NCBI RefSeq assembly: GCF_022179805.1
Contig: NZ_BPUO01000001.1
Coordinates: 186,001 to 250,000 of the forward strand
Reading direction: 5' to 3'
DNA length: 64,000 bases
Source of the DNA: Cupriavidus pauculus
GTDB lineage: Bacteria; Pseudomonadota; Gammaproteobacteria; Burkholderiales; Burkholderiaceae
Of this stretch, positions 1 through 64,000 are shown piece by piece. Numbering within the stretch: position 1 is the stretch's first letter; the number at the start of each line of letters is the position of its first letter. A program made the position numbers and the translations under genes. The notes beneath the pieces are model-generated. The model searched no databases, was not told the origin of the DNA, and saw nothing but the letters and a program-made list of their open reading frames with translations.

Positions 1-33
1 GTGCTGGCCGCGACGTTGTCGCTTCACCGACGG

Positions 34-62
34 TTGACGCGCGCGGAGGCGCGTCGCGTCAA
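34..62 (-). terminator. Hairpin just downstream of ihfA
   Basis: The arms TTGACGCG and CGCGTCAA pair perfectly around a GC-rich centre, 14 nt past the ihfA stop codon. There is no clear T-run on the minus strand, so this may be an mRNA 3'-end hairpin rather than a true intrinsic terminator. Nothing else is visible in bases 1-76. Confidence 0.3.
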
Positions 63-76
63 ACCATGCGGTGCCG

Positions 77-493
77 TCAGCCCGGAACGGCGAGCTCGGC
101 GCGTTCCTCGACCTGGCTCTTGAGCTTCTGGCTGGCGTGGAACGTCACCACGCGTCGCGCGGTGATCGGAATGATCTCGCCGGTCTTGGGATTGCGGCCC
201 GGGCGCTGCGCCTTGTCGCGCAGCTGGAAATTGCCGAAGCCGGACAGCTTGACGCTGTCGCCTTTTTCCAGGGCTTCGCGAATCACGTCGAAGAACGCTT
301 CCACCATGTCCTTCGATTCGCGCTTGTTCAAGCCAACCTGGTCGAACAGCATTTCTGCGAGTTCGGCCTTGGTCAGCGTAGGCACCTCGGTAGCGCGGGC
401 TTCCGGCGATGCATCATCAAGGGAGGCAGCGTGCCGGTCGTGCGCCTCGCCCAGGTCTGCAGCATTCATGGAAATCGCGTCTCGATCGTTCAT
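77..493 (-). CDS. ihfA: Integration host factor subunit alpha
   Basis: IHF-alpha pairs with IHF-beta to bend DNA at specific sites in transcription, recombination and replication. The 138-aa product contains the whole HU/IHF fold from about residue 39 ([19 protein letters not shown]) to the C-terminus, including the beta-arm region [20 protein letters not shown] with the Pro at the DNA-intercalating tip. An acidic, low-complexity N-terminal extension of about 38 residues precedes it; E. coli IHF-alpha (99 aa) lacks it, while such extensions occur in Burkholderiaceae. It starts 72 nt after pheT, the usual pheST-ihfA order. An ATG at 469 is an alternative start. Confidence 0.95.
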
Positions 494-565
494 CCTTGAT
501 CGCTCTCTAGAATCTGTCTGGCGATCCGCCCGGGAGCTGTGCCCGGGCGCTCCAACTGCGGTGGT

Positions 566-3013
566 TTAACCGCGCAGACGGGCTTCGAAGCCCGCCGTCA
601 GTGCATCAATCATGCTACGTACCGCACTGTCGACAGTCTCGTCCTGGAGGGTCGACCCAGTATCTTGCAAGGTCACCCGGAAGGCAAGACTTTTCTCATC
701 CGCGCCAATGGACGCCGATGCAGCCTTGGGACGGAACTCGTCGAACAGCACCAGGCTCTGGACAAAGTGGCCAAATCCGGCCTTGTCCAGCGCCGCCCGC
801 ATGGCATCTTCCATGTCCTGTACGCGCACCTGCTGCTTGACCACCACGGCCAGGTCGCGCACGGCGGCCGGGAACTTGGAGATCTCGGTGTACACCGGCA
901 GGCCCACGTCGCGCAGCGCGTCGAGCTCCAGCTCGAATACCACCGGCGCGTTGGTCAGCTCGTACTCCTGCAGCCAGCGCGGGTGGATTTCACCCACCAC
1001 GCCCACGGGCTTGCCGTCGACGATCACACGCGCGGCGCGGCCCGGGTGCAGCGCGGGATGCGCCACCGGTTCGAAGCGCAGCGTGCGCGGATGGAACAGT
1101 GCCTCCACGTCGCCCTTGATGTCGAAGAAGTCCACCGGGCGCGTTGCTACGCCCCACTGCTCCTCGAACGCCGGGCCGTAGGCGATGCCCGCCGCCATCA
1201 TCGGCTGGCGATAGCCCGCCACGGTCAGGCCACCATCGGCGACGCTGGCGTCGCGGTGGAACACACGGCCCACTTCGAACAGGCGTACGCGCGCGGCCTT
1301 GCGGTTGAGGTTGTAACGGACCTTGTCCACCAGACCGCCGATCAGCGTCGAACGCATCACGGCCAGTTGGCTCGCGATCGGGTTCAGCAGGCGGATCGGG
1401 TTGTCGTTGGCGGCGAAATCACGCTCCCACTGCTCTTCCACGAAGGCGAAGTTGATCACCTCGTTGAAGTCGCGCGCGGCCAGCGCGTGGCGCACCACAT
1501 GCTGCGAGCGGCGGCCTTCATTGGTCGGGCGCATTTCGCTTTCGGCGATGGGCGGACGGGCGACGATACGCTCGAAGCCATAGATCCGCGCCACTTCCTC
1601 GATCAGGTCTTCCTCGATCTCGATGTCGAAGCGGTAGCTCGGCGGCGTCACCTCGAACACCTCGCCTTCAGCGCCTTGCGAACGCGTGAACGACAGGTTC
1701 AGACGCTGGAACACATCAGCAATTTCCGCCGAAGACAGTTCGATACCCAACACACGCTCGGCGCGCGCCACGCGCAGCTTCACCGGCGCACGCAGCGGCA
1801 GGTTCACGATCTGGTCGTCCACCGGGCCGGCCTGGCCGCCGCAGATCTGCAGGATCAGCGCGCTGATGCGCTCGATGTGCTCGACCGTGGTGGCATAGTC
1901 CACGCCACGCTCGAAGCGGTGCGCGGCGTCGGTGGAGAAGTTGTAGCGGCGTGCACGGCCCTGGATGGCATTCGGCCACCAGAACGCAGCTTCCAGGTAG
2001 ATGTCCGTGGTGTCCAGCGACACGGCGGTGCTGTCACCGCCCATGATGCCGGCCAGGCTCTCGATTTCCTTGTCGTCGGCGATCACGCCCACCTGCTCGT
2101 CCACCTCGACGGTGTTGCCGTTCAGCAGCTTGAGCTGTTCGCCCTTGCGGCCCCAGCGCACGTCCAGACCGCCGTGGATCTTGGCCAGGTCGAACACGTG
2201 CGACGGACGGCCCAGTTCGAGCATCACGAAGTTCGAGATATCGACCAGGGCAGAGATGCTGCGCTGGCCCGATCGCTCCAGGCGCTGGACCATCCATGCC
2301 GGCGTGGCGGCACGCGCGTTCACGCCACGGATGATGCGACCCGAGAAGCGGCCGCACAGGTCGGGTGCCGAAATCTTGACCGGCAGCTTGTCCTGGATCG
2401 ACACGGCAACCGGAGTCATGTCCGGCAGCGTCAGCGCGGCGCCGGTCAGGGCCGACACTTCGCGTGCGACGCCGTAGATCGACAGGCAATCGGCCTTGTT
2501 AGGCGTCAGCTTGATCGTGAAGACCTGGTCGTCCAGGTCCAGGTACTGGCGGATGTCCTGGCCCACCGGCGCATCGTCCGGCAGCTCCAGCAGACCGCCA
2601 TGGTCTTCCGACAGCTTCAGCTCGCGGGCCGAGCACAGCATGCCGTAGCTATCCACGCCACGCAGCTTGCCCACCTTGATCTCGAACGGCTTGCCACCGT
2701 CTTCGGCCGGGGGCAGCACTGCGCCCACCAGCGCGCACGGCACCTTGATGCCGGGCTTGACATTGGGGGCGCCGCAAACGATCTGCAGCGTCTCGCCCGT
2801 GCCGGCGTCCACCTGGCAAACGTTCAGGCGGTCGGCGTTGGGATGGCGCTCGGTGGCCAGCACGCTGGCGACCACGATCTTGTTGAACGGCGGCGCAACC
2901 GGGCCCACCTCTTCCACTTCCAGCCCGGCCATGGTCAGGCTGTGCGACAGCGCGTCGGTGGAGATCTTTTCAGGGTTGGCGAACGTGCGAAGCCAGGATT
3001 CCGAGAATTGCAT
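566..3013 (-). CDS. pheT: Phenylalanyl-tRNA synthetase beta subunit
   Basis: This is the beta subunit of the alpha2-beta2 class II enzyme that charges tRNA-Phe in the cytoplasm. The 815 aa match the long bacterial form (E. coli 795). Visible in order: the N-terminal EMAP/tRNA-binding domain (about 39-150), the B3/B4 editing region and B5 domain, and the C-terminal ferredoxin-fold anticodon-binding domain (about 720-815, beginning near [13 protein letters not shown]). It lies 66 nt downstream of pheS and is surely cotranscribed with it. The ATG at 3013 begins [11 protein letters not shown], the family N-terminus. Confidence 0.98.
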
Positions 3014-3079
3014 GGCGCTTCTGATCCGGTAGGTATTCTGTGATGTCTGTAACGTTGTGCGTACGGTCTGCGGTCGCGA

Positions 3080-4111
3080 TCAGGCGAACTGACGCAGGAA
3101 GCGCACGTCGCCTTCGAAGAACAGGCGCAGGTCGTTGATGCCGTAGCGCAGCATCGTCAGGCGCTCCAGGCCGGAGCCGAACGCGAAGCCGATATAGCGC
3201 TCGGGGTCTAGCCCCATGTTGCGCAGTACGTTGGGGTGCACCTGGCCCGAACCGGAAATCTCCAGCCACTTGCCGTTGCCGAACGCCATGTCGATTTCGG
3301 CCGACGGCTCGGTGAACGGGAAGTACGACGGACGGAAACGCACCTGGATGTCGTCGCGCTCGAAGAACTTGCGCAAGAAATCGGTGTACACGCCCTTCAG
3401 GTCGGCAAAGCTGACGTCTTCGCCAATCCACAGGCCTTCCACCTGGTTGAACATCGGCGAGTGCGTGGCATCGCTGTCCACACGATAGGTGCGGCCCGGG
3501 CAGATGACCTTGATCGGGGGCATCGGCTTGCCCGCGTACTTCTGCACGTGCATCCGCGCGTAGCGAACCTGCATCGGGCTGGTGTGGGTGCGCAGCAGCA
3601 GGAGCTTGTCGTCGCTGTCGCGGCCATCCACGTAGAACGTGTCCTGCATCGAACGCGCCGGATGGTTGTCCGGGTTGTTCAGCGCGGTGAAGTTCATCCA
3701 GTCGGTTTCGATCTCGGGGCCGTCGGCCACGTCAAAGCCGATCGAGCCGAAGATCTGTTCCACGCGTTCCCAGGTGCGCATCACCGGGTGCATGCTGCCG
3801 CGCGACACAGCGCGGCCGGGCAGCGTCACGTCGATGGCCTCGGCGGCCAGGCGCGCATTCATCAGCGCATCGGCCAGCGCCTGGCGGCGCGACTGCAGCG
3901 CGGCTTCCACCTGCTGCTTGACCTGGTTGATGCGGGCGCCCTCGCTCTTGCGGGTTTCGGGGTCCAGCTTGCCGAGGCCCTTGAGCAACTCGGTCAGCGC
4001 GCCAGTCTTGCCCAGGAAGCGGGCCTTTTCGTTTTCCAGCGTGGCGTTGTCGTTAGCGGCGGCGAAGGCGGCCTGTGCGTCGGCGACGATTTGATCCAGA
4101 TCCAGGGACAT
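3080..4111 (-). CDS. pheS: Phenylalanyl-tRNA synthetase alpha subunit
   Basis: This catalytic alpha subunit activates phenylalanine and transfers it to tRNA. At 343 aa it is close to E. coli PheS (327). The N-terminal coiled-coil region (residues 1-90) is followed by the class II core, with [20 protein letters not shown] in motif 2 and [10 protein letters not shown]-like residues ([13 protein letters not shown]) in motif 3 near the C-terminus. It follows rplT after a 220-nt gap that holds a strong hairpin, so pheST may be partly uncoupled from the ribosomal-protein genes, as with the E. coli pheST attenuator. No phenylalanine-rich leader peptide was recognised here. Confidence 0.98.
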
Positions 4112-4245
4112 GACGGCTATACGTGGACGGTGCGTGGATGATGCATGAAGGATTGGCGCTGCATCCGCCTGCCTATGTCGCAGACGCGGTGCATTGTCAT
4201 TTCGGATGCCGTCCGCAAGAACGTCCGGCGCGGCATTCGAAATGA

Positions 4246-4273
4246 AAACGGGGCTCGGTGAGGAGCCCCGTTT
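4246..4273 (-). terminator. Hairpin terminator/attenuator between rplT and pheS
   Basis: An 11-bp perfect stem (AAACGGGGCTC / GAGCCCCGTTT) encloses a 6-nt loop. On the minus strand the stem is followed by TTTTC, fitting an intrinsic terminator or attenuator ahead of pheST. In E. coli the pheST genes have an attenuator in the equivalent place. Confidence 0.65.
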
Positions 4274-4301
4274 CAGCAGACCTTGCGGTCGGTGCTTGCC
4301 C

Positions 4302-4321
4302 GGAAGCGCCTAGGCGCTTCC
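4302..4321 (-). repeat. 20-bp palindrome after rplT
   Basis: GGAAGCGCC-TA-GGCGCTTCC is a perfect 9-bp inverted repeat with a 2-nt centre, 10 nt beyond the rplT stop codon and about 30 nt before the pheS-side hairpin. It may protect the rplT mRNA end or be a protein site; the function is unknown. Confidence 0.5.
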
Positions 4322-4331
4322 AGAACCGGCA

Positions 4332-4688
4332 TCAGGCAACGGAGGCTTTCACCTGGTTGACGATGGCGGCAAAGGCAGGCTTGTCATGGATGGCCATGTC
4401 CGACAGCACCTTGCGGTCCAGTTCAATCGAAGCCTTCTTCAGGCCGTTCATGAACACGCTGTAGGTCATGCCATGCTCACGCGTAGCAGCGTTGATACGT
4501 GCAATCCAGAGAGCGCGGAACACGCGCTTCTTGTTGCGACGATCGCGGTACGCGTACTGACCAGCACGCATGACCGCCTGCTTGGCGATGCGATAGACAT
4601 TATTGCGACGGCCGCGGTAACCCTTGGCAGCGTCGATGACTTTCTTGTGACGGGCCCGTGCAGTGACCCCACGTTTGACTCGAGGCAT
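4332..4688 (-). CDS. rplT: 50S ribosomal protein L20
   Basis: L20 binds 23S rRNA early in 50S assembly and in other bacteria represses its own operon. The 118-aa length equals E. coli L20, and the N-terminus [16 protein letters not shown] is the family signature. The start at 4688 has an AAGGAG ribosome-binding site 6 nt upstream. It follows rpmI by 28 nt in the infC-rpmI-rplT cluster. Confidence 0.98.
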
Positions 4689-4716
4689 GTAAAACTCCTT
4701 TCGTTATCGTTTGGGG

Positions 4717-4914
4717 TTATGCGTAAGGCATCATTGCGCGAACGGACTTCAGGTTCGTCTCATGGACGTCCTGGGTGCCGCGCAGTTGACGCTTGTTCTT
4801 GGTGGTCTTCTTCGTCAGGATGTGACGCTTGAAGGCCTGGCCGCGCTTGAACGAACCGTTCGGGCGTGCCGTAAAGCGCTTGGAAGCGCTTTTCTTGGTC
4901 TTCATCTTAGGCAT
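4717..4914 (-). CDS. rpmI: 50S ribosomal protein L35
   Basis: L35 is a small 50S subunit protein. The 65-aa product begins [14 protein letters not shown], the family hallmark, and is highly basic. The open frame extends farther upstream, but the ATG at 4914 has GGAG 6 nt before it and gives the standard length. It sits between infC and rplT, as in most bacteria. Confidence 0.97.
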
Positions 4915-5050
4915 GAAAAACTCCAGCTCTATGACATGCATGCAGGTGGATGACTGACGCCATCGCTTGCAAGACCCGCATCCACTTGTTTTTGTACGCG
5001 GCACTGGGGCGCAAACCCCACACCACGCACGGGCTCCGCACAGGACAACG

Positions 5051-5073
5051 CCGGAATACCATCGGTATCCCGG
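5051..5073 (-). repeat. Hairpin in the infC-rpmI intergenic region
   Basis: CCGGAATACC and GGTATCCCGG pair over 10 bp (one wobble) around a 3-nt loop in the 178-nt gap between infC and rpmI. No T-run follows. It could be an RNase processing site or part of an L20-type regulatory fold; this is inference only. Confidence 0.35.
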
Positions 5074-5092
5074 CCGTCGCCCCACGCAAGAA

Positions 5093-5614
5093 TCACTTCT
5101 TCTTCTTGGGGGCCAGAATCATCACCATCTGGCGACCTTCCATCTTCGGCATCTGCTCGACCTGACCCAGTTCCTCCAGGTCAGCCTTCAGACGCTCGAG
5201 CACGCGCGCGCCGATTTCCTGGTGGGCCATCTCGCGACCACGGAACCGCAGCGTGATCTTGGTCTTGTCCCCTTCTTCCAGGAAGCGTCTCAGGTTGCGC
5301 AGCTTGACGTTGTAGTCGCCATCATCCGTGCCAGGACGGAACTTCACTTCCTTGACCTGGATGATCTTCTGCTTGAGCTTGGCCTCATGGGCGCGCTTGG
5401 CTTCCTCGTACTTGAACTTGCCGTAGTCCATGATGCGGGCCACGGGCGGAGCCGCGTTGGGCGCGATCTCCACGAGATCCAAGTCCTTTTCCTCGGCCAG
5501 GCGCAGTGCGTCCATGAACTTGACGATGCCGAGCTGCTCGTTATCAACCCCTACCAGGCGCAGCTCAGGCGCGCTGATCTCACGGTTGATACGGTGACCT
5601 TTGTCTGTAGCGAT
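5093..5614 (-). CDS. infC: Translation initiation factor IF-3
   Basis: IF-3 binds the 30S subunit and rejects non-initiator tRNA and poor start codons. The 173-aa reading begins at an ATC codon (5612-5614), with GAGGT placed 8 nt upstream and the protein starting (M)[13 protein letters not shown]. The first in-frame ATG is 33 codons later, inside the conserved N-domain ([14 protein letters not shown]), so it cannot be the true start. Rare AUU/AUC starts in infC are known to give IF-3 autoregulation. The N-domain, linker and C-domain (ending [11 protein letters not shown]) are all present. It lies 47 nt after thrS. Confidence 0.95.
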
Positions 5615-5661
5615 GTTCCGTTACCTCAAGAAGACAAAAAAACAAGCCGTGCTTCACACCC

Positions 5662-7569
5662 TCAGGCTTTGCTGGAGACGTCGTTCTGGAGACGTTCCAC
5701 AAACGCGGATACGGGCATGACACCCAGATCCACATTGCCACGGGCACGCACGGCCACTTGATTGGCGTCCCGCTCCTTGTCGCCTACCACCAACAGGTAA
5801 GGGATCTTCTGGAGCGAGTGCTCGCGGATTTTATACGTAATTTTCTCGTTACGCAAATCCGCCTTGGCCCTAAACCCTTGTTTTTGCAAGAGTTGCACGA
5901 CGTTTTCGGCATATTCCGACTGGGATTCGGCGATGTTCATCACAACCACCTGCTCCGGAGCCAGCCAGGCGGGCAGCGCACCTGCGTGATTTTCCAGCAG
6001 GATGCCCAGGAATCGCTCGAACGAACCCAGGATTGCACGGTGCAGCATGACCGGACGTTTCCGACCGTTGTCATCGGCCACGTACTCGGCACCCAGGCGT
6101 TCCGGCAGCACCAGATCCAACTGCAGCGTGCCGCACTGCCACGAGCGGCCGATCGCGTCCTTGATGTGGTACTCGACCTTCGGGCCGTAGAAGGCACCCT
6201 CGCCCGGCAGTTCCTCCCACTCCACGCCGCAGGCGCGCAGTGCCAGGCGCAGGCCGTCTTCCGCGTGATCCCACACGGCGTCCGAGCCGGCGCGCTTTTC
6301 GGGGCGAAGCGACAGCTTGACCTTGACGTCCTTGAAGCCAAAGTCGTCATAGACCGAGAACGCGAGTTCGTTGAAGGCCTTCGCCTCTTCCACGATCTGC
6401 TCTTCCGTGCAGAAGATGTGCGCATCGTCCTGGACGAAGCCGCGCACACGCATCAGCCCGTGCAGCGCGCCCGACGGCTCGTTGCGGTGGCACGAACCGA
6501 ATTCGGCCAGGCGCAGCGGCAGGTCGCGGTACGAGCGCAAGCCATGGTTGAAGATCTGGACATGTCCCGGGCAGTTCATCGGCTTGATCGCGTAGTCGCG
6601 CTTTTCCGACTCCGTGACGAACATGTTTTCCTTGTAGTTCTCCCAGTGGCCCGACTTCTCCCAGAGCGTACGATCCATCACTTGCGGCGTACGCACTTCC
6701 TGATAGCCAGCCTCCGTGAGACGGCCGCGCATGTACTGCTCGACGGCCTGCCACACGCTCCAGCCCTTCGGGTGCCAGAACACCATGCCGGGCGCCTCTT
6801 CCTGCAGATGGAAGAGATCGAGCGTCTTGCCCAGGCGACGGTGATCGCGCTTCTCGGCTTCTTCCAGCATCGTCAGGTACGCATCCTGGTCTTCCTTGCG
6901 CGCCCATGCCGTGCCGTAGATGCGCTGGAGCATCTCGTTGTTCGAATCGCCGCGCCAGTAGGCGCCGGCCACCTTCATCAGCTTGAAGACCTTGAGCTTG
7001 CCCGTGGACGGCACGTGCGGACCGCGGCACAGGTCGACGAAGCTGCCTTCACGATAGAGGCCGATTTCCTGGTCAGCCGGAATCGACGCGATGATCTCGG
7101 CCTTGTACTTCTCGCCCATCGATTCGAACAGCGCCACTGCCTCGTCGCGGTTCCACACTTCGCGCGTGACCTTCTCGTCCTTGCGGGACAGTTCCGTCAT
7201 CTTCTTCTCGATGGCGGCCAGGTCCTCGGGCGTGAAAGGACGCTTGTAGGCGAAGTCGTAGTAGAAACCGTTTTCGATGACCGGGCCGATCGTGACCTGC
7301 GCGTCCGGGAACAGCTCCTTCACGGCGTAGGCCAGCAAGTGGGCCGTCGAATGGCGGATCACATCCACGCCATCGGCGTCCTTGTCCGTGACGATTGCCA
7401 GCGAGGCGTCGCCGCCGATCTGGTAGCTCGTATCGACCAGGCGACCATCGACCTTGCCGGCAAGCGCCGCCTTGGCCAGGCCCGAGCCAATGCTCTGTGC
7501 CACTTCGGCCACCGTGACGGGGCCGGGGTATTCGCGACGGGAACCGTCCGGCAGCGTGATTGCGATCAT
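5662..7569 (-). CDS. thrS: Threonyl-tRNA synthetase
   Basis: It charges tRNA-Thr and edits mis-charged serine. The 635 aa contain an N-terminal TGS domain (1-62), an editing domain with HSTAHLL (HxxxH) and DLCRGPH, the class II core with MNCPGH and [19 protein letters not shown] (motif 2, zinc ligands), and a C-terminal anticodon-binding domain (about 535-635). The frame stays open upstream, but the ATG at 7569 (MIAITLPDG) has AGAGGT 6 nt away; the adjacent ATG at 7572 is the alternative. It is the first gene of the operon leading to ihfA. Confidence 0.97.
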
Positions 7570-7928
7570 CATTGCACCTCTTGTGGATTCCACCGCGCCG
7601 GCATCTGGGCACCTGGGCGGGCGGAGCATAGCAACTTTTGTGACGCCAGCCCGTCAGATGCGACGGAGCGCGCATCGGACAACACCGGCAACGAATTCTT
7701 TCTGGCGGAGCCCCGCGCCCGGAACATCCCGGAACGAGGCGACGCGGCAGCTTAGCAGGATGCTGGCAAGCGACAGACGAAAAAAAACGCGGCCAAGGCC
7801 GCGTTATTCTGTGTTTCCCCGCATCCGCTGCGGGTCAGAGGCGCACCTCGACTACTGTCGCTAACCAGCGGTAGTAGTTCGAGTTGTCATGTTCATGGCG
7901 CGCTTCCGGCGTTGTACTGCATATTCGT
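7570..7928. other. Leader/intergenic region between thrS and tRNA-Val
   Basis: About 360 nt without a gene. It holds the tRNA-Val terminator (7786-7805) and, on the thrS side, presumably the promoter and leader of thrS. I could not identify a convincing -35/-10 pair or a tRNA-Thr-like operator. Confidence 0.5.
7786..7805 (-). terminator. Intrinsic terminator after tRNA-Val
   Basis: A perfect 9-bp stem (AACGCGGCC / GGCCGCGTT) with a 2-nt loop is followed on the minus strand by a run of eight T residues. It lies 123 nt past the tRNA-Val 3' end and ends that transcript before thrS. Confidence 0.88.
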
Positions 7929-8005
7929 TGGTAGGCTCGATTGGACTCGAACCAACGACCCCCACCATGTCAAGGTGGTGCTCTAACCAGCTGAGCTACG
8001 AGCCT
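7929..8005 (-). tRNA. tRNA-Val (anticodon GAC)
   Basis: A 77-nt cloverleaf with the acceptor pair AGGCTCG/CGAGCCT, D-arm GCTC/GAGC, anticodon stem CCACC/GGTGG with loop TTGACAT (anticodon GAC), T-loop TTCGAGT and an encoded CCA end. It starts 21 nt beyond the relA stop codon, so readthrough from relA may contribute to its transcription. Confidence 0.96.
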
Positions 8006-8026
8006 AGTGAAGCGCAGATTATAACC

Positions 8027-10258
8027 TTATTTTCGCCGGGCGTGCAACACCCCCTGCACTTCTTCGATCAACGACAACGCCCGCTGCAGTTGCGTAGCCT
8101 CGGACACCTCCGCCGTGAACTGCATACGCGCCACACCCTTGCTCGACAGCGTCTTCACGCCGGTCACATTGATCTTCTCGCGCGACAGCACTTCGGAGAT
8201 ATCGCGCAGCAGGCCCTGGCGGTCTACCGCTTCCACCTGGATGTCGACCGGATACACGGCGTCGCTGCGCTTGCCCCACTCGGTCTGGATCACGCGCTCC
8301 GGCGCCCGCCCCGAGAGCTGCAGGAACGTGCTGCAGTTGCGGCGATGGATCGACACGCCGCGCCCGCGCGTGACAAAGCCGACGATATCGTCGGGCGGCG
8401 CCGGCTTGCAGCAGCGTGACATCTGCGTCATCAGCGAATCCACGCCCACCACCAGCACGCCGCTCTTGGCGCCGCGTGCCACGCTGGTGGCGCGGCTCTT
8501 CTTGGTGACGGCCTCTTCCTCGCTGAACTGCGGCTGCGCCTCGCCTTCCGGATGGCGCAGCGCATGCTCCACATGGCGCAGGCTGAACTCTTCCTTGGCA
8601 ACGGCCGCGTACAGATCGTCGGTCGTCTTGAAGTTGAGCCGCGTGGCCAGGTCTTCCAGGCTGACGGCAGTCTTGCCTTCGCGCTGCAGCGTCTTGTCGA
8701 TCAGCGCCCGGCCCTGCGCCAGCGTTTCCTGCGAATCGAGCGCGTTGAACCACGCGCGCACCTTGGAGCGCGCCCGGTTGCTGGCCAGATAGCCGAGTTC
8801 AACGTTCAGCCAGTCGCGCGACGGCCCGCCCTGCTTGACCGCGACGATTTCCACCGTCTGCCCGTTCTTGAGCGGCGTGTTCAGCGGCACCATCGAGCCG
8901 TCCACGCGTGCACCACGGCAGCGGTGACCCAGGTCGCTGTGCAGGTAGTAGGCAAAGTCCACGGGCGTGGCGCCCTGCGGCAATGCCACCACGCGCGCCT
9001 GCGGAGTCAGCACATAGATATGGTCGTCGATAGCCGCATGCTTGAGCTGCTCCCACGGCGAGTCCTCATGCGCGACCGTGTGGTCTGCCTCGTCCTTCCA
9101 TGCCAGCAGCTGGCGCAGCCAGGCGATCTTCTCGTCGTAGGTGTTGTCAGCGGCGAACTGGCCGCTATACCCCTTGCCGCCCGCTTCCTTGTAGCGCCAG
9201 TGCGCCGCCACGCCGTACTCGGCGAAGTGGTGCATCTCGTGCGTGCGGATCTGCACCTCGAACGCGCGGCCGTCGTCGCCGATCACTACCGTGTGCAGCG
9301 ACTTGTAGCCATTGGCCTTCGGCCGCGAAATGTAGTCGTCGAACTCGCGCGGAATCGGCTGCCAGATATGGTGCACGATGCCAAGCACCGTGTAGCAATC
9401 CTTGATGTCGTCGACGATCACGCGGAACGCGCGCACATCGTACAGATCGGCAAAGTCCAGCTCCTTGCCGCGCATCTTCTTCCAGATGCTGTAGATGTGC
9501 TTGGGCCGGCCAGTCACCTCGGCGCGGATCTCGGCCGAAGCCAGTTCCGATTGCAGCCGGGCAATGGCCTGCCCGATAAAGCCCTCGCGTTCGATGCGCT
9601 TCTCGTCGAGCAGCTTGGCGATGCGCTTGTACGTATCGGGCTGTTCGAAGCGGAACGCCAGGTCTTCCAGCTCCCACTTCATCTGCCAGATACCCAGCCG
9701 GTTGGCCAGCGGCGCGTAGATGTCCAGCGTCTCGCGCGCCACGCCCGGCAGCGGCGGGTTCTTGGTCTGCGCCAGCCAGCGCAGCGTCTGCAGCCGCGAG
9801 GCCAGCCGCACCAGCACCACGCGGATGTCCTGCGCAAACGCCAGCAGCATCTTGCGCAAGGCTTCCACCTGCTCGTGGCGCGCGGCCACCTGCGACTTTG
9901 ACGATTCCGACACGTCGGTCTGCGTCACCGCGATGGCGCCGATGCGCAACAGCTGGCGCACGCCCTTCACGAGCCGCGTCACTTCCTCGCCGAAATCGGT
10001 CTCGATGCGCGCCTCGACCTCGGGCACGAACGCGGCCGCCGCGAACAGGCAGGCCGCGGCGCGCGCGGCATCGTCCACGCGCAGGCCATCGAGGATGCGC
10101 AGCATCCCTTCGGCGTGAGACAGCACGGTCTCGCCGGTTGGCAGCAGCACGGGCTTGTCGCCGTCCGCCACATCGCGCACAAAGCCGAGCGCGCGCTCGA
10201 CGAGTCCGGCGTCGGGAATGCCCGCGGTCTGGCCGGTCAGCTCCGTCGACGTCACCAT
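8027..10258 (-). CDS. relA: Monofunctional (p)ppGpp synthetase RelA
   Basis: RelA makes (p)ppGpp on ribosomes carrying uncharged tRNA, triggering the stringent response. The 743-aa protein has a decayed N-terminal HD domain (LFAAAAF where hydrolases keep the HD pair), then the synthetase domain with EFDDY, the ExDD motif of synthetase-only RelA (bifunctional SpoT/Rel has RxKD), and EVQIRT. TGS (about 405-465), helical and C-terminal ACT (about 665-740, from VDIQVEAVDRQGLL) domains follow. A separate SpoT is expected elsewhere in the genome. The start is the ATG at 10258. Confidence 0.96.
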   Translation of the reverse strand: MVTSTELTGQTAGIPDAGLVERALGFVRDVADGDKPVLLPTGETVLSHAEGMLRILDGLRVDDAARAAACLFAAAAFVPEVEARIETDFGEEVTRLVKGVRQLLRIGAIAVTQTDVSESSKSQVAARHEQVEALRKMLLAFAQDIRVVLVRLASRLQTLRWLAQTKNPPLPGVARETLDIYAPLANRLGIWQMKWELEDLAFRFEQPDTYKRIAKLLDEKRIEREGFIGQAIARLQSELASAEIRAEVTGRPKHIYSIWKKMRGKELDFADLYDVRAFRVIVDDIKDCYTVLGIVHHIWQPIPREFDDYISRPKANGYKSLHTVVIGDDGRAFEVQIRTHEMHHFAEYGVAAHWRYKEAGGKGYSGQFAADNTYDEKIAWLRQLLAWKDEADHTVAHEDSPWEQLKHAAIDDHIYVLTPQARVVALPQGATPVDFAYYLHSDLGHRCRGARVDGSMVPLNTPLKNGQTVEIVAVKQGGPSRDWLNVELGYLASNRARSKVRAWFNALDSQETLAQGRALIDKTLQREGKTAVSLEDLATRLNFKTTDDLYAAVAKEEFSLRHVEHALRHPEGEAQPQFSEEEAVTKKSRATSVARGAKSGVLVVGVDSLMTQMSRCCKPAPPDDIVGFVTRGRGVSIHRRNCSTFLQLSGRAPERVIQTEWGKRSDAVYPVDIQVEAVDRQGLLRDISEVLSREKINVTGVKTLSSKGVARMQFTAEVSEATQLQRALSLIEEVQGVLHARRK

Positions 10259-10274
10259 GTCACAACATCCCGCA

Positions 10275-10637
10275 TCAATTGACGGCGGCCGTCACCACCA
10301 CTTCGATCAGGTAGTCGGGGTTAGCCAGCTTGGCTTCCACGGTGGCGCGCGGCGGCGTATTGCCCTGCGGCACCCATGCGTCCCAGACTTCGTTCATCTC
10401 GCCGATGCGCGTGACGTCGGTCAGGAAGATCTGGCACATCAGGATGCGCGTCTTGTCGCTGCCGGCCTCGGCCAGCAGGCGGTCGATATGGCCAAGCACC
10501 TCGCGGGTCTGGCCGCGCAGGTCGGCCTTGGGATCCACCTCCGGCACCTGGCCGGCCAGGTAGACCACGCCATTGTGGACCGCGTATTCGGACAGGCGCT
10601 TGCCCACGTGGGCGCGCTTGAGGGTGTTGGTGCTCAT
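10275..10637 (-). CDS. Rid family (YjgF/YER057c/UK114) protein
   Basis: Rid proteins hydrolyse reactive enamine/imine intermediates made by PLP enzymes. The 120 aa match the family length. The C-terminal NTPPRATVEAKLANPDYLIE contains the Arg that binds substrate carboxylate in RidA-type members, and the N-terminal half has the typical YLAGQVPEVDPKADLRGQT. It is 16 nt upstream of relA and 35 nt downstream of the hydrolase, so the three genes may be cotranscribed. The subgroup and true substrate are unresolved. Confidence 0.88.
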   Translation of the reverse strand: MSTNTLKRAHVGKRLSEYAVHNGVVYLAGQVPEVDPKADLRGQTREVLGHIDRLLAEAGSDKTRILMCQIFLTDVTRIGEMNEVWDAWVPQGNTPPRATVEAKLANPDYLIEVVVTAAVN

Positions 10638-10672
10638 ATCAGGTTCTTCTCAACAGAAAACAGAAAATTTAG

Positions 10673-11554
10673 TTACGTACCCAGGAAGAATTCCCGGGCA
10701 ATGGCAATCTGGGCCGGATCGACAAACGTCGGCGCATGGCCCACGTCGGCAATCTCCACGCTCGATACCTGCTTGCCGCGCGCCACCATCTCGGCCACGG
10801 TTTCTCGCAGCAGCAGGTCCGACTGGGCGCCGCGCACCACGAGCGTGGGGCCAGGCGCCGCCTCGAACAGGTGCCACAGCGCCAGTTCGCCGGCCTGCAC
10901 CGCCTCGGGCGGCGTTTCCTTGAACGGCACGGCCAGGGCGGGATCATAGTGCAAGCCCCATTCCAGGCCCTCGTCACCCTGCACGGGCTTGAGGATGGCG
11001 CCGTTCAGCTCGCGCCACTGCTCCGGCGTATGGCGGCCGAACGATGCGCTGATCGTCTGCAGGTACGCCAGCCCTTCCTCGAACGTCTTGAAGCGCACGG
11101 GCAGGCCCAGGTAGGCGCCGATCCGCTCGATGGCCTGCAGCGTGATGCGCGGGCCCACGTCGTTGAGCAGCAGCTTGCGCACGGGCGACTTCGGCAGTCC
11201 GGCCAGGCCCATGCCGATCAGCCCGCCCATCGACGTGCCGAACCAGTCCACCTGCTCCACGTTCAGACGCGCGATCAGCGTGACCATGTCCGACCCATAT
11301 TGGGGCAGCACATAGTGGCGCGGATCGGCCAGCCACTCCGACCGGCCGCGTCCCACCACGTCGGGGCATACCACGCGATATTCGTCGGACATGGCCTGGG
11401 CCAGTACATCGAAGTCGCGCCCGGTACGGGTCAGGCCGTGCACGCACATCAGCACGCGCGGGTTCAGCGGGTCGCCCCATTCGTGATACGCCATGCGGTG
11501 CAGGCCCGACGGGCTGATGCACTGGACGAATCCGAGGCGCGGACTGGAAGACAT
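10673..11554 (-). CDS. Alpha/beta-fold hydrolase
   Basis: This 293-aa protein has the alpha/beta-hydrolase fold: the oxyanion region CVHGLTRTG, the nucleophile elbow GTSMGG (Ser, about residue 112), and a C-terminal GHAPTF carrying the catalytic His. No signal peptide is seen, so it is probably a cytoplasmic esterase or acyl hydrolase of unknown substrate. The frame is open farther upstream, but the ATG at 11554 (MSSSPRLGFV) has GGGGAG 6 nt before it. It is divergent from bdhA and probably heads the hydrolase-rid-relA run. Confidence 0.85.
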   Translation of the reverse strand: MSSSPRLGFVQCISPSGLHRMAYHEWGDPLNPRVLMCVHGLTRTGRDFDVLAQAMSDEYRVVCPDVVGRGRSEWLADPRHYVLPQYGSDMVTLIARLNVEQVDWFGTSMGGLIGMGLAGLPKSPVRKLLLNDVGPRITLQAIERIGAYLGLPVRFKTFEEGLAYLQTISASFGRHTPEQWRELNGAILKPVQGDEGLEWGLHYDPALAVPFKETPPEAVQAGELALWHLFEAAPGPTLVVRGAQSDLLLRETVAEMVARGKQVSSVEIADVGHAPTFVDPAQIAIAREFFLGT

Positions 11555-11687
11555 CTGTGGCTCCCCTGCTGATGCCGCCGCATCCCCTGCGGCGTGCGAG
11601 TGTTTCGGAAACTTCTGCCCGCGACGAAACGGCGGGCAAAACGTGGCGAAATACGCGTGACGAAATACGGCGCCAGGCCAAAGCCGG

Positions 11688-11710
11688 ATTGTACGCCCTG
11701 CGAGTACAAT
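11688..11710. promoter_or_regulatory. Inverted repeat upstream of bdhA
   Basis: ATTGTAC and GTACAAT form perfect 7-bp arms with a 9-nt spacer, 37 nt before the bdhA start, in the region divergent from the hydrolase. The right arm contains TACAAT, a good -10 hexamer for bdhA; the left arm is the same hexamer on the minus strand. It may be paired -10 boxes or a regulator site. Confidence 0.4.
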
Positions 11711-11747
11711 GCCACAGCACATCCTGACACTCCCGACGGAGGCTTAC

Positions 11748-12524
11748 ATGCTCAAAGGCAAGACGGCACTGGTCACGGGCTCGACCAGCGGTATCGGACT
11801 CGGCATCGCGCAGGCACTGGCCGCGCAAGGCGCCAATATCATCGTCAACGGATTCGGTGATGCCGACGGCGCAAAGGCGGAAATCGCCCGCGCCGGCAGC
11901 GGCATCCAGGTGGGCTACCACGGCGCCGACATGAGCAAGTCCGCGGAGATCGAGGACATGATGCGCTACGCCGAAAAGGACTTCGGCGGCGTGGACATCC
12001 TGGTCAACAACGCGGGCATCCAGTTCGTGGCCAAGATCGAGGAATTCCCGGTGGACAAGTGGGACGCGATCATCGCCATCAACCTGACCTCGGCGTTCCA
12101 CACCACCCGCTTGGCGCTGCCGTCGATGAAGGCGAAGAACTGGGGCCGCGTGATCAACGTCGCCTCCACCCATGGCCTGGTGGCCTCCGCTGAAAAGTCG
12201 GCCTACGTGGCGGCCAAGCATGGCATTGTCGGATTCACCAAGGTTACCGCGCTGGAAACCGCGCAGACCGGCGTCACCGCCAACGCGATCTGCCCGGGCT
12301 GGGTACTCACGCCGCTGGTGCAGAAGCAGGTGGAAGCGCGCGCGCAGCGCGAGGGCATTCCCGTCGAGCAGGCCAAACGTGAGCTGGTGCTGGAAAAGCA
12401 GCCGTCCGGGCAGTTCGTGACGCCGGAAGAGCTGGGCGCGCTGGCTGTATTCCTGTCCAGCGAGGCGGCCCGCCAGGTGCGCGGCGCTATCTGGAACATG
12501 GACGGCGGCTGGGTGGCGCAGTAA
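11748..12524 (+). CDS. bdhA: 3-hydroxybutyrate dehydrogenase
   Basis: This NAD-dependent short-chain dehydrogenase interconverts (R)-3-hydroxybutyrate and acetoacetate in polyhydroxybutyrate mobilisation. The 258 aa show the cofactor motif TGSTSGIG (residues 9-16), NNAG, the catalytic Ser-Tyr-Lys in NVASTHGLVASAEKSAYVAAKHG-type sequence, and the C-terminal IWNMDGGWVAQ typical of PHB-linked bacterial enzymes. The ATG at 11748 is preceded by GGAGG. CoA-transferase genes nearby (scoAB, 13107-14455) would take acetoacetate onward to acetoacetyl-CoA. DUF411 follows after 12 nt. Confidence 0.92.
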   Translation: MLKGKTALVTGSTSGIGLGIAQALAAQGANIIVNGFGDADGAKAEIARAGSGIQVGYHGADMSKSAEIEDMMRYAEKDFGGVDILVNNAGIQFVAKIEEFPVDKWDAIIAINLTSAFHTTRLALPSMKAKNWGRVINVASTHGLVASAEKSAYVAAKHGIVGFTKVTALETAQTGVTANAICPGWVLTPLVQKQVEARAQREGIPVEQAKRELVLEKQPSGQFVTPEELGALAVFLSSEAARQVRGAIWNMDGGWVAQ

Positions 12525-12536
12525 GGAGACCCGACC

Positions 12537-13028
12537 ATGACTCAACGCTCACGGCGCCAGGCGCTGCGCACGCTGGGTGCGGGCACGCTGCTGGCGTCCC
12601 CGCTGCTTTTTCCGCTGACTGCCCTGGCGCAATCGCCCAAGCCGCTGAAGATCGACGTCTACAAGACCGCGACCTGCGGTTGCTGCGAAGACTGGATCAA
12701 GCATCTGCGCGCCAACGGTTTCACGGTCGCCACGCACGATGTGGAAGACACCGGCGCATATCGTACGAAGTACGGCATTCCCGAGCGCTTCGGCTCGTGT
12801 CATACCGGTGTCATCGAAGGCTATGGAATCGAGGGGCACGTGCCAGCTTCTGACATCAAGAAGCTCGTGGCATCGAAGCCCAAGGCGGCCGGACTGGCTG
12901 TGCCGGGTATGCCGGCGGGTTCGCCGGGCATGGAATACGGTCCGCGCAAAGACCCGTTCGACGTGCTGCTGGTGAAGTCCGACGGCGCGGCGTCGGTATT
13001 TTCCAGCTACAACAAGGTAAAGAGCTGA
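12537..13028 (+). CDS. DUF411 family periplasmic protein
   Basis: A 163-aa product with a twin-Arg-containing export signal (SRRQALRTLGAGTLLASPLL, cleavage near ALAQS) and a DUF411 domain. The conserved YKTATCGCC cysteine motif (about residues 44-52) and GSCHTGVIEGYGIEGHVP follow. DUF411 proteins are often linked to copper resistance and have a thioredoxin-like shape, but their reaction is not established. It starts 12 nt after bdhA and is likely cotranscribed, although no functional link to ketone-body metabolism is evident. Confidence 0.85.
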   Translation: MTQRSRRQALRTLGAGTLLASPLLFPLTALAQSPKPLKIDVYKTATCGCCEDWIKHLRANGFTVATHDVEDTGAYRTKYGIPERFGSCHTGVIEGYGIEGHVPASDIKKLVASKPKAAGLAVPGMPAGSPGMEYGPRKDPFDVLLVKSDGAASVFSSYNKVKS

Positions 13029-13060
13029 CGAGCTGAAGGCCTGACGGCCTGGCTTCAGCG

Positions 13061-13085
13061 CCCTCTCCCGCCACGCGGGAGAGGG
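13061..13085. repeat. Dispersed CCCTCTCCCG hairpin, copy 1
   Basis: A perfect 10-bp stem (CCCTCTCCCG / CGGGAGAGGG) with a 5-nt loop lies between the converging DUF411 and scoB genes. Longer relatives occur at 15179-15213 and 54390-54422. It may also act as a bidirectional terminator. Confidence 0.8.
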
Positions 13086-13106
13086 TGAACTACCCTAGGC
13101 AGTGCC

Positions 13107-13745
13107 TCAGATCAGTTCGGCTTCGGTCTTCGACTGAACTTCCTCGCGCGTCACGCCCGGCGCGGTTTCCACCAGCTTCAGACCCTGCGGGGTGATATCC
13201 ATCACCGCCAGGTCGGTGATGATGCGGTTCACCACGCCCACGCCAGTCAGCGGCAGGTTGCATTCCTTCAGGATCTTCAGGTCCTCGGTGCCGTCCTTCT
13301 TCTTGGCGGTGTGTTCCATCAGCACCACCACGCGGCCCACGCCTGCCACCAGGTCCATCGCGCCGCCCATGCCCTTGACCATCTTGCCCGGGATCATCCA
13401 GTTGGCCAGGTCGCCGCGCTGGTTCACCTGCATGGCGCCCAGGATGGCCAGGTTGATCTTGCCGCCGCGAATCATCGCGAACGAATCAGCCGACGAGAAG
13501 ATCGACGAGCCCGGCAGCGTCGTCACGGTCTGCTTGCCGGCATTGATCATGTCGGCGTCCACTTCTTCCTCGGTCGGGAACGGGCCGATGCCCAGCAGGC
13601 CGTTTTCCGACTGCAGCCACACTTCCATGCCCTGCGGCACATGGTTGGCCACCAGCGTCGGCAGGCCGATGCCCAGGTTTACATAGAAGCCGTCCTGCAG
13701 TTCGGCAGCCGCGCGGGCGGCCATCTCATCACGTGTCCATGCCAT
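13107..13745 (-). CDS. scoB: 3-oxoacid CoA-transferase subunit B
   Basis: This beta subunit of succinyl-CoA:3-ketoacid CoA-transferase activates acetoacetate to acetoacetyl-CoA. The 212 aa contain [12 protein letters not shown], whose Glu forms the covalent glutamyl-CoA intermediate (about residue 47), and [19 protein letters not shown]. It begins 11 nt after scoA on the same strand. Its neighbourhood with bdhA supports a role in ketone-body/PHB use. Substrate preference cannot be read from the sequence alone. Confidence 0.95.
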
Positions 13746-13756
13746 GATCTGTCTCC

Positions 13757-14455
13757 TTACTTGGCACGCACGGTGCGCTGTTCGATGCGTTTCTCGGGGT
13801 TGGTGTTCAGCACGATGCGGTGCACGAAGATGCCGGGCAGGTGCACGTCGTCCGGGTCGATCTCGCCGATCTCGACGATTTCTTCCACCTCAGCGATCGT
13901 GACCTTGCCGGACATGGCGCACACCGGGTTGAAGTTGCGCGCCGTGCGGCGGAACACCAGGTTGCCGGCCTTGTCGGCCTTCTGGGCCTTGACGATGGCC
14001 ACGTCGGACACCAGCGATTGCTCCATCACGTAGGTTTCGCCGTTGAATTCGCGCGTTTCCTTGCCGTCGGCGACGATCGTGCCCACGCCGGTCTTGGTGA
14101 AGAACGCGGGAATGCCCGAGCCACCGGCGCGCAGCTTCTCGGCCAGCGTGCCCTGCGGCGTGAATTCGAGCTCGAGTTCGCCGGCCAGGTACTGGCGCTC
14201 GAACTCCTTGTTCTCGCCCACGTACGACGAGATCATCTTGCGGATCTGGCGCGTGGCCAGCAGCTGGCCCAGGCCAAAGCCGTCCACGCCGGCGTTGTTG
14301 GAGATGCAGGTGAGCTGCTTGGCGCCGCTGTCGCGCAGTGCCGCGATCAGCGCTTCGGGGATGCCGCACAGACCGAAACCGCCCACGGCGATCGTCTGGC
14401 CGTCGCGTACGACGCCCGCAAGCGCCTCGGCGGCGCTGGCGTAGACCTTGTTCAT
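13757..14455 (-). CDS. scoA: 3-oxoacid CoA-transferase subunit A
   Basis: The alpha subunit partners scoB. The 232 aa start [20 protein letters not shown] and contain [16 protein letters not shown] (CoA-binding loop) and the typical [12 protein letters not shown]. The frame is open for 62 codons upstream, but the ATG at 14455 has a GGAG element (GGAAGGAGCG, minus strand) close by and gives the family length. It is divergent from the PAS-LuxR regulator gene, which may control it. Confidence 0.95.
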
Positions 14456-14512
14456 GTTCGCTCCTTCCTCGGTAGTCCCGCTCTTGTCGCGGCCAGTTGG
14501 CCACACGCGGAA

Positions 14513-14528
14513 ATTGTAACGGTACAAT
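14513..14528. promoter_or_regulatory. ATTGTA-N4-TACAAT palindrome in the scoA/luxR divergent region
   Basis: A perfect 6-bp inverted repeat with a 4-nt centre. Each arm is a -10-like TACAAT read outward, pointing to scoA on one strand and to the regulator on the other. The same half-sites occur upstream of bdhA with a longer spacer. No good -35 elements were found at 16-18 nt. Confidence 0.4.
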
Positions 14529-14613
14529 CGGCGGTCAGGCGCCGCCGTCGACGCCCCAAAGGATACGTCAACGTACGCCGCAAACGCCATTACGTAAAAG
14601 TACATAAGGGATA

Positions 14614-15159
14614 ATGCCGTCCATCGACTACCAGACCGCATTCCAGCTGGCTCCGGTCGGGCTGGTGCTCTCGCGCGCCCGCATGATCGAGGACTGCAAC
14701 GACGAGGTCTGCCGCATCTTCGGCACCACGCGCGACGCGCTGATGGGCCAGTCGTTCCAGGTGCTCTACCCCACCGCCGACGAATTCGAGCGCACCGGCG
14801 CCCGCATCGTGCCGGTCATGAACACCAAGGGTCTGTACTCGGACGAACGGATCATGAAGCGCGCCAGCGGCGAGCTGTTCTGGTGCCATGTCACCGGCCG
14901 CGCGCTCGACCGCAAGGAGCCGCTGGGCGTGGGCATCTGGACCTTCGAGGATCTTTCTCAGAAACGGCCGGTTACGGCCGAACTGACCGCACGCGAGCGC
15001 GATATCGCCGCGCAGCTGGTGGAAGGCAAGACCAGCAAGCAGATCGGCAAGTTGCTGGCGATCAGCCCGCGCACCGTGGACATCTACCGGGCACGGCTGA
15101 TGAAGAAATACGGCGCGCATACGGCCGTGGATCTGGTTCAGCGGCTGGTGAACCACTGA
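14614..15159 (+). CDS. PAS-LuxR family transcriptional regulator
   Basis: A 181-aa regulator: an N-terminal PAS sensor domain (about 5-115; FQLAPVGLVLSRARMIEDCN opens it) and a C-terminal LuxR/GerE helix-turn-helix (about 122-178; LTARERDIAAQLVEGKTSKQI...ISPRTVDIYRARLMKKY). No receiver domain is present, so the PAS domain probably binds a ligand or cofactor directly. It is divergent from scoA, making the CoA-transferase operon its first candidate target. The promoter region between them carries an ATTGTA-N4-TACAAT palindrome. Confidence 0.88.
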   Translation: MPSIDYQTAFQLAPVGLVLSRARMIEDCNDEVCRIFGTTRDALMGQSFQVLYPTADEFERTGARIVPVMNTKGLYSDERIMKRASGELFWCHVTGRALDRKEPLGVGIWTFEDLSQKRPVTAELTARERDIAAQLVEGKTSKQIGKLLAISPRTVDIYRARLMKKYGAHTAVDLVQRLVNH

Positions 15160-15178
15160 GGAAGGATTCTGTACGGGG

Positions 15179-15213
15179 TGCTCCCCTCTCCCGCGCAGCG
15201 GGAGAGGGGAGCA
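15179..15213. repeat. Dispersed CCCTCTCCCG hairpin, copy 2
   Basis: A 16-bp perfect stem (TGCTCCCCTCTCCCGC and its complement) with a 3-nt loop lies between the converging PAS-LuxR and thioesterase genes. A short A-run follows on the plus strand, so on the minus strand a T-run precedes it. It shares its core with copies at 13061 and 54390. Confidence 0.85.
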
Positions 15214-15231
15214 AAACCAAGGGGAAAGAAT

Positions 15232-15633
15232 TCACCCCTCGATCAACTTCCGGATTTCCGCCGGCACCGGCACGCTCTTCTCCACCGCGTAGTCGCACCA
15301 AACGACCTTGGCACCACCCTCCGCCCAGACCACATCGGGCAGGTCGGTGCGGCGGATCTCGATTTTCGTCTCGAAGCTCGACCGCCCCAACTGCCCCGCG
15401 TACACCCGGCACTCGATGTCGCCGGGGTAGCGCAGCTGCTTCAGGAACGTCATGTGGGCGTTGATCAGTACGGGTCCCTGCCCGTTGGCATCCTTGCCGT
15501 TGCGGCCAATCGACTCGAACCATTCGATCCGCGCCTGCTCGAGGTAGCGAAAATAGACAGTGTTGTTGACATGGCCCATAGCGTCCATGTCACCCCACCG
15601 GATCGGCATGACGCTGGTGAAGACGTGCTTCAT
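15232..15633 (-). CDS. Acyl-CoA thioesterase (YbgC/4HBT hot-dog family)
   Basis: This 133-aa single hot-dog protein has the family motif RWGDMDAMGHVNNTVYFRYLEQAR (given here in two parts: RWGDMDAMGHVNN with the catalytic Asp, then TVYFRYLEQAR), typical of 4-hydroxybenzoyl-CoA thioesterase/YbgC members that hydrolyse acyl-CoA thioesters. Its ATG overlaps the dctP stop codon (TGATG), so it is translationally coupled to the TRAP genes and closes that operon. The linkage suggests it acts on a CoA ester formed from the transported acid. Confidence 0.88.
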   Translation of the reverse strand: MKHVFTSVMPIRWGDMDAMGHVNNTVYFRYLEQARIEWFESIGRNGKDANGQGPVLINAHMTFLKQLRYPGDIECRVYAGQLGRSSFETKIEIRRTDLPDVVWAEGGAKVVWCDYAVEKSVPVPAEIRKLIEG

Positions 15634-16661
15634 CAGCGCTTGCCGATCGACGCTTCGGCCTTGGTCACCAGGTCGGCGCCAATCTGCTTCTTCCACTTGT
15701 CGTAGACCTTGGCCGTGGCCTTCTTGAACGCATCGTGCTCGGCCGGGCTCAGCGTGGTGACCTTCACGCCGTGCTGCTCCATATCCTTCCAGGCCGGCGC
15801 GCCCGCTTCCACCAGGCCCTTGCGGGCCAGCGCGATTTCCTGCTTGCCGGCGTCGATGGCGGCCTGCTTCACGATCTCACGGTCAGCCGGCGTCCAGCTT
15901 TCCCAGATCTGCTTGTTGACCACGAAGATCAGCGGGTCGGCCACGTAGCCCCAGGTCGTCACGTACTTCTGGCCCACCGTGTACAGCTTGGCGGCGGCAA
16001 ACACGCTTTGCGGGTTTTCCTGGCCGTCCACGGCGCCCGACGCCATGGCCGGCTGGGCGTCGGCCCAGCTCATCTGCGTCGGGTTGGCGCCCAGCGCGTT
16101 GAACGTCTCGATGTACAGCGGCGAACCCACCACGCGCAGCTTCATGCCCTTGAGGTCTTCGGGCTTGCGGATTTCGTGCTTGGAGTTCGACACTTCACGG
16201 AAGCCGTTCTCGCCCCAGGCCAGCGGCACCACGCCGGCCTTTTCCAGCGTGGCGAAGATCGACTTGCCGACCTCACCCTGCGTCAGCGAATCCAGCGCCT
16301 TGTAGTCGGGCATCAGGAACGGCAGCGAGAACAGGTTCAGTTCCTTGACCTGCGGCGACCAGTTGATGGTCGACCCCACTGCCATATCGATCACGCCCTG
16401 GCGAATGGCCGAGAACTCGCGCGTCTGGTCGCCGGCCACCAGCGACGTGCCCGGGTACAGCTTGATGTTGATACGGCCGCTGGTACGCTGGCGCACCAGA
16501 TCCGCCCAGATCTCGCCGCCCTTGCCCCACGGGAATGCGGGGCCCAGCACCAGCGACATCTTGTACTCGGACTTGTAGGTCTGCGCCATGGCGGCCGGCG
16601 CCGTGAAGGCGGCAGCGGCGATCGAGGCGGCAACGGACAGCATCAGGGCACGACGTTTCAT
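15633..16661 (-). CDS. dctP: TRAP transporter substrate-binding protein (DctP family)
   Basis: The periplasmic receptor of a TRAP transporter, capturing a carboxylate for sodium-driven import. The 342 aa start with a Sec signal (MKRRALMLSVAASIAAAAF, cleavage near AMAQT), followed by the DctP fold. LKGMKLRVVGSPLYIETFNALGANP carries the conserved Arg that pairs with the ligand carboxylate (about residue 168). The ATG at 16661 has GAGGAG 8 nt upstream; earlier in-frame starts lack this. It follows dctM by 40 nt. The substrate is unknown. Confidence 0.92.
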   Translation of the reverse strand: MKRRALMLSVAASIAAAAFTAPAAMAQTYKSEYKMSLVLGPAFPWGKGGEIWADLVRQRTSGRINIKLYPGTSLVAGDQTREFSAIRQGVIDMAVGSTINWSPQVKELNLFSLPFLMPDYKALDSLTQGEVGKSIFATLEKAGVVPLAWGENGFREVSNSKHEIRKPEDLKGMKLRVVGSPLYIETFNALGANPTQMSWADAQPAMASGAVDGQENPQSVFAAAKLYTVGQKYVTTWGYVADPLIFVVNKQIWESWTPADREIVKQAAIDAGKQEIALARKGLVEAGAPAWKDMEQHGVKVTTLSPAEHDAFKKATAKVYDKWKKQIGADLVTKAEASIGKR

Positions 16662-16701
16662 TCGGGAATCTCCTCGTTTCATCTTCTTGGTTGCACTCAA
16701 A

Positions 16702-18006
16702 TCAATAGCCAAGGTAATCGGGCAGCCAGGTGGCCAGCGGCGGATAGGCCAGCACCATCAGCATGGCGATGAACATCGCCAGCAGCATCCAGATCACCCA
16801 GGGCACGGTTTCTTCCATGCGCACGCGGGCAATGCGGCACGACACCATCAGGTTCACGGCCAGCGGCGGCGTGAACTGGCCCAGCGCCACCTTCAGCGTC
16901 AGCACCACGCCGAACCACACCGGATTCCAGTGGAAGGCATTGGCAATGGGCAGCAGCAGCGGCACGAAGATCAGGAAGATCGAGATGCCGTCCAGGAACA
17001 TGCCCACCGTCATCAGCAGCAGCACGATCAGCGCCAGCACGCCGTACTCGCCCAGCCCGGAATTCGCGATGGCATGGGCCAGCGGGTCGATCACGCCCAG
17101 CGTGGACAGCGCATAGGCAAAGATGCCGGCCAGCGCCACCACCAGCAGGATCACGGCCGACGTTTCCGCCGCTTCCTGGAAGATCGTGAACAGGTCGCGC
17201 ATGCCGATGCTGCGGTAGATCACCATGCCGACGAACAGCCCGTAGACCACTGCCACCACGGCGGCCTCGGTCGGCGTGAACCAGCCCGCCCGCATGCCGC
17301 CCAGGATCAGGAACGGCGCCACCAGGCCCCAGGCGGCCTCGCGCAGGCTCTTCCAGAACGGCGGACGCGGCAGCCCGGCCTCGATATGTCCCATGTTGTG
17401 CTTGCGCGCCAGCCACACGGCCGGCACGATCAGCGCCACGCCGGCCAGGATGCCCGGAATCATGCCCGCCGCGAACAGCGCCGGCACCGATGCGCCCGGC
17501 ACCAGCACGCTATAGATGATGAATGCCACCGACGGCGGAATCAGGATGTCAGTGGCCGCCGCGGCGCCCACCACCGCGGCGCTGTAGGAGCCCGGATAGC
17601 CCGCGCGCGACATCGCCGCGATCATCACGCCGCCCACGGCCGCCGCGTTGGCGGGGCCAGAGCCCGAGATACCGCCCAGGAACATCGCCACCAGGATGGC
17701 CACCAGCGGCAGCATGCCCGGACCACGTCCGACGATGGCGATGGCAAAAGTCACCAGCCGTTGCGCCACGCCGGACCGGTCGAAGATCGACCCCACCAGC
17801 ACGAACATCGGAATGGCCAGCAGCGGATACTTGGCCAGGCCGGCATAGAAGTTCTGCGGCACGGCCAGCAGGCCGAACATCTGCGTATCGAGGTTAGACA
17901 GGCCGATGGCAACCAGCCCGCCAAGCCCCAGCGACACGCCGATCGGCACGCCCAGCAGCATCAGGCCGATGAACACCACGAAGAGAATGATGGCGACGAG
18001 AGTCAT
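16702..18006 (-). CDS. dctM: TRAP transporter large permease (DctM family)
   Basis: The 434-aa, roughly 12-helix membrane subunit forms the transport path of the TRAP system. It begins MTLVAIILFVVFIGLMLLGVP; GISGSGPANAAAVG and the hydrophobic repeats are typical of DctM. The ATG at 18006 overlaps the dctQ stop codon by 4 nt, showing translational coupling, so the upstream extension of the frame is not coding. Confidence 0.94.
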   Translation of the reverse strand: MTLVAIILFVVFIGLMLLGVPIGVSLGLGGLVAIGLSNLDTQMFGLLAVPQNFYAGLAKYPLLAIPMFVLVGSIFDRSGVAQRLVTFAIAIVGRGPGMLPLVAILVAMFLGGISGSGPANAAAVGGVMIAAMSRAGYPGSYSAAVVGAAAATDILIPPSVAFIIYSVLVPGASVPALFAAGMIPGILAGVALIVPAVWLARKHNMGHIEAGLPRPPFWKSLREAAWGLVAPFLILGGMRAGWFTPTEAAVVAVVYGLFVGMVIYRSIGMRDLFTIFQEAAETSAVILLVVALAGIFAYALSTLGVIDPLAHAIANSGLGEYGVLALIVLLLMTVGMFLDGISIFLIFVPLLLPIANAFHWNPVWFGVVLTLKVALGQFTPPLAVNLMVSCRIARVRMEETVPWVIWMLLAMFIAMLMVLAYPPLATWLPDYLGY

Positions 18007-18602
18007 TGCGCGCGCCCTCCTTCCTGCTTCAGGGCACGCAAGGCGCGGACGTTGCGCAGCGCCAGTGCCAGCGCGCGCAGCGAGATGGCCACCGACAGCA
18101 CCGGCAGCCAGACCGAATACCACCAGCTTGGCACGCCAATGCCCGGCGACGTTTCGCCGAACGCGTATTCATCCCAGGTAATGCGCACGCCGAGCACGGC
18201 CAGCGCCAGGAACATCACCGCCACGCCCAGGGCCGACAGGATGGCCAGCCGCCGCTGCCGCGTGGGGCTGCCACGCTCGAAGAAGTATTCGATGCGGATA
18301 TTGCGATCGCGCGCCACGGCGGCGCTGCCGGCCACCAGCGCCAGCACGATCATCAGGAATACCGAGAACTCCTCGGTCCATGCGAACGATTCGTCGGTGA
18401 AATAGCGCACCACCACATTGGCGAACGTGATGGCCACCAGCAGCACCATGACGATCACGCCAATCCAGTCCTCGATACGCGGTGAGATGCGAAATTCGCT
18501 GTCGCGCGCCTCGTCGACGGCTTCGGGCACGATTGCCGAATCGACGACGTGCTGCGGCCCGGCGTCGCGCCGTGCCTGTTCTTCTTGAGCCATTATTGTC
18601 AA
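18003..18602 (-). CDS. dctQ: TRAP transporter small permease (DctQ family)
   Basis: The small four-helix membrane subunit that partners DctM. The 199 aa have about 48 hydrophilic N-terminal residues, then four hydrophobic segments starting near WIGVIVMVLLVAITFANVVV, with the family TEEFSVFLMI motif. A TTG at 18602 has GGAGG 7 nt upstream; the ATG at 18593 (MAQEEQ) lies 16 nt from it, so TTG may be the real start. The gene is 100 nt downstream of an SDR gene, with a hairpin between. Confidence 0.9.
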   Translation of the reverse strand: MTIMAQEEQARRDAGPQHVVDSAIVPEAVDEARDSEFRISPRIEDWIGVIVMVLLVAITFANVVVRYFTDESFAWTEEFSVFLMIVLALVAGSAAVARDRNIRIEYFFERGSPTRQRRLAILSALGVAVMFLALAVLGVRITWDEYAFGETSPGIGVPSWWYSVWLPVLSVAISLRALALALRNVRALRALKQEGGRAQ

Positions 18603-18623
18603 ACCCCGGCCTCCGGTCCGGGT

Positions 18624-18649
18624 CGCTCCCGGCCGTGGGGCCCGGAGCG
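18624..18649 (-). repeat. Hairpin between SDR and dctQ
   Basis: CGCTCCCGGCC and GGCCCGGAGCG pair over 11 bp with one mismatch around a 4-nt loop, in the 100-nt gap between two same-strand genes. It may reduce readthrough or stabilise the upstream message. Confidence 0.4.
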
Positions 18650-18702
18650 TTTCTCCTGTTGCTTATTCTTCTAGGCCCGTCCCCTCCCCGAAGGGTCAGC
18701 GG

Positions 18703-19488
18703 TCAGACCATGCCATCGTCGGCAGTGACCACCGCGCCATTTATAAAGCGCGATGCATCGGACGCCAGCAGCAGCAAGAGGCCATCGAGGTCTTCGGGTT
18801 GGCCCAGTCGCTTGCGGGGCAGCATCTGGATCAGCTTCTGCCCCGCGTCGGTATCCCAGTGGTGGTGGTTGATGTCGGTATCGATGTAGCCGGGGCAGAT
18901 CGCGTTCGTGTTGATACCGTAACGCGCCCACTCGAGGGCCATCGCCTTGGTCATGTGGACCACGGCGGCCTTGCTCATGCAATAGACACCAATCTGCGAC
19001 AGTACCTTGAGACCGGCCACCGACGCAATATTGACGATGCGCGCCTGCGGCAACGGATTGCCCTGCTTTTCGGCGCCCTTGGACCGCGCGATCATGCGCT
19101 TGGCCACTTCCTGGGCCACGAAGAACGCGCCACGCGTGTTGGTATCGAACACGAAATCGAAGTCGTCGGCGGTTACGTCGGTCAGCTTCTGCGTGGTGGA
19201 CACGCCCGAATTGTTGACCAGGATATCGATGGAGCCGGCCTCGGTTTCCGCATGCGCCACGGCGGCGCGGATGCTGTCGGGGTCGGTCACGTCCAGGCGC
19301 ACCACGTGGGCGCTGCCGCCATCCGCCTCGATCGACGCACGCAATTCCTTGAGCCGCTCCACCCGGCGCGAAGCCAGGATGACCTTGGCGCCGGCAGCCG
19401 CCAGCACATGTGCAAAGCGCGTACCCAGCCCGCTCGAGGCCCCGGTCACCAGCGCGACCTTGCCTTCCAGATTGATCGACAGACCCAT
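18703..19488 (-). CDS. SDR family oxidoreductase
   Basis: A 261-aa classical short-chain dehydrogenase: cofactor motif TGASSGLG (residues 15-22), NNSG, the catalytic Ser in NIASVAG with YCMSK, and PGYIDTDINHHHWDTDAG after it. SRR following beta-strand 2 suggests an NADP preference. It precedes the TRAP genes and diverges from the ETF-QO gene, so it may oxidise or reduce an acid or acyl-CoA linked to that transporter or to fatty-acid/amino-acid breakdown. The substrate cannot be assigned. Confidence 0.88.
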   Translation of the reverse strand: MGLSINLEGKVALVTGASSGLGTRFAHVLAAAGAKVILASRRVERLKELRASIEADGGSAHVVRLDVTDPDSIRAAVAHAETEAGSIDILVNNSGVSTTQKLTDVTADDFDFVFDTNTRGAFFVAQEVAKRMIARSKGAEKQGNPLPQARIVNIASVAGLKVLSQIGVYCMSKAAVVHMTKAMALEWARYGINTNAICPGYIDTDINHHHWDTDAGQKLIQMLPRKRLGQPEDLDGLLLLLASDASRFINGAVVTADDGMV

Positions 19489-19925
19489 AGTTACCTCGGT
19501 GTGAGAGAGCGACCGCGCCGGCCCGGCACGGCCCGCTGTTCCGCATCGCGGGCGCCTTCCAGGGCGCCTGCCGCTTTGCGGCCGCAGCTTAACAAAAAAA
19601 GAACGGTCGTTCCAAAAAATGTCTTGCCTGAGGGTGTCGAGTCCCGGACAATGCCGAAGATTCTAAGAACTTGGTCCCCAAAGGGAAAGAGGAAAAACGC
19701 CTAGATCGGCCCTGGTAATCCGCCAGCCGCCCGATCCCACGTGCATGCCGCGCCATGCCCGCACCGGGCTTTGCGCATGCCGCCCACCCCGGCCCCCGCC
19801 TCGTTCCACTCCTGGTCCCGGTTCCGCAGAGCCACGCATCACCGCATCCCACAAACCGCACGCCTGGAGAGGGCTGCACCCATGCGGCAGTATTGCCGCC
19901 CAGAAGAAACAGAGGGTTAGAGACA
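19489..19925. other. Divergent promoter region between SDR and ETF-QO
   Basis: 437 nt separate the two start codons. It contains a GAACG-GT-CGTTC palindrome (19601-19612) inside an A-rich stretch and an A/G-rich segment near 19680-19700. No credible small gene was found; the open plus-strand frame that continues upstream of the ETF-QO ATG has no recognisable protein features. Confidence 0.6.
19601..19612. promoter_or_regulatory. Candidate TetR-type operator GAACG-GT-CGTTC
   Basis: Perfect 5-bp arms with a 2-nt centre, flanked by A-runs, 112 nt upstream of the SDR start and 313 nt upstream of ETF-QO. Its shape is like operators of TetR-family regulators. From memory, betaproteobacterial fatty-acid regulators use a similar GAACG/CGTTC pattern; this is not verified here. 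Confidence 0.45.
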
Positions 19926-21605
19926 ATGGATCAGCAACAGCTCGTCGAGCAGTTCGGCCCGCGTGAAGCCATGGAGTACGACGTCGTCATCGTCGGTGGC
20001 GGCCCCGCCGGCCTGGCCACGGCCATCCGCCTGAAGCAACTGGCTGCGGAAAAAGGCGGCGAGGTCAATGTCTGCGTGCTGGAAAAGGGCTCCGAACCCG
20101 GCGCGCATATCCTGTCGGGCGCCATCATGGACCCGCGCGCGCTGAACGAACTGATCCCTGACTGGAAGGAACTGGGCGCGCCGCTGAACCAGCCCGTCAC
20201 CGAGGACAAGTTCCTGTTCCTGGACGAGTCGGGCTCCAAGGGCGCCCCGCTGCTGCCGGAATGCTTCCACAACGAAGGCAACTACATCGTCAGCCTGTCG
20301 AACTTCGTGCGCTGGCTGGGCCAGCAGGCCGAAAACCTGGGCGTGGAAATCTTCCCGGGCTTCCCGGCCGCCGAGGTGCTCTATAACGACGACGGCTCGG
20401 TCAAGGGTGTGGCCACCGGCAACATGGGTATCAACAAGGAAGGCGAGCCTACCGAGAACTTCCAGCTCGGCATGGAGCTGCACGCCAAGTACACGATCTT
20501 CGCCGAAGGCGCGCGTGGCCACCTGGGCAAGCAGATCATCGCCAATTTCAAGCTCGACGCCGGCAAGGATCCGCAGAGCTACGGTATCGGCCTGAAGGAA
20601 CTGTGGGAAATCGACCCGGCCAAGCACAAGCCCGGCCTGGTGGTACACACCGCGGGCTGGCCGCTCGACCCGGCCACCTACGGCGGCTCGTTCCTCTATC
20701 ACATGGAGGACAACAAGGTTGCCGTGGGCTTCGTGGTCGGTCTGGACTACACCAACCCGTGGCTGTCGCCGTTCGAGGAATTCCAGCGTTTCAAGACTCA
20801 TCCGGAAATCCGCACGTACTTCGAAGGCGGCAAGCGCATTGGCTACGGCGCTCGCGCCATCACGGCCGGCGGCCTGCTGTCGCTGCCGAAGACGGTGTTC
20901 CCGGGCGGCGCGCTGGTCGGCTGCGATGCCGGCTACCTCAATGCCTCGCGCATCAAGGGCAGCCACGCTGCAATCAAGACCGGCATGATGGCCGCCGAGG
21001 CCGCCTACGACGCGCTGCAGGCTGGCCGTCAGCATGACGAACTGACCGCCTACCCGGCGGCGTTCGAACAGAGCTGGCTGCACAAGGAACTGCTGCAGGC
21101 AAAGAACTTCAAGCAATGGTTCAAGAAGGGTCGCACCACGGCCACGCTGATGACCGGCATCGAGCAATGGCTGCTGCCCAAGCTCGGCATCCGCAACCCG
21201 CCCTGGACCATCCACCGCACCAAGCCGGACCACGTCTACCTGAAGCCGGCCGCCGAGTGCGAGAAGATCGAGTACCCGAAGCCCGACGGCAAGCTGACGT
21301 TCGACCGCCTGTCGTCGGTGTTTATCAGCAACACGAACCACGAAGAGAACCAGCCCGCTCACCTGACGCTCAAGGATGCCAGCGTGCCGGTCAACATCAA
21401 CTGGGAAAAGTTCGCCGGCCCCGAGTCGCGCTACTGCCCGGCTGGCGTCTACGAGTTCGTGCAGAACGATGATGGCAAGGAACGTCTGCAGATCAACGCG
21501 CAGAACTGCGTGCACTGCAAGACCTGCGACATCAAGGACCCGACGCAGAACATCGTGTGGGTCACGCCGGAAGGCGGCGGCGGCCCGAACTACGTGGGGA
21601 TGTAA
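19926..21605 (+). CDS. Electron transfer flavoprotein-ubiquinone oxidoreductase
   Basis: ETF-QO passes electrons from acyl-CoA dehydrogenases, via ETF, to the membrane quinone pool. The 559 aa contain an N-terminal FAD motif VVIVGGGPAGLATAIRL (about 19-35), the quinone/membrane region, and a C-terminal 4Fe-4S domain with NCVHCKTCDIKDP plus an upstream Cys (SRYCPAGVYE). The ATG at 19926 gives the standard N-terminus MDQQQLVEQFGPREAMEYD. A strong terminator follows 62 nt after the stop. Confidence 0.96.
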   Translation: MDQQQLVEQFGPREAMEYDVVIVGGGPAGLATAIRLKQLAAEKGGEVNVCVLEKGSEPGAHILSGAIMDPRALNELIPDWKELGAPLNQPVTEDKFLFLDESGSKGAPLLPECFHNEGNYIVSLSNFVRWLGQQAENLGVEIFPGFPAAEVLYNDDGSVKGVATGNMGINKEGEPTENFQLGMELHAKYTIFAEGARGHLGKQIIANFKLDAGKDPQSYGIGLKELWEIDPAKHKPGLVVHTAGWPLDPATYGGSFLYHMEDNKVAVGFVVGLDYTNPWLSPFEEFQRFKTHPEIRTYFEGGKRIGYGARAITAGGLLSLPKTVFPGGALVGCDAGYLNASRIKGSHAAIKTGMMAAEAAYDALQAGRQHDELTAYPAAFEQSWLHKELLQAKNFKQWFKKGRTTATLMTGIEQWLLPKLGIRNPPWTIHRTKPDHVYLKPAAECEKIEYPKPDGKLTFDRLSSVFISNTNHEENQPAHLTLKDASVPVNINWEKFAGPESRYCPAGVYEFVQNDDGKERLQINAQNCVHCKTCDIKDPTQNIVWVTPEGGGGPNYVGM

Positions 21606-21667
21606 GCGCGGATGTACGCGCAAATGTAAGCGGAACACGGCGGTCTGTCCGCCATGTTCCGCTGCAG

Positions 21668-21697
21668 AAAAATGCCGGCCTTCGGGCCGGCATTTTT
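21668..21697. terminator. Bidirectional terminator between ETF-QO and the molybdoenzyme gene
   Basis: AAAAATGCCGGCC-TTCG-GGCCGGCATTTTT is a perfect 13-bp stem with a stable TTCG tetraloop and A/T flanks on both sides, serving the two converging genes. Confidence 0.93.
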
Positions 21698-21714
21698 CAT
21701 TGGTACGCCGCGCC

Positions 21715-24206
21715 TCAGGCATCGGCCCCGCGCGGCGCCTTGAAGACTTCCACCGCAGGCGCCGTGCCCTTGAACTTCTCCACTTCGGCCATCACGGTAT
21801 GGCCGCAGTTGCCTTGCGCGAGCTTCGACGTGCCAAGCCCCGGCGTCAGCACGTTGACATCGCCGTAGCGGCACAGCGCACCCGGCTTGCCGCCTTCCGC
21901 CGGGTCGTACCAGGCGCCCTCGCAGATCCGGATGGCGCCGCGCCGGATATCGGCGGTCAGCCTGACACCCGCCAGGATCTGGCCCCGGTCATTGAACACG
22001 CGCACGATGTCGCCATCGGCAACGCCGCGCGCGCGGGCATCCTCGGGATGCATCAGGCACGGCTCCCGCCCCTGCACCGTATAGCCCTTGCGCAGCACCG
22101 TGCCGCATAGCTGCGAATGCAGACGATCCTTCGGGTGGCTGGTGACGATGTGCAGCGGATAGCGCGTCGATGGCCCGCCCAGGCGTTCCAGCGGCTCCAT
22201 CCAGGTCGGATGCGGCGGGCAATCGTCGTACTTCATCCGCGCAATGTTCGCCGAGTAGATCTCGATGCGGCCTGACGCCGTACCCAGCGCGTTGAGCAGC
22301 GGATCGTCGCGGAACGACTTGTGGCGGATGAATTTCCGGGCCTCGTCGCTGATCGGGAATGCCAACGGCTTGTTGCTGTTCCAGAACACGTCGAACACCG
22401 GCATTTCCATGCGCTTGCCGCGCGCCTGTACGCGGCCGGCCTCGTAGAACGAGCGGATCCAGCCCATCTCGTCGCGTCCTTCGGTGAACGCCTTGCCGGT
22501 GCCCATCCGCTCGCAGATATCGGCAAAGATGTCGTAGTCGTTACGCGCCTCGAAGACCGGGTCCACCACCTTGCGCATGGCCAGGATATGGCTCATCGCG
22601 TAGTCGCCGATGCCCTCGATGTCGTTGCGCTCGTAGCTGGTCGTGCAAGGCAGCACGATGTCGGCATGGCGCGCCGTCGCGGTCCACTGGAAATCGTGGA
22701 CGATGAACGTATCGAGCTTCTGCCACGCCTTCAGCATCCGGTTGCGGTCCTGGTGGTGCATGAACGGATTGCCACCCACCCAGTAGGCCAGCTTGATGTC
22801 CGGATACTTCGCGCGCCCGCCGTTGAAGTCGTACGGCTTGCCTGGATTCTCGAGCATCTCGACGATGCGCGAGACCGGGATAGTTTCCGTCCCGCCCGCC
22901 TCCAGCCACTCCGAGCCCGCCGGCGGCTTGGTGCCGCCGGTGATGCCCGCAGCACCGGGCCGGTCGCCGTGGGGCTGCCGCCATTGGCGTAGTGATAGGT
23001 AAAGCCATAACCACCGCCCGGCAAGCCGATCTGGCCCAGCATGGCCGCCAGCGTCACCAGCATCCAGTGCGACTGCTCGCCGTGATGCTGGCGCTGGATC
23101 GACCAGCCGGCCGCCAGCATCGTCCGGTTCGCCGCGAAGCGCCGGGCCAGGTCGCGAATGGTATCGGCCGGAATCTCGCAGATCGCCGACGCCCACGCGG
23201 CGTCCTTGGGTACCCCGTCGGACTTGCCCGTGAGATACGGCACAAAGCGGTCAAACCCGGCCGTGTAGCGCGCCAGGAACTTCGCGTCATGCAGGTTTTC
23301 CGTGTACAGCGTGTGGGCGATGCCCAGCATCATGGTCACATCGGTATGCGGACGCGGCGCGATCCATTCGGCGTTGAAGTACTCGCAGGTCTCGGTCCGC
23401 ACCGGGTCGATGCAGATCACCTTGACACCCTTCTTCTTCAGCGCCTCCATGCCCGGATAGGCGCCGTGGTCCGGCACCTGCCAGCCAATCTGGTTGGTCA
23501 CGACCGGGTCGGCGGCCCAGAACACCATCAGCTTGGTATGTTCCTCGAGCACGGGCCAGGCAGTGGGCTGCTCGTACACGTCGATCGACCCCACCACATA
23601 GGGCAGGATCACCTGCGCCGCGCCGGTGGAATAGTCGCCGCTACGGCTGACGAAACCACCGTTCACCGACATCGCCCGCGACAGCAGCGTCTGGCAGTTG
23701 TGCAGCTTGCCGGGGCTCTTCCAGCCATACGATCCCGCGAAGATCGCCGTCGGCCCATGCTTGCCGCGTACCCGTTGCAGTTCCTTGGCGACCAGGTCGA
23801 GCGCCCGTTCCCAGCTCACGCGCACGAAGTCGCCCTTGCCCCGTCCGGCGGTGTCGGCACCGGGCCCGTTTTCGAGCCACGCGCGCCTGACCATCGGATA
23901 GCGGATCCGCGTGGGCGAATAGATGGAGTCGATCACGCCGGGCAACTGGTGCGATGGCCGCGGGTCCCTTTCCCAGGGTCGAACCCCGGTCACCCGCCCC
24001 TTCTCCACGCGTGCATAGAACGCGCCCCAGTGAGACCCCGTCAGTACCTCGGCCGAACCTGCCGGCCCATTGACTGGCGTCTTGTCCGCCGCGCCGGCGG
24101 CCAGCAGACCCGAACTGGTGGCGCCCAGCGCGCCCGTGGCCAATGCGCCCTGGATGAAACGACGGCGGGACACGCTCAGGTCCCCGTTCTTGCTGTCATG
24201 CGGCAT
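21715..24206 (-). pseudogene. torA: TorA-like (DMSO reductase family) molybdopterin oxidoreductase, frameshifted
   Basis: A periplasmic molybdoenzyme of the TMAO/DMSO/biotin-sulfoxide reductase type. The N-terminus has a Tat signal (SRRRFIQGALATGALGA, residues 13-29); FAGSYGWKSPGKLHNCQTL and SRSGDYSTGAAQVILPYVVG (region of the family's Mo-ligating Ser) mark the TorA/DorA branch. The reading frame breaks at 22946-22950: GGGYGFTYHYANGGSPTATG lies in one frame and GTETIPVSRIVEMLENPGKP, continuing to the normal C-terminus, in another. Adding one base in the GGG run restores about 830 aa, the family length. It could be real decay or a sequencing error. It overlaps torD by 11 nt. Confidence 0.85.
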
Positions 24207-24861
24207 GGTGATTCCCTTCTTCGTGTGGATGGAGGGCCGGCGCGTGCTTCAGCAGCACGCCAAGCAGGCTGGCGATGGCGCCATGAAATCCCCCGGGATC
24301 ATTGGAACGACACAGGTCGACGAGCGCCGGCACCCACCGGCCAAGACGTTCGCGCATCAGCGCGATGCCATCGGCATCGCCCCGGCGCAGCAGCACGGCA
24401 TACAGCGCGAGTTCCACCGAGACGTGGTCCGCTGGCTCGCTGCTGCCGTCCACCGAGACGTCGAACCGCACGAGCAGTTCGTTCATCTCATCCACCGCAT
24501 GGCCGAACAGCCGGGTGGCCGGCGCCGTGTCCGTGTTCGTGCTCGTTCCGGCATAGGCGCTTTCATACAGGGGGACCGCCGGCATCCCCATCACGCTGTC
24601 GAACAGGCGGGTCCACGCCACCGCGATGTCGAGGGCAAGCGCAGGCGCCGGCCCTGTCGACAATGCCTGGGACAAGCTGTCGATTTCCGCTGCGCAGTCG
24701 AATTCCTCGGCGATGGCATCGAACAGCAGCTCGCCTTGCGCCGAGCAGAGCTGTTCGATCGTCGACTCGCTAGCCGGCGCCTCGATCAACCCGGCGATCA
24801 GTTCGATGACCGCCGCGCAGGTCTGCCGCTGCGACCGGGCAATTTCAGCGGCGGTGCTCAT
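24196..24861 (-). CDS. torD: TorD/DmsD family molybdoenzyme chaperone
   Basis: A cytoplasmic chaperone that binds the Tat signal and apo-form of its partner molybdoenzyme until cofactor insertion. The 221-aa, mostly helical protein carries the family motif VPLYESAYAGTS (about 97-108) and LRRGDADGIALMRERLGRWVP, seen in TorD-like proteins. Its ATG overlaps the cytochrome stop codon by 4 nt, and it overlaps the TorA-like start by 11 nt, so the three are one operon. This gene is intact while both neighbours are frameshifted. Confidence 0.85.
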   Translation of the reverse strand: MSTAAEIARSQRQTCAAVIELIAGLIEAPASESTIEQLCSAQGELLFDAIAEEFDCAAEIDSLSQALSTGPAPALALDIAVAWTRLFDSVMGMPAVPLYESAYAGTSTNTDTAPATRLFGHAVDEMNELLVRFDVSVDGSSEPADHVSVELALYAVLLRRGDADGIALMRERLGRWVPALVDLCRSNDPGGFHGAIASLLGVLLKHAPALHPHEEGNHHAA

Positions 24862-26464
24862 TTGTGTCCGCCGCCTTGCGTAGCCGGCCCGACGTCCTTG
24901 GAATGGTCCTGCAGCCAGGACAGCATCAGCCGGTACTCGGCGTCATCGAGCGACGTGTACCGCTTCATCGCGCCTAGCGTGCCAATCCACTGGTTCGCCA
25001 GGTACTCCTCGGAATGCGGCAAGGCATGGCAACTCGCACACGACTGCCGGTAGGTCTCGTCGCTATGCTTCCAGAGCTGCATCAGGTCGGCCGACAGCCC
25101 GGCAGTCGGCAGGATCCAGACCGCAAGGCTGCCCTGGTGCCAGTCCTGGCCGGTCTCCTCGTCGCGCTCGGTCTTCTCGCGGTTCACCTTGGCGATGGCC
25201 TCGGGTGACAGCACGGCCTGCATGATCCGCTGCCCCTTGAGCGCGTACATCGCGCTTTCCGAACCGTCCTGCTGCCAGCCATCCACACGCACCTGCATCC
25301 GCCCTGCTTCGCGCTTGAGCACCGCCAGCCGCGTGCACCCAGCAGCTTGCCGTCCTCGCCAGTGCCGTTGGCCTCCAGCGTGAACGGCGTGGGCGACACC
25401 ACGTACAGCACGTCCTGCTTGCCCAGCATATCGGGCGATGCCGCCAGCGAGGCCAGCCGCGACGGCCCGGCATGCGCCTGGCCGGCCGCCAGCATTACCA
25501 CTTCCTCGGTACGGTTCGGCCTTGGCGCACCGGCATTGGGCGCTTCCACCCCCGGCAGCGACTTCAGGTAGACCGCCATGGCCAGCCGGTCAGACTCCGA
25601 CAACCGCGCGGTGTTGACGACCACTTCCTTCATGTCGCCACCGGCCTTGATGCCGATCGGATTGACGCCCTCCTCCAGATAGCGCGCGATGTCGTTGACC
25701 GACCAGTAGCCGATGCCGGTCTCGTCCTGCGAGATATTGGGGATATGGCCTGTGCCTTCCGGATTCGGCCCGCCCGAGAAACGCTTGGCAAAGGGCACGG
25801 CGCCCATCGCGTTGCGCGGCGAATGGCATTCCACGCAATGCGCGGAGCCTTCCACGAGGTAGCGCCCACGGTTCCACTGCGCGGTCTGCGTGAGGTCTTC
25901 CGGCAACGGCTTGCCGTCCAGGAACGCCAGCCGCCACAGCCCGACGCCGCGGCGCATCGAGAACGGAAACTTCAGGTCGTGATCGGGCACCTTGCCGGCC
26001 ACCGGCGGCAACGACTGGATGTACGCGAACAGGTCGCGCAGGTCGTTGGCCGTCATGCGCTGGTATGACGTGTACGGGAATGCGGGATAGGCGTTGCCCT
26101 TGCCGGGAATCACGCCTTCGCGCATCGCCATGATGAACTGCTCGACCGTGTAGCCGCCGATGCCATCCATGGGATGCGAGGAGATGTTCGGCATGTGGAA
26201 TTCGCCGAACGCGGTGTCGAGCGATCGACCGCCGCCGAGCAGGGTCTCGTCGCCCTTGCCCACCGACGCGTGGCACGTCGCGCAGTCGCCGGCGATGAAC
26301 TGCGTGCGGCCATTCACCAGGTCTGGCACACCAGCGTCGGGCAGGTCGCGCGGACCGTTGAGCAGGCGCCAGGTGCTTGGCGCCGTCAGCACCAGGAACA
26401 GCGCAAGCCCGACCAGCGCAATCAAGCCAACAATGAGCAGGGACCTACTTTTTCTCGTTGCCAT
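24858..26464 (-). pseudogene. Chimeric c-type cytochrome: dihaem class-I module plus TorC C-terminal domain, frameshifted
   Basis: Predicted electron donor to the TorA-like enzyme. An N-terminal anchor (LLIVGLIALVGLALFLVL, residues 9-26) is followed by two class-I haem sites, GDCATCH and AHCVECH, resembling cytochrome subunits of alcohol/gluconate dehydrogenases. The C-terminal part (VRVDGWQQDGSESAMYALKG, then SCASCH and ANQWIGTLGAMKRYTSLDD) matches the TorC C-terminal haem domain; no NapC/NirT tetrahaem part is present. The frame shifts by one base near 25338-25340 (GGG run on the coding strand); restoring it gives about 535 aa. The ATG at 26464 has GAGGT 6 nt upstream. Confidence 0.78.
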
Positions 26465-26530
26465 GCGGTTACCTCGTTGAGCACTCCGTGGGGGTGCCCA
26501 TAACCGTATGCCTTCGAGGGGTATTACCGC

Positions 26531-26544
26531 TTGATGCGCCGCAA
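26531..26544. promoter_or_regulatory. Possible FNR/Anr-like site upstream of the cytochrome-torD-torA operon
   Basis: TTGAT-GCGC-CGCAA has one perfect FNR half-site and a 3/5 match in the other, 67 nt before the operon's first ATG. Anaerobic control would fit a TMAO/DMSO-type reductase, but the match is weak. Confidence 0.25.
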
Positions 26545-26585
26545 TGCCGACATCACTTGGCGCAGTTTGGTACAAATGCTGGCGC

Positions 26586-26607
26586 AAAAAAGGCGTCCAT
26601 GGACGCC
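26586..26607 (-). terminator. Terminator of the PilZ gene
   Basis: GGCGTCC-AT-GGACGCC is a perfect 7-bp stem followed on the minus strand by six T residues, 24 nt past the PilZ-domain gene's stop codon. Confidence 0.85.
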
Positions 26608-26630
26608 CCATGTGCCAGTCAGCGCCGCAT

Positions 26631-27548
26631 TCAGACCGGCATGCAGGTGGTGGCCAGCAACTGCTCGTAGATGAAGCACTGCAGCAGTGTCAGTTCGCGT
26701 TCGCCCAGCGCGTCGAATGCCACGCCGAACGCCGGAAATTCGTCATCGTCCTGCGACGGCGCGCTGCGCACGGTGGCATCGATCGTGACTTCCGCGTCGA
26801 GCGCGCCGGTGCGCAGCAGAAAGCGCAGGCTGACCTTCTGCCCCACGGCCGGTGCCGGCGACGACGTTTGCACGAGCGCCCCGCCGGTGCTGAGATCGGA
26901 CAGCAGGCCCAGCCGCGCCAGACCTTCGCGCATGCGCTCGTCGGGGCTGGCCTCGGCGGCGTCCGGCCCGCCCACGGCTTCGGCGTTATCGGCCGTTTCG
27001 ATCAGGTAGGCCGCCAGCCGCGTGGGCACGCGTGCCGCGCGACGCACTGGCATCTGCTCGGTCTGCGCCGGCGCCGACAGCACCAGATAGCGGAACGGGC
27101 TGCGGCAAACGGCGGTCACCGTCGACGTGAAGCTGTGGATGGCATGGCCGGAGAAGCCGCGCAGCAGCAGCGACTCGCCCGCCACCACGTTCATCTCGCG
27201 CCCGCCCAGCGTCGGCCACGTCACGAACAGCCCCTGTTCGATAAAGCCGATCAGCCGGCTTGCCGCCGCGCGCGACTGCTCGCCCGGCGTCTTCACATGC
27301 AGCAAGGTGCCAACCTGCAGCCCCAGTGGCCCGCTGCTTAGGCGCGAGGCGCCCTGGACATCGGGCTCGTTGCCGGCCTCGGGCATGTCGTCAGGACGGC
27401 AGACCATGCCGTGGCGGAACACCAGCTCCAGGTCGCGCGCGTCTGGAATGATGCTGCCGCTGCCGAGCATCAGGTTGCCCTGGCCATCCAGCAGCGACCA
27501 GGGCAGCGGCTGCCCGACGGGCAGGTCTTGGGGAGTGAGCGGAATCAT
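26631..27548 (-). CDS. YcgR-like flagellar brake protein with PilZ domain
   Basis: A c-di-GMP effector of 305 aa. The N-terminal YcgR-type beta domain (about 70-170) precedes a PilZ domain whose ligand motifs are visible: RRAAR (RxxxR, about 169-173) and DLSTGGALV (D/NxSxxG). YcgR-type proteins slow flagellar rotation when c-di-GMP is bound. The start is uncertain: ATG 27548 is chosen (MIPLTPQDLPVGQPL); ATG 27566 and GTG 27581 are in frame but have no better ribosome site. It appears to be a single-gene unit with its own terminator. Confidence 0.82.
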   Translation of the reverse strand: MIPLTPQDLPVGQPLPWSLLDGQGNLMLGSGSIIPDARDLELVFRHGMVCRPDDMPEAGNEPDVQGASRLSSGPLGLQVGTLLHVKTPGEQSRAAASRLIGFIEQGLFVTWPTLGGREMNVVAGESLLLRGFSGHAIHSFTSTVTAVCRSPFRYLVLSAPAQTEQMPVRRAARVPTRLAAYLIETADNAEAVGGPDAAEASPDERMREGLARLGLLSDLSTGGALVQTSSPAPAVGQKVSLRFLLRTGALDAEVTIDATVRSAPSQDDDEFPAFGVAFDALGERELTLLQCFIYEQLLATTCMPV

Positions 27549-27861
27549 GGCCTGGAGGCACTCCATGCAGTGCGTGGGCACGACTCGCGTGCCACGCGGT
27601 AAATCGTGATGGACGGCTGCGCTGCCACCACCGACAACGCAGACACCAATCCTGTTGCGTCAGCTATCGACCAATGTGACAGAACCTTGACCCCACCTTC
27701 GTGGCGGGGCCGCTACGAAACTGTCATTGTGCAGCCGACGCCATTCCGCCACTGCTGTGGCTAACGCCGCTTGACGGCAGTCAAGCAACCCTGCAGAATC
27801 GGCCGTCACAACAAAGCTGTCAGACAGCCTGACAGACTTACCTCAAATCAAACTGGCCTCG
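27549..27861. other. Divergent region between the PilZ and FadR-type genes
   Basis: About 313 nt. It carries an inverted repeat (27817-27835) just before the regulator start and a GGGGTCAAGGTTCT/TGGCGGGGCC region near 27690-27710. No gene was recognised and promoter boxes are not obvious. Confidence 0.5.
27817..27835. promoter_or_regulatory. Candidate GntR/FadR operator
   Basis: CTGTCAG-N5-CTGACAG is a perfect 7-bp inverted repeat ending 26 nt before the ATG of the FadR-type regulator, a position suited to autoregulation. Confidence 0.5.
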
Positions 27862-28563
27862 ATGGACCGCCTGCCCCGCCCCGCCTCCCTCGCCAACCGC
27901 ATCGCCCAGACCCTGCGCGACGATATCGCCGCCGGCCGTTTCGCGGCGGGTGCACGCCTGCCGGCCGAGGCCGCGCTGGCCGAAACGTTCGGCGTCAGCC
28001 GGCCCATCGTGCGCGAGGCCATCGCGCTGCTCAAGGCCGACGGCGTGCTGGTGACCCGCAAGGGCTCGGGCGCCTATGTCTCGGAGACGCCGGGCGGCCA
28101 GGTCTGGCGCGTGGCCAGCGCCCCCGACGGCGGGCCTACGCTGGCCCAGCTTTTCGAATTGCGGCGCGTGGTGGAAACGGCGTGCGCGGCGATGGCGGCG
28201 CTGCGCCGCACCGAGGCCGACCTGGACGGCATCCGGCAGGCGCTGGCGGCCATGGCGCGCCACGCCGACGACTTTCCGAGCGCGGCGGCGGCCGATATCG
28301 CGTTCCACCATGCCATTGCCCAGGCCACGCACAACCCGTGCTTCACCGGCCTGACCGATTTCGTGAGCCAGCAACTGCTGGCGGCGCGCCAGCGCGCGTG
28401 GGAAAACAGCGCCCGGCTGCACGCCGCCGACGGCGCGCCCCGCGCGGCCGACGCCGAGCATGCCGCGCTGGTGGACGCCATCGCCCGCGGCGATGCCGAC
28501 GCCGCGAACGCCGCTGCCACCGCCCACCTGGGCGCCGCGGCGCGGCGCATGGGCCTGGACTGA
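27862..28563 (+). CDS. GntR (FadR subfamily) transcriptional regulator
   Basis: A 233-aa repressor-type regulator: N-terminal winged helix (about 10-75; [21 protein letters not shown]) and C-terminal FCD domain (about 95-225; [13 protein letters not shown], then [15 protein letters not shown] and [17 protein letters not shown], which contribute the usual metal/acid-binding His and Asp). FCD regulators usually respond to small carboxylic acids. It lies 58 nt before a 2-hydroxyacid-oxidase-like gene on the same strand, its probable target. Confidence 0.9.
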
Positions 28564-28621
28564 ACACCGCAACAGACAACAGACATCAGCAAGACAGCCC
28601 GAACAGCAAGGAGACAGACGA

Positions 28622-29737
28622 ATGGAACAAGTGGATTGCGTCGTGATCGGCGCCGGCGTGGTGGGACTGGCCGTGGCGCGCGCCCTGGCGCAGCAAGGCC
28701 GCGAGGTCATCATCCTCGAAGCCGAGAACGCATTTGGCACGATCACCAGCGCGCGCAACAGCGAGGTGATCCATGCCGGCATCTACTATCCGGCCGGATC
28801 GCTGAAGGCCGAGCTGTGCGTACGCGGCAAGGGCATGCTCTACGACTACTGCGCGTCGCATCACGTCACGCACCAGCGTTGCGGCAAGCTGATCGTGGCC
28901 ACGAGCGAGGCCCAGGTGGCCACGCTGGCCGGCATCCGCGCCAAGGCCGAGGCCAACGGCGTGCATGACATGCAGATGCTGACGCGTGACCAGGCGCGCG
29001 CGCTGGAGCCGCAACTCGAATGCCATGCGGCGCTGCTCTCGCCGTCCACCGGCATCATCGACAGCCACGGCCTGATGACGGCCCTGCTGGGCGATGCGGA
29101 ACAGGCCGGCGCGATGCTGGCAGTGCAGTCGCCGGTCCTGTCGGGCGCCGTGACGCCGGACGGCATCCGGCTCGACGTGGGCGGTGCCGACGGCGCCACC
29201 ACGCTGCTGGCCCGCACGGTCGTCAATTCGGCGGGGCTGACCGCGCCGGATCTGGCGCGCCGCATCGGCGGTATCCCCGCCGCGCATATTCCGCCGCAGT
29301 ACTACGCCAAGGGCTGCTATTTCACGCTGGCCGGCCGCGCGTCGTTCTCGCGCCTGATCTACCCGGTGCCCGAGGCGGCCGGGCTGGGCGTGCACCTGAC
29401 GCTGGACCTGGGCGGCCAGGCGCGCTTTGGCCCCAACGTGCGCTGGATCGACGAGATCGAGTACAGCGTGCCGCCGCACGATGCCGACAGTTTCTATGAC
29501 GAGGTGCGCCGTTACTGGCCGGGCCTGGCCGATGGCGCGCTGCAGCCCGGCTACGCGGGCATCCGGCCGAAGATCAGCGGCCCCGGCGAGACGGCCGCCG
29601 ACTTCCGCATCGATGGTCCGCAAGACCACGGTGTGCCGGGGCTGGTCAACCTGTTCGGGATTGAATCGCCGGGCCTGACGTCGTCGCTGGCGATTGCGGA
29701 GAAGGTGGCGGCGCTTTTGGCCACACCGGCGGCCTAA
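28622..29737 (+). CDS. FAD-dependent oxidoreductase, L-2-hydroxyglutarate oxidase-like
   Basis: A 371-aa DAO-family flavoprotein with the N-terminal FAD motif [20 protein letters not shown] (residues 6-25). [21 protein letters not shown] is the signature of LhgO/L2HGDH-type proteins that oxidise L-2-hydroxyglutarate with electrons to the quinone pool; [14 protein letters not shown] and the C-terminal [16 protein letters not shown] also fit. The ATG at 28622 has GGAG 8 nt upstream. It is placed behind a FadR-type regulator and ends in a stop overlapping that of the converging MFS gene. Other 2-hydroxyacids remain possible substrates. Confidence 0.85.
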
Positions 29738-30945
29738 GCCTGCGGCGTGGGGTCGGTGGATTCGGCGGCGTCGTTGCGGAAGCTCAGCGCGGCGCAGACC
29801 GCGCCGATGCTCGCGGCCAGCGCGGCAAGCCCGAACGTGTGCATCGGCGCCAGCGTCTTCCAGGTCCATCCCATGGCCAGCCCGCCCAGCGTGCCGCCCA
29901 GCCCGTAGGAAATGCCGGTGTACAGCGCCTGCCCCCTGCCCTGCAGCGGCCCGGCAAACCAGCGCTGCAGGCGCTTGAGGCTGGCGCTGTGATGCGCGCC
30001 GAACGTGGCCGCGTGCAGAATCTGCACCAGCGCCATCAGCCAGACGTACTGGGCAAAGTAGCCGGTCACGCCAAAGCGCAGCGCCGCCAGCACGAAGGTG
30101 CCGGCCAGGATCGTGCGCAACGCCAGCGCGCCGAACAGCTTGCCCTGGTAGAAGAAGAACACGATCTCGGCCACCACGCCGATCGTCCACATCACGCCGA
30201 TGGCGATCTTGCTATAGCCCAGTTGCGCGAGGAATAGCGAATAGAACACGTAGAGCGCGGCGTGGGCGAACATCATCAGGAACGCCGACGCCAGGAACCA
30301 CGCTACGTCGGGGCGTCGCAGCAGCGGCAGCGCGGGCGGCGGCTTCACGCGCGGGCCCTCGCCCTCCGCGTCGCGCATGCCAAACACCACCACGGCAAAC
30401 AGCGCCAGCATGACACTGGCCAGCCACGGAAACGCGGACATGCCGAAGTGCTCGAACAGCGCGCCGCCCATCAGCACGGCGGCGATGAAGCCCACTGATC
30501 CGAACATGCGCACGCGGCCGTAGCGATGGTCGAACGCGCCGTGGCGCCGTAGTGTGGAGATGGTCAGGGCATCGCCCAGCGGCGACATGGCGCTGGTGAT
30601 CAGGTTCAGCCCGATCATCATCGCCATCATGCCGCCATAGCTGTGGATGCCGGGCACGGCCAGGAACGCCAGTAACGCGGTAACAGCCGCCAGCCGCAGC
30701 AGCTTGACCCGCGTATGCATGACGTCGGACAGCCAGCCCCACAGATACGGGCCGACGATGCGGCTCAACTGGAAGCAGGCCATCAGCACGCCGATCTGCA
30801 CCGGCGAGAAGCCACGGTCGGCGAAGAACAGGCTGACGTACGGCGAAATTACGCCGACGTAGCCGTAGTAGCCGAGATAGAAAAGTCCGAAACGGAGATA
30901 GGTTCCCGGGTCGATCGACCCGGGCTTGTAGGTCGCGGTGCTCAG
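29734..30945 (-). CDS. MFS transporter (HcaT-like), apparent CTG start
   Basis: A 12-helix major facilitator of about 403 aa starting (M)[21 protein letters not shown], resembling the 3-phenylpropionate/nucleoside-type MFS_1-like group ([20 protein letters not shown]). There is no ATG, GTG or TTG in frame near this N-terminus. The codon at 30945 is CTG and overlaps the aroC stop (CTGA) exactly where an ATGA overlap is expected, so either CTG initiates or the base is altered. Upstream starts would lie about 150 nt inside aroC. The substrate is unknown. Confidence 0.8.
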
Positions 30946-32057
30946 GGCGTGTCCTGGACCGGGATATGCGCCGGAATGCGCGGCGTATCGACGCGCACAT
31001 CGCCGCACTGGGCGCGATGACGCAGGGCATGGTCCATCAGCACAAGGGCCAGCATGGCCTCGGCAATCGGCGTGGCGCGAATGCCCACGCACGGATCGTG
31101 ACGGCCGAAGGTCTCGACGTTGGCCGAGTTGCCCGCCTTGTCGATCGACTCGCGCGCGGTGCGGATGCTCGACGTCGGCTTGATCGCCAGCGACACGGTC
31201 ACGTCCTGCCCCGTCGAAATACCGCCCAGCACGCCGCCCGAGTTATTGGTGCGGAAGCCGTCCGGCGTCAGTTCGTCGCCATGCACCGTGCCGCGCTGCG
31301 CCACGCTGTCGAAGCCTGCGCCAATCTCTACGCCCTTGACCGCGTTGATGCCCATCATCGCGTGTGCGATATCGGCATCGAGCTTGTCGAACAGCGGCTC
31401 GCCCAGGCCCACCGGCACGCCGCTGGCCACCACCTCGATGCGTGCGCCGACGGAATCGCCATCTTTGCGCAGCGAGTCCATATAGGTTTCGAGTTCCGGC
31501 ACGATGTCGGCGTTGGCGGCGAAGAACGGGTTCTCCGGCACGTGCTTCCAGTCCGTGAACGGCACCTCAATTTCACCGAGTTGCGACATATAGCCACGGA
31601 TCTCGGTGCCGTACTGCTCGCGCAGCCATTTCTTGGCGACGGCTGCCGCCGCCACCACCGGCGCGGTCAGTCGCGCCGACGAACGGCCGCCGCCGCGATA
31701 GTCACGGATGCCGTACTTGTGCCAGTAGGTGTAGTCGGCGTGGCCGGGACGGAAGGTCTCGACGATATTGCCGTAGTCCTTGCTGCGCTGGTCCGTGTTG
31801 CGGATCAGCAGGCAGATCGGGGTGCCCGTGGTCTTGCCCTCGAACACGCCGGACAGGATTTCCACCTGGTCCGGCTCCTGGCGCTGCGTCACGTGACGCG
31901 ACGTGCCGGGCCGGCGGCGATCGAGGTCGATCTGGATGTCGGCCTCGGTCAGCGACATCCCCGGCGGGCAGCCATCCACTACCGCGCCGATGGCGGGTCC
32001 GTGCGATTCGCCGAACGTAGTGACTGTGAAAAGCAGGCCGAGGGTATTGCCAGACAT
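30942..32057 (-). CDS. aroC: Chorismate synthase
   Basis: Catalyses the last shikimate-pathway step, 5-enolpyruvylshikimate-3-phosphate to chorismate, with reduced FMN. The 371 aa show the family signatures [19 protein letters not shown] (residues 17-35), [20 protein letters not shown] and the C-terminal [18 protein letters not shown]. The ATG at 32057 gives the standard [20 protein letters not shown] start. A TACAAT -10-like box lies at 32091-32096 on the minus strand. Confidence 0.98.
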
Positions 32058-32090
32058 GATGTAGACCGCACAGGATTGGGGACGGCCTAC

Positions 32091-32096
32091 ATTGTA
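32091..32096 (-). promoter_or_regulatory. Possible -10 box for aroC
   Basis: TACAAT on the minus strand, 34 nt upstream of the aroC ATG. No clear -35 was identified. Confidence 0.3.
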
Positions 32097-32102
32097 CGGC
32101 CA

Positions 32103-32870
32103 TTAGGCATCGACGGCCGCCTCCGCACGGGGCGCCGCGCCGAATTCGGGCCCAAACACCCCTTCGCCGACGAAGTCGGGATAGAACTCGGCCCGCATGC
32201 GCGCCAGGTAGCGTTGCAGATTGGCGTGGGATTCGGCGGCGGCGCGGATCGGCGTCTCGAACACCGGCGACTGCAGGCTGACGGCGAACGCAAACAACGT
32301 GGCGTCGGCGCCGCATGGCCGGTCGCCCATCAGGTACGGCTTGTCGCCGAGCATGTCGGCGATGGCCTTGACGCCCTGCACCGCCATGGCGGTCATGTCC
32401 TCCACGCTATGCCGGCCCAGGCCCTGCGACCATAGCATCTGGCGTACCTTGCGCTTGACCAGCGCCTTCACAACTCCGCGCAGCGGCGCCGGCACCATGT
32501 TGAAGAACAGCGCCGGCCCGCGCTCGAAGTTGTCGCCCTCCAGCCAGCGCACACGCGCCACGGCCCAGTAGAGATTGTCTTCGAGCAGTTTTTCGACCGC
32601 CCAGGCCGCGCCGCGCTCGGCTGGCGTCAGGCCCTCGTCAAAGTCGATGTGATACGTCTTTTCGATATGCCAGCGGATCAGCGTGGAGTCGGCCACCAGC
32701 CGACCCATGTCGTCCAGGTACGGCAGCTTGCCCTTGGGCGCCCGGCGCAGGTTGCCGCGCCGGGTCTGGTACGGCAGCCCGGACAGCTTCAGCAGCATCT
32801 CGGCCTTGATGACGAAGGGGCTGGCGTCGGGCAGGCCGAACGCGGGGCCAAACGTGAACAGCGTGAGCAT
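32103..32870 (-). CDS. Glutathione S-transferase family protein
   Basis: A 255-aa cytosolic GST-like protein: an N-terminal thioredoxin-fold domain (1-80; SPFVIKAEMLLKLSGLPYQT and GKLPYLDDMGRLVADSTLI, where the cis-Pro and acidic/Ser glutathione-binding residues fall) and an all-helical C-terminal domain (KPYLMGDRPCGADATLFAF). It resembles the failed-axon-connections/metaxin-like GST group more than classical detoxifying GSTs. It starts 2 nt after the upstream MFS/acyltransferase gene, so the two are cotranscribed. Confidence 0.87.
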   Translation of the reverse strand: MLTLFTFGPAFGLPDASPFVIKAEMLLKLSGLPYQTRRGNLRRAPKGKLPYLDDMGRLVADSTLIRWHIEKTYHIDFDEGLTPAERGAAWAVEKLLEDNLYWAVARVRWLEGDNFERGPALFFNMVPAPLRGVVKALVKRKVRQMLWSQGLGRHSVEDMTAMAVQGVKAIADMLGDKPYLMGDRPCGADATLFAFAVSLQSPVFETPIRAAAESHANLQRYLARMRAEFYPDFVGEGVFGPEFGAAPRAEAAVDA

Positions 32871-32872
32871 CG

Positions 32873-34777
32873 TTATTTCCAGTCGCCGCGCAGGGCAAGC
32901 ACCATCTGTTGCAGGCTCTCGGGCGTGGCCGCTTCCGGGGGTACCGGCTCGCCCACCACCAGTTCGAGCTTGCTCAGGAGACCGCGCCGGAACGGCCGGC
33001 TCATCGCCGGTGCGCCCTTGCGCGAGAAGAAGCTGCCCCACAGGCCGCGCAGCGCCATCGGCACCACCGGCACCGGCGTGCGGCCGATGATCTGCGTCAC
33101 CCCGCTCTTGAACGGATTGATGTCGCCGGTCGCCGTGATCTTGCCCTCGGGGAAGATGCAGACCAGTTCGCCATCTTCCAGCGCGGCGGCCACGGCATCG
33201 TAGGCGCTCGCCAGCAGGTCGGGGTTCTCCCACGCCGGGGCGATCGGAATCGCCTTGGCCTGGCGGAAGAACCACGACAGTCCCGGTACCTTGAAGATAT
33301 TGTGATCCATCACGAAGCGCACCGGGCGCGGGCTGGCAGCCATCAGCACCACGGCATCGGCAAAGCTCACGTGGTTGCAGACCAGCACGGCGGCGCCCTG
33401 CTCCGGAATCCGCTCGGCATTGATGCGGCGCAGGCGGTAGATCGTATGCACGAGCAGCCAGGCGATGAAGCGCAGCAGGAACTCGGGCACCAGCGTATAG
33501 ATATAGATGGCCACCACGGCGTTGAGCAGCCCCACCACCAGGAACAGCTGCGGGATCGTGTAGCCGGCCTGGGTCATGAACACGCCCAGCAGCGAGGCGC
33601 CGATCATGAAGAAGCTGTTCAGGATATTGTTGGCGGCGATGATGCGCGCCCGGTGCGTGGGCGCGCAGCGGCTCTGGATCAGCGCATAGAGCGGCACGCT
33701 GTAGAAGCCGCCGAACATGGCCACGCAGAACAGGTCCACCAGCACCCGCCAGTGACCCGACTGCGCCAGGAAGCCGCCCACGCCGCTCAGCGTGGCGCCC
33801 GTCGCATGGCCGTGCGTGGCGAAATACAGGTCGACCGCGAACACCGTCATGCCGATCGAGCCGAACGGCACGAGCCCGATTTCCACGTGGCGCCCGGACA
33901 GCCGCTCGCACAGCAGCGACCCCGTGCCGATGCCGATCGAGAACACGGCCAGCAGCAGCGTCACCACGTTCTGGTCGCCGCCCAGCACATCCTTGGCAAA
34001 GCTGAAGAACGACGTCAGGAACGTGGCGCCCAGGAACCACAGCCACGAAATGCCCAGCAGGCTCAGGAAGACCACCCGGCTCTCGCGCGCCAGCATCAGG
34101 TTGCGCCAGGTCTCGGTGAACGGATTCCAGTTGATGCGCAGGTCGGGCTGCGGCGCCGGCGACAGCGGCACGCCCTGGGATACCATCCGCCCGGCCAGCG
34201 CGATCACCACGCAGGCAATGCCCACGTACAGCGGCCCCACCACCACGCCGTCGGCGCCGGTCAGCCCGGCCAGTTCGCCGCCCAGCAGCGTGCCCAGCAG
34301 GATGGCGACGAACGTGCCCATCTCCACCAGCCCGTTGCCGCCCACCAGCTCCGTCTGGTCCAGGTGCTGCGGCAGGTAGGCGAACTTCACCGGCCCGAAC
34401 AGCGTCGAGTGCAGCCCCATCAGGAACGTGCCCGTATAGAGCAGCGGCGCGCTGTGCAGGTAGAAGCCGGCCAGACCCAGCGCCATGATGCCGATCTCGA
34501 TCGACTTGACCAGCCGGATCAGCCGCGACTTCTCGATCTTGTCGGCGATCTGCCCGCTCGTGGCCGAAAACAGCACGAACGGCGCGATGAAGATGGCGGA
34601 AATCAGGAAGGCCGCGCTATGCGGATCCACGCCGTCGAACAGTGCGGCGTGGTAGGTGACCAGCGAGGTGAAGGCGACCTTGAAGACGTTGTCGTTCATG
34701 GCCCCCAGGAACTGCGTCCAGAAAAACGGGGCGAAACGGCGCACGCCGAGCAGGCGAAACTGGCTTTGTTGGCTCAT
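32873..34777 (-). CDS. LplT-like MFS transporter fused to a PlsC acyltransferase
   Basis: A 634-aa fusion: residues 1-420 form a 12-helix MFS domain of the lysophospholipid-transporter (LplT) type, and residues about 430-634 form a PlsC/LPLAT acyltransferase with CNHVSFAD (NHx4D, catalytic), FPEGKIT and VVPMALRG. It should flip or import lysophospholipid and re-acylate it, or act in phospholipid remodelling at the inner membrane. The acyl-ACP synthetase domain found in longer Aas-type fusions is absent. The start chosen is the ATG at 34777; a TTG at 34786 is in frame. Confidence 0.88.
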   Translation of the reverse strand: MSQQSQFRLLGVRRFAPFFWTQFLGAMNDNVFKVAFTSLVTYHAALFDGVDPHSAAFLISAIFIAPFVLFSATSGQIADKIEKSRLIRLVKSIEIGIMALGLAGFYLHSAPLLYTGTFLMGLHSTLFGPVKFAYLPQHLDQTELVGGNGLVEMGTFVAILLGTLLGGELAGLTGADGVVVGPLYVGIACVVIALAGRMVSQGVPLSPAPQPDLRINWNPFTETWRNLMLARESRVVFLSLLGISWLWFLGATFLTSFFSFAKDVLGGDQNVVTLLLAVFSIGIGTGSLLCERLSGRHVEIGLVPFGSIGMTVFAVDLYFATHGHATGATLSGVGGFLAQSGHWRVLVDLFCVAMFGGFYSVPLYALIQSRCAPTHRARIIAANNILNSFFMIGASLLGVFMTQAGYTIPQLFLVVGLLNAVVAIYIYTLVPEFLLRFIAWLLVHTIYRLRRINAERIPEQGAAVLVCNHVSFADAVVLMAASPRPVRFVMDHNIFKVPGLSWFFRQAKAIPIAPAWENPDLLASAYDAVAAALEDGELVCIFPEGKITATGDINPFKSGVTQIIGRTPVPVVPMALRGLWGSFFSRKGAPAMSRPFRRGLLSKLELVVGEPVPPEAATPESLQQMVLALRGDWK

Positions 34778-34941
34778 CGATGGCAAACGGGCGGTGGACC
34801 CCGGTGACCCGCCGGGGCATCAGTTCGCCGCCATCATGCCAGCAGCCGGCGGCCCCGGCTACGGGAAAACTCTCAAAAAAGGGAGGGAATGGCCGACCCC
34901 GATTGACAGGCGCCGGGCGCCCGCCGCGGCCGGCGAGCGTC

Positions 34942-35409
34942 TCAGCCGGCGCGGCCTTCGCTCTCTTCAGGCCGCTCTTCGGGCCAGTCGCGGATGTACG
35001 CCTTGAGCATCTTGTTCTCGAAGCTCTGCTCTTCCACCACGGCCTTGGCCACGTCGTAGAACGAGATCACGCCCATCAGCGTGCGTTTTTCCAGCACCGG
35101 CAGGTAGCGGGTGTGGCGCTCCAGCATCATGCGGCGCACTTCGTTGACGTCGGTCTCGGGGGTGCAGGTCAGCGGCGCGTCGTCCATGACCTTGCGGATG
35201 CTGAACGTGCCCAGCGTGCCGTTGTTGGCGGCCAGCACCTCGATGATCTCGCGGAACGTCAGCATGCCCACCAGGTCGCCGTACTCCATGACCACCAGCG
35301 ATCCGATGTCGTGTTCGGCCATGGCCTGGATGGCCTGCTGCAGCGGCGTATCCGGCGTGACGGTGAAGAGCGTGTTGCCCTTGATCTGCAGGATGTCGCT
35401 GACTTTCAT
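34942..35409 (-). CDS. CBS-domain protein
   Basis: 155 aa consisting of a tandem CBS pair (about 5-62 and 75-130), with HDIGSLVVMEYGDLVGMLTFRE and RHTRYLPVLEKRTLMGVISFYDV-type turns (each shown in part). Stand-alone CBS proteins sense adenine nucleotides and regulate partner enzymes. It has no obvious partner: it is divergent from metY and upstream of a transporter gene. The charged tail (PEERPEESEGRAG) is variable in this family. Confidence 0.85.
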   Translation of the reverse strand: MKVSDILQIKGNTLFTVTPDTPLQQAIQAMAEHDIGSLVVMEYGDLVGMLTFREIIEVLAANNGTLGTFSIRKVMDDAPLTCTPETDVNEVRRMMLERHTRYLPVLEKRTLMGVISFYDVAKAVVEEQSFENKMLKAYIRDWPEERPEESEGRAG

Positions 35410-35677
35410 ATTGGTGTCTCCGGTGCTGCCTTATGTGACGCGGGGTCTGTGGCGTATGTCGATGGCCGATGCTAGCCCAAACCGCCGTCTCAAGTAAAGC
35501 GAGGACGGCTTCCAGCCGCCTTCCCGCGGCGTTCCGGCGGCCTTTTGGCGCCCCTCCGGCGGCCTGCCAGACGGGCGCGCGGCGGGGAAATTCCCGGTGT
35601 CCGGCCCATGGCCCGTGATGCTAGGATGCCAGCCGGAGACAACCACACGCGGCCCGGCCGACCGGGCCCTTCCCGCC

Positions 35678-36987
35678 ATGTCCAATTCGTCTGGCAGCCG
35701 CTTCGACACGCTGGCGCTGCACGCCGGCGCCGCGCCCGACCCCGCCACCGGGGCCCGCGCCACGCCGATCCACCTGACCACCTCGTTCGTGTTCAAGGAC
35801 AGCGAGCACGCCGCGTCGCTGTTCAACATGGAACGCGCCGGCCACGTCTATTCACGTATCAGCAACCCGACGGTGGCCGTGTTCGAGGAACGCGTGGCCG
35901 CGCTGGAAAACGGCGCCGGGGCCATCGGCACCGCCTCGGGCCAGGCCGCGCTGCACCTGGCAGTGGCCACGCTGATGGGGGCCGGCTCCCATATCGTGGC
36001 GTCCACCGCGCTCTATGGCGGCTCGCACAATCTGTTGCACTACACGCTGCGCCGGTTCGGCATCGAGACCACGTTCGTCAATCCGCGCGATATCGACGCC
36101 TGGCGCGCCGCGATCCGCCCAGAGACGAAGCTGCTGTTCGGCGAGACGCTAGGCAACCCCGGGCTCGACGTGCTGGACATCGCCACCGTGGCCCAGATCG
36201 GCCAGGAGCAAGGCATTCCGCTGCTGGTGGATTCCACGTTCACCACGCCCTACCTGCTGCGCCCGTTCGACCATGGCGCCGGGCTGCTGTACCACTCGGC
36301 CACCAAGTTCCTGGGCGGGCACGGCACCACCATCGGCGGCGTGCTGGCCGAAGGCGGCACGTTCGATTTCGAAGCCTCGGGCCGGTTTCCGGAGTTGTCC
36401 GAGCCGTACGAGGGCTTCCACAACATGGTGTTCACCGAGGAAAGCACGGTGGCGCCGTTCCTGCTGCGCGCGCGCCGCGAGGGCCTGCGCGACTTTGGCG
36501 CCTGCATGAATCCGATGGCGGCCTGGCAGCTGCTGCAAGGCATCGAGACGCTGCCGCTGCGCATGTCCCGCCACGTCGACAACACGCGCCGCGTGGTGCA
36601 ATTCCTGGCCGCCCACCCGATGGTGGAAGCCGTGGCGTACCCCGAGCTGGAGTCGCACCCCGACTACGAACTGGCCAAGCGCCTGCTGCCGCGCGGCTGC
36701 GGCGCGGTGTTCAGCTTCAACCTGAAGGCCGACCGCAAGGCCGGGCAGCGCTTTATCGAAAGCCTGTCGCTGTTCTCGCACCTGGCCAACGTGGGCGATG
36801 CCCGCTCGCTGGTGATCCACCCGGCCTCGACCACCCATTTCCGCATGGACGCCACCGCGCTGAAGGCGGCTGGCATTGGCGAAGGCACGATCCGGCTGTC
36901 GATCGGCCTGGAAGACCCGGACGACCTGATCGACGATCTCAAGCGTGGGCTCAAGGCGGCGGAAAAGGCCATGGGAGGCAAGGCGTA

Positions 36988-36988
<1 letters not shown>
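35678..36988 (+). CDS. metY: O-acetylhomoserine aminocarboxypropyltransferase (sulfhydrylase)
   Basis: A PLP enzyme forming homocysteine (or methionine with methanethiol) from O-acetylhomoserine and sulfide. At 436 aa it is the longer MetY type rather than the roughly 400-aa MetZ/MetB. YSRISNPTVAVFEERVAALE and the PLP lysine in YHSATKFLGGHGT (about residue 210) are conserved. The ATG at 35678 (MSNSSGSRFDTLALHAG) is chosen over upstream in-frame codons. Its TAA overlaps the next gene's ATG (TAATG). No SAM riboswitch was seen in the 268-nt upstream region. Confidence 0.93.
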
Positions 36989-40672
<3,684 letters not shown>

Positions 40673-40677
40673 CCGCC

Positions 40678-42111
40678 ATGACCGCCGCGCATCCCGACTC
40701 GTTCCTCGACCTCTGCCGCGCCGCCATCGGCCCGCAAAACGTGCTGACCGATGCCGCCGACAAGGCGCCCTACCTGACCGACTGGCGCCGCCGCTATACC
40801 GGCGACGCGCTGACCGTGCTGCGCCCCGGCAACACCGAGGAAGTGGCAGCCGTGATGCATGCCTGCCATGCCCACAAGCTGGCCGTGGTGCCGCAGGGCG
40901 GCAATACGGGACTGTGCGGCGGTGCCACGCCGCCAGAGGGCGAGTCGGCCTCGCGCGGCGTGGTGGTGCTTTCTCTGCAGCGCATGAACCGTGTGCGCCA
41001 GGTGGACCCGCTCAACAACACGATCACGGTCGAGGCCGGCGTGATCCTACAGCAGTTGCAGGAAGTGGCGCGCGATCACGGCCGGCTGTTCCCGCTGTCG
41101 CTGGCCGCCGAGGGTAGCTGCACGATTGGCGGCAACCTGTCGACCAACGCGGGCGGCACGGCGGTGCTGCGCTACGGTAATACGCGCGAACTGTGCCTGG
41201 GGCTCGAAGTGGTGACGGTCAAGGGCGAGGTCTGGGACGGCCTGCGCGGCCTGCGCAAGGACAACACCGGCTACGACCTGCGCGACTTGTTCATCGGCGC
41301 CGAAGGCACGCTTGGCGTCATCACCGCCGCCGTGATGAAGCTGTTCCCGGCGCCGCGCGCCCGCGTGACGGCCCTGGCCGCGGCCAAGAGCCCGCGCGCC
41401 GCGCTGGCGCTGCTGGCCATCGCGCAATCGCATGCCAGCGCCATGCTTACCGGGTTCGAACTGATGTCGGCGATGTGCATCGACCTGGTGACCAAGCACT
41501 TCCCGCAGCTACGCTATCCGTTCGCCGAGCACCATCCGCAGCTCGTGCTGATGGAACTATCGGACAGCGAAAGCGAGGAGCACGCGCGCGGCATCTTCGA
41601 GCGGATGATGGACGCGGCGTTCGAAGCCGGCGTGGTAACCGACGCCGTGGTGGCGGAATCGGTGCAGCAGTCGCGCGACTTCTGGAACCTGCGCGAGCAC
41701 ATTCCGCTGGCCCAGGTAGAAGAAGGCAAGAACATCAAGCACGACATCGCCGTGCCGATCTCGCGCGTGGCCGATTTCATCGAGACCACCGACGCGCTGC
41801 TGCAGGACGCGTTTCCGGGCGCGCGCATGGTCACGTTCGGCCATCTCGGCGACGGCAACCTGCACTACAACGTGTCGCCGCCGGTTGGCGTGGACCACGA
41901 CCAGTTCCTGCAGCACCAGGACGCCATCAACCTGGTGGTACACAACAGCGTGCAGGCACACAACGGCTCGATCTCGGCCGAACACGGCCTGGGCCAGCTC
42001 AAGCTCGAAGAGAACCGCCGCTACAAGAGCGAAGTGGAGCTGGCCATGATGCGCGCGATCAAGCAGGCGCTGGACCCCCAGCGCCTGATGAATCCGGGCA
42101 AGGTGATCTGA
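40678..42111 (+). CDS. FAD-binding oxidoreductase (D-2-hydroxyacid/D-lactate dehydrogenase family)
   Basis: A 477-aa VAO-type flavoprotein. The N-terminal FAD domain has VVPQGGNTGLCGGATPP (about 62-78) and GNLSTNAGGTAVLRYGNTRE; the C-terminal half has FGHLGDGNLHYN and NGSISAEHGLGQLK, where metal/substrate-binding His and the end motif LMNPGKVI occur. This is the D-2-hydroxyglutarate/D-lactate dehydrogenase group, which gives electrons to quinone or ETF. It follows DUF2069 by 5 nt. The exact substrate is not fixed by sequence. Confidence 0.9.
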   Translation: MTAAHPDSFLDLCRAAIGPQNVLTDAADKAPYLTDWRRRYTGDALTVLRPGNTEEVAAVMHACHAHKLAVVPQGGNTGLCGGATPPEGESASRGVVVLSLQRMNRVRQVDPLNNTITVEAGVILQQLQEVARDHGRLFPLSLAAEGSCTIGGNLSTNAGGTAVLRYGNTRELCLGLEVVTVKGEVWDGLRGLRKDNTGYDLRDLFIGAEGTLGVITAAVMKLFPAPRARVTALAAAKSPRAALALLAIAQSHASAMLTGFELMSAMCIDLVTKHFPQLRYPFAEHHPQLVLMELSDSESEEHARGIFERMMDAAFEAGVVTDAVVAESVQQSRDFWNLREHIPLAQVEEGKNIKHDIAVPISRVADFIETTDALLQDAFPGARMVTFGHLGDGNLHYNVSPPVGVDHDQFLQHQDAINLVVHNSVQAHNGSISAEHGLGQLKLEENRRYKSEVELAMMRAIKQALDPQRLMNPGKVI

Positions 42112-42130
42112 GCCGGCGTCGTCCGGCCGG

Positions 42131-42448
42131 TCAGTGCAGCACGGGCGGCGGCGCGTCGTCGTCCGGCGCCGCGAAAAGCTGGCCGCACACCGCCTCGCCG
42201 TCTTCCGTCAGCCGCGCGGTGCCACGGCCGTCCTCTTCCAGCGCGGTGACCACCAGATCGGCCTCGCCCAGTTGCGTCAACACGCGCCGCAGCACGCTCA
42301 TCTGCGCGCCGGTGCGTTTGCTTAGCCGGGCCAGCGACAGGTCCTTGTCCGGCCCCGACCTGGCGTGCTCCCACAGCGCCTGCAGGATCGCCCCCACCAC
42401 GGGGTCGAGCTCCTCTCCGTCCGCATCCGTATCTGCATCGTCCGTCAT
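42131..42448 (-). CDS. Small winged-helix protein
   Basis: A 105-aa cytoplasmic protein with acidic ends and a central predicted winged helix (about 20-85; LSLARLSKRTGAQMSVLRRV then LTQLGEADLVVTALEEDG). It resembles DNA-binding domains of the MarR/ArsR type, but no named family was recognised. Its ATG overlaps the stop of the MocR gene (ATGA), tying it to the fdhF-fdhD-mocR cluster, where it might be an accessory regulator. Confidence 0.75.
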   Translation of the reverse strand: MTDDADTDADGEELDPVVGAILQALWEHARSGPDKDLSLARLSKRTGAQMSVLRRVLTQLGEADLVVTALEEDGRGTARLTEDGEAVCGQLFAAPDDDAPPPVLH

Positions 42449-43875
42449 GTCGTCTCCCTTTCTTGTAATGTGGCCACGAGCTTGCCCAGCGTGATCACCG
42501 CGGCTTCCACGTCTTCCGACCAGGCGCCGCTGTAGTTCAGCCGGATGCAGTTCGTATAGGTGGGTACCGGCGAGAAGATATGCCCGGGCGCCACCGTGAT
42601 GCGCCGTTCCAGCGCCGCGTGGTACAGCGCCATCGCGTCGACTTCCTCGGGCAACTCCACCCACAGCACGTAGCCGCCGGCCGGCCGCGACACACGCGTG
42701 CCGGCCGGGAAGAAGCGCCGCACGGCAGCCGCCATGATATTGGCCTGCTGGCTGTACGCCTTGCGCACGCGGCGCAGGTGGTAGTCGTAGCCGTCGCGCC
42801 GCAGGAATTCGGCAATGGCCAGTTGCGGGATGGTCGACGTGGTCAGCGTGTTCAGGAACTTGAGCCGCTCCACCGTCTCGCGGTAGCGCCCCGGCAGCGC
42901 CCAGCCAATGCGATACGCATTGGTCAGCGTCTTCGAGAACGACGAGCAATGCAGCACGATGCCGGCCGTGTCGTACGACTTTAGCGACGTGGGATGCGCG
43001 TCGCCGTAATACAACTCGCCGTACACGTCGTTCTCGATCACGGGGATGTCGCGCGCGGTCAGCAGGGCCACCAGCGCCTGCTTGCGCTCGTCCGACATCT
43101 GGAAGCCCAGCGGATTCTGGAAGTTCGGCATCACCATGCACGCCGCCACGGGCCGCTCGTCAAGCAGCCGGGCCAGCGCCTGCACGTCGATGCCCTCCAC
43201 GGGGTCGGTGGCCACTTCCACGGCGCGCATGCCCAGCCGCTCGATGGCGTGCAGCATCGCGTAGTACGTGGGCGACTCCACGGCAATGGTGTCGCCCGGC
43301 TTGGCCACCGCCTGCAGGCACAGGTTGATGGCCTCGGTGGCGCCAATCGTGACGATGACCTCGTTGGGATCGACCGTATTGCCGTTTTCCAGGTAGCGGC
43401 GCGTGATCTGGCGGATCAGCTCGGGCGACCCGGGCGGCAGGTCGTCCAGCACGCTCCAGGTGTCATGGCGCTTGCCGATGGTGTTGGCGTACTGGGTGAT
43501 GCGCTGCCACGGATAGAGCTTGGGGTCCGGATACGGCGACCCCAGCGGCACGGCATCGTCGGCGCGGATCGAGCGCAGCGTGGACAGCACCAGCGCGCTC
43601 ACGTCCACGGCCGATGGCCGCGTGGCCGGGCGCGTGGGTTGCAGGTCGATGGCCGGCTCCCCCGGCCGTGCTCGCACGAAGTAGCCGGACTGCGGCCGGC
43701 TCTCCAGGATGCCGCGCGATTCCAGCAGCAGGTAGGCGCGGATCACCGTGGTGATGCTGAGCCGGTGGTGCTGGGCAGCCTGGCGCACCGACGGGATCTT
43801 TTCGCCGGGCAGCAGCACGCCCTGCTGCACCAGTGCCTCGATATCGGCCGCGAGCTTTTCGTACAGGGTTGCCAA
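42445..43875 (-). CDS. MocR-type regulator (GntR HTH fused to class-I aminotransferase fold)
   Basis: A 476-aa PLP-dependent regulator: a winged helix (about 1-75; GEKIPSVRQAAQHHRLSITTVIRAY) joined to an aminotransferase-like domain with PNFQNPLGFQMS, ENDVYGELYYG and the PLP Lys in HCSSFSKTLTNAYRIGW. The usual start codons are scarce: TTG at 43875 (MATLYEKLAADIEALV) fits the family N-terminus, while the open frame extends to 44004 into fdhD. MocR proteins often control vitamin B6, GABA or taurine genes; here the neighbours are formate-dehydrogenase-like genes. Confidence 0.88.
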   Translation of the reverse strand: MATLYEKLAADIEALVQQGVLLPGEKIPSVRQAAQHHRLSITTVIRAYLLLESRGILESRPQSGYFVRARPGEPAIDLQPTRPATRPSAVDVSALVLSTLRSIRADDAVPLGSPYPDPKLYPWQRITQYANTIGKRHDTWSVLDDLPPGSPELIRQITRRYLENGNTVDPNEVIVTIGATEAINLCLQAVAKPGDTIAVESPTYYAMLHAIERLGMRAVEVATDPVEGIDVQALARLLDERPVAACMVMPNFQNPLGFQMSDERKQALVALLTARDIPVIENDVYGELYYGDAHPTSLKSYDTAGIVLHCSSFSKTLTNAYRIGWALPGRYRETVERLKFLNTLTTSTIPQLAIAEFLRRDGYDYHLRRVRKAYSQQANIMAAAVRRFFPAGTRVSRPAGGYVLWVELPEEVDAMALYHAALERRITVAPGHIFSPVPTYTNCIRLNYSGAWSEDVEAAVITLGKLVATLQERETT

Positions 43876-43925
43876 CGGGTCTTTCGCCTTGTGTGGGGTC
43901 CGGGGGAATGCCGGAACCCCAGGCG

Positions 43926-44756
43926 TCAGCCTGCGGCCACCAGCGGGTCCGATGCTAATACGGATACAGGCGCAGTGTATTCGACGAAGCCGTCCTGGCG
44001 GCAAAAGCTGAGCAGCCGCACGCCGGCCTGCTCCGCGACGCGGATGGCCAGCGAGGTGGGTGCCGAGATCGTCGCCAGCATCGGAATCTGCATGCGGGCG
44101 GCCTTGCGCACCAGTTCATAGCTGGCGCGGCTGGACAGGAACACGAATCCTTCGCCGAACGCCTCGCGCGCGCGGGCCAGGTGGCCGATCAGCTTGTCCA
44201 GCGCGTTATGGCGCCCCACATCCTCGAACACGGCGCGCAACTGGCCGTCCGGACCGCACCACGCCGCCGCATGCACGCCGCCGGTGGCCGCCATCAGCGG
44301 CTGGCGGGCGCGCATGGCCTCGGCCGCGCGGCGGATCATGGGGGCCGTCGGATCGATCGGGCGCGCCGCCGTCAGCGGCTCGGGTACCAGGTCCAGCAGG
44401 GCCAGGCTCTCGATGCCGCAAACCCCGCAGCCGGTGCGGCCGGCCAGCGTGCGGCGCCGTTCCTTCATGGCCATAAACGCGCGCTGGCTGATTTCCAGCC
44501 TGACCTCGATGCCGTCGCAGCCGGGCGCCACCTCGACGTCGAAGATCTCGCGCACGCTGTCGACGATGCCTTCGGTCAGCGAGAAGCCCGTGGCAAACGC
44601 CTCCAGGTCCAGCGGCGTGGCCATCATGACCGCATGCGAGATGCCGTTGTAGACCAGCGCCACCGGCACTTCCTCGGCGACGTTGTCGATTTCCAGCGCG
44701 ATGGCGTCGCCCTGATGGCGACGGATCTCGCGCGGGATGTAACCGCGATCGGTCAT
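43926..44756 (-). CDS. fdhD: Formate dehydrogenase accessory sulfurtransferase FdhD
   Basis: FdhD moves sulfur from IscS to the molybdenum cofactor before insertion into formate dehydrogenase. The 276 aa contain the catalytic GRTGCGVCGIES (CxxC, about residues 107-118), the family ATPLDLEAFATGFSLTEGIV and FEDVGRHNALDKLIGH. It lies 42 nt downstream of the FdhF/YdeP gene, its probable client, and 50 nt upstream of the MocR regulator. Confidence 0.96.
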   Translation of the reverse strand: MTDRGYIPREIRRHQGDAIALEIDNVAEEVPVALVYNGISHAVMMATPLDLEAFATGFSLTEGIVDSVREIFDVEVAPGCDGIEVRLEISQRAFMAMKERRRTLAGRTGCGVCGIESLALLDLVPEPLTAARPIDPTAPMIRRAAEAMRARQPLMAATGGVHAAAWCGPDGQLRAVFEDVGRHNALDKLIGHLARAREAFGEGFVFLSSRASYELVRKAARMQIPMLATISAPTSLAIRVAEQAGVRLLSFCRQDGFVEYTAPVSVLASDPLVAAG

Positions 44757-44798
44757 GGAATACTCCCCTTGCCCCGGACGGATCGGTAAATCCGCGAA

Positions 44799-47117
44799 TC
44801 AGCTGACGGCCGATACCGCGCGTTGCAGCAGCACCGGGATCGACTTCGACGTGGGCGTGCCCGACCGGTCGCCGATGCTTTCCAGCGGCACCAGCGGATT
44901 CGTCTCCGGGTAGTAGGCGCCAAGGCAGCCCGCCGGAATGTCGTAGTCGACCAGCAGGAAGTCTTGCACGTGGCGCGTCACGCCGTCTTCCCAGACACTC
45001 GTGATATTTACGCGTTCGCCCTCTGCAAACCCCAGGCGTTCGCGGTCGGCGCGGTTGATGAACACCACGCGGCGCAGGCCGAACACGCCGCGATAGCGGT
45101 CGTCCAGGCCATAGATGGTGGTGTTGTACTGGTCATGCGAGCGCGTGGTCATCATGACCAGCAGGTCGTCGCCGTATTGCTCGCGGGCGCGCTTGATCGG
45201 CGTGTCGTGGTCGATGGCGTGCACCAGGAACTGCGCCTTGCCCGATTCCGTCCGCCACACGCGGTTGCGCGAGGCCGGCGTCAGGTGGAAGCCGCCCGGC
45301 TGCGCCACGCGCTCATTGAAGCGCTCGAAGCCTGGAATGACCTTCTCGATGGCGTCGCGGATGCGCGCGTAGTCCTGCGCGAACCACAGCCAGTCCACCT
45401 TGTTCGAGCCCAGCGCGGCGTCCGCCATGCGCGCGACGATCATCGTTTCCGACAACAGGTGCGGCGACGCCGGCTTGTTCATGCCGTACGACATATGCAC
45501 CATGCAGACCGAATCCTCGACGGTCACGCCCTGCGGCACGCCGTTCTGCTCGTCCACCTCGGTACGGCCCAGCGTGGGCAGCAGCAGCGCATCGCGGCCG
45601 ATCACCAGATGGCTGCGGTTCAGCTTGGTGGCAATGTTGACGGTCAGGTCGCACTGGCGCAGCGCGTCCCAGGTGCGCGGCGTATCGGGCGTGGCAATCG
45701 AGAAATTGCCGCCCAGGCCCACGAACACCTTGACCTTGCCTTCCAGCATCGCGCTGATGGCGGCCACCACGTCCTGGCCATGATGGCGCGGCGGCTCGAA
45801 GCCGAACGTGGCACCCAGGCGGTCCAGGAATGCGTCGTCGGGCTGTTCCTCGATACCCATCGTGCGGTCGCCCTGCACGTTCGAATGCCCGCGCACCGGC
45901 ATCAGGCCGGCACCGGGGCGGCCGATATTGCCGCGCAGCATCATCACGTTGGACAGTAGCTGAATCGTGTGCACGCTCTGCTTGTGCTGCGTCAGGCCCA
46001 TGCCCCAGCACATGATCGTGCGCTCGCTCTTGACGTAGACGTCGGCCAGCGCGTCGATCTCATCGCGCGGCACGCCCGATTCGGCCACGATGTCGGCCCA
46101 GCTTTCGGCACGCAGGTCGGCGGCAAATGCCTCGTAGCCGGCCGTGTGGTCGTTGACGAAGGCGATGTCGACCACGCGCGGGCTGCCCGAGGCCACCGCT
46201 GCGTCGTCCAGTTCGATCACGCGCTTGCCGATGCCCTTGAGCAGCGCAAAGTCGCCGGCCAGCTTGGGCCGCACGAACATCGACGCGATCCTGGTGCCGC
46301 TGCCGCCCAGCATCTCGGTGACGTGTTGCGGGCTGACAAAGCGCTCCAGGCCCCGCTCCTTGAGCGGATTGACCGACACGATGGTGGCGCCGCGCTTCGA
46401 TGCGTCGCGCAACTCGTTGAGCATGCGCGGGTGATTCGTGGCCGGGTTCTGGCCCCACACCATGATGGTGTCGGCCAGCTGGAAGTCATCGAGCAGCACC
46501 GTGGCCTTTCCCACGCCCACCGTCACCGGCAGGCCGCGGCTGGTGGCCTCGTGGCACATGTTCGAGCAGTCGGGGAAGTTGTTCGTGCCGTACATGCGCA
46601 CGAACAACTGGAACAGGAACGCTGCCTCGTTGCTGGCGCGGCCCGACGTGTAGAACGTGGCTGCGTCGGGGTTGTCCAGACGGCGCAGGTGGTGGGCGAT
46701 CAGGCGGAACGCCTCGTCCCAATCCACCGGTACGTACTTGTCGGTGGCGGCGTCGTAGCGCACCGGATGAGTCAGGCGGCCGTGCTGTTCCAGCTCGTAG
46801 TCCGACTGCTTCATCAGCTCGGCGACCGTGTATTCCGCGAAGAATTCGTTGGTCACGCGCTTGCTGGTGGCTTCGGCGGCCACGGCCTTGACGCCGTTTT
46901 CACAGAATTCGAAGGTCGACGCGTGCTGGCGGTCGGGCCAGGCGCAGCCCGGGCAATCAAAGCCGTCGGGCTGGTTCTGCTTGAACAGCGTCTTGTATTT
47001 GCCGCCGCCCACCCGTTCCTTGACGAGGTTGATGGCGACCTGCTTGAGTGCGCCCCAGCCGGCGGCCGGGTGCGTGTAAGGGGCGATATGCCCCTTTTCG
47101 GGCGTGGGAGTACTCAT
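44799..47117 (-). CDS. FdhF/YdeP family molybdopterin oxidoreductase
   Basis: A 772-aa cytoplasmic bis-MGD enzyme of the formate-dehydrogenase-alpha/YdeP group. An N-terminal Cys pair in FDCPGCAWPD (about 52-61) suggests a reduced iron-sulfur motif. DCSNMCHEATSRGLP, MCWGMGLTQHKQSVHTIQ, GRPGAGLMPVRGHSNVQGD and the C-terminal TTRSHDQYNTTIYGLDDRYR follow the family. YdeP of E. coli is tied to acid resistance; true formate activity is unproven. There is no Tat signal. The ATG at 47117 is used. The 270-nt upstream region has a GTACAG motif cluster. Confidence 0.92.
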   Translation of the reverse strand: MSTPTPEKGHIAPYTHPAAGWGALKQVAINLVKERVGGGKYKTLFKQNQPDGFDCPGCAWPDRQHASTFEFCENGVKAVAAEATSKRVTNEFFAEYTVAELMKQSDYELEQHGRLTHPVRYDAATDKYVPVDWDEAFRLIAHHLRRLDNPDAATFYTSGRASNEAAFLFQLFVRMYGTNNFPDCSNMCHEATSRGLPVTVGVGKATVLLDDFQLADTIMVWGQNPATNHPRMLNELRDASKRGATIVSVNPLKERGLERFVSPQHVTEMLGGSGTRIASMFVRPKLAGDFALLKGIGKRVIELDDAAVASGSPRVVDIAFVNDHTAGYEAFAADLRAESWADIVAESGVPRDEIDALADVYVKSERTIMCWGMGLTQHKQSVHTIQLLSNVMMLRGNIGRPGAGLMPVRGHSNVQGDRTMGIEEQPDDAFLDRLGATFGFEPPRHHGQDVVAAISAMLEGKVKVFVGLGGNFSIATPDTPRTWDALRQCDLTVNIATKLNRSHLVIGRDALLLPTLGRTEVDEQNGVPQGVTVEDSVCMVHMSYGMNKPASPHLLSETMIVARMADAALGSNKVDWLWFAQDYARIRDAIEKVIPGFERFNERVAQPGGFHLTPASRNRVWRTESGKAQFLVHAIDHDTPIKRAREQYGDDLLVMMTTRSHDQYNTTIYGLDDRYRGVFGLRRVVFINRADRERLGFAEGERVNITSVWEDGVTRHVQDFLLVDYDIPAGCLGAYYPETNPLVPLESIGDRSGTPTSKSIPVLLQRAVSAVS

Positions 47118-47227
47118 GGGGGCGACTTCCAGAACAAATGCCCGAGTGCCCGGCCCGGTTTTCCGTGTGATGCCCGGACGCTCGCTGCGATGTGAGCAGA
47201 CTAGGCCCGGAAAGTGACCTGAGGGAC

Positions 47228-47294
47228 GTACAGTACAGCCGGCGCAGAAAGAGTACAGTTTGCACAATCGCAGCGCACAAAACCATAACTGTAC
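47228..47294. promoter_or_regulatory. GTACAG motif cluster upstream of the FdhF/YdeP gene
   Basis: GTACAG occurs at 47228-47233, 47233-47238 and 47253-47258, with its inverse CTGTAC at 47289-47294, within 67 nt of a relatively AT-rich promoter region. A TGCAT-GA-ATGCA palindrome follows at 47305-47316. This is a candidate site for the MocR regulator encoded downstream. Confidence 0.4.
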
Positions 47295-47387
47295 CTATCG
47301 AAATTGCATGAATGCACATTATTGGCGTGCATGACTCATGAAATGGCGCGCCAGCATCTGCCGGATGAAGAAATCTTTAAATCACAA

Positions 47388-48317
47388 TCAGTCGGGTTGC
47401 TGCGGCGTGGCCTGGATGATGTCTTCCAGTTGCGCGCTCATGGGAATGCCCAGCCGCTCGCCGGTGGGCAGCCGGTTCAGGAACCACTGCTTGTACAGCC
47501 GTTCCAGGTCGCCCGAGGTAATCAGGCCGCGCACGGCACGGTCGACCACGGCGGCAAACTGCGGATCGCCCCGGCGCAGCATGATGCCGTAGGGGTCGTA
47601 GCTCAGGAATTCGCTGGTCACGATGAACTGCTTGCCGGCGTTGTAGTGCGCCAGAAAGCCGTACAGCAGCACGTCGTCGCCGGCATAGGCATCGGCGCCG
47701 CCATGGCGCAGCACCTCGAAGGCGTCGGCATGGTCGCGCGCACGGATCAGTTTCACGCCCAGGTTGAAGCGCGTGGACAGGTCTTCGATGGCACTGGCAT
47801 TGGTGGTGCCCGCCGTGGCCACCACGGTCTTGGCCTTGAGGTCGCGGAAGGTCCGGATCGCCGAATTGCGCGGCACCATCAGCTTGGTGCCCGCCACGAA
47901 GATCACCGGCGAAAACGCCACGGTGCGCAGGCGTTCGGCGTTGCGCGTGGTCGATCCGCATTCCAGGTCGGCCTTGCCCGATGTAATCGCATCGAAGCGG
48001 TTTTCCGACGTCACCGGTACCCACTGCACGGTCAGGTCGCGGCTGATCTCGGCGGATGCCGCCTCGACGATGGCCTGGCAGATATCGATGGAATAGCCGA
48101 TCGGGCGCTTGGCCTGGTTCAGGTACGAGAACGGCAGCGACGATTCCCGGTAGCCGACGACCAGCACGCCGCTGTCGCGGGCCTTCTTGAGCGTGCCGCT
48201 CAACACCGTCGGCTCGGGCGACTGCGCCAGCGCGGCAGTGGGGAAACCGAGCCCCAGCAGCGCGGTGACCAGCAGCGACGCAATCGGCGACACAACCATC
48301 AAGGCGAAAGCGCGCAT
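47388..48317 (-). CDS. Periplasmic solute-binding protein, family 3 (amino-acid type)
   Basis: A 309-aa secreted receptor with a signal peptide (MRAFALMVVSPIASLLVTAL, cleavage near AALAQS) and the SBP_bac_3 fold: GVLVVGYRESSLPFSYLNQ, GYSIDICQAIVEAASAE and ECGSTTRNAERLRTVAFSPV, with the Arg that holds an alpha-carboxylate. It looks like a glutamate/aspartate receptor. No ABC permease or ATPase lies nearby; instead it starts 4 nt after a DAACS symporter gene. Confidence 0.9.
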   Translation of the reverse strand: MRAFALMVVSPIASLLVTALLGLGFPTAALAQSPEPTVLSGTLKKARDSGVLVVGYRESSLPFSYLNQAKRPIGYSIDICQAIVEAASAEISRDLTVQWVPVTSENRFDAITSGKADLECGSTTRNAERLRTVAFSPVIFVAGTKLMVPRNSAIRTFRDLKAKTVVATAGTTNASAIEDLSTRFNLGVKLIRARDHADAFEVLRHGGADAYAGDDVLLYGFLAHYNAGKQFIVTSEFLSYDPYGIMLRRGDPQFAAVVDRAVRGLITSGDLERLYKQWFLNRLPTGERLGIPMSAQLEDIIQATPQQPD

Positions 48318-48321
48318 GGCA

Positions 48322-49617
48322 TCAGGCCCCCGCGGCACTGCGGGGCTCCTCGCCCGGAATGTCCTTCTCGGTTTCGGGCACCGGCCCGCTGGCCAGTTGC
48401 CCTTCCCACTTGGCCACCACGGCGGCGGCAATCGAATTGCCCACGGCGTTGGTGGCGGATCGGCCCATGTCCAGGAACTGGTCCACGCCCATGATCAGCA
48501 GCAGCCCTGCCTCGGGAATGCCGAACTGGTTCAGCGTGGCCGCGATCACCACCAGCGACGCACGCGGCACGCCAGCCATGCCCTTCGATGTCAGCATCAG
48601 CAACAGCAGCATCGTGATCTGCGTGCCCATCGGCAGGTGGATGTCGTACGCCTGGGCGATGAACAACACGGCGAACGTGCAGTACATCATCGACCCGTCC
48701 AGGTTAAACGAGTAGCCCAGCGGCAGCACAAAGCTGGAGATCTTGCGATTCACGCCGAAGCGGTCGAGCGAATCGAGCAGTTTCGGATAGGCGGCCTCGG
48801 AGCTGGCCGTCGAGAACGACAGCAGGAACGGCTCGCGGATCAGCCGGACCAGTTCGAACACGCGCCGGCCCAGGAACACGAAGCCGGCCAGCGTCAGCAG
48901 GCCCCACAGCACGAACAGCGCCAGGTAGAAGCTGCCCATGAACTTGGCAAACGTGATCAGGATGCCCAGCCCCTGCGTGGTCACCGTGGACGCAATCGCC
49001 GCGAACACCGCGATGGGCGCCAGCCACATCACCGCGCCGGTGATCTTGAGCATGATCTGCGCAAGGTCCTCGATCACGGCGGCCATGCGCGCGCCGCGCT
49101 CGCCCAGCGTGGCAATGGCCGTGCCGAAGAAGATCGAGAACACCACGATCTGCAGGATCTCGTTGTTGGCCATGGCCTCGGCCACCGATTTGGGCACCAG
49201 GTGCGCGACGAAATCCTTGAGCGTGAACGCGTTGGTCTTCAGGTTGGTGGCCGACCCCACGTCGGGCAGCGGCAGGCCGATGTTCACGCCCGGATGCAGC
49301 AGCGTGGCCATGATCAGCCCCAGCGTCAGCGACACCAGCGACGCGGTGATGAACCAGGCCAGCGCCTTGACGCCGACGCGCCCCACCGTACTGGCATCGC
49401 CCATGTGCGCGATACCGATCACCAGCGTGGAGAACACCAGCGGCGCGATGATCATCTTGATCAGCCGCAGGAAGACGTCGGTGATGATGGAGATATAGCC
49501 GGCAATGTCCTTGGCGACCTTCGGGTCCGGAAACGCCGTGTTGCATCCGTAGCCGACGACGGCACCGAGAATCATCGCGATCAGGATCCAGGTCGTGATA
49601 TTCGACTTCTTGCTCAT
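48322..49617 (-). CDS. Dicarboxylate/amino-acid:cation symporter (DAACS/DctA-GltP family)
   Basis: A 431-aa inner-membrane carrier with eight helices and two re-entrant loops. SFSTASSEAAYPKLL (Ser-rich HP1 motif), GYSFNLDGSMMYCTFAVLF (TM7) and GIPEAGLLLIMGVDQFLDMGRSATN-type HP2/TM8 sequence (here in part) fit DctA/GltP, using Na+ or H+ to import C4-dicarboxylates, glutamate or aspartate. The ATG at 49617 gives MSKKSNITTWILIAMILGAV. It heads a two-gene unit with the binding protein. Confidence 0.93.
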   Translation of the reverse strand: MSKKSNITTWILIAMILGAVVGYGCNTAFPDPKVAKDIAGYISIITDVFLRLIKMIIAPLVFSTLVIGIAHMGDASTVGRVGVKALAWFITASLVSLTLGLIMATLLHPGVNIGLPLPDVGSATNLKTNAFTLKDFVAHLVPKSVAEAMANNEILQIVVFSIFFGTAIATLGERGARMAAVIEDLAQIMLKITGAVMWLAPIAVFAAIASTVTTQGLGILITFAKFMGSFYLALFVLWGLLTLAGFVFLGRRVFELVRLIREPFLLSFSTASSEAAYPKLLDSLDRFGVNRKISSFVLPLGYSFNLDGSMMYCTFAVLFIAQAYDIHLPMGTQITMLLLLMLTSKGMAGVPRASLVVIAATLNQFGIPEAGLLLIMGVDQFLDMGRSATNAVGNSIAAAVVAKWEGQLASGPVPETEKDIPGEEPRSAAGA

Positions 49618-49809
49618 GACGTCTCCTTGGGGGCGGCCGTACGGAAGTCCTGCGCCGAGGTCTGCACCTGTAACGATAGGACGCGGGGGTGGCTTGGGCA
49701 AACCCGGAAAGGCTATCGGCGCCGCCGATCCCTTCGATTCCGCCAACGAACGCCAACGACGGCCGATGCCTGCCATGTGCCGCACGCGCTCCACGGCAAG
49801 GTCGGCGGT

Positions 49810-51006
49810 CTAACGCTTCTGCCAGACGCGCAGGCCGAACACCGGCAGCACGCCGTAGACGTGGTCGAACAGGTCGGACTGGATCTGCTCGTAAGCCTCC
49901 CAGCGCGTGTCGTTGAGGTACAGGAACACTTCGAGCGGCAGGCCCTGGCTGGTCGACTGCACGTGGCGCACCACCAGCGGCAGGTCCTGCCGCACGGCCG
50001 GATGCTGGCGGAAGTAGTCCAGCATGTAGCGCCGCAGCATGCCCAGGTTGGTCAGCGGCTGGCCGTCGGCATGCGGCTGCACGGGCAGCTTCAGTTCGCG
50101 GCAGGCCGTGAGCCCGCCCAGCAGCGCGTCATCGCAGAAGCGCACAGTGTCTGCATCCACCGGAATGCTGTGCCGCACGCGCCGGCCGCCCGATTCCACC
50201 ATGCCGCGCCAGTTCCTGACGCCGTTGGTCAGCAGCACGTAGCTGGGCAGCGTCACGATGGTGTTGTCGAAGTTGCGCACCTTGATGGTATTCAGCGCGA
50301 TATCGGTGACCACGCCATCGGCCACGAAGCCGGGCACCTCGATCCAGTCGCCAATGCGCAGCATGTCGTAGGCGGCCAGCTGGATGCTGGCCACGAACCC
50401 CAGCAGCGAGTCGCGGAACACGATGATCAGCAGCGCCGTCATGGCGCTGACGCCGGTCAGGAGGTACGTGGGCGGCCGGCCCAGCAGCAGCGACACGATG
50501 GCGATGAACGCCATCAGGTACAGCATGATCGTGGCTACCTGCAGAAAGCTCTTGATCGGGCGTTCGCCGGCATGCGGCAGGTGGTTGTAGCGGTCCTCGA
50601 TGCTGGCCAGGAACGCAAAGCCCGCGCGCAGCCCGGTATAGACCATGAAGCAGGCGGCAGCCACGCCCAGCGGCGCGCCCAGCGCCGCGATCACGGGAAA
50701 GGTCAGGCTGCTGAGCAGCGGCGCGGCCAGGTAGACGATCAGCGCCGGCACGATGGGCGCCAGCCGGTGAAACACGCGGCGCCGCTCGGCCGCGCGCAGC
50801 CACTTGCGGTGCTCGCCGCGCGCCAGCCGCCCCACGGCCCACAGCATCAGCGTGCGCGTCAGGTAGTAGCAGATCACGCTCGCCAGCACGATGACCACCA
50901 GCAGCACCACCACCAGCACGATGGCAACCGGCAGGCTGTCGGTGTAGACGTTGAGCTGGTTCGATCCGTCCGGCCCCGTCTCGATGCGTATCAAGCTGTC
51001 GAACAT
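49810..51006 (-). CDS. MscS-family mechanosensitive channel (YbdG-like)
   Basis: A 398-aa membrane protein with about five helices followed by the MscS pore/beta domain: FRDSLLGFVASIQLAAYDML (pore-adjacent helix) and DWIEVPGFVADGVVTDIALN, then NTIVTLPSYVLLTNGVRNW. Size and C-terminal region (LEVFLYLNDTRWEAYEQIQ) resemble E. coli YbdG more than MscS (286 aa). Such channels release solutes under hypo-osmotic stress. The ATG at 51006 (MFDSLIRIETGPDG) is used. Confidence 0.9.
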   Translation of the reverse strand: MFDSLIRIETGPDGSNQLNVYTDSLPVAIVLVVVLLVVIVLASVICYYLTRTLMLWAVGRLARGEHRKWLRAAERRRVFHRLAPIVPALIVYLAAPLLSSLTFPVIAALGAPLGVAAACFMVYTGLRAGFAFLASIEDRYNHLPHAGERPIKSFLQVATIMLYLMAFIAIVSLLLGRPPTYLLTGVSAMTALLIIVFRDSLLGFVASIQLAAYDMLRIGDWIEVPGFVADGVVTDIALNTIKVRNFDNTIVTLPSYVLLTNGVRNWRGMVESGGRRVRHSIPVDADTVRFCDDALLGGLTACRELKLPVQPHADGQPLTNLGMLRRYMLDYFRQHPAVRQDLPLVVRHVQSTSQGLPLEVFLYLNDTRWEAYEQIQSDLFDHVYGVLPVFGLRVWQKR

Positions 51007-51170
51007 GCGCTCTCCCGGCCCGCCCCGCGCGCCCTCCAGCCAGTGTAGGCAAGCAACGCCGCGTGCGAATACAAAATTCCCCGGGGGCGCAGGCAAACGC
51101 GACAGGCAGCCCTTGCCCTATCGTCTCGGCATCACGACCTTCGAGACAAGAACGGCATGGCAATCCATGG

Positions 51171-51204
51171 CAAACAATGGAGTCGGCCCCTCAAACAACG
51201 GAGT
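51171..51204. repeat. Two near-identical 13-nt direct repeats
   Basis: CAAACAATGGAGT (51171-51183) and CAAACAACGGAGT (51192-51204) repeat with a 21-nt period in the 207-nt gap between mscS and the LysR gene. GGCCCC/GGGGCC arms (51185-51190, 51205-51210) also allow a hairpin past the LysR gene's 3' end. Confidence 0.45.
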
Positions 51205-51213
51205 GGGGCCCCA

Positions 51214-52131
51214 TCACCCCGCTTCGGTGAAGATGCCCATCCGGTGCTGGATGAACGCCAGCACCTCCTGCGCGGCCGCCGGCAGCGGACGCCCGGCCTT
51301 GACCAGCAGCCGGGCTTGCGTGCCGCGAAACAGCGGATGGTCGATCGGCACCGTGGCCAGGCTGCCGGCGGCCACCTCGCGGTAAGCCGCGAACTGGCCG
51401 ATCAGCGTGACAAAGTCGTCGTAGGCCACGAACTGCTTGAGCGCCGACAGCGAGTTGGTGACCAGCATCGGCCGGATACGGATGTTCTCGGCAAATTCGA
51501 GCATCTTGGCCGCGTGGCCGATGCCGTAGGACTCCGGCATCAGCGCCAGCGGGTAGTTCAGTACGTCATGGATGGTGGCCGAGCCGCCGCGCACGGCCAG
51601 CGGATGGTCGTGGCGCGTCAGCAGCACGATGGGCTGGGACGAGCTGGCGCGGTATTCGATGCGCGGATGCAGCGGCGGGTTGTAGGCCAGCCCGATGTGC
51701 GCGCGGCTTTCGGCCACCTCGTTGAGCACGTCGTCCACGGGCAGGATCTCCATGCGGATATCCACCATCGGGTACTGCGCGCAGAACGGCGCCACCACCT
51801 CGTTGACCAGCGCGTCGACGTAGCCCTCGCTCAGCACGATCTGCACCATGCCCTGCTGCAGGCCCTTGAGCGCATGCAACTGGTCTTCGAGCTTTTCCTG
51901 GTGCGAGCGGTAGCCGCGCCAGAACTCCAGCAGGTGGGCGGCCGCCTCGGTGGGCTGCACGCCGCGCGCCTGCCGCTCGAACAGCGTGGTGCCCAGTTCG
52001 TCCTCCAGCAGCCGGATCTGCCGCGTGATCACCGACGGCGACGTATTCAGGCTTTCCGCCGCGCCCCGGATCGTGCCGTGCGCCAGCACCTCGCGGAAGT
52101 AACGCAGCCGTTGTTGGTTGATTTCACGCAT
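51214..52131 (-). CDS. LysR-family transcriptional regulator
   Basis: A 305-aa LTTR: N-terminal helix-turn-helix (about 1-60; [38 protein letters not shown]) and a LysR_substrate effector domain. It is divergent from an MFS-creatininase gene pair across 167 nt, the classic arrangement for control of the adjacent catabolic genes. The ATG at 52131 ([12 protein letters not shown]) is chosen over an upstream in-frame start. Confidence 0.92.
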
Positions 52132-52298
52132 TTTGCCTATCCGGATTGTTATCTGGGAGGCACAAATTTGGGGCATGCGCCCGTTGTGTTGCTTCCAGAA
52201 GAACGAAGTGTGGACTTTGTTGCTGTTGGTGCAAGTCTACGCCGCTGCCACTATCAAGGCCAACCCCACAACCATCACAACGCTCTGGAGACTGGCAA

Positions 52299-53585
52299 AT
52301 GTTAGTGATGTCGAACCCGGCCACAATCGATGGCAACGCCGCGCTATATCAGAAGATCAACCTGCGCCTGCTGCCCTTCCTGCTGGTCTGCTACCTGTTT
52401 GCGTACCTGGACCGCGTCAACGTCGGCTTTGCCAAGCTGCAGATGCAGGGCGACCTGGGCTTTTCCGATGCGGCCTACGGTGTAGGCGCCGGCATCTTCT
52501 TCATCGGCTACGTCCTGTTCGAGATTCCCAGCAACCTGATGCTGCCGCGCATCGGCGCCCGCAAGACGTTCAGCCGCATCCTGGTGCTCTGGGGCATCAC
52601 GTCGGCCTGCATGCTGTTCGTGCGCGACGTACCCACGTTCTACGGCATGCGCTTCCTGCTGGGCGTGTTCGAGGCCGGCTTTGCGCCGGGCATGATCTAT
52701 TACCTGTCGTGCTGGTATGGCCCGCAGCGCATGGCGCGTGCCATCGCCATCGTGTTCCTGGCCGGCCCGATTGGTGGCATCATCGGCGGCCCGGTATCCG
52801 CGTGGCTGATGACGTCGCTGGCTGGCCACGCCGGCCTGGCCGGCTGGCAATGGATGTTCCTGGTGGAAGGGCTGCCGTGCCTGGTGCTGGGCGTGCTGGC
52901 CTGGCGGCTGATTCCCGACCGCCCCGCCGACGCCAACTGGCTCACTGCCGATGAAAAGCGCCTGCTCGAACAGGAACTGGCCGTGCCCGCCGCGCACAAG
53001 CATTCGTTCGGCGCCGTGGCGCGCGACCCCAAGATCTACGTGCTGGCCTTTGCCTACTTCTGCGTGATCGCCGCCATCTACGCGCTGAGCTTCTGGCTGC
53101 CGACGCTGATCAAGGCGCAGGGCGTGAACGATACCGTGCAGCTTGGCTGGTACTCGGCCCTGCCCTACGTGGGCGGCGCCATCGGCATGCTCTACATGGG
53201 CCGCCGCTCTGACCGCAAGGGCGAACGCCGCTACCACGCCGCGATTCCCGCGCTGGCCGGCGCCGCGCTGCTGGCCGGGTCCACGCTGGCCGACGGCCAC
53301 CTGGCCGCCACGCTGGTGCTGCTGACGCTGGGCACCACCACGCTGTGGATGACCTACACCGTGTTCTGGGCCATGCCGCCCGAATACATCAAGGGACCGG
53401 CCGCCGCCGGCGGCATCGCGCTGATCAACACCATCGGCCTGTCCGGCGGCTTCTGGGGCCCCGCCATCATCGGCTGGGCCAAGTCCGCCACCGGCAGCCT
53501 GCATCCCGGCGTGCTGATCATGGCCGCCATGCCGCTGGTCGCCGCGCTGATCATCCTGGCGCTACGGTTGCCGTCCCGCCATTGA
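52299..53585 (+). CDS. MFS transporter, anion:cation symporter family
   Basis: A 428-aa, 12-helix permease of the ACS family (phthalate/tartrate/hexuronate type): YLDRVNVGFAKLQMQGDLGF (TM1 signature), FFIGYVLFEIPSNLMLPRIG and GIALINTIGLSGGFWGPAII. ACS members take up organic acids with H+. The ATG at 52299 has GGAG 8 nt upstream; 52308 is an alternative. The creatininase-like gene follows 35 nt later, so both probably serve one compound under LysR control. Confidence 0.92.
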   Translation: MLVMSNPATIDGNAALYQKINLRLLPFLLVCYLFAYLDRVNVGFAKLQMQGDLGFSDAAYGVGAGIFFIGYVLFEIPSNLMLPRIGARKTFSRILVLWGITSACMLFVRDVPTFYGMRFLLGVFEAGFAPGMIYYLSCWYGPQRMARAIAIVFLAGPIGGIIGGPVSAWLMTSLAGHAGLAGWQWMFLVEGLPCLVLGVLAWRLIPDRPADANWLTADEKRLLEQELAVPAAHKHSFGAVARDPKIYVLAFAYFCVIAAIYALSFWLPTLIKAQGVNDTVQLGWYSALPYVGGAIGMLYMGRRSDRKGERRYHAAIPALAGAALLAGSTLADGHLAATLVLLTLGTTTLWMTYTVFWAMPPEYIKGPAAAGGIALINTIGLSGGFWGPAIIGWAKSATGSLHPGVLIMAAMPLVAALIILALRLPSRH

Positions 53586-53620
53586 CCTTGCAACACCCCC
53601 GCAAAAACAAGGAGTGAATC

Positions 53621-54367
53621 ATGTTGCTGTACCTCTCCACGTGGTCTGAAATCGAACAGTACCTGCAGCGCAGCCGCACGATCGTGGTGCCCATCGGGTC
53701 CAATGAACAGCACGGCCCCACCGGCCTGCTGGGCACCGACTGGATGTGCCCCGAGATCATCTGCCGCCACGCCGACCAGCAGGGCGACATCCTGGTGGCA
53801 CCCACGTTCAACATCGGCATGGCGCAGCACCACCTGGGGTTCGCCGGCACCATCTCGCTGCGCCCGTCCACGTTCATCGCCGCCATCGTCGACTGGACGC
53901 GCTCGCTGGCCCGCCACGGCTTCGAGAAAATCCTGTTCCTGAACGGCCACGGCGGCAACATCGCGTCGATCGAGGCAGCGTTCTCCGAGATCTACGCCGA
54001 AGCCAGCTTCGCCGGCCGCCGCACCGGCTTTGCGATGAAGCTCACCAACTGGTGGGACCTGGAAGGCGTGAACGAACTGGCCAAGGAGATGTTCCCCACC
54101 GGCCACGGCGCACACGCCACGCCATCGGAAATCGCCGTCACGCAGTACGCGTACGAGCTGATCAAGCACGCCGACTACGCGCCCCGCATCGCCCCGTCGG
54201 GCCCGATCCGCGAAGCACTGGACTTCCGCGCCCGCTTCCCCGACGGCCGCATGGGCTCGGATCCGAACCAGGCCACGCCGGAAAAAGGCAAGGCACTGGT
54301 GGAACTGGCAGCCAAGAGTCTGGTGAAGGAGTTGGCGGCGTTTGGTGAGGAGAAGGTGCCGGGTTAA
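53621..54367 (+). CDS. Creatininase family amidohydrolase
   Basis: A 248-aa metal-dependent amidohydrolase. VVPIGSNEQHGPTGLLGTDW contains the metal-binding Glu, His and Asp (about 24-43), and FLNGHGGNIASIEAAF the second His. Relatives include creatinine amidohydrolase, FAPy deformylase (ArfB) and mycofactocin MftE; transporter linkage suggests cleavage of an imported cyclic or N-substituted amide, but the substrate is not readable. GGSP-type insertions are absent. Confidence 0.88.
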   Translation: MLLYLSTWSEIEQYLQRSRTIVVPIGSNEQHGPTGLLGTDWMCPEIICRHADQQGDILVAPTFNIGMAQHHLGFAGTISLRPSTFIAAIVDWTRSLARHGFEKILFLNGHGGNIASIEAAFSEIYAEASFAGRRTGFAMKLTNWWDLEGVNELAKEMFPTGHGAHATPSEIAVTQYAYELIKHADYAPRIAPSGPIREALDFRARFPDGRMGSDPNQATPEKGKALVELAAKSLVKELAAFGEEKVPG

Positions 54368-54389
54368 GCGATGTAGCTCGCTTGGTTTG

Positions 54390-54422
54390 GCTCCCCTCTC
54401 CCGCAACGCGGGAGAGGGGAGC
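54390..54422. repeat. Dispersed CCCTCTCCCG hairpin, copy 3
   Basis: A 15-bp perfect stem (GCTCCCCTCTCCCGC and its complement) with a 3-nt loop lies between the converging creatininase and cytochrome b561 genes. It is nearly identical to the copy at 15179. Confidence 0.85.
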
Positions 54423-54449
54423 TCATAACGACGGATCAGAGCAAGACTG

Positions 54450-54989
54450 TTACCGTTTCCCCGGCGCCATCGTCCCAAACACCCCATCCCGCAGCACCAG
54501 CGCATGCATCAGCGCCGCCGCCAGATGCAGCAGCACCACGCCAAACAGCGTCAGCCCTAGCCACGTATGCAGCGTGCGCAGCAGCGCGAACAGCCTGACA
54601 TCAGCGGGCAGGATGGCCGGCAAATGGAAGCTGCCGGCCATCGTCACCGGATAACCACCGGCCGACAGCATGCCCCAGCCCACCAGCGGCATGGCCAGCA
54701 TCAGCGCGTAGAGCACGTAGTGCGACGCCAGCGCGACGGCGCGTTGGGGGGCGGGCACGCTGGCCGGCAGCGGAGGCGCCCCGCGCCGCATACGCACGGC
54801 GATGCGAACAATCACCAGCAGCAGCAACGCGATGCCGAGCGGCCGGTGCAGTGCCACCAGCGTGTCGTGCGCGCGCGATACCGTGAACACCATGCCGACG
54901 CCGACGAACAGCATGGTCAGGATCAGCGCGGCCATCAGCCAGTGCAGCAGCTTCTGCAGGCCGCTGAAACGAGTGTGAGATGCGTTCAT
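54450..54989 (-). CDS. Cytochrome b561 family protein
   Basis: A 179-aa, four-helix dihaem-b membrane protein of the bacterial b561/CybB type. The haem-ligand His positions are visible in KLLHWLMAALIL, VALHRPLGIALLLL, ASHYVLYALML and TLHTWLGLTLFGVVLLH. It probably carries electrons from quinol to a periplasmic partner. The gene directly follows the catalase-like gene; the ATG at 54989 has GAGGG 8 nt upstream, while ATG 55004 overlaps the catalase stop. Confidence 0.9.
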   Translation of the reverse strand: MNASHTRFSGLQKLLHWLMAALILTMLFVGVGMVFTVSRAHDTLVALHRPLGIALLLLVIVRIAVRMRRGAPPLPASVPAPQRAVALASHYVLYALMLAMPLVGWGMLSAGGYPVTMAGSFHLPAILPADVRLFALLRTLHTWLGLTLFGVVLLHLAAALMHALVLRDGVFGTMAPGKR

Positions 54990-55000
54990 GCGTGGGTCCC

Positions 55001-56065
55001 TCATTGCTGTTGTTCGCCGAGTGCCACCTCGCGCGTGCGGCGCTGGTACGACAGCGCATAGGCTGCCGAGCGCGCGGCCAGCAGCGGATCGTTCGACGCG
55101 GCGATGCCCGATGGCAGCACCGTCGGGTCGAAATTGACGTCGCGGCAGACGCCGCCGTCGTCCTGCGAACTCGCGCGTTCGATCACCAGCGTGCCGGCGT
55201 CGATCTGCTTGCGGTCGTCGGGCCAGGACTTCGTGGCATCGTCGGTGGGATCACCCGGCGCGCCCAGCGTCAGCATCAGGTGCCAGCGCAGCGGTCCGGC
55301 CGCCAGCTTCTGCGTGAGATCCGCGGCCAGGAATGACTCCTCGCCCTTCTCCGCCGCGCTGACCGGCGCATAGGGCAGCTCGGGCTGCACGGCCCAGCGC
55401 ACGGCCTGGCGCTTGCCGGCGGCATCGACCAGATAGAACGCGTTGACGCTGTAGTAACCGGCGTTGGCGAAGCTTGACGATGGCGGATGGGCCTGGATCC
55501 AGCCCTGGAAGGCCCCCAGCGCGGGATTGGCCTCGGCGAACGCCTTTACCTTGGCGGGATCGGGCTTGCCTGTGCCCTGTACCGGCTGCGTTGCCGTCAG
55601 CAACTGGTAGAACTGCTCGGGTGTGTGCACCGGAAACAGCGGCACCGAATTCATGCCGGTGCGCCACTGCTGGCCATCGGCCTGTTTGAACATCAGCGCG
55701 AAACTGCGGATCGGTATGCTGCCGTCGGGCGCGCGGGGATTGCCGCCCGGAATGGCCAAGCGCCCGATCACGGGCGTGCGCCCGGTGCCGAAAACGCTGG
55801 CCTTGGAAAGCGTAGCCGCCGCCCCGTTGCCCTCGAAATAGCCCTCCACGCACACGCCCTTGGCATGATTGCGGCGGTATCCCTCGTGCAGGCCGTCGTT
55901 ACGCTGGAACTGGTCGATGACGGTGGGGGTGGACAGCCGATGTGGCGCAATCCACCCGCCCGTGTAGGCGAAGCCGCCGGCCAGCACGAGCACGACGGCT
56001 CCGATGGCGCCCAGGCGGCATGGCACGCAGATGCGCGTGCCCGATTGTGGGGTGTTGTCGTTCAA
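55001..56065 (-). CDS. Membrane-anchored catalase-family haem peroxidase
   Basis: A 354-aa short catalase-like protein (SrpA type) with one N-terminal membrane segment (IGAVVLVLAGGFAYTGG, about 21-37) that should place the haem domain in the periplasm. RRNHAKGVCVEGYF holds the distal His (about residue 67); ARSAAYALSYQRR near the C-terminus carries the probable proximal Tyr. Such enzymes act as peroxidases more than catalases. The start is a TTG (56065) with GGGAG 6 nt upstream. The paired b561 may supply electrons. Confidence 0.88.
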   Translation of the reverse strand: MNDNTPQSGTRICVPCRLGAIGAVVLVLAGGFAYTGGWIAPHRLSTPTVIDQFQRNDGLHEGYRRNHAKGVCVEGYFEGNGAAATLSKASVFGTGRTPVIGRLAIPGGNPRAPDGSIPIRSFALMFKQADGQQWRTGMNSVPLFPVHTPEQFYQLLTATQPVQGTGKPDPAKVKAFAEANPALGAFQGWIQAHPPSSSFANAGYYSVNAFYLVDAAGKRQAVRWAVQPELPYAPVSAAEKGEESFLAADLTQKLAAGPLRWHLMLTLGAPGDPTDDATKSWPDDRKQIDAGTLVIERASSQDDGGVCRDVNFDPTVLPSGIAASNDPLLAARSAAYALSYQRRTREVALGEQQQ

Positions 56066-56076
56066 TGCGTACTCCC

Positions 56077-56094
56077 GATGAGTGAGGACTCATC
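56077..56094. promoter_or_regulatory. Palindrome before the catalase-like gene
   Basis: GATGAGT-N4-ACTCATC is a perfect 7-bp inverted repeat ending 12 nt from the TTG start, directly upstream of the ribosome-binding site. It may be an operator or a leader hairpin. Confidence 0.45.
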
Positions 56095-56162
56095 CGGTAT
56101 ACGCGCTGCACTGGCTACCTATTCCATCCCGAAACAAAAAATCCGGGCGAACCGGAAACAAC

Positions 56163-56918
56163 TCACGGTTTCTCGCGATGGATCGACAGTGCGCTGAACG
56201 ACTGTGTCACCGGCATCACTTCCAGATAGTTGATATTGACGCGGGCCGGCAGCATGGCGCTCCAGAACACGGTCTCGGCGATATCTTCCGGCGTCAGCGC
56301 GTCGGCGCCGTCGTAGATCTTCTCCACGCGCGACTGGTCGCCGTCAAAGCGCACGGCCGAGAACTCGGTGCCGCCCACCAGGCCCGGCGCCACGTCGGTC
56401 ACCCGTACGCGCGTGCCGGTCAGGTCGGCGCGCAGGTTCAGCGAGAACTGGTGCACGAACGCCTTGGTGGCCCCGTAGGTATTGCCGCCCGGGTAGGCGT
56501 AGGCGCCGGCCACCGAGCCGATGTTGATCACGTGGCCCCGGTTGCGCGCCACCATGCCGGGCAGCACCGCGCGGGTCATATAGAGCAGGCCCTTGATGTT
56601 GGTGTCCACCATGGTGTCCCACTTGTCCAGGTCGGCGTTCTGCGCCGACTCCAGGCCCCAGGCCAGGCCCGCGTTGTTCACCAGCAGGTCGATCTCGGCA
56701 AATCCGGCCGGCAGGCCAGCCACGGCGGCAGCCACGGCGTCGCGGTCGCGCACGTCCAGCACCAGCGGCAGGACCTTGTCGCGGCCCAGTTCATCGGCCA
56801 GGGCGGCGAGGCGGTCTTCGCGACGGCCCGTTGCGATGACTTGATGGCCGGCATTGGCAAAGCGGCGGGCGATGGCAGCGCCGAATCCAGCGGTGGCACC
56901 GGTGACGAATACGATCAT
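56163..56918 (-). CDS. ydfG: YdfG-type NADP-dependent 3-hydroxy acid dehydrogenase
   Basis: A 251-aa SDR acting on 3-hydroxy acids/malonic semialdehyde and serine-like substrates in the YdfG group. The cofactor motif is TGATAGFG (residues 6-13) with TGRREDRL (NADP preference), and the catalytic set lies in NIGSVAGAYAYPGGNTYGATK. EVMPVTQSFSALSIHR at the C-terminus is characteristic of YdfG. No operon partner is evident. Confidence 0.9.
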   Translation of the reverse strand: MIVFVTGATAGFGAAIARRFANAGHQVIATGRREDRLAALADELGRDKVLPLVLDVRDRDAVAAAVAGLPAGFAEIDLLVNNAGLAWGLESAQNADLDKWDTMVDTNIKGLLYMTRAVLPGMVARNRGHVINIGSVAGAYAYPGGNTYGATKAFVHQFSLNLRADLTGTRVRVTDVAPGLVGGTEFSAVRFDGDQSRVEKIYDGADALTPEDIAETVFWSAMLPARVNINYLEVMPVTQSFSALSIHREKP

Positions 56919-56995
56919 GTGGGTTCTCCAGCTTGAGACAGGGTTCGGCCACGGATACTACACCGTTGGCCGCCCTGCCGTGGCGATGCGCGTGG

Positions 56996-57667
56996 CTACA
57001 GCGGCTGCCAGCCGCCGCCCGTGGCCACCATCTCCTGCTTCAGTTCCAGCTTGCCGCTGCCCTTGACCACGCGCGCCAGCACCGGATACGCGCCCTGCAC
57101 CGCCGCGTCGGCGGCCCACGGCGCGGGCTCCAGCGTGTAGGTATAGCGCACCACGGTGGTCAGCCGCGCGGGCTGGTCGGCGGTCTTGCTCGGGGTGTCC
57201 CAGCCTGTGACCTTGGACAGCCGCACGCGGCCGTAACAAAGGTCGGGCTGGCTCGCGTCGGCGCCATGCGCGGCCGTGTGCGGGGCGGCGTTGACGTACT
57301 GCCGGCCCTTGTCGGTCAGGTCGTAGCGCAGCGCCTTGACCCGCTCGTCACTGCCGTCCTGATGGTGCAGCGTCATCTCGGCGCTGGCATGCGACACCAG
57401 CCCCGCATGCTCCAGCGCGGGCATCTGGATGCCGTCGCGCATCTGCGCCGCCACCGGCAGGTCTGGCACATCCACCGGCCACTGATGCCGGCCGATGCAG
57501 AGATCGCCATGCGCCTGCAGGTGCTTGTCCAGCGCGGCGCTGAAATTGGCCTCGCTGGCGGTATCGGGGCGGTTGCAGCCGGCAAGTGCCAGCGTGGCGC
57601 CCGCCACGAGCAGGGCGCGGGTGAGAATCGCGGGGGTGATGATCGCGGGGGTAAAAGTCGATTTCAT
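56996..57667 (-). CDS. Predicted lipoprotein of unknown function
   Basis: A 223-aa secreted product with a lipoprotein signal (ILTRALLVAGATLALAGC; Cys at residue 31). No domain was recognised. The mature part has paired Cys residues (DLCIGRHQWPVDVP and PDLCYGRVRLSKVTGWD) and a mixed alpha/beta composition ending in VVKGSGKLELKQEMVATGGG. Its ATG overlaps the stop of the dihaem peroxidase gene (ATGA), so the two are translationally coupled. Confidence 0.82.
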   Translation of the reverse strand: MKSTFTPAIITPAILTRALLVAGATLALAGCNRPDTASEANFSAALDKHLQAHGDLCIGRHQWPVDVPDLPVAAQMRDGIQMPALEHAGLVSHASAEMTLHHQDGSDERVKALRYDLTDKGRQYVNAAPHTAAHGADASQPDLCYGRVRLSKVTGWDTPSKTADQPARLTTVVRYTYTLEPAPWAADAAVQGAYPVLARVVKGSGKLELKQEMVATGGGWQPL

Positions 57668-59058
57668 TGTGTGGCTTGGGCGTTGGGCGTTGCCGCAGAC
57701 TTGCGCGCGGCGGGGTCGACGATGGCATTGGCCACGGTGTGGGCCTGCGGGCCAGTGGCGTTGGCCTGGGCCGTCGGCACGTAGCCATCGGTCAGCGTGT
57801 TCAGAAAGGCCACCAGGTCCTGCATCTCCTGGTCGGTCATCGGCGTCTGGCTGCCGGCACGACGCTGGTCCAGCGGCATCTGCTCGTCCAGATTGGCGCG
57901 ATACTTCGCCGGCAGGTCGTCGAACTTGTTCACCTTGCCGCGCGCATCGCGGGGATACCACTTCTCGGGCGCGGTATCGCGCGTGTTGTAGAAGCGCACC
58001 ACGTCTTCCAGCGACTTGAACACGCCGTTGTGCATGAACGCATGGCGCGTGGCCACGTTACGCAGCACGGGCGTCTTGAACATGCCGCAGGTGGCCGCCG
58101 CGCCCTTGTCCTTGCCGGGGCGATGGTCGGTGCGCAGCGGCCCGCACAGGCCCAGGTCGAAATACTTCGGATCGGCGTTGGCGGGGATGTCGCGATTGCG
58201 CGGCACGCCGATGGCGGCAAACGAGTAGTCGCTGGTCATGTCCTGGCTGCCGTCGTTGCCGCCGCCCAGCAGGTGGCAGGCCATGCAGTTGCCCTTGTTG
58301 GGGTCCAGGAACACGCGCAGGCCACGGATCTCGGCATCGGTCAGCGCGCCGCCCACCTTGTTGTTGCGGTAGCGGTCGAACTTGCTGCTGTACGGGTGAA
58401 AGCTGCGGTCTTCCACCTGGAAAGCCTGCAGCGCGGCGCCCACCAGCGCGAACGCCTTGTCGGTGTCGTCGAACACGCTCGCGCCATAAGCCTGGCGGAA
58501 CGCGTCGGCATGCGCCCCGCCGCGTACGGCGTCGACGACAGCCGCCTTGCTGGCGGCCGCCATCTCGTTCGGCGCCAGCAGCGGAATCGCGGCCTGTTCG
58601 GCGATGGTGTTGGCGCGGCCGTCCCACGTGAGCCCGCCACCGGGACCGGGCGGGCTGATCATGTCGGGGTTCTCGAACGTATCGGAGTAGGCGTTGGTGT
58701 ACTCCTTGTACATCAGCGTCGGCACGGCGCGCGTGCCCGGCTGCTTGCCATCGGTACCACCCAGCTGCACCGACAGGTCGTTGGCCGGCGCGTAGGCGTG
58801 GTTCGGGTCGTGGCAGGTGGCGCAGGACATCTTGCCCGAGCCGGAAAGCGAGGGATCGAAGAACAGCTTGGCACCCACCTGCGCGGCGGGCGACAGCGGC
58901 GGCGCAGCAGGGGCCGCTACGGGTGCGGACACCTGCACGGCTTTGGCCGGTGCGGCGACCGTTACCGGCTTGCCGGATTCGGTTTTCGGCTGGCACGCGG
59001 CCAGCGCCACGGCAAGCGATACCGCGCTACAGCGCGCGGCGAAACTGGAAATACGCAT
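57664..59058 (-). CDS. MauG/CcpA-type dihaem cytochrome c peroxidase, lipoprotein
   Basis: A 464-aa dihaem peroxidase-like protein. A lipoprotein signal (SLAVALAAC, Cys at residue 22) and an Ala/Pro linker (about 30-55) lead to haem 1 in SCATCHDPNHAYA (about 80) and haem 2 in NCMACH (about 269). RHAFMHNGVFKSLEDVVRFYN and the C-terminal MTDQEMQDLVAFLNTLTDG match the CcpA/MauG family. It is bracketed by two other predicted lipoproteins on the same strand, so an outer-membrane or periplasmic redox role is likely. Confidence 0.9.
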   Translation of the reverse strand: MRISSFAARCSAVSLAVALAACQPKTESGKPVTVAAPAKAVQVSAPVAAPAAPPLSPAAQVGAKLFFDPSLSGSGKMSCATCHDPNHAYAPANDLSVQLGGTDGKQPGTRAVPTLMYKEYTNAYSDTFENPDMISPPGPGGGLTWDGRANTIAEQAAIPLLAPNEMAAASKAAVVDAVRGGAHADAFRQAYGASVFDDTDKAFALVGAALQAFQVEDRSFHPYSSKFDRYRNNKVGGALTDAEIRGLRVFLDPNKGNCMACHLLGGGNDGSQDMTSDYSFAAIGVPRNRDIPANADPKYFDLGLCGPLRTDHRPGKDKGAAATCGMFKTPVLRNVATRHAFMHNGVFKSLEDVVRFYNTRDTAPEKWYPRDARGKVNKFDDLPAKYRANLDEQMPLDQRRAGSQTPMTDQEMQDLVAFLNTLTDGYVPTAQANATGPQAHTVANAIVDPAARKSAATPNAQATQ

Positions 59059-59163
59059 GATGGGGATGGGCGGTGGCAGCCGCCTTCCGTTTGGCGGATG
59101 AATGACGGCGAGCCGCCGGCGCACGGGGCACCGGCGGCCTTCAGACGCTTTGCGTGCGAACGC

Positions 59164-61368
59164 TTACGACTTGATTGCCCAGATGTTGACCTGGCTGGTG
59201 TCCGGACCGGTGGCCACGTTGTTGCCGCTGCCCACCGAACCGCTGCCGCTGCCGCCGGCCACGCTGCCACCCGACTGCAGGTCGCCGGCCTTGACCACGT
59301 ACTTGTGGTTCATCGGACGAACCGAGTCGAAGTGGGTATTGGCGCTACCCGAGTACTCGGCCAGGTTGGCCAGGTTGTCGGCGATGTACTGCTCGGTGTA
59401 TTTCGAGCGGTTCATGTACGACGCCGGCACGGCCGGGTCGGCCAGGCCGAACATGTCCTGCATCGTGCGCACGAACGAGAAGTGGCTGTAGGCATCGGAG
59501 TCCACCACCTGCTTGGGCGCGCCCGGCTGGTTGGTCAGCAGCGCGAAGATGGTGGGGCCGTCGCCCTTGTTGCCGCCGTTGTAGCGCGGCACCGCGGTGC
59601 TGATGCCCTCGCCCAGCGGCCAGCCGCTGGTGGCGCCGCCGCCCACGTTCCAGCCGCAGCACGACGAGCTGCCGAAGAAGCTCGAACCTTCGTCGAACAG
59701 CATCACGATGGCCGACCGGCGGCTGGTGTTCTTCCATGCCGGCGAAGCCTGGATCTGGTCCACCAGGTACTTGGCATAGGCGTCACCACGCGCGATGTTG
59801 GTCGACAGGCACGGACCCACGCCGTGGATGTCGTCGCACTGGTCCGGCACGATGTAGTTCAGCGCGCCGATATCGCCGCTCTTGAGGTCGTCCTCGAACT
59901 GGTGGGTATTCCACGTGATGTTGTTGGTCGCCGCGTAGCTGACGATCGACGCATCCCACTGGCCGCCGCCCACCGAACGGTTCAGGTTCTTGAAGAAGTC
60001 GGGGCGGTTGCGCACGTCGTCGAAGTTGACGGCCGGGTGGTGCTTGGTCTTGTACAGGCCCGCCGGCATGGTTTCAGCCACGCCGGTGCTGGGGTTCGGG
60101 CCGCTGATGGAGGCATTGGCCACGCCGTCGCGGCGCGGGTCCTGGCCCGGGTTCATCGATTCGCTGTAGACGCGCGTGCCCATGCCGGCCTTGTACATGG
60201 CCGTGAACATGTTGCGGCGGCCCTTCAGGTTGTGCACGCGGGTGTCGGCGTTGCAGGCCGTGACCGGCACGTAGACGTCGGTCGGCTGGTTGGCCGTGTC
60301 GCCCGCCGGCAGGCAGTTCCATGCGTTGTCGTCGGCCACGCCCCAGTCGTCGGCGCTGGCCAGCGAGATGTAGTTCGGCTCGCTGGGGTTGCCCGTGGAG
60401 AAGTAGTTGGCCGCCTTGTTGCCTTCCGTGTGCAGGTACTTGTAGAAGTTCGGGTAGGCCGCGTTGTCAATGGTCTGGTTGCTGTGGTTCTCGAAGATCA
60501 CCACGAACAGGTGGTCGTAGCGCGGAATGCCTTCGGGGTTGAACGCGGCATCCTGCGCGGCCTTCAGCGTGGTGACCGGATCGGTGGCGCTGTCGCTAAC
60601 GTAGCCGCGATCCAGGATCGTGGCGGCCTGCGTGTAGCGCGCGGCCAGCGTGTTGTCTTCCACCAGCAGCGCGCGGGCGGCGGCCGTATCCGACAGGCTG
60701 CCCGGCTGCGCCACCACGTCGTCGGCCTTGACCGTGACATCGGCCGTGCCGCCGGCAAAGCTCAGGCGGCTGGCGATGGCGGTCTTGGCATCGGCAAACT
60801 TCAGCGATTCGGCTTCGGTCAGGCGCACCACTTCGGTCGACAGCGGGCTGATGACCACGTCGGTATCGGCCGTGGCCTGCTCGGCGGCGCTGCGCAGGAT
60901 CATCTTGCTGGCCACCTTGGTGTTGCCAGCCACGGGGTCGACGTACGAGGCGTCGGTGCCCACCACGGCCACCAGGCTCGCGGCCGGCGTGATCAGCGTG
61001 AAGCGGCCGTTGGCGTCGGTGCGCGTGGCGGCCTCGCCGCTGTCGCACGCGCCGTTGCCGTTGGTGTCGGCGCAGACCGTGGCGTTGGCATACGTCACCG
61101 GCACGAACGTCTGGTCGACGGCGTCGCCGGTGGAGCTCTTGGCGTAGTCGACGCCCGCGGCCGACGAATTGGCCACGCCGGTCGGGTTCTTGACGGCCGC
61201 GCCGCCCACCACACCGCTCACGGTCTGCGTGGTGCCGCCGTTAGTGCCGGTGTTGCCGGTGTTGCCCGATGATGTGGTGGTGTTGTCGTCGCCACCGCAG
61301 GCCGCGAGCATCGCGGCGGCGGCAAGGGCGGTGAGCAATGGGACGAGGTTGGGGTGCTTAGGGTGCAT
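59164..61368 (-). CDS. Phosphoesterase/phospholipase C-like lipoprotein
   Basis: A 734-aa secreted phosphoesterase. A lipobox (MLAACGG) and a Thr/Asn/Gly-rich linker lead to a region with a calcium-type DTNGNGACDSGEA loop (about 100-112), then a phosphoesterase domain from FVVIFENHSNQTIDNAAYPN (about 294) through STGNPSEPNYISLASAD, ALNYIVPDQCDD and MLFDEGSSF to DSDAYSHFSFVRTMQDMFGL. These follow the acid phosphatase/phospholipase C family. The tail is Gly/Ser-rich. It precedes the dihaem peroxidase gene by 105 nt. Confidence 0.85.
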   Translation of the reverse strand: MHPKHPNLVPLLTALAAAAMLAACGGDDNTTTSSGNTGNTGTNGGTTQTVSGVVGGAAVKNPTGVANSSAAGVDYAKSSTGDAVDQTFVPVTYANATVCADTNGNGACDSGEAATRTDANGRFTLITPAASLVAVVGTDASYVDPVAGNTKVASKMILRSAAEQATADTDVVISPLSTEVVRLTEAESLKFADAKTAIASRLSFAGGTADVTVKADDVVAQPGSLSDTAAARALLVEDNTLAARYTQAATILDRGYVSDSATDPVTTLKAAQDAAFNPEGIPRYDHLFVVIFENHSNQTIDNAAYPNFYKYLHTEGNKAANYFSTGNPSEPNYISLASADDWGVADDNAWNCLPAGDTANQPTDVYVPVTACNADTRVHNLKGRRNMFTAMYKAGMGTRVYSESMNPGQDPRRDGVANASISGPNPSTGVAETMPAGLYKTKHHPAVNFDDVRNRPDFFKNLNRSVGGGQWDASIVSYAATNNITWNTHQFEDDLKSGDIGALNYIVPDQCDDIHGVGPCLSTNIARGDAYAKYLVDQIQASPAWKNTSRRSAIVMLFDEGSSFFGSSSCCGWNVGGGATSGWPLGEGISTAVPRYNGGNKGDGPTIFALLTNQPGAPKQVVDSDAYSHFSFVRTMQDMFGLADPAVPASYMNRSKYTEQYIADNLANLAEYSGSANTHFDSVRPMNHKYVVKAGDLQSGGSVAGGSGSGSVGSGNNVATGPDTSQVNIWAIKS

Positions 61369-61696
61369 GGGTTCTGGCTCGCCGAAACTTGCGCGATCTA
61401 TGTGAGTGGGTCTCGTTCTGGTATGCCGCACCGAAGCGCTCCCCATCGCGTGGATGCCGGCGGTGTGGGCCGCCTGCGCAGGGACAACTTGTGCAGCGGC
61501 CACGATCCTAAAAACCGCGTGTGACGATTTCGTGGATCGACCGACCCATTTCGTTACAGCAGATTTCGAGACGACAAATCTCGATACAAAGCCGACACAA
61601 AGCCCATGCAACGCGCTGCAGGGTTGCCACGGCCGCCGCCACGGCGCAATACTTGGCGCCGCGCAACGCCTGTGCGCTTTCGTGGAGTTCCCGTTC
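61369..61696. other. Divergent region between phosphoesterase and oxygenase genes
   Basis: About 328 nt with no recognised gene. It includes CGAGA-N7-TCTCG (near 61568-61585) and a CTGTAAC stretch on the minus strand. No consensus promoter or Pho box was convincingly found. Confidence 0.5.
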
Positions 61697-62632
61697 ATGC
61701 ATGCCCCCTCGCCTTTCGCTAACGATCCGGCCGCCGCCCCGCGCCAGATGGCAACGCTCCATTTCTCGCCGGAGCTGCGCGACTGGATCGTCGGCGCGCT
61801 GCGTCAGGGCGGCACAGCGCCGGGCATTACTGACGCGCTGGTGGCACGCCAGTTCGATCCGGCCGTGGCGCGCGCACTGGTCGGCGCGTTCGCGCGCGTG
61901 TTGCGCGAGGGCGCACCCATGCCCGAAGGACAGATCACGGTGGAACGCCTGCCGATGCCGCCGGCCGTGCCCCGGCTGCCGCGCACCTCGGTGCTGGACG
62001 GCGGAGACCGGCAAGTGCACGTCCTGACGCGCACGGACAAACCCCTGATCGCGGTGCTCGAAGGCGTGCTCAGCCATGCGGAATGCGATGCGTTGATGGT
62101 GGCGGCGCAGCCGCGCCTGGCGCCGTCGACCATCGTCGACCCACGCACCGGCGAGCACGTGGTCAGCCCCGACCGCAGCAGCCAGGGCATGTTCTTCCGC
62201 CTGGCGGAGTCGCCGCTGCTGGCGGCCATCGACACGCGGGTGTCGGCGCTGATGCAGATGCCGATGGAAAACGGCGAAGGGCTACAGGTGCTGCACTACA
62301 CGCCGGGCGCGCAGAGCCGGCCGCACTTCGACTTTCTGGTGCCGAACAACGAGGCCAACCAAGCGTCGATCGCGCGCAGCGGCCAGCGCGTGAGCACGCT
62401 GGTGATCTACCTGAACGATGTGGAAGCGGGCGGCGAGACGCTGTTCCCCGAGGTGGGGCTGTCGGTGGTGCCGCGCAAGGGCAACGCGCTGTACTTCGAG
62501 TACTGCGACAGCAACGGCCAGCTCGACGGCAAGACGCTGCATGCCGCCGCCGAGGTCTTGCGCGGGGAGAAATGGGTGGCGACGAAGTGGATGCGCCAGC
62601 GGCGCTTCGTCTCCGCCGCCGAGGCGGGCTAG
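61697..62632 (+). CDS. 2-oxoglutarate/Fe(II) oxygenase, prolyl 4-hydroxylase-like
   Basis: A 311-aa protein with a C-terminal P4H-type double-stranded beta-helix (about 120-305). Iron ligands lie in RPHFDF (HxD, about 208-213) and LHAAAEV (distal His), followed by the oxoglutarate-binding Lys in KWVATKW; VSTLVIYLNDVEAGGETLFP is typical. The N-terminal about 100 residues form a helical extension. Bacterial members hydroxylate proline in proteins such as EF-Tu or small substrates; the target is not known. The stop shares a CTAG with the converging cbtA. Confidence 0.88.
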   Translation: MHAPSPFANDPAAAPRQMATLHFSPELRDWIVGALRQGGTAPGITDALVARQFDPAVARALVGAFARVLREGAPMPEGQITVERLPMPPAVPRLPRTSVLDGGDRQVHVLTRTDKPLIAVLEGVLSHAECDALMVAAQPRLAPSTIVDPRTGEHVVSPDRSSQGMFFRLAESPLLAAIDTRVSALMQMPMENGEGLQVLHYTPGAQSRPHFDFLVPNNEANQASIARSGQRVSTLVIYLNDVEAGGETLFPEVGLSVVPRKGNALYFEYCDSNGQLDGKTLHAAAEVLRGEKWVATKWMRQRRFVSAAEAG

Positions 62633-63366
62633 CGGGTCACGCGCCCTGCCATCACGGGCTGCGCCAGATGGGCAAAGATCAGCCCCAGCGCCGCCCACAG
62701 CACCGCCTGCATGCCGAAGGCCGCCACGCGGTACTGCCACAGCAGCGTGGCCGGAAAATGCTCGGGCACCTCGTTGATCTCGGGCAGCCAGGCGTGTACC
62801 AGCGCGCCCAGCACCACGAAGATGGCGCCGGCGCAGAGCCATCGGCCCCAGATGTCCTGGATATTGAAACGCGCCACCACCCTGCGCGACGCCACCACCG
62901 CCACCACCATGGCCAGCAGCGACGCGCCGATCATCGTGAAGAACAGCGCGGTGCGCAGGCCGATGGTCGACGGATCGCCCACGGCCGGCGGATTGGGCGG
63001 GTACTTGAGGAATGGCAGCAGCACGATGGCAACGTAACCCGTTGCGGCCAGCAGCACCGACGTCGCGCGTGCGCCCAGCGCACCCAGGCGGCCATGGGCA
63101 AACGCGAACACCAGCGCGAACAGCCCGCCCACGGCGCTGCCGAACACACCGAGCCCGACAAACAGCCCCAGGCCGGACTGCACGTCGCGGCTCACCAGTT
63201 CGGGCATCTCGTGGGCATGGCTGCCGCCCATCGCATGCGCGGCCTGATCTTCGAAGGCGATAGCCGCCTCCACCTGCGGTTCACCCACCACGCGGGCAAA
63301 CGCAAAGGCCAGCAGGCTGGCCACAAGGCCCGCGATCATGCCGCGGACCAGCAGACTTCTCACCAT
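62629..63366 (-). CDS. cbtA: Cobalt transporter subunit CbtA
   Basis: A 245-aa inner-membrane protein with about five or six helices, predicted to import cobalt for cobalamin synthesis. AFEDQAAHAMGGSHAHEMPELVSR carries the His-rich family motif (shown in part, HAMGGSHAHE) after TM1; GLFVGLGVFGSAVGGLFALV and the C-terminal helices fit CbtA. It follows cbtB by 12 nt and is under the upstream cobalamin riboswitch. Confidence 0.93.
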   Translation of the reverse strand: MVRSLLVRGMIAGLVASLLAFAFARVVGEPQVEAAIAFEDQAAHAMGGSHAHEMPELVSRDVQSGLGLFVGLGVFGSAVGGLFALVFAFAHGRLGALGARATSVLLAATGYVAIVLLPFLKYPPNPPAVGDPSTIGLRTALFFTMIGASLLAMVVAVVASRRVVARFNIQDIWGRWLCAGAIFVVLGALVHAWLPEINEVPEHFPATLLWQYRVAAFGMQAVLWAALGLIFAHLAQPVMAGRVTR

Positions 63367-63378
63367 GGATACGCGGCC

Positions 63379-63606
63379 TCAGTGGCAGGGAAAGCCAAGC
63401 AGATGGCGGCCGTCGTGCACGAATTCATGCACGAGCATCGTATTGAACATGGCGGTGGCGCCCTCTTCGACCCCGACGAAATAGATGGCCAGAAGCAGCA
63501 GCATGCCGCCGAAGATGGCCCAAGGCAGCAGTTCGCGAACGGGGATGGAAACCGGGGCAATGGCGACCGGATTGGCGGCCGGCGCGTGGATGGCACTTGC
63601 GTGCAT
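63379..63606 (-). CDS. cbtB: Cobalt transporter subunit CbtB
   Basis: A 75-aa single-helix membrane protein (LLPWAIFGGMLLLLAIYFVG, residues about 27-46) with the C-terminal metal-binding HEFVHDGRHLLGFPCH typical of CbtB. It partners CbtA and is the first gene after the riboswitch. The ATG at 63606 has AGGAG upstream. Confidence 0.93.
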   Translation of the reverse strand: MHASAIHAPAANPVAIAPVSIPVRELLPWAIFGGMLLLLAIYFVGVEEGATAMFNTMLVHEFVHDGRHLLGFPCH

Positions 63607-63624
63607 GAGACTTCTCCTAGAGGA

Positions 63625-63740
63625 TGACGCGTCCTGTCATGGATCGTTGCCCGAAGAGAAGGTCTGACTTTACAGTGGCGCGACCGTGCCGGACTTGCAC
63701 CGGCTTCCCCCCTTCGGAATCCGTGCATTCTAGACGACTC
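63625..63740 (-). promoter_or_regulatory. Cobalamin riboswitch
   Basis: On the minus strand, GGGAAGCC, CCGGTGCAAGTCCGG and the B12 box GCCACTG (63673-63679) occur in canonical order with GGTCGC between the last two, followed by GTCAGACCT. This is the core of the adenosyl/methyl-cobalamin riboswitch. It sits 19 nt before cbtB and should repress cbtBA when cobalamin is plentiful. The outer boundaries are approximate. Confidence 0.93.
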
Positions 63741-63753
63741 GAACGCCCGACGC

Positions 63754-64000
63754 ATGACAAACCGCGTTTCCCTGCTGTGCGTGCCCGCCACGCGCGCGCT
63801 CCGATCCGGCTGCTTTCCCGCTGATGAACCGCTTGACATGCTCAACGCCCAAGACGTGGCGCGGCTGGCCACACTCGATCGGCAGGCGTTAGGCCAGCCG
63901 CACCGCACGGTGTCGAGCCCGATGGCCTGTGCACGCGCCACCACACAGGCCCTGAATCTCGCAGCCACGTTCGATGACGACCTGCGCGAGGTGGACTACG
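63754..64000 (+). CDS. Histidine-phosphatase-like protein (partial, cut by window end)
   Basis: The first 82 codons of an open frame start at ATG 63754. SSPMACARATTQALNLAATF (about 52-71), then DDDLREVDY, match the histidine phosphatase/phosphoglycerate-mutase fold, as in CobC-type alpha-ribazole phosphatases. The catalytic RHG triad is missing: the N-terminus reads LLCVPATRALRSGCFPADEP. The gene diverges from the riboswitch-controlled cbtBA, suggesting a cobalamin link. No ribosome-binding site is obvious; ATG 63838 is an alternative start. Confidence 0.7.
   Translation, partial: MTNRVSLLCVPATRALRSGCFPADEPLDMLNAQDVARLATLDRQALGQPHRTVSSPMACARATTQALNLAATFDDDLREVDY

Follow-up and report, generated by a model that had tools for sequence, protein, structure and literature searches.

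To our knowledge, DMSO/TMAO respiration by DorA and TorA relies on a NapC-type multihaem quinol dehydrogenase as electron donor. The known gene layout is dorC, dorD, dorA, in that order. In the cytochrome subunits of dehydrogenases, which reduce quinone, haem domains 1 and 2 form the path towards ubiquinone, and it is the third domain that is turned to the enzyme; the better-studied relatives of this dihaem module react with ubiquinone. In E. coli, according to PMC11727998, TorC is supplied by the menaquinone pool, and transfer onwards to TorA is proposed to go through its C-terminal domain.

The cytochrome gene described here lies in a stretch of 64,000 nucleotides from Cupriavidus pauculus (contig NZ_BPUO01000001.1, positions 186,001 to 250,000), which we call the window. 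Like the pentahaem cytochromes TorC, DorC and TorY, its product has a single N-terminal anchor and a hinge followed by a monohaem domain, and like theirs the gene stands beside those for an S/N-oxide reductase and (mostly) TorD. The pentahaem proteins have a NapC/NirT tetrahaem module and five haems, whereas the chimera has a dihaem module and three haem motifs. With the trihaem subunits of the FdhC/AdhB type (7w2j, 8hdd, 8gy2, 8gy3) it shares the first two haem domains, about 290 residues being homologous, but where those proteins have a third class-I haem domain of their own the chimera has the TorC module; it also differs in its DorA-like partner and in Met 90. The anchored dihaem cytochromes found beside cox genes in rhizobia adjoin the chimeras in the tree of the N-terminal half (43-49% identity), but they lack the TorC module and Met 90, and their neighbour is an oxidase. 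Finally, the Rhodobacter DMSO reductase DorA is a close homologue of the partner enzyme, with Tyr114/Trp116 in both, but it has a different donor cytochrome, and the enzymes linked to chimeras make up a separate clade next to the DorC-linked ones.

The operon in the window

The gene of the chimeric trihaem cytochrome (24858..26464, minus strand) encodes, after the anchor, a pair of class-I haem domains and then the hinge and monohaem domain of the TorC type. ORF and profile reading agreed with the original prediction in these coordinates and in all other facts stated there for the cytochrome. The in-frame 5' part (25340..26464, minus strand) holds the anchor, with a hydropathy peak of 2.99, and the dihaem module (CATCH, CVECH); its frame, which runs from 26464 to 25184 on the minus strand, includes GDCATCH as well as AHCVECH and has a Pfam Cytochrom_C match with E=3.9e-12. 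The in-frame 3' part is the TorC C-terminal module, i.e. the hinge and the CASCH monohaem domain. This frame (25322 to 24858, minus strand; 24858..25322) includes SCASCH as well as ANQWIGTLGAMKRYTSLDD. Its match to NCBIfam TIGR02162 (torC) spans model positions 240-384 of 387 with E=1.2e-36 and scores 126.8 bits against a whole-protein cut-off that is far higher (478.2).

The TorD-family chaperone gene is an open frame (24196..24861, minus strand) that matches PF02613 with E=8.7e-15 and the NCBIfam TorD model with E=9.2e-19, the latter with a score under the model cut-off. It overlaps both flanking genes, the cytochrome gene by 4 bp and the reductase gene by 11 bp, and the overlaps claimed for the downstream genes are thus present. 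The reductase gene (21715..24206, minus strand) encodes the GSYGW motif and is frameshifted near 22950-22977; its frames, 22731-24206 and 21715-23196, each match one half of the bisC/torA models. Matches to Tat signal models are below cut-off, both for Pfam TAT_signal (17.4 of 22.7 bits) and for TIGR01409 (16.4 of 16.7). The order cytochrome, torD, dorA-like gene is thus a modified form of dorC-dorD-dorA. No regulator/hybrid kinase pair was seen by eye adjoining the window operon. A BisC-family enzyme gene of near full length, with one internal stop in the match, lies elsewhere in the same genome (G000:C5:141041-143260).

Architecture of the chimeric cytochrome

The open-frame homologues are about 540 amino acids long with three CxxCH motifs. 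Leaving aside five near-copies (L061, L079, L127, L128, L129), three motifs were counted in 22/22 chimeras and five in 21/22 canonical sequences, the remaining one being the monohaem L102. The first haem motif is CSTCH in the Neorhizobium and Azospirillum chimeras. Residues 1-30 form a single hydrophobic anchor: the N-terminal hydropathy peak is at least 1.77 and later peaks are at most 1.32 in 21/22 sequences, the lone exception (L062) having lost its 5' end at a contig edge.

Over residues ~40-320 the protein shares homology with haem domains 1-2 from the cytochrome subunits of dehydrogenases that act on fructose, glucose, aldehydes and alcohols. A profile search of the PDB matched six sequences, every one a dehydrogenase cytochrome subunit, with 7w2j_C as the best (E=7.3e-65, positions 28-316 of 541). 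The predicted structure is a middling model (mean pLDDT 66.3, with blocks ranging from 31 to 87 within residues 1-330); Foldseek with the predicted fold returned 8jej_C (E=2.3e-18), and structure comparison gave 8gy3_A (Z 19.8) and 8jej_C (Z 19.5), with 7w2j_C and 8gy2_B within Z 18.5-19.8. The likeness to alcohol dehydrogenase cytochromes that had been proposed for the N-terminal half is therefore returned by all three approaches. A third class-I haem domain of the FdhC/AdhB kind is absent: the best match stops at 316 of 541, and the rest is the TorC module. Residues ~348-457 are predicted with higher confidence as SH3-like, with best Z values of 8-9, about what common folds reach, and the monohaem domain stands C-terminal to this region.

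Exactly three methionines are invariant in the 22 sequences (90, 277 and 498), one in each haem domain. Met 90 occurs in 22/22 chimeras and 0/11 relatives. The Met in the PAMPY motif of the dehydrogenase cytochromes is replaced by Phe in 22/22 chimeras, and Phe is also found in 7/11 relatives. Judging from this sequence pattern, all three haems are probably His/Met-ligated.

Among the 11 relatives sampled for the N-half tree, i.e. 10 hand-picked plasmid matches (of 648 and 633 records) and the Bradyrhizobium protein L070, the nearest kin are anchored dihaem cytochromes. For three of these nearest relatives the surroundings are a cox cluster that also encodes a small c-type cytochrome, and a fourth lies by an oxidase assembly gene.

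The C-terminal module and the TorC family

TIGR02162 matches the window fragment and 18/18 scanned homologues; in the first of these, residues 348-527 align with model positions 205-386 at 140.9 bits, against the cut-off of 478.2. The C-terminus is thus placed inside the TorC family, as originally predicted, and not outside it. Hinge and monohaem domain align throughout with E. coli TorC and TorY. The NapC/NirT module (PF03264, Cytochrom_NNT) was found in 0/18 homologues at E<=0.01; the control, E. coli TorC, gave E=2.7e-71. By analogy, the C-terminal module of the chimera would serve a DorA-like periplasmic molybdoenzyme.

In the phylum sample the C-domain profile matched 28/398 genomes. The 30 loci comprise 22 pentahaem cytochromes, three chimeras (in two Cupriavidus genomes), one monohaem-only ORF and four weak short matches; three further matches without a locus stand outside the 30. 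NapC-type proteins dominated the matches to the whole TorC profile, and that search does not enter the counts. The monohaem-only ORF, L102, is a TorC C-terminal domain in a separate ORF adjoining a torA-type gene. With one such ORF at 30 loci, a free TorC domain is ruled out as the common state. The chimera is likewise ruled out as the usual alphaproteobacterial form: 7/7 matches there, found in 6/385 sampled genomes, are pentahaem.

The partner enzyme

An enzyme gene of the S/N-oxide reductase family follows the cytochrome gene in 26/26 loci, with torD between them in 21/26; these loci include the five near-copies named above, which the trees omit. The partner is of the TorA/DorA type in all 26, and no linkage to a GMC, PQQ or molybdenum-hydroxylase dehydrogenase was found.

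The original prediction of a torD gene followed by a gene for a TorA-like enzyme holds for torD and for the presence of a reductase, while the enzyme itself is DorA-like. TorA proper was dropped as its identity on the basis of PDB scores, a sequence motif and the enzyme tree. The enzyme of Cupriavidus sp. D384 scores 1258.7 bits with 1e18, a 'DMSO reductase', versus 922.8 and 873.4 bits with the TMAO reductases 7l5i and 9h4t. GSYGW, which contains Tyr114 and Trp116 in R. capsulatus numbering, is present in 21/21 enzymes checked and in the window frame and is not found in E. coli TorA; the motif is not specific, since E. coli TorZ and BisC carry it also. According to PMC5122715, which deals with the role of Tyr114/Trp116, E. 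coli TorA lacks the Tyr and the S-oxide reductases compared there have it. Cupriavidus and Burkholderia sequences were placed with R. capsulatus DorA in that paper, so that the enzyme group is not new; it is the donor cytochrome that is new.

In the enzyme tree, the chimera-linked enzymes together with that of the window, trimmed to its in-frame part, form one clade (99/97) adjoining alphaproteobacterial enzymes linked to pentahaem DorC. Four such DorC-linked enzymes group with the chimera-linked clade, with support of 80/47 for all four and 92/93 for the inner three, and the grouping stands apart from TorA and TorZ/BisC; a fifth alphaproteobacterial sequence, L139, sits with TorA. The tree contains no Rhodobacter DorA sequence, and the partial enzymes L055 and L066 were omitted from it.

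Distribution and history of the fusion

The TorC C-domain was found in 8/299 sampled genomes of the same family. Six of the eight, five of them Cupriavidus, carry the trihaem form with its three haem motifs as a single ORF, in seven copies altogether; broken copies are found in the window genome (two) and in one fragmentary genome. The same fusion thus occurs in other Burkholderiaceae, as the proposed survey was to establish, and the two halves are not separate genes in the homologues.

A collection of 84,980 species yielded 20 loci: 17 one-frame chimeras (including L062 with its cut 5' end), the broken L068, and L070 and L071. L071 runs off the end of its contig and stays unclassed, and L070 (Bradyrhizobium) has three haems with a match that ends before the TorC domain, i.e. 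it is a relative without that domain. Since the scan relied on just two short peptide patterns, chimeras with other first haem motifs, such as CSTCH, could be missed, and the 17 loci are a lower bound. The hosts are Cupriavidus, Burkholderia dolosa, Paraburkholderia dinghuensis, Cereibacter, Afifella, Rhodovulum, Bradyrhizobium and Halomonas, as well as MAGs of Alcaligenaceae and Azospirillaceae. Among plasmids 648 records match, eight of them over at least 80% of the query, which adds Neorhizobium and Azospirillum brasilense to the hosts.

Some of the operons deviate in their gene content. In Cupriavidus agavae (L053 6001-13608 / L017) there are two tandem operons of chimeric cytochrome, torD and dorA-like gene. 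The Cereibacter operons (L057, L058, L075, L128, L129) have no torD between cytochrome and reductase, and the enzyme may therefore rely on a chaperone from elsewhere. Operons on Azospirillum and Rhodovulum plasmids are divergent from genes for a response regulator and a hybrid sensor kinase (L077 3711-6706; L078 3652-6698). The best NCBIfam match of the Rhodovulum plasmid kinase is TorS (E=2.4e-62), and that of the response regulator is PhoB, with TorR fourth; all of these are below cut-off.

The N-terminal halves of the chimeras form one clade (99/96), and their C-domains form one clade with moderate support (87/87), in which three sequences have long branches. In the enzyme tree, Paraburkholderia groups with an Azospirillum plasmid (99/96). 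The fused form is grouped by all three trees, and the simplest reading would be a single ancestral event in which a DorC exchanged its NapC module, with horizontal spread afterwards. Two Rhodovulum assemblies, L060 and L061, are identical over 6.2 kb around the operon, which is either a recent transfer or cross-contamination.

State of the window copy

The two cytochrome frames join near 25334 and are separated by one single-base gap relative to Cupriavidus sp. D384. Beyond what was originally predicted, the reductase gene is likewise split by a single-base frameshift relative to D384, and a decayed second copy of the operon lies on contig C25, where the cytochrome is spread over three frames and torD runs into a reductase remnant. 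The operon of the window was possibly lost recently or mis-sequenced, and this copy may be inactive.

We give slightly less than even odds to the reading that the operon is, in this genome alone, a functionless pseudogene. It would explain why single-base frameshifts hit both the cytochrome and the reductase gene, and it fits the decay of the second copy. The comparison with the syntenic D384 region, in which only gene calls with a match were counted (49 crude calls, 47 of them at >=60% identity), points in both directions. Four calls were flagged as split: besides cytochrome and reductase, these are a di-haem peroxidase-like gene and an antisense ORF of doubtful status. None of the genes adjacent to the operon that have a D384 counterpart is among them, in accordance with local decay. 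On the other hand, a third, unrelated gene is split as well, which makes sequencing error possible. This gene, of the di-haem cytochrome c peroxidase/MauG-like kind (57688-59839, minus strand), occupies two frames in the window and encodes 726 aa in D384. Moreover, dN/dS of the two operon genes between window and D384 is 0.065-0.13, inside the range of pairs of open frames (0.04-0.17); for the 5' part of the cytochrome it is 0.14 versus U2 and 0.21 versus C. agavae. These values do not support the idea that relaxed selection proves pseudogenisation.

A proposed electron route

The fusion, the homologies of its parts, the conserved gene neighbourhood and the structure of the clades are shown by the comparisons above. 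We infer the direction of electron flow, quinol as the donor, the ligation of the haems and the substrate. In the reading that we prefer, to which we assign a probability of about 0.6, the operon is a dorCDA variant in which the NapC module has been replaced, and electrons would pass from ubiquinol through the dihaem module and the TorC-type haem to the DorA-like enzyme. Ubiquinol of the inner membrane would reduce haem 1 and haem 2 (His/Met) of the anchored module; these would pass the electrons to the TorC-type haem and then to the Mo cofactor of the enzyme, which would reduce DMSO, TMAO or a related S/N-oxide. In other words, a TorC module in the place of the enzyme-facing third haem domain would connect a quinone-facing relay to DorA, and the alternative electron route to a periplasmic S/N-oxide reductase that was originally suggested would take this form. 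A search of the window's genome that covered the menA route gave no match, with a positive control in E. coli, and the quinone pool is therefore probably ubiquinol. A difficulty for this reading is that, with His/Met ligation throughout, the haems may lie at potentials too positive for efficient reduction of DMSO or TMAO.

Cytochrome c is the main rival donor, because the nearest stand-alone relatives of the dihaem module adjoin oxidase or oxidase assembly genes. The chimera would then be fed by the bc1 complex or by a periplasmic cytochrome c, the dihaem module would be an anchored relay, and the output would still go to the DorA-like enzyme. All four relatives in oxidase surroundings, including the three from cox clusters, adjoin the chimeras in the N-half tree, and all three chimera haems look His/Met-ligated. 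The potentials are about +130 to +160 mV for DMSO/TMAO and about +250 mV for cytochrome c, and transfer from the latter would run uphill; in addition, the better-studied relatives of the module react with the quinone itself. We regard this route as unlikely.

Less probable still is reverse flow, in which the molybdoenzyme would oxidise, for example, dimethyl sulfide and quinone would receive the electrons from the chimera. In its favour, the N-module relatives of known structure are subunits of quinone-reducing dehydrogenases, aerobes and phototrophs are among the hosts, and DorA can oxidise dimethyl sulfide in vitro. However, the enzyme clade adjoins DorC-linked enzymes, and the Rhodovulum plasmid operon adjoins a TorS-like hybrid kinase, which indicates S/N-oxide sensing. 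Finally, that the cytochrome represents two separate genes, a chance juxtaposition or an annotation artefact has a negligible probability: the window copy does occupy two frames, but one open frame with three haem motifs occurs at 17 genome loci, eight plasmids match over 93% of the query, and separate genes or chance are ruled out by homologues that are single ORFs.

Meaning of the fusion

In the open full-text literature that was covered, where subscription journals are mostly outside, no description of the fusion was found; this scope includes passages of PMC5122715, PMC11727998, PMC10609526, PMC10100899, PMC9600427 and PMC10689795. Plasmid annotations name the chimeras 'cytochrome c', 'c-type cytochrome' and once 'cycG: diheme cytochrome c-type'. 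Searches for full-length TorC would overlook them.

We note that in the chimeras, which occur in Alpha-, Beta- and Gammaproteobacteria, the same docking domain is carried by a class-I dihaem module that is unrelated to NapC. We see an even chance that the chimeras are a second, non-NapC class of quinol:S/N-oxide oxidoreductase, in which a quinone-reactive dihaem module of the dehydrogenase type was captured once, reversed so as to oxidise ubiquinol, given a DorC docking domain and spread partly by plasmid. If this is true, the partner of a quinone-facing relay would be decided solely by the domain that touches the enzyme, and the cassette would have spread across three classes of Proteobacteria. 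As a natural domain swap, the chimera bears on two questions: which features let a cytochrome act as quinol oxidase or as quinone reductase, and by what means an enzyme is recognised by the TorC domain.
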